From Bradyrhizobium sp. CCBAU 53340 (GTDB lineage: Bacteria > Pseudomonadota > Alphaproteobacteria > Rhizobiales > Xanthobacteraceae), in the NCBI RefSeq assembly GCF_015291645.1, contig NZ_CP030056.1, positions 372,001 to 436,000 on the forward strand: a DNA stretch of 64,000 nucleotides, read 5' to 3'. The position numbers and the translations under genes are program-made. Shown here piece by piece: positions 1 through 64,000 of this stretch. The notes under the pieces are model-generated. The model was not told the DNA's origin. It did not search any database and worked only from the letters and a program-made list of their open reading frames with translations. How positions within the stretch are numbered: the first letter of the stretch is position 1; each line of letters starts with the position of its first letter.

Positions 1-1285
1 GAAGCGCTCTTTGCCGTACGACCAGAGGCGTCAAAGCTTCGATGATTTCCACGGGCACACCGGCGACACCGCTTGGATAGGAGGTGGCCGAGAGGCCATC
101 GAGTCCCTTGAGGGCGCCAGTTCCGCCGGTAGAGAACCAAGTGTACGAGAAGAACTGATTGTCGCGCTTATCGAAGCCGCTGATATGCGTATTCCAGAGA
201 CTGTCGGCGCCGGGTGCCATCACCTTATCCGGCAGGATACCTGACAACGCGCCCATGATGGCTGAAGGGAGGAAGTGACCGACCGTATGACGGCCAGCGA
301 CGGCAGCAGGATGCTGAGCGTTGAGGATTGACCCGACGGCGGCGATCGTGCGTATCGGCGTGAACGAACCGGCGTTATTGGGCACGTCTGGCGCAATTGC
401 GCACTTCACGCCATAGGTGGTGTAAGCAACGGTATAATTGAAACCGACGTTGATACCGAGATCAACCGTTGAGGAAGACCCTTCATAGTCGACGATGACC
501 TCATCGTCCTTGATAGTGACCTTGGCCTGAATCTCGATCGGCTTGTCGAACCCGTCAATGGTGATCTTGAACGGATGCGATCCGTTGGGCAGAGCCGTAA
601 TGGCGGCTCTCATCGCCCTTTCGGTGCGCGCGACGATGGCGTCTGCCACCCCTTCGATATCCGCAAGATCGAACTCTTCGAGGAAAGACTTGAGCTGCTT
701 TGCTCCGACTTCGTTCGCGGTGATCTGTGCATGAATATCGCCAATCACTTCATCGGGGGTCCGCACGTTGGCCGCGATCAGCCGATAAACGGCTTCGACG
801 GGTTCTCCTTTCGAATGCAACTTCATGATCGGGATGAAGAGACCCTCCTCATAGACGGAGCGGGCATCACACGACAGCCCCCTGCCGCCGATATCGAGCG
901 CGTGACAGCAGTTTGCAAAAAGCGCAACGACTCGCCCATTGTGGAATACGGGCGTTGCAATCGTGATGTCGTGAAGCTGAGAGACCGTAATCCAAGGATC
1001 ATTCGTGATGATGACGTCCCCGGGCTGGAGCGTATCCAGCGGAAACGTCTTCAAGATGTGTTCCATTCCTGTCGCCATGGAATTGATGTGCCCCGGCGAG
1101 CCCGTGACCGATTGGGCCACCATCCGGCCGCGGCGATCGAACACGCACGCAGAAAGGTCTTCGGCGTCCCGGACGATGGACGTAAAGGACGAACGCATCA
1201 GGGCCGCGGCCTGCTCGTTCACGGCGGCAATGAGCCGCCCCCACATGATATCGAGCGTAATGGGGTCCAGTTCCTTGGCGCTCAT
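1..1285 (-). CDS. hyuB: HyuB: hydantoinase B/oxoprolinase family protein, 3' end outside window
   Basis: Reading the minus strand from the ATG at 1285 gives an open frame that stays open to the window edge (about 428 codons), so the C-terminus is missing. The protein starts MSAKELDPITLDIMWGRL, typical of the hydantoinase B/oxoprolinase B family. It continues with the family stretches GDVIITNDPW (about residue 90) and CAIAPDVPNNAGSF (about residue 285). The start overlaps the stop of hyuA by 4 bp (ATGA), so the two are translationally coupled and presumably form one enzyme. Family members act in ATP-dependent opening of hydantoin or 5-oxoproline rings, or in acetone/acetophenone carboxylation. 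The substrate cannot be read from sequence. Large open frames on the plus strand here are antisense shadows. Confidence 0.9.
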   Translation of the reverse strand, partial: MSAKELDPITLDIMWGRLIAAVNEQAAALMRSSFTSIVRDAEDLSACVFDRRGRMVAQSVTGSPGHINSMATGMEHILKTFPLDTLQPGDVIITNDPWITVSQLHDITIATPVFHNGRVVALFANCCHALDIGGRGLSCDARSVYEEGLFIPIMKLHSKGEPVEAVYRLIAANVRTPDEVIGDIHAQITANEVGAKQLKSFLEEFDLADIEGVADAIVARTERAMRAAITALPNGSHPFKITIDGFDKPIEIQAKVTIKDDEVIVDYEGSSSTVDLGINVGFNYTVAYTTYGVKCAIAPDVPNNAGSFTPIRTIAAVGSILNAQHPAAVAGRHTVGHFLPSAIMGALSGILPDKVMAPGADSLWNTHISGFDKRDNQFFSYTWFSTGGTGALKGLDGLSATSYPSGVAGVPVEIIEALTPLVVRQRAL

Positions 1286-3345
1286 CGGGCCACCTCGAGA
1301 TCGACAATGAGATTACGGTTCTGATCGACGCTAATTTCGCCGGGTCCGTTGATAACAACGGTCGATTCACGTTCTTCGATGATGGCTGGCCCCTGCAGGC
1401 GATCACCGGCTCCAAGGCGATAACGGTCGTAGACCGGCACGTCGATGAGTCCTGCGTCAGGGACGTAGATCTTTCTGGAGCCCTTGAGTGGACCGTCGGA
1501 CTTCGACGTATTGACCGGTAGCTTGAAGTCAGGCTTGGGCCCCGATGCGACCACTCGCCATGACATCACGTCGATTGGCGTGTTGGGTACGGTATGTCCG
1601 TAGAGTTCGGTGTAGACCCGCTCGAACGAAGCGGTGATTTCCGCGATGCTGTCTGGCCCAAGTTTACCGGAGGGAATCGGCACACGGATGTCAAAGCCTT
1701 GCTTGCGGTAGCGCATATCGGCCCAGCGACGGAACGAGACCTCTCGATCACCCATTGAATGAGCAAGACGGCTTCGCCCCTCCTCCTCCATTTCTTTGAG
1801 AGACCGATTGACTGCGCCCCAATCCAGTTGTTCCAGCCGTGCCGGGCTTGATCGCACAAAGTCAAATGCCAGTGGCGCGGTGAGGAAGCCGACGGCCGAC
1901 ATGACGCCCGCACCGAACGGATAGATGATCTTCGGCAACTTCAGGACGCGCGCGACGCCGTAGGCGTGAACCGGCCCCGCGCCACCAAACGCAAACATCG
2001 GAAACTGGGAAATGGTGCGCCCCCGCTCGATGGCGTGGATGCGTGCAGCAGAAGCCATTGCTTCGTTTGCCAGTTGATGGATTCCCCAGGCTGCGGCTAT
2101 CGTGTCGAGATCAAGCGAGGCCCCGACTTGTTCGTTAATGGCACGTTCTGCGGCGGTCTTGTCGAGCTTCATATCTCCGCCGAGGAAGAAGCCTGCATTG
2201 AGGTAACCGAGCAGCAGATCGGCATCAGTGACCGTTGGTCGTTCCCCGCCCGCCCCGTAGCAGGCAGGTCCTGGCACGGATCCGGCGCTATGCGGCCCGA
2301 CCTTGAGGCGGCCGAGTGCATCGATCTGCGCGATCGAACCGCCGCCCGTGCCGATCTCGATCATTTCGATGACGGGCACCTTGACTGGGAGACCGCTGCC
2401 TTTCTTGAACTGATATTGCCGATCGACCTCGAATTCCGGGGCCAGCAGAGGCTCGCCATCGACGATGAGGCAGGCCTTGGCGGTGGTGCCGCCCATGTCA
2501 AAAGAGAGCACGTCTGAAAGTCCGAGTGACTTGGCATAATGTGCCGCAGCCAACGCGCCGGCCGCAGGTCCCGACTCAACAAGACGGATCGGCGCTTCGA
2601 TGGCTTGGCTGGCGGTGAGCAGACCGCCATTCGATTGCATCACATAAAGACCGGCTGCATCGCTGAGCTCGTCGCGCGTACGCGCTTCGAGCCGCGTCAG
2701 ATATTTCTCGGCGATGCTCTTGACATAGACATTGCAGAGCGCCGTCGTCGAACGCTCGAATTCCCTGATTTCCGGGGAGATGTCGCTGGAGAGAGTTATC
2801 GCAACGCCGGGGAGCTTTTCCCGTAGGATGCGGCCAACGATGCGCTCGTGATCCGGACAAACGTAGGCGTTGATGAGACTGACGGCAACCGCTTCGATGC
2901 CTATTCTGCGCATCTCCTCGGCGATGCGCGCGACGTCGTCTTCGTTGGGGGCCTGGCGGATTGTTCCATCCGACAGAATTCGCTCGGCAATCTCAAACCG
3001 GTGACGCCGCCGGGCAATCGGGGCGGGACGACGCAGCCGAAGGTCGTACATGTCGTAGCGGTGCTCGCGCGCAATTTCGACGGCATCGCGGAATCCGCGG
3101 GTCGTGACGAGAGCGGTCAGCGCCCCCTTTCTCTCGATCAGCGCGTTGGTGAAAAGCGTCGTCCCATGCACAACATGCGAAACTTGGCCTGCATCACCGT
3201 TGATGACCTGCTTAATTCCATTGATTACGCCATTGTCAGGCTGATCTGGAGTTGTCAGGACCTTACCGAGCCGAAATAAACCGGTCTCATCGTCGACCAG
3301 GACGATATCTGTGAAAGTTCCCCCAATATCGGCGCCTAAACGCAT
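1282..3345 (-). CDS. hyuA: HyuA: hydantoinase A/oxoprolinase family protein
   Basis: A 687-residue protein of the usual family length. It opens with the ASKHA nucleotide-binding signature GADIGGTFTDIVLVD at residue 5. Later it has SFDMGGTTAK (about residue 290) and AFGGAGPVHAYGVA (about residue 455), all typical of HyuA/acetone-carboxylase beta-like ATP-dependent subunits. A longer frame starts at a TTG at 3357, but that TTG overlaps the Shine-Dalgarno sequence GGAGGAG, which lies ideally before the ATG at 3345, so 3345 is chosen. It is the first gene of hyuA-hyuB. Expected role: the ATP-binding half of a ring-opening amidohydrolase or carboxylase complex in the cytoplasm. No dedicated regulator is adjacent. 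Confidence 0.92.
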   Translation of the reverse strand: MRLGADIGGTFTDIVLVDDETGLFRLGKVLTTPDQPDNGVINGIKQVINGDAGQVSHVVHGTTLFTNALIERKGALTALVTTRGFRDAVEIAREHRYDMYDLRLRRPAPIARRRHRFEIAERILSDGTIRQAPNEDDVARIAEEMRRIGIEAVAVSLINAYVCPDHERIVGRILREKLPGVAITLSSDISPEIREFERSTTALCNVYVKSIAEKYLTRLEARTRDELSDAAGLYVMQSNGGLLTASQAIEAPIRLVESGPAAGALAAAHYAKSLGLSDVLSFDMGGTTAKACLIVDGEPLLAPEFEVDRQYQFKKGSGLPVKVPVIEMIEIGTGGGSIAQIDALGRLKVGPHSAGSVPGPACYGAGGERPTVTDADLLLGYLNAGFFLGGDMKLDKTAAERAINEQVGASLDLDTIAAAWGIHQLANEAMASAARIHAIERGRTISQFPMFAFGGAGPVHAYGVARVLKLPKIIYPFGAGVMSAVGFLTAPLAFDFVRSSPARLEQLDWGAVNRSLKEMEEEGRSRLAHSMGDREVSFRRWADMRYRKQGFDIRVPIPSGKLGPDSIAEITASFERVYTELYGHTVPNTPIDVMSWRVVASGPKPDFKLPVNTSKSDGPLKGSRKIYVPDAGLIDVPVYDRYRLGAGDRLQGPAIIEERESTVVINGPGEISVDQNRNLIVDLEVAR

Positions 3346-3989
3346 CCGCTCCTCCAAATTCAGGATTTGGTAGGATTAGCGACTATGGGGTGACAGCCGA
3401 ATTACCGTTTGGGCAATCCAGCTTTAAGGGAGCATTAGTCCTCCGCCCGCGGCTGCCTGCTGCGGCGGCGGCGTGCCCGACGCCCCCTTCTTGATCATCG
3501 TGTGAGAAGAGTTCCTCCCGTTCCGTGCCCATCTAAGCAGCCTCTTCTCCAGAGTCTTGATGCGTACGGTGACAAGCCTGGGAGGGCCAATCTGTCACGC
3601 GACAAAGTCAGCAAGGCCGTATTTCGCGAGAGATCCGGAGACGATGGCGAAGCCTGGATCTCTGCGACTGATTCACGGACGCGAGCGTCTGTGCCGGGAG
3701 AAGCGTACGCGGCCTGCCTTTCGTTTCCAGCAAATCGGAAGGAGCGGCGGGAGCTCGTCTCGTTTGTGGAGTTCGGGAAAGACCGATTGCTGGAGAAGGG
3801 GTTCGCAACGCGCAGCGTAGTCGCGCTCGAGCGCTTCCGTCAGCCGTTGTCCAGTGGATCAGACCGACCGGTCGGTGCCTGCGCAGGGCTGGGACCAGCA
3901 ACAACATTAGTGCTTCGCACCTCCTTGACAACGCGCGTGACGATCTCGGAGGTCAACTCACGCTTCATCTCGCATCAGCTCCGCTATCC
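3346..3989. other. Region without a supportable gene
   Basis: Open frames occur on both strands, including a 253-codon plus-strand one (3502-4263). Their products have no recognisable domain, are Arg/Ser-rich and look like chance frames in GC-rich DNA. It holds the upstream region of hyuA. I see no terminator, repeat or RNA gene. Together with the fragment just downstream, this looks like decayed accessory DNA. Confidence 0.5.
3349..3355 (-). promoter_or_regulatory. Shine-Dalgarno of hyuA (decides start)
   Basis: GGAGGAG on the minus strand ends 3 nt before the ATG at 3345. It overlaps an in-frame upstream TTG, so the ATG is the likelier initiator. Confidence 0.75.
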
Positions 3990-4137
3990 TTGCCGTAGTC
4001 ATCGACGCCGAGTTGCCTTGCCCGGCACGGTCGTGTTGGTTGTCCTTGCAGATGCGCGAAAAATGATCCGCGCAGATTTCCTCGAATTTGTCCCAGCTCG
4101 GCGGCGGACGAAGCTGTTCGTTGTTGGCTCCAGACAT
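3990..4137 (-). pseudogene. Fragment of a nuclease-like N-terminal domain
   Basis: From an ATG at 4137 the minus strand reads MSGANNEQLRPPPSWDKFEE and then ICADHFSRICKD. This resembles the start of proteins with an N-terminal restriction-endonuclease-like domain (pattern SWDxFExxCAxxFSRxWKD). After about 35 codons the similarity jumps to another frame, where QLGVDDYGKDSG matches the expected GVDIYGKD-type continuation, and then ends at a stop. I read this as a frameshifted, truncated remnant of a defence-type ATPase/nuclease gene. The family call rests on memory of the motif only. Confidence 0.35.
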
Positions 4138-4324
4138 GTTTCTGGATTCCGACCCGCCTGGTTAGTCGTGACTGGCGGCACCCTCGGTGCTGGTCCCAAA
4201 TGGCTGCCCCTGACGAGTCAAAGAGCTTCCCAAATAGATTATCATAGGAACTTTCACAACTAATAGCTGCATATTTTGGTTACATATCCCGTTGATATAT
4301 TTACGGCACTAGAAAATGGAATAA

Positions 4325-4445
4325 GTGCTCTTGAGAGCAAATTATCGCACATAAAGCGCTCTTAAAAGCAAAATATGGCAAACTGCAGGAAATTGCTGTA
4401 TGCTCTTAAGAGCATAATAATCTGCTTAATGGCCTTCAAGAGCAT
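4325..4445 (+). promoter_or_regulatory. Operator array of hipB: four GCTCTTAAGAGC-type sites
   Basis: Four copies of one palindrome lie in front of and into the hipB start. The perfect 16-mer ATGCTCTTAAGAGCAT is at 4400-4415. Variants are at 4325-4340 (TGCTCTTGAGAGCA core) and 4356-4371 (CGCTCTTAAAAGCA core). A half site, TTCAAGAGCAT, ends at 4445. Start-to-start spacing is 31, 44 and 30 bp. Such arrays are the expected targets of HipB-type antitoxins that repress their own operon. The last site overlaps the proposed hipB ATG. Confidence 0.7.
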
Positions 4446-4785
4446 GGTAGCAACCAACAAACTTCAAAAGGCGCCCCCTTACCCGGTGTCACGGACGCTC
4501 ACGCAATTGGGAGCGGATCTGCGTACTGCACGCATCCGCCGCAACATGACCATGCAGGACGCAGCCAGCAGAATTGGAACGGGCGTGCGCGCTGTTATGG
4601 ACGCCGAAAAGGGCAAAGCATCGACGGGTATCGTGGTGTATGCCGGGCTGCTGTGGCTCTACGATATGCTCCAGCCCCTCGAAGAACTCGCTGACCCCTC
4701 AAAGGACAGGGAAGGGATTGCTCTGCAAGCGACGCGGGAACGCAAGCGGGCGCGCAAGTCCGGAGGGCTCGACAATGACTTCTAA
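4444..4785 (+). CDS. hipB: HipB-type HTH antitoxin (upstream partner of broken hipA)
   Basis: A 113-residue XRE-family helix-turn-helix protein. LGADLRTARIRRNMTMQDAA, then RIGTGVRAVMDAEKGK, form the HTH (about residues 20-60). The C-terminus is basic, ending KRARKSGGLDNDF. It should bind the palindromes at 4325-4445 and neutralise the HipA kinase toxin. In-frame ATGs at 4375 and 4429 would place the coding region over the operators, so the ATG at 4444 (MVATNKLQK) is preferred, although its Shine-Dalgarno is weak. The gene ends inside the overlapping start of hipA, the usual hipBA layout. The toxin downstream is a pseudogene, so this antitoxin has no local target. Confidence 0.8.
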   Translation: MVATNKLQKAPPYPVSRTLTQLGADLRTARIRRNMTMQDAASRIGTGVRAVMDAEKGKASTGIVVYAGLLWLYDMLQPLEELADPSKDREGIALQATRERKRARKSGGLDNDF

Positions 4786-5690
4786 AGCAACACCGAATGC
4801 TTCGTCTACATCACGCTGCCGTGTCAGACCGAACCGATAACCGCCGGCCCGATTCTAGCTCGCTAAGGATCGCCGTGGCAATGCATTGGCTCGCTTCGTC
4901 TACGGCAAGTTGTACCTCTCAAACGGAGATGCGGTCGCGATTGATCCTATCGAGCTTGAATTATCGGATGAGACTTACGAAACAGGCCGACTGAATGGCG
5001 GTCTTTGGCGCGTTACGCGATGCAAGCTCGGACTATTGGGGTCGCCGCGTCATCGAGAAGCATGCCGGGGTTCCCCAGCTTGGCGAACTCGACTATCTGC
5101 TGAATTCAGCCGACGACGGCGTAGGGGCGCTTGGTTTGGACTTGGTCAACAACCTCCGGCACCACGTCGCAAATTCAACAAGACGCTCGAACTTGCAAAG
5201 CTTCAGGAAATCGCCGAAGCCTTGATGCTCTAGGAAGATGTAAAACCGAGGAAGGCGCCCAGGTTCGAGACTGGATGCTGCTCGGCACCTCCATGGGCGG
5301 AGCCCGTCCGAAAGCTGTCGTCGAAGATGACCACGGATTCTGGATCGCAAAGTTCAATCGTCCGGACGACCGCTGGAACAACACTCGCGTCGAACGCGCG
5401 ATGCTCGAGTTGGCCAAGGTTTGCAGCGAAGGACGTTCTTCTCGTCAAGCGCTTTGATCGCACGTAGACGGGCAAGGGATATTTGCGTTCGCGGATGATC
5501 AGCGGGCTAACCGGTTTGCGAGCTGATGAAGCCGTCGAGATGCGCGATCGCTGGTCCTATGTGTTGATGGCGGAAGAGATGCGCCGGGTCACGGAGGAGC
5601 CGGGAAAGGATGCGAAAGAACTTTTTCGACGCATGACGTTCAATGCACTGATTTCCAACGTCGACGATCAGCCGGCCGCGTGCATCACTA
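4775..5690 (+). pseudogene. hipA: hipA, frameshifted and truncated toxin kinase
   Basis: Starting at an ATG that overlaps the hipB stop (preceded by GGAGGG), HipA-like sequence continues in successive frames. Segments include CFVYITLP; FVYGKLYLSNGDAVAIDPIE; ETGRLNG; FGALRDASSDYWGRRVIEKH; GVPQLGELDYLLNSADD; LLGTSMGGARPKAVVEDDHG; FWIAKFNRPDDRWNN; VLLVKRF; and FRRMTFNALISNVDD. At least four frame changes are needed, the first within ten codons. Homology stops just after the NALISNxDDxP segment, so the C-terminal half of the kinase is absent. The remnant ends about 45 bp before the convergent second hipB. Intact HipA is about 430 residues and phosphorylates translation factors such as GltX. This copy cannot be active. 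Confidence 0.85.
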
Positions 5691-5734
5691 CGGACGCGAC
5701 CGACTTCGTTCAAGGAGTGCAATGAGCTCGGCCA

Positions 5735-6022
5735 TTATGGCTTGCCTTTCTTGGCTTTCGCCACAATGGCATCCAGATCGACGGCGGACTTCGGGGCGGC
5801 GTGGCCCGAGGAGAGATTGCTGTCTGCATCGAGCTTGATGCCGAGAGCATCAAGGACGCGAAGGATGAGCCCGAGTTCTGCGCGCTGGTGGCCATGCTCG
5901 ACTTCGATGATCCATTGGCGACTGACACCAACCTGTTTAGCTAGCGTCGACTGATCGAGCTTGAGGCGCTTGCGCCGGTCGCGGATGACGGCGCCAAGAT
6001 CGGCTGCGGTACGTGTGAGCAT
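5735..6022 (-). CDS. Orphan HipB-like XRE antitoxin
   Basis: A 95-residue protein with a canonical HTH: LGAVIRDRRKRLKLDQSTLA then KQVGVSRQWIIEVEHG (residues 9-45), followed by a short Lys/Ala tail. It resembles the small HipB/Y4mF antitoxins that precede HipA-type kinases. In such operons hipA lies directly downstream. Here the downstream side abuts, tail to tail, the truncated plus-strand hipA, so no partner remains. Four 18-bp inverted repeats lie upstream (6035-6128), suggesting that it still represses its own promoter. It differs in sequence from the HipB at 4444, so the two come from different systems. Confidence 0.85.
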   Translation of the reverse strand: MLTRTAADLGAVIRDRRKRLKLDQSTLAKQVGVSRQWIIEVEHGHQRAELGLILRVLDALGIKLDADSNLSSGHAAPKSAVDLDAIVAKAKKGKP

Positions 6023-6034
6023 GGAACATCCAAA

Positions 6035-6128
6035 TGTCAGCGATCGCTTACATTACCGTGTCGCCGTTCGCTGACAATCGGAAATGTCAGCGTTTGACAA
6101 CATTTTAGAATGTCGCCGATCGACGACA
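6035..6128 (-). promoter_or_regulatory. Operator array of the orphan hipB: four 18-bp sites
   Basis: Four related 18-mers begin at 6035 (TGTCAGCGATCGCTTACA), 6059 (TGTCGCCGTTCGCTGACA), 6085 (TGTCAGCGTTTGACAACA, most degenerate) and 6111 (TGTCGCCGATCGACGACA). The consensus is TGTCRSCG-N2-CGNYGACA, an inverted repeat. Start-to-start spacing is 24, 26 and 26 bp, and the first site begins 13 bp upstream of the start codon. This is the expected architecture for cooperative autorepression by an HTH antitoxin. Confidence 0.7.
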
Positions 6129-6385
6129 TCTGCGCCGGGATGTCCAATCATTTGAGACGCCGACAGCGGCTTAGTTTGGCATTGACCAAGCAAGCGGCGA
6201 CCCCGCTCGACCGCAGCTGGGTTTTTTCCGCTTTTGGTTTTCCGACCGTTGCCAGGGACCTCGCCCGTTGAGAATCGACTTGGGGAGTTAAGTTGGGTTA
6301 TGTGAACGTTTCGGTTGATCCATTGGTCACTTATGTCCTCTTCGGCCCTTTTTTGGATAGTTTCTTCGGAACCATTCGAACCGTG
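6129..6385. other. Spacer between divergent hipB and tacAT
   Basis: Frames seen here have no recognisable protein. The segment separates the hipB operators from the tacAT promoter. Confidence 0.5.
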
Positions 6386-6415
6386 TTGACATTGTGTACA
6401 CGAATGCAATATAAC
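6386..6415 (+). promoter_or_regulatory. Promoter of tacAT with an inverted repeat in the spacer
   Basis: TTGACA (6386-6391) and TATAAC (6410-6415) are separated by 18 bp. The spacer holds ATTGTGTACACGAATGCAAT, an imperfect inverted repeat with the 8-bp palindrome GTGTACAC. That is a plausible operator for the ribbon-helix-helix antitoxin downstream. A Shine-Dalgarno (GAGGAG) follows, ahead of the ATG at 6444. Confidence 0.6.
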
Positions 6416-6443
6416 GCTTCATAAGAAGTGAGGAGTAACCGCA

Positions 6444-6758
6444 ATGGAAGCAGCACTACAGCGCCCTGCGGCGCGAGTAAGGTCGCGCCGCGTCCGGAGC
6501 GAAACCAATATCCACATTCGCGCTACCGCACAGGTAAAGCACTTGATCGATACCGCTGCAGTGGCGGTGGGCAAGACGCTTAGCGAATTCATGCTGGATA
6601 GTGCGCGGCAACATGCCATCGATGTGCTTTTGGACCAAAGGTTATTTGTCCTTGATCCAGAGAAGCACGATGCCTTCTTGAATGCACTTGATAACCCGCC
6701 TCCGGCCGGGACCAAGTTGAAGGCACTGATGAAGCGTAAGCCGCTTTGGCAGAAGTAA
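6444..6758 (+). CDS. tacA: TacA-like DUF1778 ribbon-helix-helix antitoxin
   Basis: A 104-residue DUF1778 protein. The RHH DNA-binding part is RSETNIHIRATAQVKHLIDT followed by GKTLSEFMLDSARQHA (residues 18-56). The C-terminal tail (FVLDPEKHDAFLNALDNPP) is the usual segment that wraps the acetyltransferase toxin. It binds its own promoter and neutralises TacT. Translation starts at the ATG after GAGGAG. It overlaps the toxin gene by 13 bp in another frame. The pair appears intact, in contrast to its broken neighbours. Confidence 0.88.
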   Translation: MEAALQRPAARVRSRRVRSETNIHIRATAQVKHLIDTAAVAVGKTLSEFMLDSARQHAIDVLLDQRLFVLDPEKHDAFLNALDNPPPAGTKLKALMKRKPLWQK

Positions 6759-7273
6759 TCGAACATCCGAGGAAGCGTGCGGGCATAACCTCCCCCACGC
6801 TTCTCAAGCCGACGCATGACTTTAGCCGCTTTGATTGCGGTAATGAAGCCCTGACCGATTGGTTGAAGAATCGCGCCCTCGACAGCGAGGGCAAGACTGC
6901 TCGCACCTATGTTGTTTGCGAGGGCAATTCGGTCGTAGGCTACTACTGCATCGCCTCTGGAAGTGTTGAGAGGGCTGCAATTCCCAAGCCGCCCATAAAA
7001 AGGCACGGACTCCCAAATCCCGTACCTGTAGCCATTATAGGCCGCTTGGCGCGAGATCTTACCTACAAGGGCAAGGGGCTCGGCCAAGACCTGCTTCAAC
7101 ATGCCCTCCACCAAATCGTTCACGCATCTGAAACGATCGGTATTCGCGCCATCCTGGTACACGCGATCGATGAGAAGGCTGCCGCTTTTTGGAAAGAAGC
7201 GGAATTCATAGAAAGTCCGATTGGGTCCCGAACATTTTTCCTCCCTATCGAAACTGCCATCGACGCACTCTAA
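6746..7273 (+). CDS. tacT: TacT-like GNAT acetyltransferase toxin
   Basis: A 175-residue GCN5-related N-acetyltransferase of the TacT/AtaT toxin type. Opening features are FDCGNEALTDWLKNRAL (about residue 29) and VVGYYCIASGSV. The acetyl-CoA loop is VAIIGRLARDLTYKGKGLGQ (about residues 95-115), and the typical C-terminal part is AAFWKEAEFIESP. Relatives acetylate the amino group of aminoacyl-tRNA and stop translation. The frame begins with TTG at 6746 inside the end of tacA, giving translational coupling and probably low toxin yield. No frameshift is seen, so the module is likely functional. Confidence 0.88.
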   Translation: MAEVIEHPRKRAGITSPTLLKPTHDFSRFDCGNEALTDWLKNRALDSEGKTARTYVVCEGNSVVGYYCIASGSVERAAIPKPPIKRHGLPNPVPVAIIGRLARDLTYKGKGLGQDLLQHALHQIVHASETIGIRAILVHAIDEKAAAFWKEAEFIESPIGSRTFFLPIETAIDAL

Positions 7274-8063
7274 TGGCGTCACAATCCAACTGCCCCAGTA
7301 CCGAATGGCCGAGCCGCTCCTGGACCACCTTAGGCGCCGCAATTCAAGCCCGCCATCAACCTTGCGGTTTATATATCAGCTCGCAAAGAAGTGCCGAAAG
7401 AGAGTGAAGCCCGGATATTTTGCGGCGTCCATGGCCTTCTCGTTGGAGCCTTACCTAACTTGGTGATACCGGCGGCGATTTGCACCGGTCACAGGGCCCC
7501 GTTTGACCATGTAATCGCGGGTGACGATCTCGACGTCCTTCACCGGACTGGAAACACCGATCCGAGATCGGGCTTGGGACATTGCAGCCTCCATTCACGC
7601 AACGCATTGAATGCGATCGGCGGCAATGGGACGAACGCTCCTCCGAGCCTGATTTCGGGCGGCCGAGCTGATTGTATTCGTCGGCGCGCTCATGAACATG
7701 AAACTTACGCTTGGTGAAATCGACATTGACCCCTGCCTGCCCCACAATTCCGACGCGGAAAGGCCAGTGAAGATCACGGTCTGGGAAATTGAGCCTTGGC
7801 TGGAGTTGCTGCCGTTCACGGCGGCCGGAATCCGTGCGACGGTTTGGCGAAGGTCAACCTCAGACGCCCCATCTCAAACGCGCAGAAACAGTTAGGCCGA
7901 CAAAGGGATCACGCCTTCATTGCGAAGTCGCCAGCGCTTAACACCCATGATGGCCTTTGGCTCCGGTACCATTGCCTCGTTTCGAGTGTTGCGCACCGGC
8001 CTTTACGAGCAGTGGACACTATCGAGCTATGTGGGCACGCGCTTCTGGCTGTCGGCGATTTGG
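7274..8063. other. 790 bp without a supportable gene
   Basis: Several short frames on both strands, the longest about 140 codons, show no recognisable domain and no convincing ribosome site. I see no hairpin followed by a T-run. It lies between the end of tacT and the end of the LysR gene, so it contains both 3' flanks. Decayed coding DNA is possible, but I cannot name it. Confidence 0.5.
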
Positions 8064-9023
8064 CTACGTCTTTGCCTTGCGGCGGACGCTGGCGCGATGC
8101 CGGATCTCGACGAAACCATTCGGCTCCTTTTTGGAAACGATCTGGCGTAGGATTTCCAGAAGCATGTCGATCACCTCGGATGCCACTCGCGTTGGCGGAC
8201 GATCGGCAAGGTAAATGAGGTCCAGATCGCTTCTGATTTCGGGGGTGACAATGGGGCTGGCGCTCAAGACGCCAGTCTCGAGCTCGTATTTGACAGCGCC
8301 GAAGGGGAGGACAGCGGGAGCAAGGCCCTGTCGCACGAGGTCTTTCAGAAGGGTAACGGAATCGATCTCCAGCACCGTGGATACGGAGAGATTGAGGCCA
8401 GCGGCGCCCGCATCCAGCAAACTTCGGATCGGATTTTGAGCCGACGGAAGCAGCAGAGCATGTTCAAGGAGGCTCGCAAGGCCGACCGGATCGCCAGCGA
8501 ACATCCCTGGTGGCCCGATGGCGAACAGCCGCTCGACGGCAAGGCACTCACTGACGAGGCGCGGGCTATCTGGCTGAAGGCCGTTGACTAATGCGACATC
8601 GATCGAGCCGGTCAGCACCCAGTTTTGCAAATAAGCGCTATATCCCTCAAGTAAGCGCGGACGAACGCGAGGCAGACGTTCGCGACAGGCCCTGATGAGC
8701 TCCGCTCCCGCCATGGCGATAACCGACGGCGTGGCTCCGATAATCACGTCGCCGGTCAGGTGTTTTCCTTCGGCCATGACCTCCTGACGAACAAGCTCCA
8801 CGTCGCGCAGGATTTGGGATGCGCTTCGGTGCAGCATGAGGCCTGCTTCCGTCATCTGCATGCCTCTCCCGTCTCGGTCGAACAGCGGCGTTCGCAGTTC
8901 GTCTTCGAGAGCACTGATTGACCGGCTGATGGCAGGGCCTGCTACGCCGAGGTGAGCCGAAGCGCGGGCGATGCTCTTCAGATCCGCGACGAAAACGAAG
9001 TACCGAAGCTGTCGTAGGTCCAT
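8064..9023 (-). CDS. LysR-family regulator
   Basis: A 319-residue LysR protein. The winged HTH is MDLRQLRYFVFVADLKSIAR then ASAHLGVAGPAISRSISALE (residues 1-40). The effector-binding region includes DVIIGATPSVIAMAGAELI (about residue 93) and the IGPPGMFAGDP / LPSAQNPIRSLLDAGAAG segments. The C-terminal tail is basic (HRASVRRKAKT). It resembles the Nac/Cbl branch. No metabolic gene is adjacent, so its target is unknown. A truncated, decayed relative lies at 36300-37052, where many segments are almost identical; this copy is the intact one. Confidence 0.88.
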   Translation of the reverse strand: MDLRQLRYFVFVADLKSIARASAHLGVAGPAISRSISALEDELRTPLFDRDGRGMQMTEAGLMLHRSASQILRDVELVRQEVMAEGKHLTGDVIIGATPSVIAMAGAELIRACRERLPRVRPRLLEGYSAYLQNWVLTGSIDVALVNGLQPDSPRLVSECLAVERLFAIGPPGMFAGDPVGLASLLEHALLLPSAQNPIRSLLDAGAAGLNLSVSTVLEIDSVTLLKDLVRQGLAPAVLPFGAVKYELETGVLSASPIVTPEIRSDLDLIYLADRPPTRVASEVIDMLLEILRQIVSKKEPNGFVEIRHRASVRRKAKT

Positions 9024-9534
9024 GGCTTATGAACGGGCGAATTGATACATAGCAAATGCCGTTCGGCTTGTGCGGACGGGACCGCGACAGCTCTGCAACC
9101 AACCGTCAAACCGAGCTTGCCGCATGAATTTTTGGCCCTCACATGTTAGCCACTCAGCTTATGCGAGCCTGGCAGAGCGCACCAGTAGACGTTGGTTTCT
9201 TCCTCGCCCATTCGCCAGCTAGCTTGGGCAAACGCATCGCAAGGGCGGCGGCTGCCGAGCTCTCCGGCATCGTAGGTATGAATGGGTCTGCGGGGCCTGA
9301 ACGGCGATCTGCGAAAAGGACCGCGAGAACGTGCTTCGTTGAGCCGCAATCCGCAGGACCCCTTTCCGACCTTGACGCCTGGTGAGCAAGGATGGCAAGG
9401 CGCGTGCGGCGGCAACTCTTTCGACCGCGGCTCGTTCTCGCCCAGTGCAAGTTGGATATTCGGCAATGTCAGTCCGAGCGTCTCAAGCCTGAGGAGACTA
9501 AATCGCAGCTAGGCAGCAGGATAATCAACTAGTA
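9024..9534. other. Intergenic region upstream of LysR and GntR genes
   Basis: About 510 bp between the divergently oriented LysR and GntR genes. Frames here give low-complexity Arg/Pro products with no recognisable family. It presumably holds both promoters, but I see no clear sigma-70 boxes. Confidence 0.45.
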
Positions 9535-9547
9535 TTGTATGATACCA
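9535..9547. promoter_or_regulatory. Palindrome just upstream of gntR
   Basis: GTATGATAC (9537-9545) is a 9-bp palindrome centred on 9541 and flanked by TT and CA. It lies 30 bp before the GTG start of the GntR gene, where an autoregulatory operator would be expected. It is similar in style to the ATACGGTAT palindrome at 14572-14580. Confidence 0.4.
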
Positions 9548-9576
9548 ATTACCGAATTAGTACAAGGAATTACTGC

Positions 9577-10371
9577 GTGAAGGTTTCCAAAGTCCAGCGC
9601 GTACCGGCCAAGGCCGCACCGCTCCGGCAACAGGTCGCAAGCAATCTGCGCACCGCCATCATTGATGGCCGCTTTCAACCAGGCGAGCGGTTGAAGGAAG
9701 GCGAGCTGTGTGCATGGACCGGCGTCAGTAGGACTGCCGTCCGTGAAGCCCTGCGGCAACTGGAGGCCGAGGGCATCGTCGACAACATCCCCAATCAAGG
9801 ACCCGTGGTGGCGCGGGTATCCCCCGACGAGGCGCGGCAACACTATGAAGTCAGGGGTATGCTGGAAGGGCTGACGGCAAGGACCGCCGCCGAGCGGATC
9901 TCTGAGCGCGAAATCAAGGACTTGCACCGGCTCAAACGAGATTTGGACCGCGCCTTCAAATCAGGTAGCGTTGCTAAGGTGCTCGAATGCAAGAATCAGC
10001 TCGACGAATTCCTGATGAGCGTTTCGGCCAACAGCGTCGTCAAGGGCTTCGTGAGCGTCATTCGCGCACGTCTCAGCTATCTTCGTCCCATTGTTCTGTC
10101 GCAGCCCGAACGCCTGAAGGAAAACGCTGTCGAGGTCCATGCGATAATCGACGCGATCATCACACGGAAGCCGCAGGCGGCGTGGCAGGCTGCCGTCAAT
10201 CACGTCAACATGGGCGCGAGAGCAACCCTCAAGGTGCTGGAGCAGCTGGAGGTGGCGGCGGAACACCAGGCCGCGCTGGACGCGGAAGCCGCGCTTCGGG
10301 CGAAACGTCCGCGGGGACGGCCGCGCCGTGACGCGGCACCAAATAATCCGGTCGGTAGGGTGACGATGTAA
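9577..10371 (+). CDS. GntR/FadR-family regulator with C-terminal AT-hook-like tail
   Basis: A 264-residue regulator. The GntR winged HTH is APLRQQVASNLRTAIIDGRF, GERLKEGELCAWTGVSRTAV and REALRQLEAEGIV (residues 10-75). A FCD-type helical ligand domain follows (YEVRGMLEGLTARTAAERIS; about residues 90-230). The last 20 residues contain KRPRGRPRRD, matching the AT-hook core PRGRP, which is unusual for GntR proteins. A longer frame starts at TTG 9535 but runs over the upstream palindrome. GTG 9577, preceded by AAGGA, is preferred. It probably controls the catabolic cluster 10399-17483, whose AT-rich palindromes suit an AT-hook protein. Confidence 0.88.
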   Translation: MKVSKVQRVPAKAAPLRQQVASNLRTAIIDGRFQPGERLKEGELCAWTGVSRTAVREALRQLEAEGIVDNIPNQGPVVARVSPDEARQHYEVRGMLEGLTARTAAERISEREIKDLHRLKRDLDRAFKSGSVAKVLECKNQLDEFLMSVSANSVVKGFVSVIRARLSYLRPIVLSQPERLKENAVEVHAIIDAIITRKPQAAWQAAVNHVNMGARATLKVLEQLEVAAEHQAALDAEAALRAKRPRGRPRRDAAPNNPVGRVTM

Positions 10372-10398
10372 AAACCGGTCCGCGCGATGGTCTATCTG

Positions 10399-11370
10399 CT
10401 ATCCACCCTCGGCCTGGAGACCGTTGTCTCGAACCACCTGCCCCCAAATATGCGCCTGCTCCGCGTAAAAGTTGCGCATGTAGTCCGGATCGCTCGCAGC
10501 GACCGTCAGCCCCATCGCGTTGATCCGTCCCGTCACGCTGGCGTCCTTCAGAACCGCGCGCATCTCTGTATTGAAACGCGCGATGATCTGTTTGGGCGTC
10601 TTCCCGGGCGCATACAGTCCCCACCAAGGCGTCGCGACGAGATCGGGAAACCCGCTTTCGGCGAGCGTCGGTACGTCGGGAAGGGTCGGGTGGCGTGTTG
10701 CGCCGGTCTGAGCGAGAGGGCGCAGCAACTTGGCGTCGATCTGGCTGTTGAGCACCGTGGTCGCTGCGATGATCAGGTCAATATGTCCCGCAATCGCGTC
10801 GTTCACCGCGGGGGCTGCTCCCTTATAGGCAACGTGGCTCCACTGCGCGCCGGAGCGTTTGGCAAGCAGCAGCATCGTGAGATGGCCAAGACTCGCCGTT
10901 CCAGCCGACGCAAATGCGAAGCCGCCCTGCTTGGCTTTCGACGCAGCGATCAACTCAGCCAAAGTCTGGTAAGGGCGTGACGGCTGACAGGCAATGATGT
11001 TCGGCGCCGTACCGACCAGCATGACCGGATCCAGATCTGTCTCGGAATTATATGGCAGGCTCGGCTGCGTCACCGGGTTGGTCGCGTGAGTATCGAATAC
11101 GAACAGCCACGTGCGGCCATCTGGCGGTGACTTCGCCACTGCCGCCGCGCCGATGCTGCCCGCTGCGCCCGGACGGTTTTCGATGATGATCGTCGTTCCC
11201 AGTCTCTGCTGCAAACCCGGCTGAACCAGACGGGCGATAGCGTCCAGCGTTCCGCCGGCAGGAAACGGGATGATGAACTTCATCTGACCCGCAGGCCAGT
11301 CCTCTGCCCTGGCAACAAAGGGGGTGGCGAGTGCGCCGGCGAGCACGGCACGTCGTGTCAGTTGTCCCAT
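10399..11370 (-). CDS. TTT-family (Bug) periplasmic solute-binding protein
   Basis: A 323-residue tripartite tricarboxylate transporter receptor. The signal peptide has twin arginines (MGQLTRRAVLAGALATPFVA). Family marks are MKFIIPFPAGGTLDAIARL (about residue 27), IIIENRPGAAGSIGAAAVAK, AYKGAAPAVNDAIAGHID and LPDVPTLAESGFPDL. Such proteins bind small carboxylates or aromatic acids in the periplasm and deliver them to TctAB-type membrane subunits, which are absent here. The ATG at 11370 after GGGAG is chosen over an upstream extension lacking a signal peptide. It lies convergent to gntR and downstream of the amidohydrolase. Confidence 0.9.
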   Translation of the reverse strand: MGQLTRRAVLAGALATPFVARAEDWPAGQMKFIIPFPAGGTLDAIARLVQPGLQQRLGTTIIIENRPGAAGSIGAAAVAKSPPDGRTWLFVFDTHATNPVTQPSLPYNSETDLDPVMLVGTAPNIIACQPSRPYQTLAELIAASKAKQGGFAFASAGTASLGHLTMLLLAKRSGAQWSHVAYKGAAPAVNDAIAGHIDLIIAATTVLNSQIDAKLLRPLAQTGATRHPTLPDVPTLAESGFPDLVATPWWGLYAPGKTPKQIIARFNTEMRAVLKDASVTGRINAMGLTVAASDPDYMRNFYAEQAHIWGQVVRDNGLQAEGG

Positions 11371-11471
11371 GTGTTTCTCCCGAGGTGATGATCGAGAACA
11401 AGACTTCGGACCAACAGTTCGGGGGGTGGCCCAGGACGGCATGCAAGCGTCGCCGGCCCCGCCCATTCTCC

Positions 11472-12842
11472 TTATCGCTGCGCAAACGTTGCGATCGGCC
11501 CTGCAACAGGTTTTCCGCGGTGCCAGACCGCCGAGATCTTGTGGACGTTGGCTATGTCGGCCGATGGATCGGCGTCGAGCACGACGAGATCGGCGAGCTT
11601 GCCAGCTAGCAGGACACCGCGGTCATCCAGCTTGAGCAGCTTCGCCGCGCCGCTGGTCGCGATGGTCAGCGCCTGCATCGGCGTGAGGCCGGCTTCAACC
11701 ATGAGATCGAGCTCACGATGTTCGGCAATGCCGGGGAAACGCAGGCCCACGCCGGAATCGGATCCGAACCCGATGCCGATACCTGCCTTGTAAAGCGTCA
11801 TCAGGTTCTTCTGGTTCATCGCCAGCGCCTTGCGGGCGCGCTCGGAAGCTGGTGCGTCATGGACCTTCTGCTGCCAAGCCGGATCCTCCAATTGCGTCTT
11901 CACGGCGGGATCCAGTGCCCGGTTCACGAACGGATCCGCCGAGACCTGCGGCTTGTCGGCAAAAATGAAATTTGAATCGTCGAGCGCCAAGGTGGGAACG
12001 TACCAGGCGGCATTCTTCTTCATCAATTCGATCGTCGGCGGATCGATCTCTTTGTCACGGATGCCGTGCGCCAGAATGTCAGCGCCGGCCTTCAGGGCGG
12101 CCTGAGCATCTTCGAGGTCGTTGATGTGGAAGGCGACCCGAAGCGCGTTCTTGTGGGCCTCGTCGACGGCGGCGGTATAGACCTCCGGCTTCACTTTGAC
12201 TGGCAGCAGCTTGCCGAAGTCGTCAAGCCAGATCTTGATCAGGTCGGTCTTGCGTCCCGCCATCTCCCTCACCGCTTCGCGCGCTGCGTCGGGCGTATCC
12301 GGGCGATAGATCTGGTTCGGGCCGACGGGAACGATCGCCACGGGCGGTGCTCCCATCGCAACCCCAATGCCGCGGTCGGCGCCAAAGATGTCGGCCCCTG
12401 GCGCCTTGCCGGCATGTAGATCCGCTCGCAGATCGTAGAATTCAGGTGCGTTCAGGCCCAGCGACGTGATCGTGGTGACGCCATAGGCCTCCCACTGTCG
12501 AAGTTGGGACAAGATGTAGTCGCGATTATAGTTGTCCGGACTCGCCTTGAGGCCCCTGACGATACCCACATGGGAATGATCCGAGATCATGCCGGGGATG
12601 ATGGACTTGCCCTTGAGGTCAACGACATCGGCATCGGATGGCACCGGCACCGCCGTTACGGACCCAACGGCCGCGATGCGTCCGTCGCGAATGACCAAGA
12701 CGGAATCGGGAAGCGGCTTTCCACCCGCTCCGTCGATCAGAGTGGCTCCCTTCAGGACGACTGACTTTGTTTGCGCCTGTCCCGGCATGCCCGATAGACA
12801 CAGGCCCGCGATGGCCAAGATGACGACCGATGCGGCTCTCAT
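11472..12842 (-). CDS. Exported metal-dependent amidohydrolase
   Basis: A 456-residue amidohydrolase-superfamily protein with a Sec signal peptide (MRAASVVILAIAGLCLSGMP, cleavage near GQAQ). Core features are the N-terminal beta-sandwich (KGATLIDGAGGKPLPDSVLV), GKSIIPGMISDHSHVG with the metal-binding HxH-type pair (about residues 90-95), AFHIN (about 230), DILAHGIRD (about 255) and the aspartate in GFGSDSGVG (about 370). It ends with the sandwich strand LAGKLADLVVLDADP. Closest in style to prolidase/imidazolonepropionase-like enzymes. The substrate is unknown. The start follows GGGAGGAG. It sits between the aldehyde dehydrogenase and the TTT binding protein on the same strand. Confidence 0.87.
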   Translation of the reverse strand: MRAASVVILAIAGLCLSGMPGQAQTKSVVLKGATLIDGAGGKPLPDSVLVIRDGRIAAVGSVTAVPVPSDADVVDLKGKSIIPGMISDHSHVGIVRGLKASPDNYNRDYILSQLRQWEAYGVTTITSLGLNAPEFYDLRADLHAGKAPGADIFGADRGIGVAMGAPPVAIVPVGPNQIYRPDTPDAAREAVREMAGRKTDLIKIWLDDFGKLLPVKVKPEVYTAAVDEAHKNALRVAFHINDLEDAQAALKAGADILAHGIRDKEIDPPTIELMKKNAAWYVPTLALDDSNFIFADKPQVSADPFVNRALDPAVKTQLEDPAWQQKVHDAPASERARKALAMNQKNLMTLYKAGIGIGFGSDSGVGLRFPGIAEHRELDLMVEAGLTPMQALTIATSGAAKLLKLDDRGVLLAGKLADLVVLDADPSADIANVHKISAVWHRGKPVAGPIATFAQR

Positions 12843-12901
12843 GCGGCGCTCCTCCCTGTTTCCTCGTTCCCCACGGGTTGGTCCCAGGGGCCATTAAATC
12901 T

Positions 12902-12913
12902 TATAGTACTATA
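12902..12913. promoter_or_regulatory. Perfect 12-bp palindrome upstream of the amidohydrolase
   Basis: TATAGTACTATA lies 60 bp upstream of the amidohydrolase start, in an AT-rich patch that is unusual for this DNA. Possible operator for the local GntR regulator, or simply a promoter element. Confidence 0.4.
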
Positions 12914-12973
12914 TTACGAGCAATTAGCAATTGATCCCGAGACGATGCGCCCTGGATCACCTAACTCAGCGAT

Positions 12974-14449
12974 TTATCGCAGCACGAACGGATAGGGCTC
13001 GTCGCCGCTGCTCATCCAGACGGTCTTGGTCTGCATGTATTCGTTGATGGCCTCGATGCCGTTTTCGCGACCGAGACCGCTGCGCTTGTAACCGCCGAAC
13101 GGGGCCATGTAGCTCACCGTGCGGTAGGTATTGACCCAGACCATGCCGGCCTTTAGCCGGTCAGCCATGACATGGGCGCGCTTCATGTTCTGCGTCCAGA
13201 CGCCTGCGGCCAGACCAAAGAGGATGTCGTTGCCGATCTCGACGGCTTCCTCCTCATCGCGAAATGGGATCACGGACAGGATCGGGCCGAACACCTCCTC
13301 CTGCGCGATCCTCATGCTGTTCTTGACGCCGGTGAAGACCGTGGGCTCGACGAAGAGACCCTTGCCGCATTCCGGCCGATGGGCACGATCGCCTCCGAGT
13401 GCCAGATGCGCGCCATCCTTCTTGCCGATCTCCATATAGGCGAGGACCTTGTCGAACTGCGGCCGGTTGGCGACCGGCCCGACCTGTGTTTCGTTCTGCA
13501 TTGGATCGCCCATCTTGATCGTGGCCGCCGCCTTCAGGAGCTTTTCGACGAAGGCGTCGTGGACAGATTCCTGTACCAGCATTCGCGAACCGGCGATGCA
13601 CGCCTGCCCGACGGCCGCGAAGATTCCGGCAATGGCGCCGTTGACCGCATTGTCGAGATTGGCGTCGTCGAACACGATATTGGGCGACTTGCCGCCCAGC
13701 TCCAGGCTGACGCGTTTCAGGCCGCGCGCAGCGCCCTTGTAGATCTTCTGGCCGGTGGCATCGGAGCCGGTGAACGCGACCTTGGCGACCTGAGGATGCT
13801 CGACCAGCGCCGGCCCGACCTCATTGCCAAAGCCGGTAACCACGTTGATGACCCCAGGGGGGAAGCCCGCCTCCTCCACCAGCGCCATCATCTCGAGGAG
13901 CGATGCGGAGGTGAATTCCGAGGGCTTGAGCACCACGGTATTTCCGGCCGCCAGCGCCGGCGCAAGCTTCCAGGCGACCAGCATCAACGGCGAATTCCAG
14001 GGGATGATACCGACGACGACGCCGACCGGCTCGTGCTTGGTGTAGGTGAACATGTTGGGCTTGTCGATCGGGATGACCGAGCCCTGAATCTTGTCCGCGA
14101 GGCCGCCGAAGTAATAGTACCATTGCGGAATGTAATTGAGCTGCCCTCGCATCTCGCTGATCAGCTTGCCGTTGTCCCTCACTTCGATCTCGGCGAGCCG
14201 CTCTGCATTCGCCGCGATCAGGTCCCCCAGCTTGCGCATCAGCGCGCCGCGCTGCGTTGCATTCAGCTTGGGCCACGGCCCCACATTCATCGCCCGATGC
14301 GCCGCCTGGACTGCGCGCGCGGCATCCTCGGCATTGCCGCGCGGGATCAACGCCCATGGCTCGGCGGTGTAGGGATTCATGGTCTCGAACCACTCGCCCG
14401 AGGCCGGATCCTCCCACTTTCCACCGATATACATCTGGTACTTCTTCAC
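12974..14449 (-). CDS. NAD(P)-dependent aldehyde dehydrogenase
   Basis: A 491-residue ALDH-superfamily enzyme with all catalytic marks: GIIPWNSPLMLVAWK (Asn of the oxyanion hole), NTVVLKPSE, FTGSDATGQ, the general base Glu in ELGGKSPN (about residue 250) and the nucleophile Cys in GQACIAGSR (about residue 285). EEVFGPILSVIPF and PFGGYKRSGLGRENG close the fold. It oxidises an aldehyde to the acid. The neighbouring ThDP enzyme could supply such an aldehyde by decarboxylating a 2-oxo acid. The GTG at 14449, 6 nt after GGGAGG, is preferred to the ATG at 14485, which lies against the upstream palindrome. Confidence 0.92.
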   Translation of the reverse strand: MKKYQMYIGGKWEDPASGEWFETMNPYTAEPWALIPRGNAEDAARAVQAAHRAMNVGPWPKLNATQRGALMRKLGDLIAANAERLAEIEVRDNGKLISEMRGQLNYIPQWYYYFGGLADKIQGSVIPIDKPNMFTYTKHEPVGVVVGIIPWNSPLMLVAWKLAPALAAGNTVVLKPSEFTSASLLEMMALVEEAGFPPGVINVVTGFGNEVGPALVEHPQVAKVAFTGSDATGQKIYKGAARGLKRVSLELGGKSPNIVFDDANLDNAVNGAIAGIFAAVGQACIAGSRMLVQESVHDAFVEKLLKAAATIKMGDPMQNETQVGPVANRPQFDKVLAYMEIGKKDGAHLALGGDRAHRPECGKGLFVEPTVFTGVKNSMRIAQEEVFGPILSVIPFRDEEEAVEIGNDILFGLAAGVWTQNMKRAHVMADRLKAGMVWVNTYRTVSYMAPFGGYKRSGLGRENGIEAINEYMQTKTVWMSSGDEPYPFVLR

Positions 14450-14483
14450 GGAACGCCTCCCTGCAGCATAAATATCTGGAATC

Positions 14484-14498
14484 ATAATATCGTATTAT
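14484..14498. promoter_or_regulatory. Palindrome upstream of the aldehyde dehydrogenase gene
   Basis: ATAATATCGTATTAT (arms ATAATA and TATTAT around TCG) lies 35 bp upstream of the GTG start. The core AATATCGTAT is nearly repeated as AATACGGTAT in the site serving the divergent ThDP-enzyme gene. Confidence 0.55.
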
Positions 14499-14567
14499 TG
14501 GCTTTTAGTGAGGTCAAGCTATTGCTTACTACGCGCCCTGAGGGAGGTTTGACAAAATATCTTTTGC

Positions 14568-14590
14568 AATAATACGGTATGACATACTTT
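14568..14590. promoter_or_regulatory. Palindromic site upstream of the ThDP-enzyme gene
   Basis: The segment around 14568-14590 holds ATACGGTAT (14572-14580, palindromic around G14576) and an overlapping GTATGACATAC (14577-14587). Its AATA(C/T)(G/C)GTAT core matches the site at 14484-14498. The two sites bracket an 86-bp stretch between divergent genes, so one regulator could control both directions. Confidence 0.5.
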
Positions 14591-14632
14591 ATTGACGTTG
14601 CAGGTCGACGAACCCGCGCGGGGAGGACTAGA

Positions 14633-16309
14633 ATGACAAACAACGTGGCCACCGACATCACCGCTGCGCTAAAGCATGCCGGTGTCGAGAACTTCTTCCT
14701 CCTCACCGGCGGCGACCAGCCGTTGTGGATCGCGCTTCGCGATGCCGGAATTCGAATGGTGGTCGCACGCAGCGAGGCCAGCGCGGTCTACATGGCGGAC
14801 GGTTATGCCCGCGCCAGCGGCCGCGTCGCGCCGGCCTATGGGCAGGCCGGGCCCGGCGCCGCCAACGTCGCGGCCGCACTGGCAGATGCCGTCTGGGCCC
14901 AATCGCCGGTATTCGCGCTGACAGGAGCGACCGCGACGCAAGCCCTGCACATGAACGAGTATCAGGACCTCGACCAACATGTCATTTTCCAGCCCGTCAC
15001 GAAGTGGAACGGTGCCGTCGCCGCTCCTGAGATGACTGGGAGTCTCGTCTCGCAGGCGCTTCACATCGCGGCGACACCGACATGCGGACCCACCCATCTC
15101 GACGTGCCGAAGAATTTCTTCGCGCTGCCCGGGGACCCGCAAACCGCGAACCGGCTAGAACGTTCCTACTCAAATGCCGCCAGCAAGGTGCGTGCGCTCG
15201 GCACCGAGGTTGCTACGGCGCTCGACCTCCTCAAGCGCGCGGAGCGCCCGGTTCTGTTTGTCGGCGAGGGCGTGCGGCTTGCCGGCGCGTGGGCCGAACT
15301 GGCACTGCTGTCGGACCTTGCGGGCATCCCGATCGTCGCCACGGCTGGCGGCAAGCCGGCCATTCTGACGTCACACCCGAATTTCTGCGGCATCGTCGGA
15401 CGCTATTCCTCGGTGAGCGCCAACAAGCTCGTGGCAGAGGCCGATTGCGCCCTCGCTCTCGGGACCCGATTGGGCGGACTGGCAACCAACGGCTACACTT
15501 TGCCGAGCCGCAAGGCGACCGTGATCCAGATCGACCATGATCCGGCTTCCCTCATTAACACCTACGCGCCACGCCTCGGTGTCCGCGCCGACATCAAGAT
15601 CTTCCTCACCGACCTACTTGACCTCGTTAAACAGCAGAATTTGCGGACATCGTCCGCCTGGCTGGACCGCTGCCGCCGCGATACTGATAAATGGACAGCT
15701 AATCACCGCGAACAACTCGCTGCGTCAGGTGGCAACACGGCCCTCTCCCCGCTTTCGGTGCTCGACGAGCTCTCCCGCTATGGCAGCGAGATCACGCTGG
15801 TCGCAGACACAGGTTACATGGCTGCCTGGACCGGCGTGCTGTTCCCGACGCTGCGTTACGACGCCTTCTTCCGCGCAGTCGGATCGCTCGGCTGGGCGCT
15901 CCCCGCCTCGCTCGGCGTCCAGATCGCGCGATCGGAGAAGGTGGTATGCATTACCGGCGACGGCGGCGCCGGCTATCACCTGGCTGATGTCGAGACGGCG
16001 GTTCGCTACAGGCTGCCGGTCGTGATCATCGTCATGAACAACAGCGCGCTCGCCTTCGAATATCACGAGAAATATCGCTGGAAGGGAAATGTGGTTGCGG
16101 AAGCGAACGATTTCGGGCGCGTCGACTTCGCCGCGGCCGGAATCGCGCTGGGTGCAAGGGGCGCACGCGCCACCAATCGCGAGGAATTTGTGGCAGCCAT
16201 GGCGGTCGCAATGAAGGCATCCAATCCGTTCGTGATCGACGTCGTCATCGACAAGGAAGCCTTTCCGCCCGTCACCAATTTCGATGCCGTGATGGAACGG
16301 AAGCTCTAG
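14633..16309 (+). CDS. Thiamine-diphosphate-dependent enzyme (acetolactate synthase/decarboxylase family)
   Basis: A 558-residue ThDP enzyme. The N-terminal PYR domain carries the activating Glu in VVARSEASAVYMADGYARAS (about residue 45) and the GQAGPGAANVA turn. A central Rossmann-like domain follows (RPVLFVGEGVRLAGAWAEL; VIQIDHDP). The C-terminal PP domain has the motif from GDGGAGYHLADVETAV to VIIVMNNSALAFE (about residues 440-475). The precise reaction (2-oxo acid decarboxylase, oxalyl-CoA-decarboxylase-like or carboligase) is not readable. Start ATG 14633 follows GGGGAGGA; an upstream in-frame ATG at 14579 lies inside the operator. It is divergent from the aldehyde dehydrogenase. Confidence 0.9.
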   Translation: MTNNVATDITAALKHAGVENFFLLTGGDQPLWIALRDAGIRMVVARSEASAVYMADGYARASGRVAPAYGQAGPGAANVAAALADAVWAQSPVFALTGATATQALHMNEYQDLDQHVIFQPVTKWNGAVAAPEMTGSLVSQALHIAATPTCGPTHLDVPKNFFALPGDPQTANRLERSYSNAASKVRALGTEVATALDLLKRAERPVLFVGEGVRLAGAWAELALLSDLAGIPIVATAGGKPAILTSHPNFCGIVGRYSSVSANKLVAEADCALALGTRLGGLATNGYTLPSRKATVIQIDHDPASLINTYAPRLGVRADIKIFLTDLLDLVKQQNLRTSSAWLDRCRRDTDKWTANHREQLAASGGNTALSPLSVLDELSRYGSEITLVADTGYMAAWTGVLFPTLRYDAFFRAVGSLGWALPASLGVQIARSEKVVCITGDGGAGYHLADVETAVRYRLPVVIIVMNNSALAFEYHEKYRWKGNVVAEANDFGRVDFAAAGIALGARGARATNREEFVAAMAVAMKASNPFVIDVVIDKEAFPPVTNFDAVMERKL

Positions 16310-16397
16310 ATTGGCGGACGGCGCGCCGGAGGAGCGGGCACGCCGTCAGCGATCCAACCTACGACAATCAACAATCATAAAGAACCAGGGTGGAACC

Positions 16398-17483
16398 ATG
16401 AAGACCCGTCGAGCTATTGTTGGAGTTGCCGCGGTCGGCCTGTTGCCGCTGACCGCCCCCTCTGTCGTCCGAGCGCAAAAGGCCACGATCCGCTGGCGCC
16501 TGGCGTCCAGCTATCCCAAGAACCTCGACACCATTCACGGTATCGCCGTTCGCCTTGCCAAGCACGTCGAGGAGATGACGGATGGCGGCTTCCAGATTCA
16601 GGTGTTCGGCCCCGGGGAAATCGTGCCAGGCCTGCAGGTACTCGATGCCGTGCAGAGCGAAACGGTCGAGATAGGACACACGGCATCGATCTACTACAGC
16701 GGCAAGAACAAGGCGTTTGCGATCGACACCGGGCTGCCGTTCGGAATGACGCCACGCCAGCATCTGTCGTGGATGTATCGCGGCGGCGGGCTCGAACTGT
16801 TCAGGGAGTTCTTCAAGTCCTACGGCGTCGTGAACTTTCCCGGCGGCAGCACGGGCGTGCAGATGGGCGGTTGGTTTCGCCGCGAGGTCAATACGCTCAA
16901 TGATCTGAAGGGCCTCAAGATGCGCATCCCCGGCATTGCGGGCGACGTGGTCGCACGCCTCGGCGTCGTTCCTCAGAACATTGCCGGCGGCGACACCTAT
17001 GCTGCACTAGAAAGAGGCACGATTGACGCGGTCGAATGGGTCGGCCCCTACGATGACGAGAAGCTGGGCTTCAACAAAGTCGCAAAATATTACTATTACC
17101 CGGGCTGGTGGGATTGCACGGGGCAGTTGGCCTTCTATGTAGGAGCGAAGGCTTGGTCGGCCTTGCCTGCTCATTATCAGCGGGCATTCGAGGTGGCCGC
17201 CGCGGAGGCCTCCTGGGACATGCTGTCGCATTACGACGCCAGCAACATGGCGCCGCTGCGTCGGCTGATCGCAAACGGCACCGAGCTCAGGCCATTCTCG
17301 CGCGAGATCATGGAGGGCGGCTATCGCGCGGCATTCTCGCTCTACGCCGAAGAGACGGAGAAGAATGCCGAGTTTCGCAAGATCTACAGCGAATGGCTGA
17401 AGTTTCGTGAGGACATCGTGACCTGGTTCAGGGTCGCAGAAGCGAGCTTCGAATCCAATCTGTATAGCTTGTACAAGACGTGA
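16398..17483 (+). CDS. TRAP-transporter DctP-type solute-binding protein
   Basis: A 361-residue periplasmic receptor with a twin-arginine-like signal (MKTRRAIVGVAAVGLLPLTA, cleavage near VRAQ). Family segments are IRWRLASSYPKNLDTIHGIA, LAKHVEEMTDGGFQIQVFGP, GEIVPGLQVLDAVQ, the ligand arginine in LKGLKMRIPGIAGDV (about residue 175) and ALERGTIDAVEWVGPYDDEK. This branch often binds 2-oxo acids or aromatic acids. It follows the ThDP enzyme by 88 bp on the same strand with Shine-Dalgarno AGGGTGG. The DctQ/DctM membrane subunits are not in the window, so it relies on subunits elsewhere. Confidence 0.9.
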   Translation: MKTRRAIVGVAAVGLLPLTAPSVVRAQKATIRWRLASSYPKNLDTIHGIAVRLAKHVEEMTDGGFQIQVFGPGEIVPGLQVLDAVQSETVEIGHTASIYYSGKNKAFAIDTGLPFGMTPRQHLSWMYRGGGLELFREFFKSYGVVNFPGGSTGVQMGGWFRREVNTLNDLKGLKMRIPGIAGDVVARLGVVPQNIAGGDTYAALERGTIDAVEWVGPYDDEKLGFNKVAKYYYYPGWWDCTGQLAFYVGAKAWSALPAHYQRAFEVAAAEASWDMLSHYDASNMAPLRRLIANGTELRPFSREIMEGGYRAAFSLYAEETEKNAEFRKIYSEWLKFREDIVTWFRVAEASFESNLYSLYKT

Positions 17484-18215
17484 CCGGATCGGTCTCTAGG
17501 GCTCGGGGGCCCGCGCTTCGCATCGGCAACTCAGGCGACTTCCAGCAGCCGCGTTCAAACGATGCCCAAGAAGTTTCGTGCTGGCTATCCTTCTTGGACT
17601 GGCTGCGGCCGAATATGGATCGTGAGGGTCTTACCGCGCACGCTCCGTCATCCCCTCGAACTGTGTGCGGTAACACAACTCTGGGCCCTGACGCGATATA
17701 TATAGTGCTACGCCGCAGAGTTCTTACTCGGCAACGACGCCCAGTAACGAATTCAGCACGAACACAGGACAGCCCGAGCCGGCGCATGCGGAGTAGGTTG
17801 GTGCCGCCGGAAGGCGATGCAATCATGTTGGACGGATTGGGACCGCCAAAACCGCTCGGCGCCGGGGCGGCAACTCCGGCAGACCTTGTCACCCGCCCAT
17901 GGGACTGACTTTCCGCATTTTATAGCCAAATTGCCGGGCTGGCTCCACGTGAATACGCAAGCAAGGCGTAACTTAAGAAGGCACGGCAATGATCTGCTCG
18001 CTGTGAATTTCGCTATTCCGAGCGAAGGAATTGAGCAGAAGGCGCGCAAGACCGGTGGCTCGTGCGCCGAACCCGAGCAGATCAGAACCGACGTCGACCG
18101 CCACGCCGCCGAACCGAGAGTCTACAGATGCATCCTAGCTGCGCCGCGAAAAGCGACGGCTAGCACCATTCGCACATGATCGAAGAAGGCCTGGTCGGAA
18201 CCTCGAAAAGTGGGA
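17484..18215. other. 730 bp without a supportable gene
   Basis: Frames up to about 155 codons exist on both strands, but the products are unfamiliar and overlap each other, and no start has a good ribosome site. No terminator-like hairpin with a T-run and no repeat is seen. It separates the catabolic cluster from the minus-strand secretion locus. Confidence 0.5.
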
Positions 18216-18701
18216 TTAAGGTGCCGTTCCGGGCCGCCATTGAATGGCTAGCCATTGAGCTTGGCTGAGTTGTGCAGGCGTGAGATTATTGGCTACCGCG
18301 TCTCTTGTTCGAAGGTAATACGGGCGCCGTAGCTGAGGAGCGTGGGCGGCAGCCAAATTCAGCCACATGTACGCAAGAACGCCATCCTGCGCAACGCCAT
18401 GCCCCTTATCGTAGGAGAGGCCGAACAAATATTGGCCTGTCGGATCACCGCATGCGGCTGCCGTGTGGTAATACGCCGCGGCTATCTCGTAGGACTGCGG
18501 GACATTGAAGCCATGTTCGTGCCTGAAGCCCAAGACAGCTGCGGCTCGAGCGGACCGGCATGCTTCAATCGCACCGCCCGCCGCCGAAACATGTCGCCGC
18601 GCGAATGAGCGCCCGTTTTCGGAGAGTTCGGCGCCGAACACGTTGCCGATAGTCCACAGTGTGAGGAACAAAGTTCCGATCAGGGGGCGTGCATTCTTCA
18701 T
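18216..18701 (-). CDS. Small exported Sel1-repeat protein
   Basis: A 161-residue protein with a Sec signal peptide (MKNARPLIGTLFLTLWTIGN then VFGAE). It has one to two Sel1/TPR-like repeats: AAAYYHTAAACGDPTGQYLF and GLSYDKGHGVAQDGVLAYMW, then LNLAAAHAP. Sel1 repeats mediate protein contacts. It lies last in the secretion locus, 45 bp after the prepilin peptidase, so it may be a periplasmic helper or a secreted protein of the system. The ATG at 18701 gives a clean signal peptide; an upstream in-frame start at 18725 adds only eight residues. Confidence 0.75.
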   Translation of the reverse strand: MKNARPLIGTLFLTLWTIGNVFGAELSENGRSFARRHVSAAGGAIEACRSARAAAVLGFRHEHGFNVPQSYEIAAAYYHTAAACGDPTGQYLFGLSYDKGHGVAQDGVLAYMWLNLAAAHAPQLRRPYYLRTRDAVANNLTPAQLSQAQWLAIQWRPGTAP

Positions 18702-18746
18702 AGATGTTCCCGAGTCGATTTGCAATCTGCAACGATCATTCGAACC

Positions 18747-19346
18747 TCACCAGACCTTCCATATCAGCCATGTGACCCAAATGGCTGGCGCGAAGAACAG
18801 ACCGAACGGCAGCCGGGTGATGGCTTGGATGCTGTCGCGACGGAGAAGCGCCGCAATTCCGCAGGCGATTAAAGCTGATCCGGCCGCGACCTCGATTGCG
18901 ATTGGAATCAGATTCCAATCGAGCCAGACTCCAGCAACGCCGGCGAGTTTGACGTCCCCCAACCCGATGCCGTCGCGCAGACGGACGGACCTGTAGGCGA
19001 TGCGCAATAGCCAGAACATCGCGGCTAATGCCGCTCCGCGCGATGCTGCCGTCGCGAGCGTCGGCACCATCCAGTCTGGAGGTTGCACGAACACGTTTGC
19101 CAATCCGAGTACAAGCGCCAGGATGGTCAGTTCGTCTGGTATTACGAAGAGTCGCGCATCTATAACGGCGATTGCGATGGCAACGGCGGAGAATGCCGCC
19201 CCGAGGAGGCCTGCGGAGCTCGGATCCGCTGCGACGCTCGTCGCCATGCAGACGGCGCAGAGGACGAATGCCGCCGTGACCGTGACGTGGGTCGGTGCTC
19301 GGAACGTGAGAAACTTTTGCGAGCAACGCGAGAGGCGTTCCGGCAT
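18747..19346 (-). CDS. gspO: Prepilin peptidase (A24 family), GspO-like, short form
   Basis: A 199-residue integral membrane aspartic peptidase. The two catalytic aspartates lie in AVIDARLFVIPDELT (about residue 58) and in GIGLGDVKLAGVAG (about residue 125, the GxGD motif). Several hydrophobic helices cover the rest. It lacks the N-terminal cytoplasmic zinc/methyltransferase domain of E. coli-type GspO/PilD, so it resembles CpaA/TadV-like short forms. It should cleave the leader peptides of GspG, H, I, J and K. Start ATG 19346 follows GAGGAAA; the upstream frame overlaps gspD. It sits 16 bp after gspD. Confidence 0.85.
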   Translation of the reverse strand: MPERLSRCSQKFLTFRAPTHVTVTAAFVLCAVCMATSVAADPSSAGLLGAAFSAVAIAIAVIDARLFVIPDELTILALVLGLANVFVQPPDWMVPTLATAASRGAALAAMFWLLRIAYRSVRLRDGIGLGDVKLAGVAGVWLDWNLIPIAIEVAAGSALIACGIAALLRRDSIQAITRLPFGLFFAPAIWVTWLIWKVW

Positions 19347-19362
19347 TTTCCTCGTTGCTCCT

Positions 19363-21660
19363 TCATTGAAGTAGTGGCGGTTGTCTTCCCTTGGAAGGAA
19401 GGGACTCGACCGTTCCGCGCAGCTTTGCCCGAAACTCCTCGGCGACGTAGTGGGCGGCAATGCTGTCCCGAATGACTTGCGGACGGATGAAGATAATGAG
19501 CTCGGTCCGGGTCGTCGTCTTGTTCTGGTGCGACAGGAGGTCGCCAATTTTCGGTATCTCGTCGAGAACCGGAATCCCACCACGATCGACTTCAGTGTTT
19601 TCCTGAATGAGGCCTGCCAAGAGTACGGTTTGCCCGTTCGGCACGGCGACAGAGCTCTTCACTTTGCGTTGCGAGACGGTCGGCGTGAGCGAGTTCGCGG
19701 TCGCGTTCGTCGCCTGACTGATTTCTTGCTCGATATCGAGGCGCACGTTGCCGTCGGGACTAACCCGAGGAATGACGCGCAAGATAATGCCGGTGTTGCG
19801 ATAGTCGATTGAGTTGATGATCGTGTTGTTGGTGCCGGTCGCCGAATTGAGAACGTTGCCGGTGCCGGTCGATACCGGGATCTCGTTCCCAACGAGTAGT
19901 GTGCCGACCTGATTGTCGATCACAACCAGCGAAGGGTTCGATAATATCTTGACATCTGTCACCGCGTGCAGCGCATCTATGATCATGTTGGGCTGCGCCT
20001 CAGGGCCGACGAGGAAATTAAAGCCTGGGAAGGCGCGGTTAAGGAAAGCGGATGCGACGCCATTGAGGACGCTCGACTGCTGTCCTGGGGGGGAGCTTGG
20101 GACGTTCAGGGCGGAGCCTCGATCGGGAGCCATACCGAGGTTTTTGCTTTGGATGAAAAATTGAACCCCGTAGCTCAGATTGTTGTTGAGCGTAACTTCA
20201 GCGATGGTCGCATCGATCGCGACTTGAGCCTGCGGTTGGTCGAGCTGGCGTATGGTCTGTTCGACGGTCCGGTAATTCTGAGCGTTCGCATAGATAAGCA
20301 GGGAGTTCGTGGAAACGTCGGCTGCGATGCGAATCCCCTCCATCACGGGCCTGCCGCTAAGGCCAGCGCTCTGTAGCTCCGAGCCGCCAGTGTCGTTCCC
20401 TGTTCGCGATCCGCCCCCGAGTGCGCCTCCGCCGAAATCAGTATTGCCTTTTGTGCTTGTGGAGGAGCTGGAAGTCGTTGAGATGGCTGGTAGTCGGTCG
20501 GCATTGGACGATGTCCTCACCAAACCGCTCCCAGGCGCGACCTGTCCCGCCGCGCTGTCGGTTGCATTTGAGCTGCCTCCGCCGAAGATTTCGCCGAGCA
20601 CTTTCGCGAGCTGCCGGGCGTCGCCGTACTTGACCCGGCGGACATGTACAACAACACGGGCAGGATCTGATGCGTCGAGTCGGCCAATCCAAGTCTGGAC
20701 CGTTCGCAGGAGCTGCGGCTTGGAGGTTACCGCCAAAATCGCGTTGCGGCGCTCCATTACCTGAAACTTGACAAGATCGTGCCCAACGTCGCCTTCCTTT
20801 GAATTCAAGATTTTTTCGAGTTCTGTCAGGACAGGCTCAGGAGCGCTGTTCTGGAGTGGAAAGATACCGACTGACTGCCCCCGCATCCAATCAACGTCGA
20901 AACCAACAGCCGTATCGACGACCGTGCGACGCTCGGGCCCTGTGCCCTGAACCAGCAGCATGTTGCGAGCCTTATCCACGCGAACCGCACCGGGCTTCGT
21001 AGCAAAACTATCCAGGAGCTGCATCAGCGTCCCGGCCGATATGTATTGAAGCGGCACGACAGAGACGCCAAATCCCGGCTCCACGTTTGCAGGCTGCGAA
21101 TCAAGACTGCCGGCTGCGAGTGCCTCTGTCTGTGGGACAATTCGATAAGCGGCGCCGTCGCGGACGAGCGCGACTCCTGCCAATCGGAGCGCACTCTCGA
21201 ACACGAACAGCAAGTCCTGCTTCGGAACCGGCCTTCCCGACGCAATATTGATATTGCCCTGAGCACGCGGGTCGATTGTGTAGCTCGTCTTCAGGATGTC
21301 GCCGAGTACAGTTTTTGCAACCGACGCAATCGTGGCGTTTTCGAAATTCAGTTCATACCCGGGACCGGTGCCGGTACTCGTCGCCGGGGCCACGATTGCC
21401 TGCATAGAAGAGACCGGCTCGGCCGAAAAGAGTTGGGCGCGACCTGGCCGGACAGTGCCTTGCAGATCGGCTTCTGCGGTGCGTTCCGGAAATCGGGGAA
21501 GCAGATCCTGATTACGAACCTCATCCATTACGTCAGGTTTGGTGTGAGTGTCCTGCCACGTGAGTGGCGCGCCGCATCCCGTCAGAGCCCCCGCGGCAAC
21601 TAGGGCAATTGTCTTCTTCAGCTTCGCGCCACATCGCAAACGGTGCAGGCGTGTCAACAT
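19363..21660 (-). CDS. gspD: Type II secretion outer-membrane secretin GspD
   Basis: A 765-residue secretin and lipoprotein. The signal peptide ends in a lipobox, GALTGC, about residue 29. N-domains follow: YELNFENATIASVAKTVLGD, GFGVSVVPLQYISAGTLMQL, FPLQNSAPEPVLTELEKILN and VHVRRVKYGDARQLAKVLGE. A Gly/Ser-rich linker (about residues 370-430) leads to the secretin core, with VAIDATIAEVTLNNNLSYGV, VKILSNPSLVVIDNQ, and VPNGQTVLLAGLIQE then DEIPKIGDLL. It forms the outer-membrane channel. The ATG at 21660 after GAGAGG is favoured over 21693. It is separated from gspE-N by two exported-protein genes. Confidence 0.93.
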   Translation of the reverse strand: MLTRLHRLRCGAKLKKTIALVAAGALTGCGAPLTWQDTHTKPDVMDEVRNQDLLPRFPERTAEADLQGTVRPGRAQLFSAEPVSSMQAIVAPATSTGTGPGYELNFENATIASVAKTVLGDILKTSYTIDPRAQGNINIASGRPVPKQDLLFVFESALRLAGVALVRDGAAYRIVPQTEALAAGSLDSQPANVEPGFGVSVVPLQYISAGTLMQLLDSFATKPGAVRVDKARNMLLVQGTGPERRTVVDTAVGFDVDWMRGQSVGIFPLQNSAPEPVLTELEKILNSKEGDVGHDLVKFQVMERRNAILAVTSKPQLLRTVQTWIGRLDASDPARVVVHVRRVKYGDARQLAKVLGEIFGGGSSNATDSAAGQVAPGSGLVRTSSNADRLPAISTTSSSSTSTKGNTDFGGGALGGGSRTGNDTGGSELQSAGLSGRPVMEGIRIAADVSTNSLLIYANAQNYRTVEQTIRQLDQPQAQVAIDATIAEVTLNNNLSYGVQFFIQSKNLGMAPDRGSALNVPSSPPGQQSSVLNGVASAFLNRAFPGFNFLVGPEAQPNMIIDALHAVTDVKILSNPSLVVIDNQVGTLLVGNEIPVSTGTGNVLNSATGTNNTIINSIDYRNTGIILRVIPRVSPDGNVRLDIEQEISQATNATANSLTPTVSQRKVKSSVAVPNGQTVLLAGLIQENTEVDRGGIPVLDEIPKIGDLLSHQNKTTTRTELIIFIRPQVIRDSIAAHYVAEEFRAKLRGTVESLPSKGRQPPLLQ

Positions 21661-21939
21661 AGCGCGTAGCCTCTCACTCTCTCGCGTCTTCATTACAAAT
21701 GCGAGCAGATCGTCGAGCGCGTGAACCGCGCGGCGCCCAATCTTCTCAATGATTGACGTTACTCCTTATGTTGTTGTCGCAACGGCTAAGCCGCATGCAA
21801 CAATATCGCTGCACCGACACTTTCGTTTCGCCCGTGACAATTCTGCAAAGCAATGTCTCCGCGCGCGAAATCGCTCATAAGACAGCTTGTTCAGCGTCGA
21901 GCGGCGACTTCATTCGGTTGAGCAAGGCTGTAATTGCCT
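21661..21939. other. Upstream region of gspD
   Basis: 280 bp between gspD and the DUF1007 gene. It should hold a promoter or leader for gspD-gspO. No clear operator or terminator is seen. Confidence 0.4.
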
Positions 21940-22590
21940 CTAACTTAGACATCGCACCGAAACCTTGTTTGAGTATTGCGCATCCCAACCGACCGGTTGA
22001 ACGTTGGGATTGAGATAAGCATCGCCGAGAAGTTCCCGTTGAGCGGCGGCATCGCCTGGCCGTGCGACGACGAGCGCGCAGTCTTTGGGTGCCTTCGTCA
22101 TGATGACGGCGTCTCCTTCTTGGAAATCGAACTCGATCTCGTCTGTTTCATCGAAGAGCTCGAGCGTGAAATTGCTGTTGCTCACGGGCTGCTTGAAGTT
22201 GAGAGCCATATGCAATGTTAGCACCGATCCATCCCACTCGAGCCATGAATCGGATGCGCCATCGAATGGCTGCTTGGTGCCATTGACGCGCGCGAACGTA
22301 TAGAAGTCAGACGCGCGCAGCGAATTAACCGTCGCCCTGGCCAGCGGATCAAGCTGGTCACGCCCGAGGTGTGGGGCGCTTTCGTTGAGGCCGCTACTTC
22401 GCAATGCCGTCACCGACGTTTCCCTATCGTAGGTCCAAGATACGCGGACGCCGCTGATAGAGCCATTTCCATCAAAGATAACCGCATCATGCATGTGAAC
22501 CAATATATCCGGATGAGCGTCGACGTGCCTTGCGTGGATGCACACACACAGCGTTGCGACGATTACGAACCAAATCAGAGAGCGTTTCAT
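21940..22590 (-). CDS. Exported DUF1007 family protein
   Basis: A 216-residue protein with a Sec signal peptide (MKRSLIWFVIVATLCVCIHA) and the DUF1007 opening AHPDILVHMHDAVIFDGNGS (residues 25-44). GVRVSWTYDR follows, then a C-terminal beta-rich part with FTLELFDETDEIEFDF. DUF1007 proteins are periplasmic and often linked to metal (nickel/cobalt or zinc) transport; no NicO-type permease is next to it here. Its place inside the secretion locus, beside another exported protein, makes it a candidate substrate or accessory factor. Confidence 0.8.
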   Translation of the reverse strand: MKRSLIWFVIVATLCVCIHARHVDAHPDILVHMHDAVIFDGNGSISGVRVSWTYDRETSVTALRSSGLNESAPHLGRDQLDPLARATVNSLRASDFYTFARVNGTKQPFDGASDSWLEWDGSVLTLHMALNFKQPVSNSNFTLELFDETDEIEFDFQEGDAVIMTKAPKDCALVVARPGDAAAQRELLGDAYLNPNVQPVGWDAQYSNKVSVRCLS

Positions 22591-22672
22591 TGCATCATTT
22601 CAGTTGCATCCGGCGCGCGGATCGTGGAAGGGCGCGACGGCTCCTCTTTTCGAGCAGCCGTCGGCGCGGTGG

Positions 22673-24007
22673 TCACGGCTTCCCGTGGTCGTCGTGGTGG
22701 TCGTCTGGATCAGAACCGCAATAATGCTTGATGGCGGGCAGCTTCTTTGGATTGTCCCAGCGCGGGTCCCGAATGTCGTAGACGATGGGCTTTGCGTAAT
22801 CTTCGGGATCAACGAGCCATCGTGTGTCTGGCCATTGATCGAGTGTCAGGCCGAGGCGCTTAATTTGATCCAGGTATCCGCCGTAAACGGCGGGCGAGAT
22901 GGATTCCTTGAAGGTCGACCCGGTGGTCAGATGCAACGGAATGAAGATCTTCGGGTTCAGCGCTTGAATATACGCGAAGGGATCACGATAAGAATTGTTA
23001 TCGAAATTGGCTGTCGCAATCGTACCGGCATCCACATCGGTGGCCGGTAAACTCTTCAGGATGTTCGTGATACGCTGGCCGTCAGCTGGCGTGCCGTTGG
23101 GCCACCCGCTTCCCAATCCTTCTTTGAGTGCTCCCGACGAGTTATACCAAGCAAAGGTGAAGTGACGACCTTCGCGCAACACAAAATCGAAAAACAGCGG
23201 AATAGGGCCACCCGGACCACCACTGCCGCTGGTAGCAATGTTGATCTGCCCAGGCAGCGTCCCACTTTTCCCGGGCGCAAGCGGCGTTCCGGCCGGAAAC
23301 AGCCCCGGATCGCGCGGGTCAACCGCATAATAAACGGACGGATTAGGTGCCCGCGGCCAGGTCGGGTCGACCGGGACTGCAACCGAGTGCAAGTGTCGGA
23401 AGGCGATTACGCAGGCGTCCGGTTCCAGGAAGTCCAGTTTGACAATTTGGGTGCCGGGAACCGAACCGGTCGTCGTGACCGTGTTGCAGGAGATCGACGC
23501 CTTGTGAGGAAACGCCGTAGCCGGATTACCTTGAATCGCCGGGTCGGCCTGCTCGCGCGCGAAATCGGCTTGCAGGGCAACGCAGGTTTCCGCGGTGGCG
23601 TAGAGTTTCGCGCCGGTCATCGCAGCGATGTAGGCCGCGTTGTCCGCGTGATCGAAGTGACCATGCCCGATTAGAAGGCCTTCTGGTTTGAGAGCAACCA
23701 AATCGCCGATAACGAAGGGCGTGCGGCCCGGCGAAACTTCGAGCCGAGTGACGTAAGTGTCCAAAAGCAAAACGTGGCCGGCAATGGAAGCCGCCAGAGT
23801 TGAATTCGAGAGCCACGACAAGATGACCTTGTCGGGACTGACCCGCCCGGACTCGGGATCGACGTTCTCGTCGCCGAAAAATTTCTGACGCGCTGCGATC
23901 AAGTCGCCATTGTTTGCGTGAGCCGTGGTCGACAACGCCGAACCTGCCATGAGCGTCGCGGCCAAAGCCAAGGCACACTTGGTTGGGATTGAGTTCCTGC
24001 GTAACAT
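22673..24007 (-). CDS. Exported metallo-beta-lactamase-fold hydrolase
   Basis: A 444-residue protein. A signal peptide (ALALAATLMAGSALSTTAHA) is followed by an MBL-fold domain. The metal motif is GHGHFDHADN (about residue 115; HxHxDH-like). A further His lies in FRHLHSV (about 205) and another in IFIPLHLTTGS (about 380). The C-terminus is His/Asp-rich (DPDDHHDDHGKP), which may bind metal. Start ATG 24007 follows GAGGAACC; a longer start at 24034 adds nine residues. It sits between gspN and gspD on the same strand, so it is a strong candidate for a protein secreted by the type II system. Substrate unknown. Confidence 0.82.
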   Translation of the reverse strand: MLRRNSIPTKCALALAATLMAGSALSTTAHANNGDLIAARQKFFGDENVDPESGRVSPDKVILSWLSNSTLAASIAGHVLLLDTYVTRLEVSPGRTPFVIGDLVALKPEGLLIGHGHFDHADNAAYIAAMTGAKLYATAETCVALQADFAREQADPAIQGNPATAFPHKASISCNTVTTTGSVPGTQIVKLDFLEPDACVIAFRHLHSVAVPVDPTWPRAPNPSVYYAVDPRDPGLFPAGTPLAPGKSGTLPGQINIATSGSGGPGGPIPLFFDFVLREGRHFTFAWYNSSGALKEGLGSGWPNGTPADGQRITNILKSLPATDVDAGTIATANFDNNSYRDPFAYIQALNPKIFIPLHLTTGSTFKESISPAVYGGYLDQIKRLGLTLDQWPDTRWLVDPEDYAKPIVYDIRDPRWDNPKKLPAIKHYCGSDPDDHHDDHGKP

Positions 24008-24410
24008 ATAAAGGTTCCTCTTTCGGTTGTTCAATCGTTAGAGTGAAGGTCGCCATCTCGAAAAGCCTCGCTCGTGTTTCCGAGTAGATAGGCGACAGAT
24101 CGGATCGGGCCATTGATGTTTGAAAGTCCCCCGCCAGCCGCGCCAAACGAAAAGCGGTTCATAAGGCGCTTTCTCGCGATGCTAGGGACTGAATGACGGA
24201 CATCAATATCTGAGGTGTGTTGTCGAGCGACACGAAGTGTTGCTTGTCAAGATGAATTGCCTCTGTGCGCTGCAACGTAGGGTCTGCGGCATTGCACGCA
24301 ATGGCACGAGCGGCTACGAGATCGTCGTGTCGGTGTACCTGAAGGCGACCCATCGCAGCGCGGCACACTTGGCGGTTGCGATTGATCCGCTAACATAATC
24401 GCATTTACCC
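24008..24410. other. Intergenic region with a doubtful small frame
   Basis: A 69-codon minus-strand frame (24159-24368) ends HLDKQHFVSLDNTPQILMSV then IQSLASRESAL. It vaguely resembles the C-terminus of an alpha/beta hydrolase, but has stop codons upstream and no ribosome site. It could be a remnant of a lost secreted hydrolase. Otherwise the region carries the upstream sequence of the MBL gene. Confidence 0.35.
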
Positions 24411-25010
24411 TTAACGCTTCGCAGGATGCCGTATTGAAGCGGTGCTGGCTTCCACAGGCGCCGGATCTGCGGTCGTGCCGGGCAAGGCGAGAGCCAGAAC
24501 CTTGATGTTCTCGCCGTTCGAAAGCGTGGCTTCACGCGCTCCGATGTCGCGCAACGTCCATCCTGATTGAACTTCATCCTGCCGCAACTTCACCGTCTCG
24601 CCAGTCGCGCGATTCACAAAGACGGCGATGCTGTCGGCGCCCCCAGTTATCGTGCCCACGAGTTCAAATGGCGGAAGCTCAGGCTCGAGCGGCTTGGGAG
24701 CCGCGACGACAACGGGGATAGTGGGCGCGTTCGGCGGCGGCAGAGACGGAGGGCGGCGTGACGGAGAGAATAGCGGGCGCTCTTGCGTTTTATTGAGCTG
24801 CGCAAGGGGGACTTTGGCAATGGGATTATGCTCCGATCGGGTAGCCTCGAATGGCTCCTTCGCAAGCAGGTACTCCATTGTGGGCGACACTGGCGGATTC
24901 AGGCCAGTAGCCGTTGAAGTCTGACTCGCCTCGGCAGGCCGCCTCCCCGATTCGACTGCCAAGATCAGGAAGGCCAGCGCGAGAGCTTGAATCGTGAGGG
25001 GGCACTTCAT
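24411..25010 (-). CDS. Type II secretion GspN/GspC-like periplasmic protein
   Basis: A 199-residue protein with an N-terminal signal or anchor helix (MKCPLTIQALALAFLILAVE) and a conserved segment, ERPLFSPSRRPPSLPPP (about residues 77-93). A small beta domain follows (FELVGTITGGADSIAVFVNR; VQSGWTLRDIGAREATLSNG), like the HR domain of GspC or alphaproteobacterial GspN. No PDZ domain follows. It is the last gene of the E-N operon, overlapping gspM by 4 bp (ATGA). It probably links the inner-membrane platform to the secretin. No other GspC is present in the locus, so it may take that role. Confidence 0.75.
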   Translation of the reverse strand: MKCPLTIQALALAFLILAVESGRRPAEASQTSTATGLNPPVSPTMEYLLAKEPFEATRSEHNPIAKVPLAQLNKTQERPLFSPSRRPPSLPPPNAPTIPVVVAAPKPLEPELPPFELVGTITGGADSIAVFVNRATGETVKLRQDEVQSGWTLRDIGAREATLSNGENIKVLALALPGTTADPAPVEASTASIRHPAKR

Positions 25011-25564
25011 TTGACACTCCGCCACCATCCGGAGACGACAATTGCGACGCGCACCTTCGTCGCGGCGTGTCTTGTCGACGACTCGGGTACCTGTATGACC
25101 AATTGATCGATGAACAGGAAGGGCGATCCCGCCTCCAGCTCGTAAAGGAGGCCTTGAAGGGCCGGCTGCTCGATCTCGAGATCGACAGAGACTCTGACGA
25201 TCCCGTGTTGTGCTCCTGCGTCCTGCAGATCGACCTGCGACGATAAGATGTTGCTTCCCATCCGCGTCGCTTCTGCAGAAACGTGCTGCAGCACCACGGC
25301 GGCCGCGACTGTGACCGTGGGACCTTCGACAACTGGTGGACTCACAGCGAGCGCCCCGTCGTTCGTGCTGCGGGCCGCCCGCTGTTGTGACTGCAACCTG
25401 TCGAACATTTCGTTCGCGTTCGCCAGCGTACGATGCTGTTCCGCCAGGTCCAACGCCGTCCAGCCCGTGATCAGCAATAGAAATCCCGTCATTGCCGCGT
25501 AACAAATTGTGGCAACGAACGGAATGGCGCTGACGTAGCGTCTAATGCGGTAGGTCTGGTTCAT
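25007..25564 (-). CDS. gspM: Type II secretion inner-membrane protein GspM
   Basis: A 185-residue bitopic protein. A single N-terminal membrane helix (AIPFVATICYAAMTGFLLLI) and a coiled stretch (LAEQHRTLANANEMFDRLQS) precede a ferredoxin-like periplasmic domain (SVDLEIEQPALQGLLYELEA; PFLFIDQLVIQVP). This fits the alphaproteobacterial GspM (GspM_b) form. It pairs with GspL in the inner-membrane platform. It overlaps gspL by 23 bp and gspN by 4 bp. Confidence 0.82.
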   Translation of the reverse strand: MNQTYRIRRYVSAIPFVATICYAAMTGFLLLITGWTALDLAEQHRTLANANEMFDRLQSQQRAARSTNDGALAVSPPVVEGPTVTVAAAVVLQHVSAEATRMGSNILSSQVDLQDAGAQHGIVRVSVDLEIEQPALQGLLYELEAGSPFLFIDQLVIQVPESSTRHAATKVRVAIVVSGWWRSVK

Positions 25565-26615
25565 GGATAGCGGCGAATGCGGGGTTGATTTGAGCCTCGA
25601 CGTGGAATTGCTCTTTGGTTGCTCCTTCAGACCGTGTGGTTGGAGCGAAGAAGATCGCGTGTGAAAACTGGGGCGACTGCTCGATCAGGCGGATGAGCGA
25701 TGCGGCGTCGCTCGTAAGGCCCGCTATCTGTAGTTTCGCGTGATCGATACGCAGCTCCGTTAGGAACGTGTTGTCTGGCAGTAGATCCGACAGCGCCTCA
25801 ATCGCCATTACGGGCGAAGGAGTGTTGCGCTTCTGTTGTTCGAGCTCTCGCAAAGCGGATTCGGCAACAACATTCTGCGACGCTCTTGTGAGCACCGATA
25901 TCTTTCGAGAGAGTTCTTCCCGTCTCAGGGCCAAACCGTCCGAAATGAGCGCTGAAATGCAAAGCGACGAAGTGGCAGCAAAGCCGCTTAACAGCAGAAC
26001 TACCATCAGGCACGTACGAACACGACGGAAATCGGTCGGTCCGTGTATTTGTGTCTCAACGATCCTAATTGGCACGTTCGAACGTGACGTGGAGACCAGG
26101 ATTGACCAAGTCCCAAGCGATCCGATAGCATCGAGCAAGGGCGTTAGCTTAGCGCGAGGCGTGGCAGCGATTGTCAGCTGAATGCGGTCGCCAGTCTCGT
26201 CAGGTGAAGCACTCCAACCATAGACCGCTTCTTGCACATCCCACGGGGTTAGTCGGTCGATTTGGGACCTCACGACACCCGCCGCATATTCGGCAGCGCG
26301 CCTCGGCAAATCCAGCGGGCGAAACAGAAATCGCGCCGGGTGAAGGACAAGTTCAAGCTGACTTCCAGTCAGAGCTAACTTCCATGCTGGAGGGATTGGG
26401 CTAGCAACCGCTCCCTCCAGGACCGCGAGCGCGTGGTCAGGCGCTTTCGCGTTTTTGGGGTCGGTCACGAGATGAAGGGTGAATTGATCCTTCTCGAATT
26501 CCACCATCCGAACCTGCGAGCGTCGGCGCAAGCCGTTCGAGAGCGATGAAACTTCGGACGCCACGGCTTGTACCCACGAAGCGAGGCCTGCCGCTATCGA
26601 ATTAAACAGGATCAT
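25542..26615 (-). CDS. gspL: Type II secretion protein GspL (PilN-type)
   Basis: A 357-residue protein. A cytoplasmic actin-like part contains FRPLDLPRRAAEYAAGVVRS and QIDRLTPWDVQEAVYGW. One membrane helix (CLMVVLLLSGFAATSSLCIS, about residue 210) and a PilN-like periplasmic part (LLPDNTFLTELRIDHAKLQI; GLTSDAASLIRLIEQSP) follow. It recruits the GspE ATPase to the platform. The ATGA overlap with gspK and the 23-bp overlap with gspM show tight translational coupling. Confidence 0.85.
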   Translation of the reverse strand: MILFNSIAAGLASWVQAVASEVSSLSNGLRRRSQVRMVEFEKDQFTLHLVTDPKNAKAPDHALAVLEGAVASPIPPAWKLALTGSQLELVLHPARFLFRPLDLPRRAAEYAAGVVRSQIDRLTPWDVQEAVYGWSASPDETGDRIQLTIAATPRAKLTPLLDAIGSLGTWSILVSTSRSNVPIRIVETQIHGPTDFRRVRTCLMVVLLLSGFAATSSLCISALISDGLALRREELSRKISVLTRASQNVVAESALRELEQQKRNTPSPVMAIEALSDLLPDNTFLTELRIDHAKLQIAGLTSDAASLIRLIEQSPQFSHAIFFAPTTRSEGATKEQFHVEAQINPAFAAIHEPDLPH

Positions 26616-27550
26616 GGCGGGTTCGCCGTTGCCATGCCCTGACGACAGTCACCGCGCAAACTGTCATCCCAGGCAAGGATATGAAAAGGATCGTCCGGAC
26701 CCTGTAGCAAGATGACCGCTTCCGCACAGCTATTCCATCCCCCTGCGCCCCCTATTTTTATGTCCAGCCGGAACGCGTCACTTGCATCGGCGGTCGCGGC
26801 GGTTTGATCTGAACCGAGCAGTCGGACTAGAGCGTCCTTACTGGGAGCCACGAGCTGCCGTTGGCCAAGAAAACCATTCAGACGATCTAGGGTCATGCCA
26901 GGCAAAGCCGCAACAAGCTCGGGCGGCGCGTCGAAGACGTTAATATCGGACCTGCCGCTGTAAACGGTCACCAGAGGCAACATTCGTTCTATGATGACCT
27001 GCGGCAGACCTTGAACTAACCATAACTCTCCTACATGTGCGAAGGGAGCGCCTCGCGGTCCATAGCCGCGGCCGGCGGCGCGGTAAAGCTGCGCTTCATT
27101 AGCGCGATCGGATGGTCTTAAGCGCTCTCGCCAACCAACAATCCGCGCAGCAAAACGCGGGGCATCCTCCTCCGATGCGCCGATCGCTATGAAGAAACTC
27201 GATAGTAGTTCGCGCGGGGCCTGATTGAGATCGAGCCGGGCCGCTTCGGAAACGAATCTGACCGATGCGTTGGCTTGGCCTAGCCGGAAGCTGAAGTGGC
27301 CATGCGTAGGTCGATCGCGCTGGTCTGCCACAGCAAGGCGTTGGGTCGCGAGATTAAGGCTGGCTGACACCAATTGATCGGCTTGCAGACGGCGCTCGAT
27401 CACCGAACTCGACCAGGAAGAACTGCCTATGTAAATCGAATAGATGGACGCAAGTGTCGCGAGTGCAATCAACATCCAGAGGACCGCAATGAGGATAAAG
27501 CCCTCCCGCCCCCCAGATAAGTGTCCTTCCTGCGGATTGCAAAATATCAT
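26612..27550 (-). CDS. gspK: Type II secretion minor pseudopilin GspK
   Basis: A 312-residue minor pseudopilin. The prepilin leader GREGFILIAVLWMLIALATL (about residue 14) has G before F as cleavage site but no Glu+5, as is normal for GspK. An alpha-domain follows with RLDLNQAPRELLSSFFIAIG, WRERLRPSDRANEAQLY, HVGELWLVQGLPQVIIERML and INVFDAPPELVAALPG. It caps the pseudopilus tip with I and J. The ATG at 27550 (after TGAGG, 7 nt past the gspJ stop) is preferred to a frame start 123 bp upstream inside gspJ. Confidence 0.88.
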   Translation of the reverse strand: MIFCNPQEGHLSGGREGFILIAVLWMLIALATLASIYSIYIGSSSWSSSVIERRLQADQLVSASLNLATQRLAVADQRDRPTHGHFSFRLGQANASVRFVSEAARLDLNQAPRELLSSFFIAIGASEEDAPRFAARIVGWRERLRPSDRANEAQLYRAAGRGYGPRGAPFAHVGELWLVQGLPQVIIERMLPLVTVYSGRSDINVFDAPPELVAALPGMTLDRLNGFLGQRQLVAPSKDALVRLLGSDQTAATADASDAFRLDIKIGGAGGWNSCAEAVILLQGPDDPFHILAWDDSLRGDCRQGMATANPP

Positions 27551-27557
27551 TGTGGCC

Positions 27558-28292
27558 TCAGGTCCGACGGCTCTCGAGAGAGTCCGCTGCGGGAGCCGTA
27601 TCGGGACTAGTGTCGGGCTCTCCCGTGCAATCCGTGCTCTTTCCGCTGATGCATAGTGCAGGCGCGTCAACATGAATAAGCGTCGTGGTCGAGATTACCC
27701 TCGCCTCCCCAAGGGTGTGATCTTGGACCGTGAGGCGGATGGCGGCCGGCAAGTGGCCGACATTCAGCCAGTTCGCCTTCCACACGCCGCCGGGTCCCGC
27801 ATAGGCGAACTCGGCCCGATAGGGCGATCGCAGCAGGACGACGGGATTACCAAAGCCAGACGGGTCAATCGCACCTTCAAACAAGACGAAGGGCCTCGAA
27901 GAGCGTATGAGGACGAGACCAGTAGGGTCCTTGATTGTTTCGATTTTAACGATCTCGAGGCCCGACTTGGCGTTGGGGCTTGTAACCGTGCGCACAAAAG
28001 TGACAGATCCTTCTGTGCCGTTGAACAGCGGCTTTTTGCTTCCGCCGTTGGCGGAAATGAACTGCGATGCCGCAAGATCGGCGGTTAAACGGTCAAGGGC
28101 GATGCCAATAAGCTCGGCGCGTTGCGCGCGCGCCAGGCCACGATCCCAGCTGGGTAGCCAATGCGTCGCGATTGTGCTTAGACAAAAAACAACAATCCCC
28201 ATAAGTACGATCGCCGCGAGAGCTTCGAACAGCGTGAACCCCGCGATACTCGCGCGGTGCAAGGCTTGGGAGAGGTGATCCCGGGCTATCAC
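27558..28292 (-). CDS. gspJ: Type II secretion minor pseudopilin GspJ
   Basis: A 244-residue pseudopilin. The cleavable leader with consensus G-F-T-L-F-E is in RASIAGFTLFEALAAIVLMG (residues 14-33). The globular region contains GSVTFVRTVTSPNAKSGLEI and RPFVLFEGAIDPSGFG. The tail is longer than usual and Asp/Ser-rich. It overlaps gspI by 4 bp (GTGA), so a GTG start is likely. It forms the tip complex with GspI and GspK. Confidence 0.88.
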   Translation of the reverse strand: MIARDHLSQALHRASIAGFTLFEALAAIVLMGIVVFCLSTIATHWLPSWDRGLARAQRAELIGIALDRLTADLAASQFISANGGSKKPLFNGTEGSVTFVRTVTSPNAKSGLEIVKIETIKDPTGLVLIRSSRPFVLFEGAIDPSGFGNPVVLLRSPYRAEFAYAGPGGVWKANWLNVGHLPAAIRLTVQDHTLGEARVISTTTLIHVDAPALCISGKSTDCTGEPDTSPDTAPAADSLESRRT

Positions 28293-28687
28293 TGCGACCT
28301 CCGGCCCAGACGCGCAGTTTCCAGGGCGAAGCTCGTACCTGCTGAAGATTTAACCTGGATCCGGACCCGTTTCGGCACCCATTGCTGCTTGTCGGACGCT
28401 GTCCTGAGCAAGGGCGATATATCGACGCGCCAGACAATGCCGTTGAGTTCACCCGACGTTACGCCCGTGGTTGCGTCGCCGCGCGGCGGCAATGCTGCCG
28501 CCAGAGTGCGCGCCGTCTCCACCAAGACCATGCGATCATCAATCCTCCGCGCGCCTTTTATGCTGGTCGACATGAGCGAGCCGATCGCCGCCAGCATGGC
28601 GGTGGCGATCGCGAGAGCGGCCAATGCCTCGACGATCGTAAACCCCGCGACGCTGCGGGAGGCATTACACAGCCGGAACGCGCACAA
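28289..28687 (-). CDS. gspI: Type II secretion minor pseudopilin GspI
   Basis: A 132-residue pseudopilin with leader SVAGFTIVEALAALAIATAM (cleavage between G15 and F16, Glu at +5). A short domain follows with GIVWRVDISPLL and VPKRVRIQVKS. The only in-frame start early enough is a TTG at 28687, inside the last codons of gspH (23-bp overlap). A TTG start with overlap suggests low, coupled expression, as suits a tip protein. Confidence 0.85.
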   Translation of the reverse strand: MCAFRLCNASRSVAGFTIVEALAALAIATAMLAAIGSLMSTSIKGARRIDDRMVLVETARTLAAALPPRGDATTGVTSGELNGIVWRVDISPLLRTASDKQQWVPKRVRIQVKSSAGTSFALETARLGRRSQ

Positions 28688-29129
28688 TCTCGATTCCCCC
28701 CGTAAGCCAATTCACACGAACTTCGTAGACAGTATTCAGACGCGAGAGTCTAAGCGTGCCACCGCACGAGAACCCGCTCGGGAAAAAACTTATGGTCGAA
28801 AGGGCGGGTCGTCCTTCGCAATCCCGTGGCAATAGTGCGTCCAGCGTCACATCGTCCGGTACCACGAGAACGCTGCCGTTCGAACCTGATTGCAGGCGCC
28901 GGGTGCTCGCGTCGATTCTGGTCAGCACGCGCATCCCGCTCTTAACTGCCGCGTTCCGGTCGATCTTCAATAGGGACGCGATTTCGAGTGCCGATGCCTC
29001 GAGCCGCGGCCGCGACGTTCCAGGCGAAAGCCGTGGCAGAAGGATACCGACCAGCATTGCGACGATGGACAACACGCAGACCATCTCAAGCAAAGTAAAT
29101 CCGTTTTGTGCTTCCGGGCTATTTCTCAT
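28665..29129 (-). CDS. gspH: Type II secretion minor pseudopilin GspH
   Basis: A 154-residue pseudopilin. The leader is MRNSPEAQNGFTLLEMVCVL (cleavage after G10, Glu at +5). The GspH domain follows with ASALEIASLLKIDRNAAVKS, ALSTISFFPSGFSCGGTLRL and NWLTGGIEIVRVPAV. The ATG at 29129 gives the normal ten-residue leader; the frame continues upstream within gspG but would give an abnormally long leader. It overlaps the end of gspG by 11 bp. Confidence 0.88.
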   Translation of the reverse strand: MRNSPEAQNGFTLLEMVCVLSIVAMLVGILLPRLSPGTSRPRLEASALEIASLLKIDRNAAVKSGMRVLTRIDASTRRLQSGSNGSVLVVPDDVTLDALLPRDCEGRPALSTISFFPSGFSCGGTLRLSRLNTVYEVRVNWLTGGIEIVRVPAV

Positions 29130-29613
29130 TGCTGTTTGACGAGATATCGGCGGCAGAATCCGCACCGCCCTCATGCCCGTCAGCCCCGTAGGACATGATC
29201 TCAAACTTGGCGTTCCCACTGGGCGACCGGTAAACATAGGGCCTACCCCACGGGTCGTTCGGTAGGCTATTTCCATCGATGTAGGGACCGTGCCATCCGG
29301 CCATCGAAGCTGCGGGTTTTACCAGGGCGTTAAGGCCTTCCGAAGATGACGGATAGCGTCCCGTGTCGAGAAACATGAGATCGAGCGAACTGGCGAGGCT
29401 GCGGATTTGTATCTTGGCCGTCTTGACCTTGGACTCAGCGAGATAGTTCAACACGCGGGGGCCGATCAGTCCCATGATCAGCCCGATGATCGTAATGACG
29501 ACCAGCATCTCGACCAAGGTGAATCCATTCTCGCCCGCTGCGAACGACCGCCGCCGCCAGGCCATTGCGCGGGATGAGATAAGCGTCATTTGCGCTCGCT
29601 GTTTTGAGATCAC
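29119..29613 (-). CDS. gspG: Type II secretion major pseudopilin GspG
   Basis: A 164-residue major pseudopilin. The leader is ENGFTLVEMLVVITIIGLIM (G before F, Glu at +5). The typical GspG domain follows: LNYLAESKVKTAKIQIRSLA, DTGRYPSSSEGLNALVKP, WHGPYIDGNSLPNDPWGRPY and FEIMSYGADGHEGG, including the calcium-loop region. The leader from the GTG at 29613 is about 29 residues; ATG 29589 would give a shorter one. GTGA overlap with gspF. It polymerises into the pseudopilus after cleavage by the prepilin peptidase. Confidence 0.92.
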   Translation of the reverse strand: MISKQRAQMTLISSRAMAWRRRSFAAGENGFTLVEMLVVITIIGLIMGLIGPRVLNYLAESKVKTAKIQIRSLASSLDLMFLDTGRYPSSSEGLNALVKPAASMAGWHGPYIDGNSLPNDPWGRPYVYRSPSGNAKFEIMSYGADGHEGGADSAADISSNSNEK

Positions 29614-30824
29614 GATACGAGTTGAGTGATAGACAGCAGGGCCGTCATAATGGAAACGATGAGACCGCCGACAACCACGCTAATGCCGATCACGGCCGCC
29701 GGTCCGATAACGGCGACGAGCCGGTCAAGACTCCTCTGTAGCTTGGCTTCGTAGAACTCCGCGATGCGCCCGGCGAGTATTGGCAGCTGGCCGGTTTCTT
29801 CGCCAATGCGGATCATGCGGATCGCCATCATGGGCAAGACCGTTGACTGGGAAAGGGCGTCAGAAAGCTTCGCGCCGTGTCGTACTTGATCAGCCGCGGT
29901 TGTCCAGGCGGGAACATCGCCCGAAAAGGACATGATATCGACGAGGATGCGCAGGGTGGTGGTCAAAGGTACCTGACTGCCAGCAAGGATGCCGAGATTG
30001 CGGCAGAACACCGCAGTTTGGTAGGCCCGAAAAATCGAACTGGGGCCCGGCAATCGCATCAGTGTTGCGAGCAGCCGGAACCGGATCACGGGCCGGCGGA
30101 GGACGGCATAGGCTGCAAAGATGGCGGCCCCTGCGACTCCAAGAATCGCCAGACCGTTGGAGCGCGTCCATTCAGAAACGCCAAGCACCGTGACAATCAG
30201 CGAGTCCTGCTTGGCGCCGAAATCGCGCAACACAGCTCCGAACTGTGGCAGTACCACGAGAACAAAAAATGCCAGCACGCAGGATGCAGCGAGCAACACG
30301 AATGCAGGATATTGCAGCGCATCAGTAATTCTTCGGCGCAAGGCCTCCGTGCGCGCGCGCTCGCTTGCCAGCATATCGAGAAGGTGGCCGAGCTTCCCGG
30401 ACGTTTCGCCGACTTGCACGAGCGCCGCATAGATAGGCGGAAAGCAACTCGGATATTTGCCGACGGCTTCAGCGAAGCTTTCGCCCGCAAGCACTGCGAC
30501 GCGGAGTTTACTCACAATCGGGCGCAGGCGGCCGATGTCGTCATCTGAGCACAACAACTCCAGTGCATCGTCAAGCCTCGCGCCCGCCTTGAGCAGCAAA
30601 GAAAGATCACGTGTAAAGATGGTCACGTCTTCGGCGCGTGGTCGCCCAAGAAAACCAGCAGCGATATGAGCGACCGCAACCTTAGTGTCCTGAGCGACTG
30701 TTTCGATCGGAACGAGACCGAGATACTCGATACGCGCGAAAACTTCCTTCGCGGTGGACGCGGAGATCATACCGTTTACGAGCTCACCGCTCTGGGTCAT
30801 AGCTAGATAGCGAAAGGTTTGCAT
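29610..30824 (-). CDS. gspF: Type II secretion inner-membrane platform protein GspF
   Basis: A 404-residue polytopic platform protein with two T2SSF repeats. The first holds FTRDLSLLLKAGARLDDALE and YPSCFPPIYAALVQVGETSG. The second holds FCRNLGILAGSQVPLTTTLR and LPMMAIRMIRIGEETGQLP. Three hydrophobic stretches are seen (about residues 168-190, 218-240, 370-395). The ATG at 30824 directly follows a possible GTG start at 30827. The gspE stop lies about 4 nt upstream, so the genes are coupled. Confidence 0.92.
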   Translation of the reverse strand: MQTFRYLAMTQSGELVNGMISASTAKEVFARIEYLGLVPIETVAQDTKVAVAHIAAGFLGRPRAEDVTIFTRDLSLLLKAGARLDDALELLCSDDDIGRLRPIVSKLRVAVLAGESFAEAVGKYPSCFPPIYAALVQVGETSGKLGHLLDMLASERARTEALRRRITDALQYPAFVLLAASCVLAFFVLVVLPQFGAVLRDFGAKQDSLIVTVLGVSEWTRSNGLAILGVAGAAIFAAYAVLRRPVIRFRLLATLMRLPGPSSIFRAYQTAVFCRNLGILAGSQVPLTTTLRILVDIMSFSGDVPAWTTAADQVRHGAKLSDALSQSTVLPMMAIRMIRIGEETGQLPILAGRIAEFYEAKLQRSLDRLVAVIGPAAVIGISVVVGGLIVSIMTALLSITQLVS

Positions 30825-30828
30825 CACG

Positions 30829-32496
30829 TTATCGTATGGTCGTTACGCGGAGAACTTCCGCGGGCGACGTGACGCCGGCTCGGCATTTCGCGAGGCCGTC
30901 TTGGATCATGGTGGTCATTCCAGATCGAACCGCTGTTCGATCAATCGACACGGCGTCGCAGTGCGCATTCATCAGCTGACGAACCTCATCGGCCACTTCA
31001 AGGACCTCGAACAGGCCAACGCGGCCGCGGTAGCCCGTTCCGCCGCAACGCTCGCATCGGCCTGCCTTGTAAACTTCATCACCAACCCGAAGGCCGATCG
31101 CGGCGTACCGCCGATCGGCCGCAAACTCCGAGTGCTCGAGCCGGCTCGTTGTTTTGCACCGGTCGCAAAGCTGCCGCACCAGCCGCTGCGCGATCACGGC
31201 ACGGAGGGTTGAACTCAACAGAAACGCCTCGACGCCGAGGTCCAGCAGTCGCGGCACGGCGGCCGCAGCGGTTTCGGTGTGCAGCGTGGTCAGGACGAGG
31301 TGCCCGGTCAGGGCAGCGTGGATCGCTACTTCCGCTGTCTCGGCATCACGGATCTCGCCCACCATGATGACATCCGGATCTTGCCGCACGAAAGCGCGCA
31401 ATGCCTTCGCGAAAGTCAGGCCGATAGCAGAGTTTACCTGGGACTGATTGATGCCCTTGATTTCGTATTCTACCGGATCCTCGATCGTCAGTATCTTCCG
31501 GGAGGATTCGTTGAGGAGGCCGAGCACGGTCGCAAGCGTCGTGGTTTTACCGCTGCCGGTTGGTCCGGTGACCACGATGAGACCGTGCGGGAGCGTCAGG
31601 ACTGCGCGGAGCTTTGCTTCGTCGTCGGGCGCAAAGCCGAGCTTCTCGATCGCAAGGAGTCCCCGCTCCTTGGGCAGAAGCCGAATGACGGCAGACTCAC
31701 CATGCTGCGTCGGCATGATAGCGACGCGCAAATCCATTTCAGCTCGCCCAAGTTGGACACGCGCGGCGCCATCTTGAGGCAATCGGCGCTCGGCTATGTT
31801 GAGACCCGCCAGGATCTTGATGCGGGAGACTATGGCCTGTGGGAGTACATGGGATGGTGAGGGGATATGGCGAAGCAGGCCATCAACCCGCATACGCACT
31901 GCCAGTTCCGTCCTGAAAGGCTCAATGTGTATGTCACTGGCGCGAAGCTCGGCGGCCTTTTCGATCAATTCGGAGACGGCACGGACGACCGGCGCGCCGC
32001 TAGCTAGGTCGCGGAGGCTTTCGATATCCTCCTCGCGGACAGCGATGGTATTATCCCTATTCGCTGCGGTGGTCTCGCCTTCGCTAAGGCGCTGAGAGAG
32101 CGCGGTATCAATGTCCTCAAACGACGCGATGGCGACCTTTACCGCGGGGCCGAGTACAATCTCCGCGGCGCTGATCGCTGCCGTGTCCGTGGGATCGAAC
32201 AGGGCAATCACGGCGCGTCCATTCGCGAGCTGATACGGAAAAATCGTCATTTCCCGGAGGAAGCGAGGCGAGAAGTGTTCGACCAAGCTCGTCCCAGCCA
32301 AGAGGTCGGCTAAAGCCGCACGGTCATGTTTGAAAAAGGCTGCGACCGCGTCGGCAAACTCCTGGGCCGACAGGTCGGACGATTCGAAAAGCTGGCGCAG
32401 CGTGAGCTTTTCGGCGACAAGGCCGCCCATGCCGGCTGCGACATGCGCATCGCCCCGAAGGCGCTCTGCAAACTCAGTCACGGTTTCAGGCCTCAT
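30829..32496 (-). CDS. gspE: Type II secretion ATPase GspE
   Basis: A 555-residue secretion ATPase. N1/N2 domains precede the catalytic core: ASDIHIEPFRTELAVRMRVD, Walker A GPTGSGKTTT (about residue 310), the Asp box LTIEDPVEYEIKGINQSQVN, Walker B VRQDPDVIMVGEIRDAETAE, and the His box TGHLVLTTLHT. Zinc-binding pairs CDRC and CERCGGTGYRGR follow (about residues 455-500). It powers pseudopilus assembly. The ATG at 32496 overlaps the upstream LysR gene by 11 bp, an unusual regulator-ATPase coupling. A longer frame from 32631 would lie wholly inside that LysR gene. Confidence 0.93.
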   Translation of the reverse strand: MRPETVTEFAERLRGDAHVAAGMGGLVAEKLTLRQLFESSDLSAQEFADAVAAFFKHDRAALADLLAGTSLVEHFSPRFLREMTIFPYQLANGRAVIALFDPTDTAAISAAEIVLGPAVKVAIASFEDIDTALSQRLSEGETTAANRDNTIAVREEDIESLRDLASGAPVVRAVSELIEKAAELRASDIHIEPFRTELAVRMRVDGLLRHIPSPSHVLPQAIVSRIKILAGLNIAERRLPQDGAARVQLGRAEMDLRVAIMPTQHGESAVIRLLPKERGLLAIEKLGFAPDDEAKLRAVLTLPHGLIVVTGPTGSGKTTTLATVLGLLNESSRKILTIEDPVEYEIKGINQSQVNSAIGLTFAKALRAFVRQDPDVIMVGEIRDAETAEVAIHAALTGHLVLTTLHTETAAAAVPRLLDLGVEAFLLSSTLRAVIAQRLVRQLCDRCKTTSRLEHSEFAADRRYAAIGLRVGDEVYKAGRCERCGGTGYRGRVGLFEVLEVADEVRQLMNAHCDAVSIDRTAVRSGMTTMIQDGLAKCRAGVTSPAEVLRVTTIR

Positions 32497-33484
32497 GAAG
32501 CGCGGGAGCCTCCTCAAGTGTGAGCTCTGTTTCACCTGGAGTCTCGGGCCATCGCTTTGTGGCAAGTGCGAATGGCCCGTCACGGAGCCGCTCGCGAATA
32601 TAGCGGACGCAAAGATAATATCGGTACACACTGCTTGAGCGGACTTTGGTGACGGCAGATATATCAGCCGGCTGCCACCAGAGGGGAAGCACGTGGACTA
32701 ATTGGCCATTCGCGAGCCCCTTGGCCACGTCCCAATAAGAACGCAGCATTATCCCACGGCCGGCAATCGCCCAATTGCGGATGATATCGCCATGGTTGGT
32801 GGAGAGGGCAGCGGTGACGTTGATGGTGCGCATCCCGATGGGACCATGCAAAGTCCAGCGCTCGAACACCTCGTCACGTTCGCGCATGACCAGGCACGAA
32901 TGTCCAGCGAGATCGCCGAGTTCCTCCGGCATGCCGCGTCGATTGAGATAGCTGGGAGCCGCGCAGAGAATGCGTCTTCCCTGCGCAATAGGATGCACGA
33001 GCAAGTGAGGCTCGCGTACCCTGCCGACCCGAATGTCAATGTCGACATTCTCCTCAACCAGATCCACGCTCCGATCGACGATTTCCAGCCGAATATCCAA
33101 TTCCGGGTGTAGGAGCGCCAACTCCGATACAAGTGGTGCGACATGATTGCAGCCAATACCCGAGCTTGCCGTAATTCGTACGCTGCCGCGGGCGACGGAA
33201 TCGGTCTCAGGACCGTCAGCTACAAAATCCGCATAGGCATCGAGAACGCGCTGCGCTTTGGACAGCAACACTTCCCCATCGCTGCTGAGCACCGCTTGTC
33301 GAGCGGTACGCAGGAACAACACGCGTCCGAGTGCCCGCTCAAGTAGCGCGACGCGCTTGCTGACGTAGGCAGGCGACGCACCTAACTCTGTCGCCGCCGC
33401 AGCAAAACTTCCCCGCCGCGCCGCAACGATAAACACCTCAAGATCTTGTGCTAATGGTTTCACCCCGACGTTTCCCGATTGCAA
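32486..33484 (-). CDS. LysR-family regulator at the head of the gsp operon
   Basis: A 332-residue LysR protein of the CrgA/DsdC-like branch. The HTH is DLEVFIVAARRGSFAAAATE then LGASPAYVSKRVALLERALG (residues 14-53). The effector domain includes RGSVRITASSGIGCNHVAPL, DIDIRVGRVREPHLLVHPIA and GRGIMLRSYWDVAKGLANGQ. It is the first gene on this transcript side and overlaps gspE by 11 bp, so it is probably cotranscribed with the secretion genes and may autoregulate them. LysR genes are not standard members of type II secretion operons. Confidence 0.87.
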   Translation of the reverse strand: MQSGNVGVKPLAQDLEVFIVAARRGSFAAAATELGASPAYVSKRVALLERALGRVLFLRTARQAVLSSDGEVLLSKAQRVLDAYADFVADGPETDSVARGSVRITASSGIGCNHVAPLVSELALLHPELDIRLEIVDRSVDLVEENVDIDIRVGRVREPHLLVHPIAQGRRILCAAPSYLNRRGMPEELGDLAGHSCLVMRERDEVFERWTLHGPIGMRTINVTAALSTNHGDIIRNWAIAGRGIMLRSYWDVAKGLANGQLVHVLPLWWQPADISAVTKVRSSSVYRYYLCVRYIRERLRDGPFALATKRWPETPGETELTLEEAPALHEA

Positions 33485-33695
33485 AACGGAACTTATTCGC
33501 CCGCTAATCTATAATCTTAAGGTCACTGGCTCGCTGACCTCAATGCTCATTATAATATACAAACGATTAGAATAATTTCTTGCGAGGACGTGATCTGCTG
33601 GGCAGTTGCGCAAGGTTGGGCCGGCAAACGGCATAGGCCGCGCTGCGACGTCAGCTGGTTAGAGGAAGGGGGCGGCCAGGATGGCGGCGAAGCGC

Positions 33696-34680
33696 TTAAG
33701 CAATCGTCACCACGCGTAAATTATTGGTTGTGCCGGCATCGCCGAAACGTATGCCGGCCACGGCGACGATGACATCGGCATTCTCCGCAAAAGTTCACGT
33801 TGAGAGCGGTTTGCGTCGCGCGTTCGACCATCTCCTCGTAGGAGCTTATGTTGGGGGACTTCATGCCGTGGGCGCCCCCACAACAGGCATAGTTGGCGCG
33901 AGACCCGTTCCTCCGGTGTGATCGCGAGGATCAGTACCTTGGGACGTTTGCGCGCGATGCGCGTTGCAGTCGTACCGCTCGAGGTGAAGGCGAGGATCGC
34001 TGAGGCTCCGATCATCGTTGCGAGATCCGCAGCCGCCGCGGTCGGGGCGGTCTGCTCCTCGTCCGGCTCCGACGCATTGACGATCGAACGATACATTTTA
34101 TGTCGCTCGGTGCTTTCGATTATGCGGCTCATGTTGGTGGCGGCCTCGCACGGATATTGCGCGGTCGCAGATTCCGCGGACAGCATGATCGCGTCGGCTC
34201 CGCCATAGATCGCTGTGGCCGCATCCGAAGTGTCGGCGCGTGTCGGCGTCGGCGCAGCAACCATTGAGCGTCGAGGCGGCACGATCGGATCAATTCCTTT
34301 TGTCGGCCGGGAACCTCCGCATGCGGAATTGCGACGCCAAGATCAACGCGCGCGATCACTATCCCATCGGAGAGGCGCACGATGTCATCGATATGCCCGG
34401 ACGCCGACCGACGGAACAAAGCGAACGGCGTCACCGGCACTGAGGGAAAATCTGCCATTCCTTATGGTACCAACCCGGATCTTTGGCCCCTGCAAGTCCT
34501 GAAGAATACCAATAGGGCGGCTGAATCTTCGTTCGAGTTGACGAATTGCGCCATGACGCCTTGCGTGATCTGCCTGTAAGTCGGAACGTATCCGCCCGCC
34601 TGGCCCAATGCCGCGAGCATCTCTGGCGAACGGCTGGCGGGTCCGACGGTCGCAATAATCTTGGCTCGCCGACGATGCAT
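33696..34680 (-). pseudogene. ttuE: Decayed pyruvate kinase (ttuE-like)
   Basis: From an ATG at 34680 the minus strand reads RRRAKIIATVGPASRSPEML, a pyruvate kinase N-terminus. Other frames then give QDLQGPKIRVGTIRNGRFSL, RLSDGIVIARVDLGVAIPHA, EVPGRQKELIRSCR, ATAIYGGADAIMLSAESATA, SRIIESTERHKMYRSIVNAS, AFTSSGTTATRIARKRPKVL, ITPEERVSRQLCLLWG and a terminal NNLRVVTIA. About 145 residues between the B-domain start and the IARxDLG segment are missing, and several frameshifts are required. Length is about 328 codons against about 475 normally. In Agrobacterium vitis tartrate regions ttuE encodes a pyruvate kinase; here the remnant lies divergent to a TtuA-like LysR gene. Confidence 0.87.
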
Positions 34681-35122
34681 GTTTTACCTCGCGAAATTGC
34701 GGGGCCGCCCATCAAACAGCCCTGACATTGCCGACGTTCGTGCGTATCGAATCGATGCGAATGAGAGCGCCGACGCGATCAAGAAGGCCGTTGCTATCGC
34801 GGGCCGCGAGGCAAGAGCGGATCGAAGTGTGCCGCATGTGCCTGGCCTAGCGCGCTCGGCGCACGATCGTGCCTGGCGCACTCGGCGTCTCCGTCCCAGC
34901 CAAGTAGAGCAGCATCACTTTCGCAAACCGGACCTCCAGATCGTTCGTCAAGCCGGATGGGCTCCTGGCCCGATCGGCGTTTGATTGTTCTGCGCATCGA
35001 CGGCGCTATCGAGAAAACGCTGCAATCAAGGCAGAGCGGATTCAATCTCCAATCGTTTATACAAAAGAATGACATAATAAGACCGGCGTTTTTGATGTTA
35101 TCGTCGTCGTACGGAGGAACTG
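34681..35122. other. Divergent intergenic region of ttuE remnant and LysR gene
   Basis: About 440 bp with no convincing gene; short frames on both strands lack recognisable motifs. It contains the candidate LysR operator at 35056-35065 and would have held the divergent promoters. Confidence 0.5.
35056..35065. promoter_or_regulatory. Candidate TtuA-type operator
   Basis: TTTATACAAA, one base from a perfect palindrome, 57 bp upstream of the LysR start. The paralogous LysR at 38252 has TTTGTACAAA at a comparable place, which suggests a conserved LysR site. Confidence 0.45.
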
Positions 35123-36028
35123 ATGGACCTGCAACAACTGCGCTGCTTCGTAGCAACAGCCGAAGAGCTTCACTTCGGAAGAGCGGCGCAACGAATGAAT
35201 ATGCTTCCCTCGGCCCTGGGGCGGTTTGTTCGGCTGCTGGAGGAGGATCTCGGCACGCGGCTTCTGACGCGCACGACGCGAAACGTCGCGCTGACGGACG
35301 ACGGTGTTGTCTTGCTTAAAGATGCGCGTGCGCTGCTGACGCAAGCCGATGCGCTTGCGGTCAGATTTCGGACGCGCTCGCGCAAAGGGGCAACAATCAT
35401 ACGCGTTGGTGCCATCGACAGTGCTGCCGCCGGACTTATTCCGAAACTTCTTAAAGACTTTCGCAAGCGTCGGCCTGATGCAACGATTCAACTGGTCGAG
35501 GATAAGACCATTCGTCTGTTGCCGCGCCTTTTGACCGGACGGCTTGATCTCGCCTTCGTGCGCCCCCCAAAAGACGCCAACAAGCGGCTGGAGTTTCTAT
35601 TTCTCTTCTTTGAGACAGCCGTCGTAGCCCTTCCGCACCATCATCGACTTGCGTCGAGGAAGATGGTCAAGGTTGCGGATCTCAAGAACGAGCCACTGAT
35701 CGTTCCCGAACGGCGGTCCAGGCCTCATAGCCACGATCTAACGATGAAGCTCTTTGCGGAAGCCGGGCTAGACGCCCGGATTGCTCAGATTGCGGAGGAA
35801 AAGCAAACGATCGTCAACCTGGTGTCGGCCGGTTTGGGGATCGCTATCGTACCTAGCTGGACGTCGCGCCTGGCGAGCCGCGGGGTTCGCTATGTCCGGC
35901 TCGTGGCGTCGGACATGAACAAACTTCCCCTTGCGGCTGCTTGGTCGCGCGGGACCAGGGATCCCATCCGAGACGACATATTGAAGATGCTGCGGGCCGA
36001 TCTTGCAGCTTACGCAAAGGAAGCTTGA
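35123..36028 (+). CDS. LysR-family regulator, TtuA paralogue
   Basis: A 301-residue LysR protein. The HTH is [20 protein letters not shown] then [20 protein letters not shown]. The effector domain contains [59 protein letters not shown] and [20 protein letters not shown]. It is closely similar throughout to the LysR at 37335-38252, so the two are recent paralogues. It faces away from the decayed pyruvate kinase, its likely former target. A strong terminator follows at 36064. Whether it now cross-regulates the intact ttuBCD operon is open. Confidence 0.9.
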
Positions 36029-36063
36029 GTCGCACCCGATCGCACTACTCTCTCCCGCAGACT

Positions 36064-36091
36064 GCCCGCCACCTATGGCGGGCGTTTTTTT
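36064..36091 (+). terminator. Rho-independent terminator of the LysR gene
   Basis: A perfect 7-bp GC stem, GCCCGCC / GGCGGGC, with loop ACCTAT, followed by G and seven T (36085-36091). It lies 36 bp after the LysR stop. Confidence 0.88.
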
Positions 36092-36299
36092 GGGAGTTAG
36101 GCAGACTGGGAAAACCACCGGGCCGGAAGGCTACATCATTTCGGGCCACTCGAGGTAGATTCGGAAGAAGCCCATGGGGTTCAAGCGGCCGCGTTATAGA
36201 CACCGCGGATCTTGGTTTTGTTGTGCTTCCAAAGTTGGTGGAGCGCCGCCTCATCGCGCCATCGCTGTATATTTAGGGGCCTACTATCTTAGGCGGTTA

Positions 36300-37052
36300 T
36301 CGGATCGACGAAACCGTGTCCTCTCTTTCCGGAGACGATCTTGCGCAGGATATACCGAAGCGGGCAATCAGCTCGGAGGCGACGCGCGTCGGCGGCCGGA
36401 TCCGCAAGGCAGATAAGGCCCAGATCCCTTCTGATTTCGGCCTGACGATTGAGCCGGCGCTCAAAGTTCCGTCACGAACTCATGTCTGACCGCGCAGAAC
36501 GGGAGGACGCCGGGGCAAGGCGCTGCCGGACGAGGTCTTTTAGAGGAATCATCGTGTCGATCTCCAGCACAATCGACACCGACAGATCGATGCCCGCGGC
36601 ACCGGCGTCGAGAAGGCTTCGAATCGGATTTTGAGCAGAGGGAAAGAGTATAGCAAGCAGGCTCGCGGGGCTGACCGGATCGCCGGCGAACATTTCTGGC
36701 GGCCCGATTGCGAACAGCCGCTCCACTGCGAGGCGCTTGCTGATTAAGCGTGGGCTTTCTGGTTGAAGACGTGGACCAACGCGACGTCGATCGAGCGCGT
36801 CAACGTCCCTCTAGCAAGTGCGGGCGTACTCGGGCAGACGCTCCCGGTAGGCCCTGATCAGCTCCGCGCCTGCCAATGCAATGACGGACGGGGTAGCACC
36901 GATGATGACATCACTGGTGAGATGCTTTCCGTCGGCCATGACTTCCTAACCGGCAAGGTCACGCAGGATCTGAGATGCGCTCCGGTGCAAGAGAAGGCTT
37001 GCCTCGGTCATCTGCATTCCTCGACCGTCGCGGTCGAACAGAGGTGTTTGTG
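36300..37052 (-). pseudogene. Decayed LysR gene, relative of the one at 8064
   Basis: Minus-strand segments match the intact LysR at 8064-9023 in order: TPLFDRDGRGMQMTEA (about 37050-37005), then ERLFAIGPPEMFAGDP, LFPSAQNPIRSLLDAGAAGI, DLSVSIVLEIDTMIPLKDLV and RQRLAP, and finally C-terminal fragments down to about 36300. Frames change several times, small deletions are evident, and the N-terminal HTH (about 55 residues) is missing, with similarity ending abruptly near 37052. The copy cannot make a regulator. It lies between two TtuA-type LysR genes. Confidence 0.82.
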
Positions 37053-37334
37053 AAACGCAATAGTTACGGCTCGGGGGCTAGCAGCGGATCGCACCCCCGA
37101 TCGGTCGTCCAACTTGGATCGCGCTGATGAACATCGAAACGCACGCGAAGTGGGCTTGCAGGATGCCTCGACAATCGACGGCTCATGAGTATTCGTGCTC
37201 CTTGCCTCCCTTTCCAGATGCGCTCAACGATGACCATCGGTACCCGACCGAACACGGTTCAAACACTTTCGGACCGGCGAGCTTGACATTTGCGCTCGCA
37301 TCGGAGCTCGGCGCCTGGCTTTCTGCAAGAATCA

Positions 37335-38252
37335 TCAGGCACCTTTGGCATAAGACCGCAACCGCTTTTCGAGGACCGTCAAAAGCGTATCGCGAATAGG
37401 ATCGCGGGAACCACGCAGCCAACTTGCAGCGAGCGGAAGCCGTCCAACTGCTCCAAAGCGCTCCAGCTTGAGCGGAACAAAGCGAACGCCCGCAACAGCC
37501 ATGCGAGAGGTCCAGCGGGGGACGACGGCCAGTCCCAGTCCAGCCGCAACCATGTTCACGATCGTCTGCTTTTCATCGGCGAGCTGAGCGATGCGGGGCG
37601 TCAGCCCGGCGTCCTCGAACAGCTTCATGGTCAAGTCGTGGCTGTGGGGCCGAGATCGCCGATCAGGAACGATCATCGGTTGATGAGCGATCGCCGAGAG
37701 CGACAGACATTCGTTACGTGCAAGCGCGTGCCTGCGGGGAAGGGCGACCACTGCGGTTTCCATGAGCAGAGTTTTACATTCGAGCCTTCGGTCCATCTTC
37801 TCCGGAGGACGGATGAAAACGAGATCGAGCGCTCCGGAAAGGACCTTGGGAAGCAGCCGGAACGTCTTTTCCTCCAGAAGATGAACGGTGACGTCGGGGT
37901 ATTTCGCGCGGAAGTCTCGCAACAGCTGCGGCATAAGCCCGGCCGCAGCACTGTCTATGGCGCCTACCTTGAGATTCCGGGCTCCGACCGAACGCGAGCG
38001 ACCGCGCAAGACGGCCTCCACGGTCGAGACCTTTGAGAGAATGATGCGCGCCTCCCGAAGAAGTAGCGCGCCGTCGTCGGTCAAAGAGACGGCTCGCGTG
38101 GTCCTTGCAAACAGCCGCGTACCAAGATCCTCTTCCAAGAGTTTGATGTGGCGGCCGAAGGCGGAAGGTAGCATCTGCAGGTGTTGGGCCGCGCGGCCAA
38201 AATGCAGCTGCTCGGCGGCGGCGACGAAACATCTCAATTGACGCAGCTCCAT
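37335..38252 (-). CDS. ttuA: TtuA: LysR-type regulator of the tartrate operon
   Basis: A 305-residue LysR protein, divergent from ttuB. The HTH is MELRQLRCFVAAAEQLHFGR then AAQHLQMLPSAFGRHIKLLE. Effector segments are [60 protein letters not shown] and ADEKQTIVNMVAAGLGLAVV. Position and divergence match ttuA of Agrobacterium vitis tartrate loci. ATG 38252 is chosen because the conserved LysR N-terminus starts there; ten further residues upstream are possible. A perfect TTTGTACAAA palindrome lies 42 bp upstream in the shared promoter region. Confidence 0.87.
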   Translation of the reverse strand: MELRQLRCFVAAAEQLHFGRAAQHLQMLPSAFGRHIKLLEEDLGTRLFARTTRAVSLTDDGALLLREARIILSKVSTVEAVLRGRSRSVGARNLKVGAIDSAAAGLMPQLLRDFRAKYPDVTVHLLEEKTFRLLPKVLSGALDLVFIRPPEKMDRRLECKTLLMETAVVALPRRHALARNECLSLSAIAHQPMIVPDRRSRPHSHDLTMKLFEDAGLTPRIAQLADEKQTIVNMVAAGLGLAVVPRWTSRMAVAGVRFVPLKLERFGAVGRLPLAASWLRGSRDPIRDTLLTVLEKRLRSYAKGA

Positions 38253-38293
38253 GAGCAGGCCCTTTTGTCGAATCCGAGCCATTATACCATTTT

Positions 38294-38303
38294 TTTGTAC
38301 AAA
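38294..38303. promoter_or_regulatory. Candidate TtuA operator between ttuA and ttuB
   Basis: Perfect 10-bp palindrome TTTGTACAAA in the 153-bp divergent region, between the ttuA start (38252) and the ttuB start (38406). It has a near copy at 35056-35065. Confidence 0.5.
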
Positions 38304-38405
38304 TAAGGGCGTATTGAGTGACGCCGTCTCTTCCTTCTAGGCTGGCCGTAGATAAAAGGCATGGCTGCCAGCCGGGGCGCCAGCCGAAAAACGAGGAGGC
38401 CCAAG

Positions 38406-39698
38406 GTGGTGAACGAGGTTCAGAAGCGCACGATCCGTCGAGTAGCTTACCGGATCGTGCCATTCGTGATGCTACTCTACTTCGTCGCGTTTATCGACCG
38501 AGTGAACATCGGCTTCGCAGCGCTGACGATGAACAAGGATCTTGGTTTCTCCTCCTCCGTATACGGATTTGGTGCGGGCATTTTCTTCTGGGGTTACTTC
38601 CTGTTCGAGGTGCCCTCCAACATCATTTTGGACAAGGTGGGAGCCCGACTGTGGATCGCTCGGGTCATGATCACCTGGGGCTTGATATCCGGGGCAATGG
38701 CGTTCGTCCAAGGGCAAACAAGCTTCTACGTTCTTCGCTTCTTGCTCGGCGCGGCCGAAGCTGGGTTCTTCCCAGGAATTATCCTCTATCTGTCCTATTG
38801 GTTTCCCGCGCGCCAGCGTGCCGGGATCACCGCTCTGTTCATGGCAGCGGCGCCTCTTTCAACGGTCCTCGGATCGCCCGTCTCGGCCGCTCTTCTGGAG
38901 TTGCACGGCTTGTTCGGCCTTAAGGGGTGGCAATGGCTATTTCTCCTCGAGGCGCTACCCGCCATCGTGCTTGGGTTCATCGTGCTCGGATTCATGACGG
39001 ATCGGCCGGAACAGGCGAAGTGGCTTGCCGATGATGAGCGGGCCTGGCTGGTCGAGGCCATGAATGCGGAGCGGGCGGCCAAGGCAGGGTCGGCGAGCCA
39101 TAGCGTCTGGCGGGGACTGACGGATCTACGCGTTCTGGCTTTGTCCCTCGTCTACTTCGGCACGTCGGCGGGACTGTACACGCTGGGGGTATGGGCGCCG
39201 CAGATCATCAAAGGCTTCGGCCTGTCGAATATGGCGGTTGGATCGCTCAATGCGATCCCGCCGACGATCGCCGTGGTGGCCATGTATCTGTGGTCAAGGC
39301 ATTCGGACCGCACCAACGAACGGACGTGGCATGTAGTCATCGCTTGCCTCGTTGCGGCGGCCGGGCTCGCGCTGGCAGGCATGTCGACTGGCGTTGCTTC
39401 AGTTATCGCTGCGCTGGTGCTGGTGAACGTCGGCATCAGCGCCGCCAAGCCGCCGCTTTGGAGCATGCCGACACTGTTCCTGGCCGGTCCGGCCGCGGCG
39501 AGCGGCATCGCAACCATCAACTCCATCGGCAATCTCGGCGGCTTCGTCGGTCCGGCCATGATCGGATGGATCAAGGACCTCACCGGCAGCTTCGAGGGCG
39601 GGCTCTATTTCGTCTGCGCACTCTTGTTGTTGTCCGCCACGCTGACGTTGCTGCTCGCGCGCTCGATCGGCCGCCATCAGGCGGCCGTCGCGCACTAA
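38406..39698 (+). CDS. ttuB: TtuB: MFS tartrate transporter
   Basis: A 430-residue major-facilitator protein of the anion:cation symporter type, with about 12 hydrophobic helices. Marks are LLYFVAFIDRVNIGFAALTM, FFWGYFLFEVPSNIILDKVG, the typical WxxxRFLLGxAEAGFxPG-like FYVLRFLLGAAEAGFFPGII, and MTDRPEQAKWLADDE in the central loop. It should import tartrate or a related dicarboxylate. GTG 38406 lies 6 nt after a strong GAGGAGG; ATG 38361 has a poor site. First gene of ttuBCD. Confidence 0.88.
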   Translation: MVNEVQKRTIRRVAYRIVPFVMLLYFVAFIDRVNIGFAALTMNKDLGFSSSVYGFGAGIFFWGYFLFEVPSNIILDKVGARLWIARVMITWGLISGAMAFVQGQTSFYVLRFLLGAAEAGFFPGIILYLSYWFPARQRAGITALFMAAAPLSTVLGSPVSAALLELHGLFGLKGWQWLFLLEALPAIVLGFIVLGFMTDRPEQAKWLADDERAWLVEAMNAERAAKAGSASHSVWRGLTDLRVLALSLVYFGTSAGLYTLGVWAPQIIKGFGLSNMAVGSLNAIPPTIAVVAMYLWSRHSDRTNERTWHVVIACLVAAAGLALAGMSTGVASVIAALVLVNVGISAAKPPLWSMPTLFLAGPAAASGIATINSIGNLGGFVGPAMIGWIKDLTGSFEGGLYFVCALLLLSATLTLLLARSIGRHQAAVAH

Positions 39699-39725
39699 TC
39701 ATACGGAAGAGGAAGGATATCTCTC

Positions 39726-40802
39726 ATGAAGACCTACAACGTTGCGGCAATCCCAGGCGACGGTATCGGCTCCGAAGTTGTGGATGCCGGCGTCGAAGTT
39801 CTTAAGGCGCTGGCGAAGCGCGATGGGGCATTCACCTTTCACTTCGACCACTTTGATTGGGGTGGGGAATATTATAAGCGGCATGGCCGCATGATGCCCG
39901 AAAACGGGCGCGATCTGATCCGTAATCACGATGCAATCCTGTTTGGCTCCGCAGGGCACCCAGAAATTCCGGACCACATCACGCTTTGGGGCCTGCGGCT
40001 CGCGATCTGTCAGCCGTTCGATCAATATGCGAATGTGCGTCCGACCCGCATCCTTCCCGGCATCACCTCGCCCTTGCGTGCCGTCAAGGACAAGGAGCTC
40101 GACTGGGTCATCGTTCGGGAAAATTCGGAAGGCGAGTATGCGGGCGTCGGCGGACGGGTCCATCAGGGATCTCCTTTGGAGGCAGCAACCGATGTCGCTA
40201 TGTTCACGCGCGCCGGTGTGGAGCGGATCATGCGCTTTGCCTTCGGCCTTGCACGGTCTCGTCCCCGCAAGTTGTTGACCGTCGTGACGAAATCCAATGC
40301 ACAGCGGCATGCAATGGTCATGTGGGATGAAATTGCAGCGGAGGTCGCGCGCGAGTTTTCTGACGTGACGTGGGACAAGATGCTGGTCGATGCCATGACG
40401 ATGCGCATGGTCATGCGCCCGCAGAGCCTCGATACGATCGTGGCTACCAATCTCCATGCTGATGTGCTGTCCGACCTTGCCGCTGCCCTTGCCGGTTCGC
40501 TTGGCATCGCCCCGACCGCCAATCTCAATCCCGAGCGCAAATTCCCATCGATGTTCGAGCCCATCCATGGCTCCGCCTTCGACATCACAGGCAAGGGCAT
40601 TGCCAATCCCGTCGGGACATTCTGGTCGGCGGTTATGATGCTTGAGCATCTGGGGGAGAATGCAGCCGCGCAGCGGCTCATGAAGGCAATCGAGCGCGTC
40701 ACCGCCAACCCCGAACTGCATACGCCAGACCTTGGAGGATCGGCGAACACCCGCAAGGTGACAGACGCTGTCGTGAGCGCGATCCAAGCGGAAAACGCGT
40801 GA
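39726..40802 (+). CDS. ttuC: TtuC: tartrate dehydrogenase/decarboxylase
   Basis: A 358-residue NAD-dependent beta-decarboxylating dehydrogenase. Marks are IPGDGIGSEVVDAGVEVL, HITLWGLRLAICQPFDQYAN, VRPTRILPGI (substrate arginines), VIVRENSEGEYAGVGG, RKLLTVVTKSNAQRHAMVMW (catalytic Lys), VDAMTMRMV, ATNLHADVLSDLAAAL (metal Asp) and FEPIHGSAFDITGKGIANPV. The WGLRLxICQxFDQYxN segment is typical of tartrate dehydrogenase/D-malate dehydrogenase rather than LeuB. It oxidises tartrate (to oxaloglycolate or, by decarboxylation, glycerate) and often D-malate. It follows ttuB by 27 bp and precedes ttuD by 9 bp. Confidence 0.93.
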   Translation: MKTYNVAAIPGDGIGSEVVDAGVEVLKALAKRDGAFTFHFDHFDWGGEYYKRHGRMMPENGRDLIRNHDAILFGSAGHPEIPDHITLWGLRLAICQPFDQYANVRPTRILPGITSPLRAVKDKELDWVIVRENSEGEYAGVGGRVHQGSPLEAATDVAMFTRAGVERIMRFAFGLARSRPRKLLTVVTKSNAQRHAMVMWDEIAAEVAREFSDVTWDKMLVDAMTMRMVMRPQSLDTIVATNLHADVLSDLAAALAGSLGIAPTANLNPERKFPSMFEPIHGSAFDITGKGIANPVGTFWSAVMMLEHLGENAAAQRLMKAIERVTANPELHTPDLGGSANTRKVTDAVVSAIQAENA

Positions 40803-40811
40803 AGCCCCCCA

Positions 40812-42107
40812 ATGTCCGCTGTGTGGACCGACGCACGGGCTCGCAGCTTGCTGCGGCAACTCTTTGATGCCGCAATCGCGAGCGCTGATCCGCGCATAGC
40901 CGTCACGACGCATCTGCCGCCAAAGCCCAGCGGACGCTGTATTGTTGTCGGAGCCGGCAAGGCGTCCGCGGCAATGGCTGCGGTGGTCGATGCGGCCTGG
41001 CCCGACGTCGAATTGTCGGGGGTCGTTGTGACGCGGCACGGGCACGCGGTGCCGGCGGGCGGGATCGAAGTCCTTGAGGCGTCGCACCCCGTCCCGGACC
41101 ACTCGAGCGAGGCCGCGGCGCTGCGGATGCTGGATGCGGTCAGAGGGCTGACGAAGGATGACCTGGTCCTAGCGTTGATGTCCGGTGGCGGGTCCGCACT
41201 GATGGCCCTTCCCGCCCCTCCGATGACCCTCGCGGACAAGCAAGCGGTAAACCGGGCATTACTCGCGAGCGGGGCGACGATTGCGGAGATGAATGTGGTG
41301 CGCAAGCACCTGTCGGCGATCAAAGGCGGTCGGCTGGCGCTTGCAGCGCGCCCTGCGCGCCTCCTCACCCTCGTGATCTCAGACATTCCGGGGGACGATC
41401 CGGCTGCGATCGCCTCCGGCCCGACGCTGCCGGATGCCAGCACGAAGGCCAATGCGCGCGAGATCGTTCGCCGTTTCGGGATCAAGCTGCCCGACTCTGC
41501 GCAAGCCGTTCTAGACGGCGGACAAGATACGGCGAAGCCTGGGGACATTGCCGAAGATGTCCGTATTATCGCCGCGCCACTCACGGCCCTTGATGCTGCA
41601 GCGCAGCTCGCCAAGCGCGAGGGATTGAGCGCTGTTGTACTTGGGGACGCAATCGAGGGGGAGGCCCGAGAGCTCGGTACCATGATGGCCGGAATTGCCC
41701 GGTCGGTCGCTCAGCACGGGCATCCTGTAAAGGCGCCGGCCGTTCTGCTTTCAGGAGGAGAGACGACAGTTAGCATCGGTCATGGCCGAGCAGGTCGTGG
41801 TGGTCGCAATACCGAGTTCTTGCTCGGACTTGCGGTGGCCCTTGATGGAGCGGCGGGCATTTGGGCCATTGCCGGGGATAGTGACGGGATTGATGGAACG
41901 GAGGATGCCGCCGGCGCTTTGGTGACGCCAGATACCTTGCATCGCGCCGCTGCGAGCCAGCTCGATGCCCGCGCGCTTCTGACGGCTCACGATAGTTACA
42001 CCTTTTTCGAGCGTCTTGGTGATCTCGTTCGAACAGGTCCCACTCTCACAAATGTCAATGACATTCGGGCCGTTCTGATTGCGCCGACTAGGCAACAGAC
42101 GTCGTAA
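40812..42107 (+). CDS. ttuD: TtuD: glycerate 2-kinase/hydroxypyruvate reductase (MOFRL family)
   Basis: A 431-residue MOFRL-family protein. The N-terminal Rossmann-like DUF4147 domain contains GRCIVVGAGKASAAMAAVVD, ASHPVPDHSSEAAALRML, LVLALMSGGGSALMALPAPP, NVVRKHLSAIKGGRLA and LVISDIPGDDPAAIASGPT. The C-terminal MOFRL domain contains VLLSGGETTVSIGHGRAGRG, GRNTEFLLGLA and GDSDGIDGTEDAAGA. Called hydroxypyruvate reductase in older tartrate literature, the family is mainly glycerate 2-kinase. It would phosphorylate glycerate from tartrate, and possibly from galactarate. Last gene of ttuBCD; ttuE is not downstream. Confidence 0.92.
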   Translation: MSAVWTDARARSLLRQLFDAAIASADPRIAVTTHLPPKPSGRCIVVGAGKASAAMAAVVDAAWPDVELSGVVVTRHGHAVPAGGIEVLEASHPVPDHSSEAAALRMLDAVRGLTKDDLVLALMSGGGSALMALPAPPMTLADKQAVNRALLASGATIAEMNVVRKHLSAIKGGRLALAARPARLLTLVISDIPGDDPAAIASGPTLPDASTKANAREIVRRFGIKLPDSAQAVLDGGQDTAKPGDIAEDVRIIAAPLTALDAAAQLAKREGLSAVVLGDAIEGEARELGTMMAGIARSVAQHGHPVKAPAVLLSGGETTVSIGHGRAGRGGRNTEFLLGLAVALDGAAGIWAIAGDSDGIDGTEDAAGALVTPDTLHRAAASQLDARALLTAHDSYTFFERLGDLVRTGPTLTNVNDIRAVLIAPTRQQTS

Positions 42108-42190
42108 GCTGGCAAAGCTCGTTCGTTCGCCTACATAAGGCGCCCGCTCGTGCGAGAGCTCCCGCGAGCGCGTCGTGCAGAGCTGCATGC

Positions 42191-43441
42191 TCAGAGAGCA
42201 ACCATTCCACACCAGAACATCCAATCTTTGCCGATATCGACCTCGTATTTGCGAGCGAAGTTCAGTTTGCCATCGTCGGCGACGTCGAATACTGTCAACC
42301 CTGCTGGAACCGTCCGAACGGCGCCACCGTCGCGAACGTCAAGCGGCGCAACCGCAGCTGTGACCAGCATTCGTCCGGCCGGATGGATTGAGAATGTCCT
42401 GCAATGGAAGGTCAGGGTATCAATGGTCTGGATGAGCGTCGGCTCTCCGCTTGCGGGATTGATCGAAAACACGGCGACAGTATTTTCTCCCTCCCCATGG
42501 ACCTTTCGGCCCGCGAAATCGATCGTTCCGTCCGAGCGGTTGGCAAGATAGACGAACCGGCCGTTGGGGTGCACGTGGATGGGGCCGACGAACTGGACCG
42601 GTAGCCTAGCTTCGTGGTTTTCAGCAGTATATCTTTCGAACAGCGGCTTAGGATCGATGCCTTCGTCACTCGTCCCATAGACCAGCAGCTGGTTGTTGCG
42701 TTCCATCGATACGAACATCCACGGTTTTTCCGGATGAAAGTCGACGTGCCGCGGGCCGAAGCCAAGTCCGTTTCCTTTAGTGATCGAAGTCTCATGCGAA
42801 AGCTGCCCCGCTTCAAATCGGAAGACTTTCAGGGCTCCGGGATCTTCGGGCTTGCCGGCGCCCGGATCGTTGCCGCGCGTCGGAAGCACGACGAGCTTGC
42901 CAGACGGTGAGACACGGACTTGGTGAGCATAGATGCCGGCATCGATTGAGCCGGACTGCTTGATTTCAACTCCGATGGAGCCGTTCTCCCCGAGCGCATG
43001 GACGGTCAGATCTGACGGCATGTTGTAAGCAACAAGCAGATAGCGCCCTGCCGGATCGAGCGTGAGGTTAACTGGGCGGTTCTTGAGAAAGACAGGCTCT
43101 CCAAATTGCTGCAGCCGCCCCGTGTCTTGATCGATCGCATAGACCGCGACCCCGTGCCGGTCGTCAGCCTTGGAGGTATACCGGTTGCTAAAAGCCACGT
43201 AGAGCAGCGGCTTTGATGGATGCTTCCAGGCGTACTGAACCGCCTCTGGCACGCGAATAGTGTCAATTTTCTGCAAGGCGAGCTTCGTGTCGTCGGCCTC
43301 GTAACACATCAGCTCGGACCCAACTGCGACGTAGAGGACCGCGCGAGCTGTGTTCTGCGCAGCAACTGCTCGTGGCGATAGCCCCGCTGCGGCAAGGAGG
43401 CCTACAAACGTACGGCGGCTGAGTGACACTGCGCGGTTCAT
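42191..43441 (-). CDS. Exported lactonase-like beta-propeller protein (6-phosphogluconolactonase fold)
   Basis: A 416-residue seven-bladed propeller of the YbhE/lactonase_7 family. A Tat signal (SRRTFVGLLAAAGLSPRAVA) precedes repeats such as YAWKHPSKPLLYVAFSNRY, VNLTLDPAGRYLLVAYNMPS, HQVRVSPSGKLVVLPTRGND, RHVDFHPEKPWMFVSMERNN and IHVHPNGRFVYLANRSDG. ATG 43441 follows GAGGAG. It is last in the transporter-dehydratase operon, 83 bp after the dehydratase gene. It could open aldarolactones in the periplasm so that the free acid is imported; that role is inferred from context. Confidence 0.82.
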   Translation of the reverse strand: MNRAVSLSRRTFVGLLAAAGLSPRAVAAQNTARAVLYVAVGSELMCYEADDTKLALQKIDTIRVPEAVQYAWKHPSKPLLYVAFSNRYTSKADDRHGVAVYAIDQDTGRLQQFGEPVFLKNRPVNLTLDPAGRYLLVAYNMPSDLTVHALGENGSIGVEIKQSGSIDAGIYAHQVRVSPSGKLVVLPTRGNDPGAGKPEDPGALKVFRFEAGQLSHETSITKGNGLGFGPRHVDFHPEKPWMFVSMERNNQLLVYGTSDEGIDPKPLFERYTAENHEARLPVQFVGPIHVHPNGRFVYLANRSDGTIDFAGRKVHGEGENTVAVFSINPASGEPTLIQTIDTLTFHCRTFSIHPAGRMLVTAAVAPLDVRDGGAVRTVPAGLTVFDVADDGKLNFARKYEVDIGKDWMFWCGMVAL

Positions 43442-43524
43442 GCGTTCAACTCCTCGTAACGTGCTGCTAAGTCTACTCGGCCTCAAAAGGCTGGGCCGGC
43501 GGGGCCGGACCAGCCTTCTGTTTA

Positions 43525-44721
43525 TTAGGGCCGCTTTCCGGCTTCGTGAGTGGCGCGAGTCCATGCCCGAGCCTGATCCGAGAGGCTGAAGCCGAGGCCC
43601 GGTCGGTTTGGCACGATCATGCGTCCATTCACGACATGGAGTTTCTCGTTGAACATGGCTTCCGACCACTCGAAGTGCTCGACCCAGGGCTCGCGGCCGT
43701 AAGCCGCCGTCAGATGAAGGTGGATCTCCATGCAGTAATGGGGAGCGAGCTGCAGCTTCTTATGGTCGGCAAGCGCGAGGATCTTCAGGAAGGGGGTGAT
43801 GCCCCCGACGCGGGGGGCGTCTGGCTGAATGAAGTCGACCGAATTGTGCCGGATCAGCTCGTAATGTTCATCGACGCTTGTTAGCATCTCACCCGTGGCG
43901 ATCGGGGTTGCAAGCTCCTTGGCGAGCGCGGCATGCCCTTCGTAATCGTAAGCATCCAGCGGCTCTTCGATCCAGGTCAGGCTGAACTGCTCGGCAATGC
44001 GACCAAACCTCAGTGCAGTCGTGCGGTCCCATTGCTGATTGGCATCGATCGCCAGCGGTACGTCGCCAATATGTTTGCGCACTGCCTCGATGCGGGCGAG
44101 ATCAACCATCGGGTCGGGCTGGCCGACTTTGAGCTTGATGGCGCCGATGCCCTTTTCGAGCGCCATCGAGACGCGCTCCTTGACCTCCTCGATGGGCATG
44201 GAGAGATAGCCGCCGGATGTGTTGTAGCAGCGAACCGAATCTCGGTGGGCGCCGAGCAATTTGGCCAGCGGCAGCTTCGCTCGCTTGGCCTTGAGATCCC
44301 ACAACGCAATGTCAAAGGCGGCAATTGCCTGGGTTGACAGTCCACTACGCCCGACGGAAGCGCCGGCCCAGACCAGCTTGTCCCAGATGCGCGCGATGTC
44401 ATTGGGATCCTCACCTATAAGTTCACCGGCAATTTCCTTGGCATGAGCGAACTGCCCGGGCCCTCCCGCGCGCTTCGAATAGCTATAGCCGATGCCACTA
44501 TGGCCCTGCTCGGTTTCGATCTCCGCGAACAGGAACGCGATCTCCGTGAGCGGCTTTTGGCGGCCGGTAAGCACCTTCGCGTCGCTGATCGGTGCGGCAA
44601 GTGGAAGGAAAACCAGCGATAGCTTGACCCATGCGATTCGATCGGTGGTGGCTTCGCCGGGCGCAAGTCCCGCAGCTAGCGGATTGGCAATGATGCGTGT
44701 CGTGTTTTGCATAAAGTTCAT
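43525..44721 (-). CDS. L-talarate/galactarate dehydratase (enolase superfamily)
   Basis: A 398-residue enolase-superfamily enzyme, the same length as Salmonella TalrD/GalrD, which it resembles across its whole length as I remember that sequence. Marks are RIAWVKLSLVFLPLAAPISD, AKVLTGRQKPLTE, IGYSYSKRAGGPGQFAHAKE, AGASVGRSGLSTQAIAAFDI, LLGAHRDSVRCYNTSGGYLS, the KxK base in GAIKLKVGQPDP, metal ligands in AIDANQQWD, WIEEPLDAYD and ATGEML, and the His base in APHYCMEIHLHL. It dehydrates galactarate or talarate to 5-keto-4-deoxy-glucarate. Start ATG 44721 follows GAGGACG. It lies between its transporter and the lactonase-like gene. Confidence 0.9.
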   Translation of the reverse strand: MNFMQNTTRIIANPLAAGLAPGEATTDRIAWVKLSLVFLPLAAPISDAKVLTGRQKPLTEIAFLFAEIETEQGHSGIGYSYSKRAGGPGQFAHAKEIAGELIGEDPNDIARIWDKLVWAGASVGRSGLSTQAIAAFDIALWDLKAKRAKLPLAKLLGAHRDSVRCYNTSGGYLSMPIEEVKERVSMALEKGIGAIKLKVGQPDPMVDLARIEAVRKHIGDVPLAIDANQQWDRTTALRFGRIAEQFSLTWIEEPLDAYDYEGHAALAKELATPIATGEMLTSVDEHYELIRHNSVDFIQPDAPRVGGITPFLKILALADHKKLQLAPHYCMEIHLHLTAAYGREPWVEHFEWSEAMFNEKLHVVNGRMIVPNRPGLGFSLSDQARAWTRATHEAGKRP

Positions 44722-44767
44722 CTGTTCGTCCTCTTTCGTCGTTGAATACTCTTCTGCGGCCCGGCGT

Positions 44768-46120
44768 CTATTCGGCTGGTATTGGCGCAGCGCGAGGAAG
44801 CTCGGGCCTTTCCTGAATGACGGCACGTTGAATCGGGCCCACGATGACCCAGTAGCTGATAATGGCGAGTAGGCCATGGAGGCCGACATAGAGCAGCGCG
44901 CCATTGAAGGATCCGGTCGCTGCAAGGATGTAGCCGATCGCAACCGGGGTCGTGATGCCGGCAGTATTACCGATCGCGTTGAAGACGCCGCCGGTCAGCC
45001 CGATGACTTCTTTTGGCGCGGTATCGGCCACTACGGTCCAACCTAGCGATCCAAAGCCCTTGCCGAAAAAGGCGGCGCTCATCAGGACTAGGATCAACGT
45101 GGTGGAGTCTGTGTAATTGCAGCCGATGATCAGCATCGTCATCAACAGACCAATCGTAATCGGCGTCTTCCTCGCGGTGCTTAGCGATCCGGTCCTGCGA
45201 AGAAGCCAATCTGAGAAGAAGCCGGTCATGACGCCGCCAACGAAGCCGGCGATGGCCGGGATGGTCGCCACTAAACTTGCGTCGAGTACCGAAAAGCCGC
45301 GGGCCTTGACGAGATAGCTCGGAAACCAGGAGACGAAGAACCAGGTGATGGATGTAATGCCGTACTGCGCGAGGAAGATGCCGACGAGCATGCGGCTGCG
45401 GAAGACTTCGGCCAGATCCGACCATTTTGGACCGCGCTCGGCGGAGCGCACAGGAGCTGCGCCGAGGTCGACAAGGCCGCCACCAGAGCGAATGTGATCG
45501 AGTTCAGCTGGCGCGACTTTTGGATGTTGAGCAGGCGGATAGTACGTGACGAACCAGAGGGCGGAGAATGCGAGCCCTAGGACGCCCATCACAGTGAAGA
45601 TGTGCTCCCAGCCGAAGCGATGATCTAGATAGCCCATCAAAGGCGTGAAGATCACGAGGGAGACATATTGCGCGCTGTTGAAGATCGCGCCGGCAATGCC
45701 GCGCTCGCTCGATGGAAACCAGGCAGCGATGATGCGCCCAGCAGCCGGCCCGACTGGAGATTCGAACACGCCAAGCAGGAAGCGCAAGGCGAGCATGGCC
45801 AGAAACGGATAGGCGAGCCAGGCCACGCCGCTCATCAGGAACGTGACGACCGACCAGAGGATCAATCCGACCAGGATGCTGAGCTTTGCGCCGAGCTTGT
45901 CCGTGATCCAGCCAGCGGGCACCTGAGCCAGCACGTAGGCCCATGCGAAAGCGGAAAACATCCAGCCGAGTTCGACCGGGCTGATGCCAAGAGCCTTGGA
46001 CATATTGGGGCCCGCGATCGAGAGCGTCGCTCGATCGCCGCTGCTTAGTGCCAGCAACATCGTGATGAGTGCCAAGATCACGAAACGAAATTGGAAGCGC
46101 GCCACTCTGCTCCCTGACAT
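44768..46120 (-). CDS. MFS aldarate (galactarate/glucarate-type) transporter
   Basis: A 450-residue MFS protein of the GudP/GarP type with 12 helices. Marks are ALSSGDRATLSIAGPNMSKA, LGWMFSAFAWAYVLAQVPAG, WITDKLGAKLSI, LRFLLGVFESPVGPAAGRII, AAWFPSSERGIAGAIFNSAQ and GFVGGVMTGFFSDWLLRR. It heads the operon transporter - dehydratase - lactonase and is divergent from a LysR gene across 122 bp. Likely substrate: galactarate or talarate, from its partner enzyme. Confidence 0.9.
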   Translation of the reverse strand: MSGSRVARFQFRFVILALITMLLALSSGDRATLSIAGPNMSKALGISPVELGWMFSAFAWAYVLAQVPAGWITDKLGAKLSILVGLILWSVVTFLMSGVAWLAYPFLAMLALRFLLGVFESPVGPAAGRIIAAWFPSSERGIAGAIFNSAQYVSLVIFTPLMGYLDHRFGWEHIFTVMGVLGLAFSALWFVTYYPPAQHPKVAPAELDHIRSGGGLVDLGAAPVRSAERGPKWSDLAEVFRSRMLVGIFLAQYGITSITWFFVSWFPSYLVKARGFSVLDASLVATIPAIAGFVGGVMTGFFSDWLLRRTGSLSTARKTPITIGLLMTMLIIGCNYTDSTTLILVLMSAAFFGKGFGSLGWTVVADTAPKEVIGLTGGVFNAIGNTAGITTPVAIGYILAATGSFNGALLYVGLHGLLAIISYWVIVGPIQRAVIQERPELPRAAPIPAE

Positions 46121-46242
46121 ACGATCCTCCCGTCGAGGTTTTCCCGGATCGATCTCTCGCCGATCACGGAGCCCAACCTAGACGCAGGATCAATTCACGT
46201 CTAAACTCAATTTTGGATCGAGCTAATACCTTAAAGTTATCA

Positions 46243-47160
46243 ATGATCGAATTTGCACAAATTCGTGCCTTTGTTGCGGTTGCCGACGAGCTTCATTTCG
46301 GGCGAGCGGCCAAGCGCCTCAACATGACTCAGCCGCCACTCAGCCGGCACATCCAGATGCTCGAGCAACAGCTCGATGTGACGCTGCTTGAGCGAACGAG
46401 CCGGTCGGTTGAGCTGACCGTCGCTGGAAGGGCGTTTCTCTCTGAAGCGCGAGGGCTGCTTCAGCAACGGGAGAATGCGGTGAAGGCTGCGCGACAAGCA
46501 GCCTTATTGGCTGGTGGTGCCCTGACGATCGGCTTCGTGGGTGCTACAACTTACGGGTATTTGCCTTGGCTTGCCTCGTGCTTGCGCAGCGAACTACCGC
46601 ACATCGAAGCAAGCTTTGTCGAGCTGACCTCGCGCGAGCAGCTCGAAGCTCTCAAATCAGGGCAAATCGATTTCGGCTTGGTGCGCCCATTGCAGACGGC
46701 CGAGACGGTCAGAAGCGCATGCGTGTTCCGCGAGGAGCTGGCGCTCGCCCTGCCACTCGATCACCCGCTCGCGGGGCGGCGCCGGCCCGAGCTTGAGCAG
46801 CTCGATGGGCAACCCTTCATCATGTATTCGAGCGCTGGCCCCTACATGAACTCGCTGCTGACCATGGCGTTTGGAGCCGCCGGCATCCGGCCGAATGTCG
46901 TGCAGTCGATGAGCCAGGCACAAGCCATCCTCGCGCTGGTCAGCACGGGGTTGGGTCTTGCGATTGTTCCCGGAGAGACCCGCAATGCCTGCTTCGACAA
47001 TGTCGTGTTTCGGCCTATCCGCTTTGGGCGCTCTATCTTTGCTGAATTGCACGCCATCTGGAGAAGTGACAATCGCAATCCTGTTTTACCGCGCCTGCGC
47101 GAGCTTGCCTTTCGGGACGAGGGCAGCGGTGTCCGCCGGCCCTTGCAGCTGCAGCCCTAG
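46243..47160 (+). CDS. LysR-family regulator of the aldarate operon
   Basis: A 305-residue LysR protein. The HTH is MIEFAQIRAFVAVADELHFG then RAAKRLNMTQPPLSRHIQML (residues 1-40). The effector domain contains LTIGFVGATTYGYLPWLAS, SGQIDFGLVRPLQTAETVRS and LVSTGLGLAIVPGETRNACF. Divergent orientation next to the MFS transporter gene suggests that it activates that operon. A longer frame begins inside the MFS gene; the start is set at the ATG where LysR homology begins. Confidence 0.88.
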   Translation: MIEFAQIRAFVAVADELHFGRAAKRLNMTQPPLSRHIQMLEQQLDVTLLERTSRSVELTVAGRAFLSEARGLLQQRENAVKAARQAALLAGGALTIGFVGATTYGYLPWLASCLRSELPHIEASFVELTSREQLEALKSGQIDFGLVRPLQTAETVRSACVFREELALALPLDHPLAGRRRPELEQLDGQPFIMYSSAGPYMNSLLTMAFGAAGIRPNVVQSMSQAQAILALVSTGLGLAIVPGETRNACFDNVVFRPIRFGRSIFAELHAIWRSDNRNPVLPRLRELAFRDEGSGVRRPLQLQP

Positions 47161-47288
47161 AGGCCACTAACCAGAACGCGGACCCGGATTCGGTCCGCCA
47201 CCGCCGCCCTGGGGTGGCTCGTCGCTTACTTCTGCAATGATGTTAAATGGTTGACGAAAGGTCGTAGTGAAGGCCCTGCGTCACTTCG

Positions 47289-47403
47289 ATAAGATTTATC
47301 TTATTGTCAACCTTGTGTATTATAAGAAAAAGCTTATTACCGCGGGAAATATTAATATGGTATTCCTTATAGATTTATCAGCTCGTTATATGGTATATCT
47401 TAT
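47289..47403 (+). promoter_or_regulatory. Array of four operators with exact 33-bp period
   Basis: Four 16-bp sites of the form ATA(A/T)G-N6-CTTAT begin at 47289 (ATAAGATTTATCTTAT), 47322 (ATAAGAAAAAGCTTAT), 47355 (ATATGGTATTCCTTAT) and 47388 (ATATGGTATATCTTAT). Every start is 33 bp from the next, about three helical turns, so all sites face the same side of the DNA. The last ends 3 bp before the ATG of the HTH gene. Such phasing suits cooperative autorepression by that protein. Confidence 0.75.
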
Positions 47404-47406
47404 CGG

Positions 47407-47859
47407 ATGAAAGACGCTATCCGGCATCTCGACAGCCGCTTTGCCGCGCTCCGAGCGCTCTCGCACTCCCAGCGCCCTCCCAAGGGCTGGATTCGCGCGA
47501 TCCGCGACGCCCTCGGCATGACCACCGCCCAATATGCCAAGAGGCTGGGGGTTTCGCAGCCACGCATCGTGGAACTCGAAAAATCCGAGCAAGGCGGCAG
47601 CGTAACCCTCAATACGCTTCAACGCGCGGCCGAGGCCCTCGGCTGCAGGCTGGTCTATGTGCTTGTACCCGACCGCCCCCTCGCAGAAGTTGTAACCAAG
47701 CGAGCTGCTGAGGTCGCCGAGCGGCAATCACGAGCTATCGAGCAAACGATGCGGCTCGAGGACCAAGCGGTGGAGGACAATCAGGCTGCCCGCGCGCTTC
47801 GGGAACAAGCGATCGAGGATTTGTTGAAACGCCCCGCGCGCCTCTGGGACGACGAATGA
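47407..47859 (+). CDS. Mobile mystery protein A: HTH antitoxin-like regulator
   Basis: A 150-residue protein of the mobile mystery A family (TIGR02612 type). Conserved N-terminus HLDSRFAALRAL, then RPPKGWIRAIRDALGMTTAQ and the HTH YAKRLGVSQPRIVELEKSEQ, then GSVTLNTLQRAAEALGCRLV and YVLVP. The C-terminal half (about residues 95-150) is a charged helix, probably coiled coil. It is always paired with a Fic protein (family B), which it overlaps by 4 bp (ATGA). It likely represses through the array at 47289-47403 and restrains the Fic protein. Confidence 0.88.
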   Translation: MKDAIRHLDSRFAALRALSHSQRPPKGWIRAIRDALGMTTAQYAKRLGVSQPRIVELEKSEQGGSVTLNTLQRAAEALGCRLVYVLVPDRPLAEVVTKRAAEVAERQSRAIEQTMRLEDQAVEDNQAARALREQAIEDLLKRPARLWDDE

Positions 47860-48446
47860 CTGAGACTGATCTGCATGCCGCCGACGATCACGCGACACCG
47901 CTGACCCCTCAGGAGCGCGAAGATCTTATCCCAACGCACATTACCTTACGTAGCGAGTTGAACGAACTGGAGCAGCAGAACATCGCGACGGCAAACCGCT
48001 GGGCGTTTGGCCGCCGCAAGGTTCCGACGCGGGAAAGTTTTCTCAAGAGTTTGCATCGGCGCATGTTCGAACGCGTCTGGCGCTGGGCTGGAAAATTTCG
48101 AACGACGGAGCGCAATCTTGGTGTCGCGCCACATCTGATCGAAATTTCGCTGCATCAGGTGCTCGACGACGCAAGGTATTGGATTGAGAACAACACCTAT
48201 CCACCGGACGAACTTGCGGTTCGCTTCCATCACCGCCTCGTATCCGTACATCCGTTCCCAAACGGCAACGGTCGCTGGTCACGATTGGCTGCTGACTTGT
48301 TGATCGTGCAGCTTGGGGGCCGGCGCTTTACATGGGGCGCCGCCGGCTTGCAGACAGCCGGCACCGCACGCAGGGCCTACATTGCAGCGCTTCAGGCTGC
48401 CGACAACCATGATTTCGGGCCCCTCATCGCTTTCGCGCGATCATAA
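47856..48446 (+). CDS. Mobile mystery protein B: Fic-domain protein
   Basis: A 196-residue Fic-family protein. The N-terminal helices LTPQEREDLIPTHITLRSEL and NELEQQNIATANRWAFGRR lead to the Fic core: FLKSLHRRMFERVWRWAGKF then RTTERNLG, AVRFHHRLVSV, and the active motif HPFPNGNGRWSR (about residues 131-142). The acidic residue before GNGR in canonical AMP-transferring Fic enzymes (HPFx[D/E]GNGR) is Asn here. The ITLRSEL segment resembles, but does not match, the inhibitory (S/T)xxxE(G/N) motif. It probably modifies a protein with a nucleotide and acts as toxin of the pair. Confidence 0.88.
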   Translation: MTETDLHAADDHATPLTPQEREDLIPTHITLRSELNELEQQNIATANRWAFGRRKVPTRESFLKSLHRRMFERVWRWAGKFRTTERNLGVAPHLIEISLHQVLDDARYWIENNTYPPDELAVRFHHRLVSVHPFPNGNGRWSRLAADLLIVQLGGRRFTWGAAGLQTAGTARRAYIAALQAADNHDFGPLIAFARS

Positions 48447-48540
48447 AATGCCCGGCCCACCATCGGGCAAACCCTAACTAAACCAAGGCGCTTTCCTTAG
48501 CTAACTCGGTCTACGTCGGAATCAACAGCAGGGATCCGCA

Positions 48541-48672
48541 GATTTCGCCTGTAGAGCAGCCGTTCGAACGCATACTGTGTGAGCAAGAGATCGAAAGGCT
48601 CGTTACGCTGTTTGCAAGATTGAGCAGGCGGCCACGGATGGATGCTCCGACATTCGTCAGCGGCCTACGCAT
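48541..48672 (-). pseudogene. abiEii: Remnant of AbiEii nucleotidyltransferase toxin
   Basis: An ATG at 48672 overlaps the end of abiEi, the usual AbiEi/AbiEii layout. It reads MRRPLTNVGASIRGRLLNLA then NS, and after a frameshift NEPFDLLLTQYAFERLLYRR, matching AbiEii N-termini (pattern ASVRxRLLNLAxxxxxxFxLxLxRYAxERLLYRL). Similarity ends near 48541 and no nucleotidyltransferase core follows, so more than 80 percent of the toxin gene is missing. Intact AbiEii toxins are nucleotidyltransferases of type IV systems used in phage abortive infection. Confidence 0.72.
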
Positions 48673-49312
48673 TCAAGGTCAGCGTCTCAAGGCGCGGCTG
48701 AACGATTTTGTCCCATATGCCGGCTTCGGCGGCGTATTTTGCGATTTCGGAGGGTGTCGCTTTGCGCAGTCTGATCGCGTCTTTCATCGCTTGCGTGGCG
48801 TGCGCAAGGCCTGTGGGGACGTTGTAGAAGGCTTTTTGACGTTGGCCGCTCTTGAAGAGATCGACGATAGTTTTGGCCGGTGTGTAGATCGGTACCGAGA
48901 TCCCTTCGATGGTGTAATGCTTGATCCCCTTGTCAAACTCCTTGGGACCAAAGCGCGTAATTTGAATGCGAGGCCGCGCAATCTTGGGCCGCCAGTCGCG
49001 CGGACCGATCGCCATCCATACATAGGGCGGGATGCGGTCTGTCAGCTCATGGAAGGCGAGCGCAGACTCGTAACAGATGACGCCGTTTCGAATGAGTTTC
49101 GCAGCAACTGCGAGCGAGTGGTTACTGTCGAGCAGTGCATCGGGTAGCTGGTAAAGGCCGCGGCTGAGCTGATTGAGCGTGCCCTTCTGTTCCATTCGGG
49201 AAATGGTTGCGGCCGTGATCCCTTCCTGGAGAAATTCAGAAAGGCGCATCATGCCCCGCTTCTGAAGAAGCGAGATCGCCCTATCCCTCTGGCGTTGTGG
49301 TTGCTTCCTCAT
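48665..49312 (-). CDS. abiEi: AbiEi-type antitoxin/transcriptional regulator
   Basis: A 215-residue protein. The N-terminal winged HTH is RAISLLQKRGMMRLSEFLQE, GITAATISRMEQKG, then TLNQLSRGLYQLPDALLDSN (residues 10-62). The C-terminal antitoxin domain has RNGVICYESALAFHELTDRI, PPYVWMAIGPRDWRP and GISVPIYTPAKTIVDLFKSG. AbiEi proteins repress the abiE promoter and prevent toxicity of AbiEii. The ATG at 49312 is where family similarity begins; ATG 49324 is possible. A TTGACA (49343-49348) and TATCAT (49323-49328) on this strand may be the promoter, though 14 bp apart. Its toxin is broken, leaving an orphan antitoxin. Confidence 0.83.
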   Translation of the reverse strand: MRKQPQRQRDRAISLLQKRGMMRLSEFLQEGITAATISRMEQKGTLNQLSRGLYQLPDALLDSNHSLAVAAKLIRNGVICYESALAFHELTDRIPPYVWMAIGPRDWRPKIARPRIQITRFGPKEFDKGIKHYTIEGISVPIYTPAKTIVDLFKSGQRQKAFYNVPTGLAHATQAMKDAIRLRKATPSEIAKYAAEAGIWDKIVQPRLETLTLNA

Positions 49313-49545
49313 GGAAACCCGCATGATACAAAACCTTGCAAGTGTCAAGATTTTGCACAAGGAGTTATATCAATGCGACGTTCCCACAAGACAAATGCCT
49401 TTTTGAAACCAAGCACATAACCCCTCGCTTCACTGGCTCGGAATCTGCCCCTCCGGGTCTCACCATGTGGGCAACCCGGCTGGATGAGGCGCACCAAGCC
49501 TGCGACAGGCTGGATGGTCTCGTCTCGTGAACCTAAAATTGGGCC

Positions 49546-51198
49546 ATGTCTGAACACGAAGTCGAGTGGTCGCCGGAGCTGATCCATCCTAAGAATGTCG
49601 CCGGGACGGCGCTTCTGGGAAAGGCCTGCGATATTCTCGAGCTGATCGGCAGATCACCCGGCGTCCTCGACCAGGCGCGTCTTGCGGACCAGACGGGCAT
49701 CCCCAGGGCGACCCTGTATCGCATCCTTGCGGCGCTGATCTCGCGTGGACTGATCCGGGCAGATCCGCGCACCCAGGCCTACACGCTTGGTTTCAACTTT
49801 CTCGATCTTGCACAGAATGCTTGGTCGTCGTCTGACCTTGCGTCAATTGCGTCCGTAGAGTTGAGGCGCTTACGCGATTTGACCGGTGAGACCGCCTATC
49901 TCGCGGTTCAAGACGGTCACCACGTGCTCTCGCTCGGCCGCTTCGAGAGCGCACATTCCGAGCGATCCAATGCGAGGCTCGGCGCGCTTAAACCGATGCA
50001 TTGCACAAGCCAGGGCAAGGCGATCCTCGCTCATCTCTCCGACGCGCAACTCGACTTGGTGGTCCGCGACGGGCTTGCCAAGTTTACCGAGAAGACGATT
50101 TGTGACGGCGAGCAGTTGAAGGCACATCTGGCCATCGTCCGTGCGCGCGGCTATGCGATCGATGACGAAGAGATAGTTCTCGGCACCCGCTGCGTCGGAA
50201 CGGCTATTCTCGATCCCGCCGGCAAACCGCTTGCGGCCATCAGCGTGGCCGGCCCGACTTTTCGCATCACCGCCGAGCGCGCCGAACGATTAGGGCAAGA
50301 GCTCGTTGATGTCGCAAGACGGATTTCGAGCCTGCTCGCACCTGCCATCAAGAGCGCTCGGCATGATCCGGGAAATTACAAGGTCTGGACGAAGAGCACA
50401 GCCTTTGTGGGCGCGGCGCCGCGCTGGGATGCGCGCGCGCAGAACTTGGTTTGGGCCGACCTGTTGGCGCCTGCTATCCGCGCCGACGGCGGGCATCCCT
50501 TCACCGTCTCGCTGCAGGCGCTCTCTGAGGGCATCAACTCGCTGTGCCTTGTCGAGGGCGGCGTCGCCTATTCAGTTGGCCATGACATCGTGATCGACAA
50601 TTTATCGGGCGGCCAGGAGCGCATTGAAGGAAAGCCGGGTATTTCCTTCAAAGTGCTGCGCGTCTCGGAGGCTGGTGAGATCTGGGCAGCAGCCTACAGC
50701 GCCGAGGCCAACATAAGCCTGGTTGGACCGTGGCGACGGCAATCGGGGATGGAACCGGTGTTCGAAGTGCAAGGCCAGGTGAGCGACATCGCCTTTTGCG
50801 GTGATGCCGGCCTGTTCGCGACGGAGCCATCGCGTCAATGCGTCTATCTGCTTGAGCGAAAGGCGGCGCGAAAGCGAAAATTCGCCGATATTCCGAAGGT
50901 CGCGGGCGCTCCTTGCGCCCTCGCCGTCGACGAGCAATTTAACCCATGGGTTGGATTGTCGGACGGCTGGAGCGTCGTGAAGCTTAATGAGAGCGGAGAG
51001 ATTGAGCGAACCGTCGCCCTCCCCGTGCCAAGACCAACCGGTATCGCGTTTGGAGGAGCCTCCCTGTCCGAGCTCTTCGTGACCAGTGCCCGCACCGGCC
51101 TGTCGCGCGAAAGCCTCGCCAATGCTCCTCTTTCGGGACACCTCCTGTCGATCGATGTCGGCGAGCGCGGCCTCGCCGATCCAGTCGCAAGGCTTTGA
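49546..51198 (+). CDS. IclR regulator fused to an SMP-30/gluconolactonase-like domain
   Basis: A 550-residue fusion. Residues 1-270 are a complete IclR protein: HTH ILELIGRSPGVLDQARLADQ and TGIPRATLYRILAALISRGL; effector domain with LRDLTGETAYLAVQDGHHVL, LKPMHCTSQGKAILAHL and GYAIDDEEIVLGTRCVGTAI. Residues 280-550 are a beta-propeller like SMP-30/gluconolactonases: RWDARAQNLVWADLLAPAIR, AGAPCALAVDEQFNPWVGLS, PVPRPTGIAFGGASLSELFV and TSARTGLSRESLA. The propeller may be an effector sensor or a true lactonase. It overlaps the downstream enolase-superfamily gene by 4 bp (TTGA), tying it to this operon. Confidence 0.87.
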   Translation: MSEHEVEWSPELIHPKNVAGTALLGKACDILELIGRSPGVLDQARLADQTGIPRATLYRILAALISRGLIRADPRTQAYTLGFNFLDLAQNAWSSSDLASIASVELRRLRDLTGETAYLAVQDGHHVLSLGRFESAHSERSNARLGALKPMHCTSQGKAILAHLSDAQLDLVVRDGLAKFTEKTICDGEQLKAHLAIVRARGYAIDDEEIVLGTRCVGTAILDPAGKPLAAISVAGPTFRITAERAERLGQELVDVARRISSLLAPAIKSARHDPGNYKVWTKSTAFVGAAPRWDARAQNLVWADLLAPAIRADGGHPFTVSLQALSEGINSLCLVEGGVAYSVGHDIVIDNLSGGQERIEGKPGISFKVLRVSEAGEIWAAAYSAEANISLVGPWRRQSGMEPVFEVQGQVSDIAFCGDAGLFATEPSRQCVYLLERKAARKRKFADIPKVAGAPCALAVDEQFNPWVGLSDGWSVVKLNESGEIERTVALPVPRPTGIAFGGASLSELFVTSARTGLSRESLANAPLSGHLLSIDVGERGLADPVARL

Positions 51199-52322
51199 CC
51201 CAGGCCACTCGCATTATGCCCCAAAGCAACACCGTACCCAAGATCATCTCACTGCAAACCTTTCCGGTGCGCATTCCGTTCGCCGATGGCGGCCCGGGCA
51301 CGGGCGGCACGCCGTCCCGCTGGCATCGCCTCGACATGGTGCTGATTCGTATCGAAGATGAGGATGGGCATGTCGGCTGGGGCGATGCCTTTGCCTATTT
51401 CTGCTTGGAGGCGGTGCGCGCGGCCGTCGATCACATGATCGCGCCGTTTGTGACCGAGGCAGCCATCGACGATATCGCTGCCTGGAACCTGGAGGTGCAA
51501 AAGAAACTTCATCTCTTTGGACGCTACGGCATAACCATGTTCGCGCTGTCAGGGGTCGACATCGCGCTGTGGGACTTGAAGGCGAAACGGCAGGGCGTGC
51601 CGCTATGGCGGCTTTTCCGGGCGAATGCGCCGACGCACCGGCCGGCCTATGCGAGCCTCGTCAGGTATGGCGACAAGGACCTCGTCGCTGAGCAATGCAA
51701 GCGGGCGCTCGAGCGCGGCTACCGGCACATCAAGCTTCACGAGATCGCCCCGGATGTAATCAGGCACGCGCGCGAGGTCATCGGGCCCGGTGTCGCGCTG
51801 ATGGTTGACGCCAATTGCGCCTGGTCCATGCAGGAGACGATCGCTTTGCGAGAAACGTTCCGCGCCTGCAACACCTTGTGGGTGGAGGAGCCGGTATTCC
51901 CGCCCGACGACTACAAGAGTATGGAGGAGATTGAGAAGGCCGCAATCCCCGTTGGCAGCGGTGAGAACGCCAGCACGGCCTTTGATTTCATGCGGATCAT
52001 CAACGCTGTTACCTATCCACAGCCGAGTATGACAAAAGTCGGCGGGATCTCCGAATTCGTCAAGATCTTGGCCGCATGCGAGCGACACGGTAAGAGCGTC
52101 ATGCCACATACGCCTTACTTCGGGCCGGGATATCTTGCGACCCTGGCGATGCTGCCTTTGATGCAGGAGAAGACGCTGATCGAGTTCCTGTTCGTCGACC
52201 CTGAAGTGTGGCTCGCGAGCACACCGAAGCCGGTGAAGGGGGTTGTCAGCGCATCTGATCGCATCGGCATCGGCTTTGAACCAGATCTCGATGTCCTCAA
52301 GCGCTACGCTCCCCGCACCTGA
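51195..52322 (+). CDS. Enolase-superfamily enzyme (mandelate racemase/muconate cycloisomerase group)
   Basis: A 375-residue protein from a TTG overlapping the previous stop, or 368 from ATG 51216; neither start has a clear ribosome site. Capping domain: IISLQTFPVRIPFADGG and VLIRIEDEDGHVGWGDAFAY. Barrel: DIALWDLKAKRQGVPLWRLF, the catalytic Lys region ERGYRHIKLHE, metal ligands in LMVDANCAW, LWVEEPVFPPDD and IPVGSGENASTAFD, and KVGGISEFVKILAACERHGK then SVMPHTPYFGPGYLA with the active His. The HIKLHE segment (K-x-H rather than K-x-K) points to a sugar-acid dehydratase or racemase of the MR group. Substrate unknown. Confidence 0.87.
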   Translation: MTQATRIMPQSNTVPKIISLQTFPVRIPFADGGPGTGGTPSRWHRLDMVLIRIEDEDGHVGWGDAFAYFCLEAVRAAVDHMIAPFVTEAAIDDIAAWNLEVQKKLHLFGRYGITMFALSGVDIALWDLKAKRQGVPLWRLFRANAPTHRPAYASLVRYGDKDLVAEQCKRALERGYRHIKLHEIAPDVIRHAREVIGPGVALMVDANCAWSMQETIALRETFRACNTLWVEEPVFPPDDYKSMEEIEKAAIPVGSGENASTAFDFMRIINAVTYPQPSMTKVGGISEFVKILAACERHGKSVMPHTPYFGPGYLATLAMLPLMQEKTLIEFLFVDPEVWLASTPKPVKGVVSASDRIGIGFEPDLDVLKRYAPRT

Positions 52323-52460
52323 TCTCAACATGTGAGACGGCGCACTCGCTGCGAGCTTGATAGGCCTTCCGCCGAGCACTGCTGCCGCTATGGTGATGCC
52401 TGAAGGCAAGCATTGCACTGCTTGCGCTGGTTTAGATTCCGTTCTTGGAGGTAGATACGC

Positions 52461-53189
52461 ATGGCTCCGATTGCTTCCCAAACCCTCGAAAAGCTGAAGG
52501 CCTGCTCGACAGCGACGCTGACCACGCAGCTCTTCAAGCGCAACTATCGTCAGCAATTCCTGGTTGGGATCACGCCGCTCAATCCGAGCGCTGGTGCGTT
52601 TGCCGGGGAGGCTTTCACCTTGCGCTTCATTCCCTCGCGGGAAGACAAGGACTGGGATCTTTCTGATCTCCGCAAGCGGGGTGAGGACAATATGCAGTGG
52701 GAGGCCGTGGAGGCGATTGGTGCAGGCCAAGTCCTGATGATCGACAGCCGCAACGACCCGCGTGCCGCATCGGCCGGCAACATGTTGATGACGCGCATGA
52801 TGCGCAAGGGCGTTGCGGCAGCCATTACCGACGGCGCATTCCGCGACGGGACAGAAATCTCAAAAATGGCGTTTCCCGCTTACTGCAGGGCCAACACGGC
52901 CTCGACGCGCCCTGCCTATCATCGCGCGGTTGACATGCAATTGCCAATCGGCTGCGCCGATGTTGCCGTTTACCCCGGCGACATCATCGTCGGGGACAGC
53001 GATGGCGTCGTCGTCATCCCACGTGCCATCGCCGAGGAGGTGGCGGAGGAGTCTCATGAGCAGGAGCTGCGCGAGAGATTTCTATTCACCAAGATCGATG
53101 CTGGCGCGCCTCTTTGGGGCACCTACCCGCCGAACGAGGCAACGCTGAAGGAATACGCGGAATGGCGAGCCCGGCGAGCGGCGGAGTAA
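52461..53189 (+). CDS. RraA-family protein (aldolase/demethylmenaquinone methyltransferase-like fold)
   Basis: A 242-residue RraA-superfamily protein. Marks are TLEKLKACSTATLTTQLFKR, AVEAIGAGQVLMIDSRNDP, GVAAAITDGAFRDGTEISKM (the G-x-DGxxRD metal site) and PGDIIVGDSDGVVVIPRAIA. Members include 4-hydroxy-4-methyl-2-oxoglutarate/oxaloacetate aldolases, L-2-keto-3-deoxyarabonate-type lyases and RNase E inhibitors. Next to an enolase-superfamily dehydratase, a lyase role on a keto-deoxy acid fits best. The start follows GGAGGTAG. It precedes the SnoaL gene by 4 bp. Confidence 0.87.
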   Translation: MAPIASQTLEKLKACSTATLTTQLFKRNYRQQFLVGITPLNPSAGAFAGEAFTLRFIPSREDKDWDLSDLRKRGEDNMQWEAVEAIGAGQVLMIDSRNDPRAASAGNMLMTRMMRKGVAAAITDGAFRDGTEISKMAFPAYCRANTASTRPAYHRAVDMQLPIGCADVAVYPGDIIVGDSDGVVVIPRAIAEEVAEESHEQELRERFLFTKIDAGAPLWGTYPPNEATLKEYAEWRARRAAE

Positions 53190-53193
53190 AGCG

Positions 53194-53667
53194 ATGGGTG
53201 CGCTCACGAAAGCCGCGCAGGCGGAGGCCTTGATCCGCCGATACTTTCAAGCCTGCAACGATGCCGATCACCAGGCGCTGCTGGACTGCTTCACGAGCAA
53301 TGCTGTCCACTATTTCCCACCCGGCCTGCCTGGTGCGCCCTGGCGCGGCGCTCAGGCAATAGCCGACGGCTGGGTCTGGTGTGTCAAAACGATGGGATCG
53401 CGCTGGACCATTGAGAAGGTTCTGGCCAGCTCGGACGGCCACGAAGCGGTGATCGAATGGACCCATTGGAAGACGGCCCTTGGTGAGGTGCTGCGCGGCG
53501 ATGAATGGTACGTCTTCAACGACGACGTCACACGGATTGCCGAGATCCGGGCCTACTATGCCTCTCCCGTCAACAAGGCCGAGACAGTCAACAAGCTGCA
53601 TGACTTCGACTATGAGGCCAGGGGCTATGCCATGGCGCCGCCCTCGCCTCCGCCCAAATTGTCCTGA
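53194..53667 (+). CDS. SnoaL/NTF2-like protein
   Basis: A 157-residue NTF2-like cone-fold protein. It has AEALIRRYFQACNDADHQAL, then LDCFTSNAVHYFPPGLPGAP (residues 11-51), WRGAQAIADGWVWCVKTMGS and ALGEVLRGDEWYVFNDDVTR. SnoaL-like folds isomerise, cyclise or hydrate small molecules, or only bind ligand. Tightly packed between the RraA-like and AroE-like genes, it is probably part of the same catabolic pathway. The exact reaction is unknown. Confidence 0.8.
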   Translation: MGALTKAAQAEALIRRYFQACNDADHQALLDCFTSNAVHYFPPGLPGAPWRGAQAIADGWVWCVKTMGSRWTIEKVLASSDGHEAVIEWTHWKTALGEVLRGDEWYVFNDDVTRIAEIRAYYASPVNKAETVNKLHDFDYEARGYAMAPPSPPPKLS

Positions 53668-53684
53668 AGCGCCCGGGCCTGTTC

Positions 53685-54479
53685 ATGACCTCACTGACCG
53701 GAAAGACACGCGTTCATGCGCTAATAGGCTCGCCTATTTCGCAGGTGCTGGCACCGGGCTGGCTGACCAAGCGAATGGAGGATGCCGGATATGACGGTGT
53801 GCTGGTGCCGCTGCAGGTCGAGAGAGGCAATCTTGACACGGCTCTGGCGGCCCTCAAAGCAATGCTCAACATCGACAGTATTCTTATCACGCTGCCACAC
53901 AAATTCGGGGCGATCGCGCATTGCGACCGCCTGTCTGATCGCGCCAAGGTCCTCGGGGCGATCAACGCCATGCGACGAGAACAGGACGGCCGCTGGCTCG
54001 GCGACAATTTCGACGGTGCCGGTCTGACTGCCGGATTGAAGAAGGCGGGCCATGCCATCGCCGGCAAAAACGTGTTCATGGTCGGCGCGGGCGGTGCAGG
54101 CTCCTCGATCGGCGTCTCCATGCTCGAAGAAGGCGCCCGCCGGTTGACCTTCCACGACCTCGACGCGTCAAACCAGAACAGCCTGTTTGACAGGCTTAGT
54201 AAGGCATATCCAGGCAAGGTCTCCATCGATACTGCCGTTCCTCGCGATTGCGATATTGTCGTCAATGCGACGTCGGCAGGCTTGCGGGACGGCGACCCGC
54301 TACCAGTCGATCCCGCTCAACTTGCGCCGCACATGATCGTTGCCGACGTTATCACCGATCCGGTCCCGACAAGGCTCCTGTCGGAGGCAGCCAAGATTGG
54401 CTGCGCCACGCGAGACGGCACGCACATGCTGGATGGACAGATCGCGCTTCTGTTCTCCTTCATGACCTCTGGTCATTGA
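53685..54479 (+). CDS. Shikimate-dehydrogenase-like oxidoreductase (AroE family) with altered substrate site
   Basis: A 264-residue AroE-family protein. The conserved Lys is in ITLPHKFGAIAHCD (about residue 70) and the Asp in GDNFDGAGLTAGLKKAGHA (about residue 105). The NADP-binding turn is VGAGGAGSSIG, then VVNATSAGLRDGDPLP. The N-terminal shikimate-binding motif, normally PIxHSxSPxxHN, is PISQVLAPGWLTK here, so both substrate-carboxylate serines (S-x-S) are lost. It therefore probably acts on another cyclic or open-chain polyol acid. It lies 17 bp after the SnoaL gene, in a catabolic operon rather than with aromatic biosynthesis genes. Confidence 0.85.
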   Translation: MTSLTGKTRVHALIGSPISQVLAPGWLTKRMEDAGYDGVLVPLQVERGNLDTALAALKAMLNIDSILITLPHKFGAIAHCDRLSDRAKVLGAINAMRREQDGRWLGDNFDGAGLTAGLKKAGHAIAGKNVFMVGAGGAGSSIGVSMLEEGARRLTFHDLDASNQNSLFDRLSKAYPGKVSIDTAVPRDCDIVVNATSAGLRDGDPLPVDPAQLAPHMIVADVITDPVPTRLLSEAAKIGCATRDGTHMLDGQIALLFSFMTSGH

Positions 54480-54833
54480 GCATCAGACCGCTCACTAACG
54501 GCGACAGTCTCACGAAGTGAGACGATCTCTCGCGGACAATGAAAGACGGGCTTCACGTTGAAAGCCGCGCTCGCTAACGTTTCGCGCAATCATAACAACA
54601 ATACTTGGCACTCTGGAGGAGACACTTGCGAACGCCATCGAGGCGGTCGGGCCAAAGGAATCGATCGCCGCCTGCTCCCTGAGTGGTCGCTCTGCCTGGC
54701 ACCGCCGCGACGAGAATAACGCCGGGGCGGAAGCGGATGCGCTCCGAATACCGAGTCCGAATCGACCTCTTCTAGCCGAAAATCTGGGCGTAGCTCTAAT
54801 TCGAACAGTCAATTGCCATCGGGAGGATTGAAA
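54480..54833. other. Intergenic region before the ABC transporter genes
   Basis: 354 bp with no supportable gene; a long minus-strand frame covers it but is antisense to the binding-protein gene. It probably contains the promoter of the ABC operon. A clear GGGAGG ribosome site precedes the next ATG. Confidence 0.5.
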
Positions 54834-55631
54834 ATGAAGACTCTTGCTAGAGTTTTGACAGCTGCTGTTGTCTCGCTGGCCCTCTTGGGGCAAACAGCGA
54901 CAGCCGGGACGCTTGAGAAGATCAAGTCCGCGGGTATCATTCGCATCGCCGTCGATCTCAGTGTCCCTCCCTGGGCATTCAAGGACGAAGACCTCAATCC
55001 CACTGGCTCGGAAGTCGAAACAGCTAAGCTCTTGGCTGCCGATCTCGGCGTGAAGATGGAGATCGTGGGGACGAACAGCGCCAATCGCATTCCTTTCCTG
55101 ATGTCGCATCGCGCAGACGCAGTCCTTTCGGCCTTGTCGATCACTGATGAGCGCAAGAAGCTGATCGCGTTCTCGCTGCCATATTCTGGAGCGACGTCCT
55201 ATGTGGCAGCACCGAAGAGCATGCAGATCAAGACGTTCGCTGATTTGTCGGGAAAGCGCATTGCCGTCACGCGCGGCACGACGAACGATGCGGATGTGAC
55301 TGCGGCGGCCCCGCGAGATGCGGAAATCGTGCGCTTTGAGGATGAAGCAACGACCATGACGGCGGTCGTGTCCAACCAGCTTGACTTGGTCGCGCAGGTG
55401 CCGACCCTTGTCGACCTGATCAATAAGAAGAACCCGGCCAAAGAGCTTGAGCTGAAGCTGCCGCTTCGGACCGCGCCTATGGGTGTTGGCATGCGTAAGG
55501 AGGATACGGATCTGAAGGAATGGGTCGACAGCTGGGTGAAGAAGAACATCGCCAACGGAAAACTCCAAGCGATCTTCAAGAAGTTTCAGGGCGCCGACCT
55601 GCCCCAGGAAGTCATCGCCGCGTCTCAATGA
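54834..55631 (+). CDS. Periplasmic substrate-binding protein of a polar amino-acid-type ABC transporter
   Basis: A 265-residue family 3 solute-binding protein. A Sec signal peptide (VLTAAVVSLALLGQTATAG) precedes LEKIKSAGIIRIAVDLSVPP, WAFKDEDLNPTGSEVETAKL, RIPFLMSHRADAVLSALSIT, DERKKLIAFSLPYSGATSYV and FADLSGKRIAVTRGTTND. It binds a ligand in the periplasm for the two permeases and ATPase that follow. The start ATG follows GGGAGG. Family members mostly carry amino acids, but those near sugar-acid genes may carry other acids. Confidence 0.92.
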   Translation: MKTLARVLTAAVVSLALLGQTATAGTLEKIKSAGIIRIAVDLSVPPWAFKDEDLNPTGSEVETAKLLAADLGVKMEIVGTNSANRIPFLMSHRADAVLSALSITDERKKLIAFSLPYSGATSYVAAPKSMQIKTFADLSGKRIAVTRGTTNDADVTAAAPRDAEIVRFEDEATTMTAVVSNQLDLVAQVPTLVDLINKKNPAKELELKLPLRTAPMGVGMRKEDTDLKEWVDSWVKKNIANGKLQAIFKKFQGADLPQEVIAASQ

Positions 55632-55665
55632 CATGGCCTACGGCCCTTGAAACGAGCAAAGTCCT

Positions 55666-56349
55666 ATGACTTACAATTTCGACTTCGCAGCCGTGCTGGC
55701 TTATTGGCCGCTCCTGTTGGAGGGTATCTGGACGACGCTACGGCTCACTTTATTCTGCACGGTGTTCGGCATCCTTTTAGGTGGTGCCTGCGCCGTGGTC
55801 CGGACCGGCGGGCCAACCTGGGCCCGTTGGATCGTCTCCTTGTATGTGGAGTTCATCCGCAATACGCCGCTGCTCGTGCAGTGCTACTTCCTAATCTTTG
55901 GCATTGCGAGCATGGGAATTCGGTTGCCCATCCTGGTTGGTGCGACCATCGCGCTGACGGTCAATATCGGAGCTTATACGACTGAGATCGTGCGTGCGGG
56001 CATTGAATCGATCCATCGCGGCCAGCTTGAGGCGGCGACCTGCCTTGGACTGTCGCGCACCCAAACCTATCTGCATGTGATTATTCGGCCAGCGCTGGAG
56101 CGCGTCTATCCGGCGCTGTCGAGCCAGTATGTTCTGTTGATGCTGGCCTCGAGCATCGTGTCCTCGGTTGGCGTTGAGGAGCTATTCGGGATCTCTAACC
56201 GTATCCAGAGCGAGACTTATCGCAATTTCGAAATCTTCGTCGTGCTCGGCGGCATCTATCTAGGTCTCGCCATACTGGTACGTGGGGGTTTTGCTCTCCT
56301 CGGGCTTGCGATGTTTCCTCGCCGCCGCAAGCTCGGAACCCCGCTGTGA
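55666..56349 (+). CDS. ABC transporter permease (HisM/GltJ type), first subunit
   Basis: A 227-residue inner-membrane protein. It has the start helix region PLLLEGIWTTLRLTLFCTVF and the polar amino-acid permease marks YVEFIRNTPLLVQCYFLIFG and EIVRAGIESIHRGQLEAATC then LGLSRTQTYLHVIIRPALER (EAA loop contacting the ATPase). About five helices. It forms a heterodimer with the next gene. Confidence 0.92.
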   Translation: MTYNFDFAAVLAYWPLLLEGIWTTLRLTLFCTVFGILLGGACAVVRTGGPTWARWIVSLYVEFIRNTPLLVQCYFLIFGIASMGIRLPILVGATIALTVNIGAYTTEIVRAGIESIHRGQLEAATCLGLSRTQTYLHVIIRPALERVYPALSSQYVLLMLASSIVSSVGVEELFGISNRIQSETYRNFEIFVVLGGIYLGLAILVRGGFALLGLAMFPRRRKLGTPL

Positions 56350-56364
56350 GCATGGAGATAGCAG

Positions 56365-57012
56365 ATGAATAGCGCCTACATTCTCTCGTTGCTCCAGGGG
56401 CTATGGGCGACGGTCGTATTGAGCCTGTTAACTTTCCTGTTTGGCGGCATCGCCGGCTTCATCGTCGCTCTGGCACGCATCTCGCGGAATTGGGCGATTT
56501 CGCGCGGGGCGGCGGCCTATATCGAGATCATGCAGGGACTTCCGTTGCTCGTCCTCATGGGTCTGTGCTTTTACGGGCCGAGCATTTTGGGCTACGACTC
56601 CTTATCTCCGCTGACGGCAGCGACCTTCGCGCTCACACTTTACAGCAGCGCCTATCTGGGCGAGATCTGGCGCGGCTGCATTCAGGCGGTGGCGAAGCCG
56701 CAATGGGAAGCCGCAGAGTGCCTCGGCCTGACGCGCTGGCAGCGCATGAGGGCTGTCATCCTGCCGCAAGCTCTGCGCATTGCCATTCCACCGACAGTCG
56801 GCTTCTTGGTCCAGATCGTCAAGAACACATCGATCGCCTCACTTGTGGTCGGATACGCCGAGCTCTCCTACAACGCAAAGATCATCAACAACGCAACATT
56901 TGAGCCGTTTCTCTACTTCGGCATCGCTGCCCTGATGTACTTTGCGATCTGCTATCCGCTGTCGGTTCAAAGCAGAGCCCTCGAAAGGAAACTCAATGTC
57001 GCCAATCGTTGA
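56365..57012 (+). CDS. ABC transporter permease (HisQ/GltK type), second subunit
   Basis: A 215-residue permease. It has SLLQGLWATVVLSLLTFLFG, YIEIMQGLPLLVLMGLCFYG and the EAA loop EIWRGCIQAVAKPQWEAAEC then LGLTRWQRMRAVILPQALRI, and IVKNTSIASLVVGYAELSYN. The end overlaps the ATPase gene by 17 bp, so stoichiometry is kept by coupling. Confidence 0.92.
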   Translation: MNSAYILSLLQGLWATVVLSLLTFLFGGIAGFIVALARISRNWAISRGAAAYIEIMQGLPLLVLMGLCFYGPSILGYDSLSPLTAATFALTLYSSAYLGEIWRGCIQAVAKPQWEAAECLGLTRWQRMRAVILPQALRIAIPPTVGFLVQIVKNTSIASLVVGYAELSYNAKIINNATFEPFLYFGIAALMYFAICYPLSVQSRALERKLNVANR

Positions 57013-57730
57013 ATTAAAGGACGTGCGCAAGAGCTTTGGCGAGCTGGAAGTCCTTAAAGGTGTCACCTTTGAGGTGAACAGGGGCGAAGTCGCCGCTATC
57101 ATCGGCCAGAGCGGATCGGGCAAGAGCACGGCGCTACGTTGCATGGATCGCCTGGAGACCATCCAAGGCGGCTCGATGCTGATCTGCGGCCACGAGCTCC
57201 ATGATGACGACATCGACTTGAAGTCTTTGAGACGCGATGTCGGAATCGTTTTTCAAAGCTATAACCTCTTCCCGCACCTGACCGTGGCCGAAAATATCAT
57301 GTTGGCCCCGCGCATGGTAAAAGGCATGAAGCAGCGGCAGGCCCGCGAAATTGCGGATACTGTGATCGCCAAAGTGGGGCTGCGGGAGAAGATGGACTGC
57401 TATCCGGAACAGCTTTCCGGCGGGCAACAGCAGCGCGTAGCCATTGCCCGCAGCCTTGCCATGGAGCCTAAGTTGATGCTGTTCGATGAAGTGACTTCAG
57501 CGCTCGACCCGCAGCTTACGGGAGAAGTGTTGCGTGTCATGGAGCAGCTCGCGGCCGACGGCATGACCATGATCCTGGTGACCCATGAAATGGCCTTTGC
57601 CCGCAAGGTGGCGGACCGCGTCATTTATATGCGCGATGGCAAGGTGCACGAAATGGGATCGTCGGACATCCTGCGGATGCCTGCGACGCCCGAGCTGGCG
57701 GCGTTCGTCGCCGAATCAGCTGAGCATTAA
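56996..57730 (+). CDS. ABC transporter ATP-binding subunit
   Basis: A 244-residue ATPase with complete motifs: Walker A IGQSGSGKST (about residue 36), Q-loop GIVFQSYNLFPHLTVAENI, signature LSGGQQQRVAIARSLA (about residue 140), Walker B LMLFDEVTSALDP and switch His VTHEMAFARKVADRV. GlnQ/HisP type. Start ATG 56996 follows AAGGA inside the end of the permease gene. Confidence 0.94.
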   Translation: MSPIVELKDVRKSFGELEVLKGVTFEVNRGEVAAIIGQSGSGKSTALRCMDRLETIQGGSMLICGHELHDDDIDLKSLRRDVGIVFQSYNLFPHLTVAENIMLAPRMVKGMKQRQAREIADTVIAKVGLREKMDCYPEQLSGGQQQRVAIARSLAMEPKLMLFDEVTSALDPQLTGEVLRVMEQLAADGMTMILVTHEMAFARKVADRVIYMRDGKVHEMGSSDILRMPATPELAAFVAESAEH

Positions 57731-57788
57731 GCTGCGGCAGTGAACGGGCGCTCAAACGGTCCATCTCAAATGGTTTGAATGGCGTTCT

Positions 57789-58685
57789 ATGATCACCAAC
57801 CAGCTTTTGACGGCCGGTGCGGCTCGACTTGGCTTCTCGGCGTCCGCTGGCGGACGCGTGACCTCTCTCGAGCTGTGCAGCAGCAAGGGTAGCGGCTTGC
57901 CGCGACGGGTCTTGCGTCCGTTCCCGGCCGGGGTAGAGCCCGCTCAGTTACTGCGCTGGCCCAAGGGTGGTATCTATCCCCTCGTCCCCTATAGCAACCG
58001 CGTGAGGGATGGGGTTCTTCTCTTCCAGGGTAAGCGGTACGAGCTTGCGGCCCATCCCGACGCGCTGCCGCATACGTTGCACGGGCATGCGCACAGGATG
58101 CCTTGGGAGACGATCTCGCTGACGCCATCGCAGGTGACGATGCGATACTCGCACAAGGGAGGCGCCGACTGGCCTTGGGCGTTCAGCGCAACTCTTAAGG
58201 TCGAACTTGAACCCTCGCGTGCCATATTTTGTCTCAATCTTCGAAACGAGGCGCAGACGCCGATGCCGGGTGGAATCGGCCTGCATCCCTATTTCGAGCA
58301 CCAAGTCGATGACAACATAGAGTTTGACGCACCGATCGACTGGGCCGTGACGACGGACTATCTCGCCGCGCTGCCGGATGCCCATTCTGCCGGGCCCACA
58401 GCAGATTCATTGCCGCCCGGTGAGGTGACGCTTTATCGCAGTGGATGGCGCGGGCTCTGCGTTATTCACCGCTCGAATGGTGATCGGATTGAAATGCGAG
58501 GGGATCCTGCATTTTCGCATTTTGTGCTGCATCGGCCCGCTGATGCCGCACATCTATGCGCAGAGCCCGTCAGCCACGTTGCGGACGGGTTCAACCTGTT
58601 CGCTCGCGGTTGTGCTGACACTGGAACTGTGATTCTGGAACCCGGAGACGAGCTGAAGGGCTCTGTTGTGATTTCCATGAGTTGA
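57789..58685 (+). CDS. Aldose 1-epimerase (mutarotase) family protein
   Basis: A 298-residue galactose-mutarotase-like protein. Marks are GGIYPLVPYSNRVRDGVLLF, LPHTLHGHAHRMPW (catalytic His region), GGIGLHPYFEHQ (second His) and the C-terminal TVILEPGDELKGSV with the catalytic Glu. It interconverts anomers of a sugar. It follows the ABC operon by 58 bp on the same strand, so a sugar or sugar acid is a likely transported compound. Confidence 0.88.
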   Translation: MITNQLLTAGAARLGFSASAGGRVTSLELCSSKGSGLPRRVLRPFPAGVEPAQLLRWPKGGIYPLVPYSNRVRDGVLLFQGKRYELAAHPDALPHTLHGHAHRMPWETISLTPSQVTMRYSHKGGADWPWAFSATLKVELEPSRAIFCLNLRNEAQTPMPGGIGLHPYFEHQVDDNIEFDAPIDWAVTTDYLAALPDAHSAGPTADSLPPGEVTLYRSGWRGLCVIHRSNGDRIEMRGDPAFSHFVLHRPADAAHLCAEPVSHVADGFNLFARGCADTGTVILEPGDELKGSVVISMS

Positions 58686-58831
58686 TAGCCGCGGATGGTC
58701 AAAGCTGCGGATGGCGTCGGACATTTGGTCTCCCTTTGCAAGCGCCGCGCCCCGGCAGGGATGGACCGTTCAGGCGAGCATTGTTCGAAAGTGCCAAACA
58801 TTGCGAGACCCTAGCCTGCCAGTTGCATGCA

Positions 58832-59866
58832 TTACCGAGAGATTCCGCTGAGCGGACGAAGTAATTCAGGGAACATAGACTGATGTGAATAGGGATAGGG
58901 TGCTGGCGAGGCGCTCACTTGGTTCAAGCGCTCCACCTCCTTGATGGAAAGTTGCCAGTCGAGGGCTGCGATGTTTTCAACGAGCTGTTCGGCCGTGCGG
59001 GCGCCAATGACGACACTTGAGACGGTTGGCCGGGCGAGTAGCCAATTGATCGCAACTTGAGACGCGCTTGTCCCGCGCTCCTGCGCGATATCGTTGAGCG
59101 CATCCACGATGTCAAAGAGCTTGGCGTCGCGCTCGGTCAGGCCTCCGAATTTCGCCGCTCGGCTGTCGGCCTGCGGCGGCCGGTCACGGCTGATCTTGCC
59201 GCTAAGCTTGCCGCCGGATAGCGGGCTCCATATGATGGCGCCTATGCCCTGATCGAAACCCGCGGGCATCAATTCGTGTTCATAGTCCCTGCACAGCAAG
59301 GAATAGTGGACCTGATGCGAGATGGGGCGCGGCAAGCCAAGCCAGTCAGCGGTGGTGGCCATCTTGGCCAGCTGCCATCCGGAGAAGTTAGACGCCCCAA
59401 TATAGCGGACCTTCCCGGCCTTGATCAGTTCCTCGAAGGCGCGCAGTGTTTCCTCGATCGGTGTATTTTCGTCATAGCCGTGGAGTTGCAGCAGGTCGAG
59501 GTGATCGCAGCCAAGTCGCTTCAGCGAGGCCTCGCACGCCATTATGATGTGCTGCCGGCTCGCCCCCATTCCGTTCGGCCCGCTATGCGAGCGGTAGCCG
59601 AGCTTGGTGGCGATCAGGGCCTGCGATCGGCGTGAGCCCAGAGCCTTTCCGAGGATTTCTTCCGCCGCGCCCATCGAGTAGACGTCGGCGGTGTCAAAGA
59701 GATTCAGCCCCGCATCGAGGCATATGTCGACGAGCCGTCGGGCCTCCGATAGATCGGTCGTGCCCCACTTGCGAAAGAACTCGTTCCCACCGCCGAAAGT
59801 CGCTGTCCCAAAGGCCAGGGCTGGGATCCTCAGCCCTGAACGGCCGACACCCCTATGTTCCATCAC
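58832..59866 (-). CDS. Aldo/keto reductase
   Basis: A 344-residue AKR of the YghZ/Tas type. The catalytic tetrad is visible: Asp and Tyr in LFDTADVYSMGAAEEILGKA (about residues 57-62), Lys in ALIATKLGYRS (about 87), His in LLQLHGYDENTP (about 128). NADPH-binding segments are VRYIGASNFSGWQLAKM, IWSPLSGGKLSGKI and VVIGARTAEQLVENI. It reduces an aldehyde or ketone. Convergent with the mutarotase gene. The ABM gene upstream is co-oriented, 80 bp away. Confidence 0.92.
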   Translation of the reverse strand: MMEHRGVGRSGLRIPALAFGTATFGGGNEFFRKWGTTDLSEARRLVDICLDAGLNLFDTADVYSMGAAEEILGKALGSRRSQALIATKLGYRSHSGPNGMGASRQHIIMACEASLKRLGCDHLDLLQLHGYDENTPIEETLRAFEELIKAGKVRYIGASNFSGWQLAKMATTADWLGLPRPISHQVHYSLLCRDYEHELMPAGFDQGIGAIIWSPLSGGKLSGKISRDRPPQADSRAAKFGGLTERDAKLFDIVDALNDIAQERGTSASQVAINWLLARPTVSSVVIGARTAEQLVENIAALDWQLSIKEVERLNQVSASPAPYPYSHQSMFPELLRPLSGISR

Positions 59867-59946
59867 ATTGTCCTAGCCATAAGCACCCTGTGCTTGCCTC
59901 GTTGCAAAGCGGCTCATTTTGGATGCTCGATCTCGGGGGAGCGTCA

Positions 59947-60267
59947 TCAGACTTCATCAATCACAGCGCCCATCTCGATCCGGGTCTGGCTCGACACAAG
60001 AGCACGGATCCGAGCCTTGCGGACGGGAGCGTGCCTGGAGTTACGGTGCGCCTCGACGGCCTCGTAGTCGTCGAAGAGTTCATTGGACATGAAAGTATCC
60101 GGCAGCACCACGCCATCAGGATTAACCGCCTGCAGGATTTCGAAGCGACGACAGCCAGGCTCCTCCGCCAGGGCGATTGCCGCAGCCTCTAGTAGTGTAG
60201 CCCTCAATTCCTCCTCACAACCCGCCTTCGCGACAAAGCGCGCGACGATGGCTAAAGTTCCTGACAT
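59947..60267 (-). CDS. ABM-domain (quinol monooxygenase-like) protein
   Basis: A 106-residue antibiotic-biosynthesis-monooxygenase fold protein: LAIVARFVAKAGCEEELRAT, EPGCRRFEILQAV, FMSNELFDDYEAVEAHRNS and RKARIRALVSSQTRIEMG. Members oxidise quinols without cofactors or detoxify aldehydes. It precedes the aldo/keto reductase gene by 80 bp on the same strand and is probably cotranscribed. Confidence 0.85.
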   Translation of the reverse strand: MSGTLAIVARFVAKAGCEEELRATLLEAAAIALAEEPGCRRFEILQAVNPDGVVLPDTFMSNELFDDYEAVEAHRNSRHAPVRKARIRALVSSQTRIEMGAVIDEV

Positions 60268-60549
60268 GGCTTTCTACCTCAAGAGCGGAGAGACGGTCGC
60301 GGCATATGCCGACCGATAAGAAACAAGAAATAAGCCGCCGGTCGTCACGGGCGCGAGCGCTAGAAATCGAAAGGATCGCGCTCGACGAGACTAACCCAAC
60401 GAAAGCCTCCCCTGGCGCACTTGGAAGGGGCTCAATTTAGCCGAAGGCGCAGGTCAAACCGGCAGCCCAGAGCTTCTCAGAAAGGACTGCCTGGCTTGGA
60501 TCGCATCGGTTCGTGCAAACCGATGCGCTAAGATGCAAAGAACCGCTAG

Positions 60550-61872
60550 TCAGTCATTGAAGGGTATACCAGGCGCCGGTGTCGTCGGAAGCCCCGGCTC
60601 GGTAATGCGCGCGCAGTTGCTTGGCGTCTTTTTGCCTTCAAGTGTCTGTTTGAAGAACGCCAATGCGTCCGGGAAAGCGGCAATCAGGCCCCCGTTGTGA
60701 GTGGCACCAGGATAGGTGTTCCAAACGACCTCGTTTCCGGCCGAGCATAAGGCCGCCACGGCTGCATATTGGCGACGGGGCGGCAGTACTGAATCGGCCA
60801 GACCCGTGCCAAGCAGAACGGGCACCGGCAGCCGCACGGGCTTCATGTCGGTCGGAGACGCAAGGCTCGCTTCGATGTTCGCGATCGGTTGGACATAGGC
60901 GTTGTCGGCGGTGACAGTATCTTTCTGCGCGATCGCGCGCATCTCGCCGGTGCAGCCTTCTCGTGCTGCGCGTAAGACGAGCCTTCCCTTGTCAGTCACG
61001 AGGTTGTCTACGGGGGGTGCCTCATCGGGAAGCGAACCGCCGAGCATCATGAGGGTGAGGTAAATCGGCGAGCCAACCTTGAATGCCTCCGCAGGCCGGT
61101 AAGGGCCGTCGGGAAAGGTCGACACGACCCCTGTGGCGACTGTGGCGAGCAAGGGTACATCTGGCGCATAGTTCGGTGCGACCGTTGTTGCGCCCAAAGC
61201 TGCGCCTGAGCCTTGCGACTGACCACTGATGAAGACCTTGGGAGCGAGCTTGTCGCCATGGGCGGCGCGCGCTGCCCGGACGGCATCGAGCACGGAATGC
61301 CCTTCAGCTTCCCAGATCAGGTAAGGATGCGGGCCGGGACCGCCGAGACCCTGGTAATCGGTGGCAACGACCGCAAACCCATTCTCTAGCCATTTTTGGA
61401 TGTAGGTTGCATCGCGCGGCTTGTGCCCGGCCCAGGACGGCGCGCACACGTCCGCAACGCCCAGCGTGCCATGAGCCCAGGCCACGAGGGGCCAGCCTCC
61501 GGCCGGCGGTTCTCCAACCGGCAGATACAGTGTCCCGCTCACCGGTACGATCCCGGCGTGCCAACGTACATCCGTCGAACTGTAGAGAATGCGTTCGGCG
61601 AGAGCCGCTTTCGTGATCTCCGGCTGGGCCTTCATTGGCTCTTCACGCAGCATCACGCCCGGCCTTGTGGGCAGCGGATCGGTCCAACGATAAAAAGCCG
61701 ATAGGTTTTGATCGCCCCATTGGGGGCCAGTCGGCAGCGCGGTGTTCTGCGCGAAGGCCTCGGATAATGCCAAGGCCGAAAGGATCGAGATTGCGAGCAC
61801 CGACTTCATTGTGAACCTGTTGGGATTGAGCTTTAGCAGCCTGTTCATTTTCTTCATCCGATCTGGTTCCAT
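60550..61872 (-). CDS. Exported secretory-lipase-like alpha/beta hydrolase
   Basis: A 440-residue alpha/beta hydrolase of the secretory lipase (LIP) type. A signal peptide, MKSVLAISILSALALSEAFA, starts at an internal ATG (61809). A longer N-terminus from ATG 61872 is also possible, 6 bp after the upstream stop. Marks are PLVAWAHGTLGVADVCAPSW, FAVVATDYQGLGGPGPHPYL, the nucleophile in FISGQSQGSGAAL (about residue 217), VLLGTGLADSVLPPRRQY (Asp) and PGATHNGGLIAAFPDALAFF (His). It would cleave an ester outside the cytoplasm. Last gene of the transporter/dehydratase-like operon. Confidence 0.85.
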   Translation of the reverse strand: MEPDRMKKMNRLLKLNPNRFTMKSVLAISILSALALSEAFAQNTALPTGPQWGDQNLSAFYRWTDPLPTRPGVMLREEPMKAQPEITKAALAERILYSSTDVRWHAGIVPVSGTLYLPVGEPPAGGWPLVAWAHGTLGVADVCAPSWAGHKPRDATYIQKWLENGFAVVATDYQGLGGPGPHPYLIWEAEGHSVLDAVRAARAAHGDKLAPKVFISGQSQGSGAALGATTVAPNYAPDVPLLATVATGVVSTFPDGPYRPAEAFKVGSPIYLTLMMLGGSLPDEAPPVDNLVTDKGRLVLRAAREGCTGEMRAIAQKDTVTADNAYVQPIANIEASLASPTDMKPVRLPVPVLLGTGLADSVLPPRRQYAAVAALCSAGNEVVWNTYPGATHNGGLIAAFPDALAFFKQTLEGKKTPSNCARITEPGLPTTPAPGIPFND

Positions 61873-61878
61873 AACGGG

Positions 61879-63093
61879 CTATCGTGCGATGGACTTGAGC
61901 GCCTCTTCATGGGCAGCGCGCAGGAGGCCGAGAATGTAGCCGTTTGCGAACGCAAAGCCTATCACGTAAGAGGGATCATCCTGATGACGCGGACTATGAT
62001 CGGCCAGCAGTGAGCCGCCGCTGTCGCGAAGCAGGCGAATGATGTTGAACAAGTCCACATCGCCCTCGTCATGATAGACCTCGACGAAGTCGTTCTGGCT
62101 GGCGCGGACATTGCGGAAGTGGATCTGATGAATCTTCTTTCTCTTGATCAAACCGTATAACAGCGCAAGCTGATCAACCCCTTCAGGCATCGATTCCCGT
62201 GAGACCCCGGTATCGTATTGAAAGCCATTATGAGGTGAATCGTACAGCTTCTCGTATTTGAGCAGCGCGTTCGCATAATCGCCGGCATCGAAGCTGTCGA
62301 CACCGAGATAGCCGAGAGGCAGGCCGCCCGGATCGTAGGGGTGGCAAGCCATTTTGACCCCGCTCTCCGCGGCCACGGGGATGACGCGGGACGCCCAAAC
62401 ATGCAGGCGCTCCCAATAGTCGTCCGCTGAGACACGGCCTGCAGGGGTCGGCGGGAGGTCGCGCCAATTGTCTTCTAGCTTGAACGCGTCGTATTCCGAC
62501 CCACCACGGCCCTGAACTTTGCGATTGCGCCGGATCGGGGTCAAATTCCAATGATAGCTGATGATCTTGACCCCGGCGCGGCCGGCGGTTTGGACGTTTT
62601 CGCAAATCAGATCCAGATAACGGTCGCGTTCCGGCCCCGGCGCCATCGCGATGTACGCCGAATCCATCCGGATGCTCTCCCAGATGAGATCGTTTTTCTG
62701 CAGCGTGTCGGCGATGCGCATCATGCCTTCGAGGCTCCAGCGCGTGGTGGGCTGAAGCCGCGCGCCTCCCATGCCCGTGCCGAGCGCCTGAGCGCGAGCA
62801 AGCGCACCCTCGTCGGGCGTATCGCTTCCAAAGACGTCCGGAGCGGCGTTTCTCGTCTCCAGCGAGACATCGAGATAGCGAATGCCCCACCGCTGGTGCC
62901 ACTGCATGTTCTGCCGCGAGGTCACCGGTCCTCTGTCGAAGTTGCGTTGGCCACCCAGCCTGATCTTGTCGTTGACGCGCACGGCAAGCGAAGGGACGCC
63001 GCCGCTTGGCTCCTGCTCCGCGACCGCTGCACCTGACATGCCAGCGCTGGCGGACATGGCCAATAGGGCCTTTGTAAAGTCGCGCCGATCCAT
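61879..63093 (-). CDS. Tat-exported mannonate-dehydratase-like TIM-barrel protein
   Basis: A 404-residue UxuA-family protein preceded by a twin-arginine leader (MDRRDFTKALLAMSASAG, cleavage near AVAEQ). UxuA marks are LDLICENVQTAGRAGVKIIS, YHWNLTPIRR, GVKMACHPYDPGGLPLGYLG, IHQIHFRNVRASQNDFVEVY, HDEGDVDLFNIIRLLRDSGG and ADHSPRHQDDPSYVIGFAFA, carrying the expected metal-binding His/Cys-region residues. Mannonate dehydratases are normally cytoplasmic, so the export signal is odd. ATG 63093 follows GGAG. It lies 24 bp after the transporter gene and 6 bp before the lipase-like gene. Confidence 0.83.
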   Translation of the reverse strand: MDRRDFTKALLAMSASAGMSGAAVAEQEPSGGVPSLAVRVNDKIRLGGQRNFDRGPVTSRQNMQWHQRWGIRYLDVSLETRNAAPDVFGSDTPDEGALARAQALGTGMGGARLQPTTRWSLEGMMRIADTLQKNDLIWESIRMDSAYIAMAPGPERDRYLDLICENVQTAGRAGVKIISYHWNLTPIRRNRKVQGRGGSEYDAFKLEDNWRDLPPTPAGRVSADDYWERLHVWASRVIPVAAESGVKMACHPYDPGGLPLGYLGVDSFDAGDYANALLKYEKLYDSPHNGFQYDTGVSRESMPEGVDQLALLYGLIKRKKIHQIHFRNVRASQNDFVEVYHDEGDVDLFNIIRLLRDSGGSLLADHSPRHQDDPSYVIGFAFANGYILGLLRAAHEEALKSIAR

Positions 63094-63117
63094 TTGTTGC
63101 ATCTCCAACACGCCAGA

Positions 63118-64000
63118 TCAGGATAGCGACTTCAGCAGCAGGGTCGCGATCACAATCATGATCGCCCCGCCGACACGAGTGGCGATCTGGGCGAATGCCA
63201 TGAGGCCCATGCGATCGGCGGCGCCAAGGATGGCAACATCCCCGGTGCCGCCCAGTCCCGAATGGCAGGCGGTGACGATCGCAGCCTCGACCGGATACAT
63301 GTTTAGCCACTTGCCGACATAAAAGCCGGAGGCAATCATGGCCAGCACGGTCGCGGTGCAGATCATGATGTATCCCGGGTTGAAGGAGGCGACGAGTTGT
63401 TCCCATTTGACCAGCAATGCGCCCATGGCGACGAGGATCGCAAAGGTCAGGTTGGTCGACATGAACTTGTTGATCTGGTAGGCGCCGAGCTCCATCTCGT
63501 TCGGTAGGATCTTGGTCAGCTTCAACGCGACCGCCGCGATGATCATCATGATCGGTCCAGGTATCCCTGTAAATGGCGCTAGGGTCATGCCAAGCACGAA
63601 TAGACCGCAGGACAGCACCATACCTGCTCCCAGCAATCCGAGATCAATAGGCCGATCGGGCCGCACGTCGCCTAGGATGTCATTGTCGCCGGTCTTGACC
63701 AGCATGCCCTGCCCGCTCAGATCGCGCCGTCTCTCGCCAAGGCGCGCAAGAAGCCCGGCGCAAACGATTGCGACCACGTTGCCGAGCAATGCCGCAGGCA
63801 CCATGTGTGCGACAAGATCGGCTTGCGGCCGCTGCAAGATCTCGGAATAAGCAATGGAGAGCGGCAATACGCCCTCGGCAAGGCCGCCGCCGACGATCGG
63901 AATGATGATGAAGAAGAACGTGTCCTTGGGAGTATACCCGAATGCCAGCCCGACCAGAATGCCGGCCGAGACGGCGGCAATGGTCCCGATCAGAAGCGGA
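63118..64000 (-). CDS. 2-hydroxycarboxylate (CitS-type) transporter, 5' end outside window
   Basis: The minus-strand frame is open to the window edge (294 codons present), so the N-terminus is missing. It has the 2HCT-family hairpin motifs: GGGLAEGVLPLSIAYSEIL near the start and ACHSGLGGTGDVAILGAADR then MGLMAFAQIATRVGGA near the end. About eight hydrophobic segments are seen. 2HCT proteins are sodium symporters for citrate, malate or lactate, with the GGxG motifs in two reentrant loops. It heads an operon with the mannonate-dehydratase-like and lipase-like genes. Confidence 0.88.
   Translation of the reverse strand, partial: PLLIGTIAAVSAGILVGLAFGYTPKDTFFFIIIPIVGGGLAEGVLPLSIAYSEILQRPQADLVAHMVPAALLGNVVAIVCAGLLARLGERRRDLSGQGMLVKTGDNDILGDVRPDRPIDLGLLGAGMVLSCGLFVLGMTLAPFTGIPGPIMMIIAAVALKLTKILPNEMELGAYQINKFMSTNLTFAILVAMGALLVKWEQLVASFNPGYIMICTATVLAMIASGFYVGKWLNMYPVEAAIVTACHSGLGGTGDVAILGAADRMGLMAFAQIATRVGGAIMIVIATLLLKSLS

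Follow-up and report, generated by a model that had tools for sequence, protein, structure and literature searches.

An array of putative operators at a 33-bp step in front of mobA-mobB in Bradyrhizobium and its conservation in the mobile mystery protein A family

Genes and repeats at the mobA-mobB locus

The window analysed here is a stretch of 64,000 nucleotides from Bradyrhizobium sp. CCBAU 53340, part of a 982-kb contig within a genome of 8.44 Mb, and it carries the gene pair mobA-mobB preceded by four palindromic repeats (Table 1). The product of mobA scores 164.3 bits against TIGR02612, above the curated cut-off of 122.6, and its 38.7 bits against PF01381 indicate an HTH_3/lambda-repressor-like DNA-binding domain. 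The gene is overlapped by 4 bp by mobB, whose product reaches 263.2 bits against TIGR02613 (curated cut-off 124.4). A structure of the MobA monomer, predicted with 94 of the 120 aligned proteins as input, has a pLDDT of 82.7 and a pTM of 0.58 and includes a predicted helix at residues 51–63. Its fold matches, from a structure comparison that barely covered the C-terminal helices 92–141, include 2wiu and 4yg1, in a near-tie with many other HTH domains. The segment from 47170 to 47860 is 99.9–100% identical to five Bradyrhizobium plasmids of 979–982 kb.

Table 1. Features of the mobA-mobB locus, in positions of the window
Feature	Position	Strand	Basis
Putative operator 1, ATAAGATTTATCTTAT	47289..47304		Pattern match; in-register repeat (locus L001 of the family set)
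Putative operator 2, ATAAGAAAAAGCTTAT	47322..47337		Pattern match; in-register repeat
Putative operator 3, ATATGGTATTCCTTAT, left half ATATG	47355..47370		Pattern match; in-register repeat
Putative operator 4, ATATGGTATATCTTAT, 3 bp from mobA ATG	47388..47403		Pattern match; in-register repeat
mobA (mobile mystery protein A, 150 aa, HTH_3; proposed autorepressor/antitoxin)	47407..47859	+	TIGR02612, PF01381, predicted structure
Codons of MobA residues 50-56 (SQPRIVE), best half-site predictor among 7-residue segments in the partial-correlation scan	47554..47574	+	Covariation; predicted helix 51-63
mobB, Fic-domain protein (HPFPNGNGRWSR)	47856..48446	+	TIGR02613, PF02661, ORF list

A search of the 64 kb with the pattern ATAWGNNNNNNCTTAT (ATAWG-N6-CTTAT) recovered the four repeats on the forward strand, the first two of them also reading on the reverse strand, that is, six strand-wise matches where 100 shuffles gave 0.04 on average, a count far beyond chance. 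The start-to-start steps are 33, 33, and 33 bp and the last site ends at 47403, so that only 3 bp separate it from the mobA ATG at 47407, exactly as the first-pass annotation of this DNA had described. The same annotation had equated 33 bp with about three helical turns and placed all sites on one face of the DNA, which is right only as an approximation: at 10.5 bp per turn the step corresponds by simple arithmetic to 3.14 turns, a rotation of about 51 degrees each time, and on relaxed B-DNA the faces presented by sites 1 and 4 would not coincide exactly. Elsewhere in the 8.44-Mb genome the pattern occurs at just four scattered places, no two of them adjacent, and a MobA regulon outside the locus was rejected given this lack of clustering. 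We define a mobA operator array as at least three palindromes with a uniform step of 32 or 33 bp upstream of mobA; the window locus is one such array, with four sites, a period of 33 bp and a score of 45.8.

The Fic core of the MobB encoded here reads HPFPNGNGR, with Asn at the place occupied by Asp or Glu in the core motif of AMPylating Fic enzymes, HPFx[D/E]GN[G/K]R (as given in the available part of PMC2686095). This Asn is present in all 108 motif matches of the family set described below, in a search that allowed Asp as well, and with it in place of Asp/Glu the chemistry of MobB may differ from that of the AMPylating enzymes. The motif lies directly downstream of mobA in 108 of 121 loci, the Fic ATG being at -4 in 60 of these 108, and was not found in the remaining 13, three of which have less than 500 bases of downstream DNA. 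A larger class of orphan mobA loci lacking mobB was discarded, as many of them proved to carry variant Fic motifs. Within MobA itself, Met115, Glu118, and Gln120 are invariant in 120 of 120 aligned rows, and the segment 113–121, with Thr or Ser at 114, resembles the Fic inhibition motif [S/T]xxxE[G/N]. The full motif is found in 26 of the 120 rows; the MobA of the window has TMRLED at 114–119, where the S/T and E are present and the G/N is absent.

Other genes of the window include a 231-aa ORF on the reverse strand (48665–49360) that contains an antitoxin domain of AbiEi type (PF13338, E 1.8e-7). In the interval from this ORF to the end of mobB, the expected place of an AbiEii partner, the ORF list has no reverse-strand entry of at least 60 aa. 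A 550-aa ORF on the forward strand (49546–51198) joins an IclR regulator (PF09339, PF01614) to a C-terminal SMP-30/gluconolactonase domain (PF08450), possibly a regulator fused to an enzyme or sensor domain. A Y4mF/couple_hipB-type antitoxin gene is located at 5735–6022 on the reverse strand (TIGR03070, 74.8 bits, cut-off 71.65).

The period of the array across the family

The family set comprises 146 mobA loci, 80 of them from genome contigs, four from viral contigs and the remainder from whole-genome searches and two plasmid records; the contig loci are the best 80 of 542 confirmed relatives, and the set consequently leans to the best matches. Seven loci without a start or with less than 150 bp upstream were dropped, leaving 139, and 121 non-redundant loci remained after removal of 18 near-duplicates. 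A script set each start at the closest ATG lying 48 nt or more ahead of the conserved GW. The set excludes the partial, sub-cut-off loci L136, L138, L139, and L141 as well as the duplicates L019 and L167, and takes in L137 and L140, also below the cut-off, together with other lower-scoring matches; two matches over the cut-off have no locus in it.

When the upstream regions of the 121 loci were pooled and compared with themselves, with no motif assumed, the excess of self-matches was 0.106 (t 14.5) at a lag of 33 bp and 0.062 (t 8.0) at 66 bp, with 0.024 at lag 32 and -0.004 at lag 34. In-gene and far-upstream controls gave 0.038 and 0.021 at lag 33 and comparable or higher values at a number of further multiples of 3, which we attribute to codon rhythm and, within the gene, to conserved protein motifs. 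The upstream regions of other HTH genes, pooled from the 39 of 41 typed loci that had enough upstream DNA (near-duplicates kept), showed an excess of 0.000 at lag 33.

Palindrome arrays were then sought with the step, uniform within an array, free to vary between 28 and 38 bp, taking the 99th percentile of 1452 dinucleotide shuffles as threshold. Arrays above it were found in 89 of the 121 loci, 74 of them having a best step of 33 bp and the other 15 one of 32 bp, with no other step in the range represented; 32 loci fell below the threshold. The check proposed in the first-pass annotation, a search for ATAWG-N6-CTTAT with 33-bp phasing before other mobA genes, thus came out in favour of the phasing and against the half-site, which is confined to certain branches and is not a family consensus. 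The arrays consist of three (39 loci), four (45), or five (5) consecutive sites. Each site of the 89 loci was also left out and searched for again at distances of 20–47 bp, and 240 of 296 reappeared at 33 bp, 54 at 32, and 2 at 31, a test with some circularity, as a uniform-step search had supplied the sites. As a hold-out we used 12 plasmid loci, hand-picked among 60 of 238 records with Agrobacterium plasmids left out; eight exceeded the threshold, all eight at 32 or 33 bp, and the four that did not are Euzebya (the Actinomycetota member) and three Pseudomonadota loci. One of the loci that did not pass, L203, is a near-duplicate of L039 in the first set. Arrays of period 33 also appear in MAGs labelled Cyanobacteria (L064), Calditrichia (L083), Gastranaerophilales (L088), and Sulfopaludibacter (L117), labels that can be wrong. 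The position relative to the gene is less uniform: the last called site ends 0–5 bp before the ATG in 46 of the 89 arrays, overlaps it in eight, and lies more than 5 bp upstream in 35.

The sites and the DNA between them have diverged to different degrees. Across six Bradyrhizobium orthologues compared without gaps, sites are 62–89% identical and spacers 29–67%, the site values of L044 and L150 being lowered by their having three called sites each. Within the 89 loci, spacers match one another at 0.334 against 0.321 expected from composition (148 pairs), no more than chance, so that spacer length is kept and spacer sequence is not, and the copies do not resemble recent duplicates. Across the family, spacing is more conserved than the sequence of the putative operators. 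An exception to the uniform step is seen in the bradyrhizobial orthologue L043, a natural spacing variant whose five sites have gaps of 33, 33, 30, and 33.

Exact spacing over up to five copies is also what a relic of tandem duplication would leave, or an iteron- or CRISPR-like repeat with no operator function. This origin we hold to be very improbable: the chance-level similarity of spacers within loci led us to disfavour tandem duplication, the palindromes diverge between loci as the spacing stays, and the array sits at the start of mobA in most loci.

Half-sites and the helix-turn-helix of MobA

The half-sites of the family fall into the groups ATAAG, ATAAC/T, ATAGG, ATCAG, ATCAC, GATCG, GTCAA, GGATA, and others, and they vary together with the helix-turn-helix of the adjacent MobA. 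Where residues 51–53 are QPR, 31 of 36 loci have ATAA-type half-sites; PQS or PQT accompany ATCAG-type half-sites (5/5), KQR goes with (G)ACAA or TCAA (3/3) and RAR with GATAT/GATAC (4/7), and QST is mixed, with ATCGA in two of four loci. The highest mutual-information Z-scores link residue 52 to half-site position 3, 51 to 2, 71 to 3, 52 to 4, and 51 to 3, and residue 53 pairs with position 5; residues 71, 40, 23, and 78, outside the recognition helix, are also high in this table. Glu56 is associated with G at position 6 (24/2/9/49, Fisher p 1.4e-11, leaving out the 5 of 89 loci without a consensus base).

To control for ancestry, sliding segments of seven MobA residues were assessed for how well differences in them predict those between operators, with the remainder of the protein taken into account. 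Residues 50–56 had the highest partial correlation with half-site distance among 144 segments (0.537, compared with a median of 0.029 and a 90th percentile of 0.243), and in a companion scan they came second (0.190) to residues 46–52 (0.193; median 0.045). A remote relative, less than 45% identical outside residues 39–62 and having at least five of the seven residues 50–56 in common, exists for 46 loci; operator similarity to it was 0.77, against 0.50 to other loci at equal distance, and was the higher value for 45 of the 46. With other identity limits the counts were 16/18 (<40%) and 51/55 (<50%), with no pairs below 35%. A strict tree-aware pair test of Glu56 against G6 had two usable pairs (median p 0.5) and the tests of other residues were no better; with so few independent pairs, ancestry is controlled solely by the sliding-segment and remote-pair tests.

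About 130 bp separate the first site from the end of a LysR-type gene upstream, and the product of that gene, some other regulator or a host factor might own the repeats instead of MobA. We give this very little credence, as arrays accompany mobA in other neighbourhoods (e.g., L038, L209, and L211) and the half-sites track the MobA helix-turn-helix better than other parts of the protein. Because the array is conserved in the family and the half-sites follow the helix-turn-helix, residues 50–56 above all, the repeats are most likely MobA's own operators. The original suggestion that they serve the adjacent HTH protein gains strong support from this conservation and covariation, and we refer to them as putative operators.

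Proposed autorepression, constant step and known systems

The reading we favour, with a probability of roughly 0.8, is that the four repeats are MobA operators from which neighbouring dimers, set at the 33-bp step, repress mobA-mobB. A MobA dimer would read each palindrome through its recognition helices, and neighbouring dimers, 33 bp from centre to centre, would cover some 115 bp before mobA up to the start codon. The filled array would presumably lie over the promoter and keep the operon repressed; loss of MobA, for example by proteolysis under stress, would derepress it. MobA would also neutralise its Fic partner. One published observation bears on the derepression step: mll2066 of Mesorhizobium loti, labelled mobile mystery protein b, is among the 50 highest heat-shock M-values, with M 4.02 (PMC3989490, in the portion available). 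If an array precedes that operon, the induction would agree with derepression.

A scan of 47150–48600 for sigma-70-type promoter consensus sequences found none. Across the family, TTGAC is present in 31 of the 89 arrays (39 copies), with nine copies at +4, nine at +7, and nine at +15/+16 of the operator register, and several of these loci have a -10-like hexamer that falls within an operator or at its margin (about -13 to -16 or -39 to -41 relative to the ATG). As TTGAC occurs in several registers and not in one, the promoter of the window is not placed by this comparison. With the last sites near or over the ATG and these elements on or by operators, a filled array would extend over both the start and the likely promoter region. 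The preferred phases of TTGAC and the -10-like hexamers also allow a different account of the period, in which MobA binds the sites and the 33 bp are dictated mainly by RNA polymerase geometry, the -35 and -10 elements lying over adjacent operators, with no dimer contact needed. We consider this unlikely: there are at least three different TTGAC phases, TTGAC is missing from the 150 bp in 58 of the 89 arrays, and the period, with four or five consecutive sites in 50 of 89 arrays, reaches beyond one promoter.

A constant step combined with free spacer sequence points either to contact between dimers, direct or via MobB, or to the promoter constraint just described, and we rank direct contact first, contact via MobB second, and the promoter third. 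That neighbouring MobA dimers touch and so set the step is somewhat better than an even bet. A cooperative filament, as first envisaged, fits the constant spacing, and with the rotation at each step such an assembly would wind around the DNA and not follow one face. The DNA loop offered as its alternative in the first-pass annotation gains no support from these data. Bridging by MobB, which would make repression depend on the toxin:antitoxin ratio (conditional cooperativity), is a less probable variant, though a little ahead of the polymerase account. It draws on the frequency of a Fic motif directly downstream of mobA and on the precedent of Doc, a Fic-fold toxin that bridges Phd dimers (PMC4803016, available text); against it, some arrays have no recognisable Fic motif on ample downstream DNA (e.g., L070, L073, and L080), where a degenerate or distant partner is possible.

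Returning to direct contact between dimers, a more ambitious version, to which we assign slightly less than even odds, makes MobA a molecular ruler whose dimers polymerise at a fixed step of 33 bp (32 in some branches), the geometry being kept as the recognised sequence was re-written time and again through residues 50–56. If so, the family would offer a naturally occurring, readable collection of HTH-operator specificities built on one constant scaffold, in which array length (3–5 dimers) would make derepression of the Fic partner sharp and switch-like. More generally, each MobA with a readable array gains a predicted binding site and a proposed role as autorepressor, with dimers predicted to touch at a fixed step; recognition-helix residues set against half-site bases over 89 loci form a natural data set for the protein-DNA recognition code, and the array can be used to find and annotate mobA-mobB modules.

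The hipBA operon has operators of consensus TATCC-N8-GGATA, four of them in front of an HTH antitoxin gene whose product is an autorepressor, and MobA likewise has an HTH_3 domain. However, the E. coli K-12 sites matching this consensus are 28, 39, and 28 bp apart, uneven steps with another half-site, whereas mobA arrays are uniform at 33 or 32 bp; the partner in hipBA is the HipA kinase and here a Fic protein (TIGR02613/PF02661). MobA scores 32.6 bits against TIGR03070 (couple_hipB), below the cut-off of 71.65.

Fic proteins next to such regulators have been recorded before, with 22 cases of Fic_Doc with an xre neighbour in one survey (PMC2701414) and a Geobacter sulfurreducens Fic adjoining a TIGR02612-like antitoxin in a cas locus (PMC3936711); the accessible portions of these two texts do not mention operators. 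More broadly, we found no operator for the mobile mystery A family in the available portions of the open-licence literature searched (including PMC3989490, PMC4750851, PMC4725956, and PMC3936711), in line with the first-pass annotation, which knew of none. Phd-Doc of phage P1, whose antitoxin has the Phd/YefM fold and not HTH_3, resembles mobA-mobB in combining a Fic-fold toxin and a DNA-binding antitoxin in one autoregulated operon (PMC4803016, available text). Class I FicTA systems (VbhTA, EcFicTA) have a small antitoxin gene directly before the Fic gene, the place that mobA, a putative antitoxin gene, takes before mobB, and the Glu of their [S/T]xxxE[G/N] helix contacts a Fic Arg (PMC5033356, in part), to which the Glu118 of all 120 MobA rows may be likened; they differ in that MobA has an HTH domain and in that the full motif is present in 26 of the 120 MobA rows, that of the window not among them. 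PaaR2, from the paaR2-paaA2-parE2 module of prophage CP-933P, octamerises (PMC8630535, as far as available), but that module belongs to a lambda-like region with an opposed repressor, YdaS, further pseudosymmetrical operators, and a ParE toxin. HTH autorepressors acting at several operators of a putative toxin-antitoxin operon are already known; the new part is a 33/32-bp grid with changing, helix-matched half-sites, and the window is one instance of this family-wide design.
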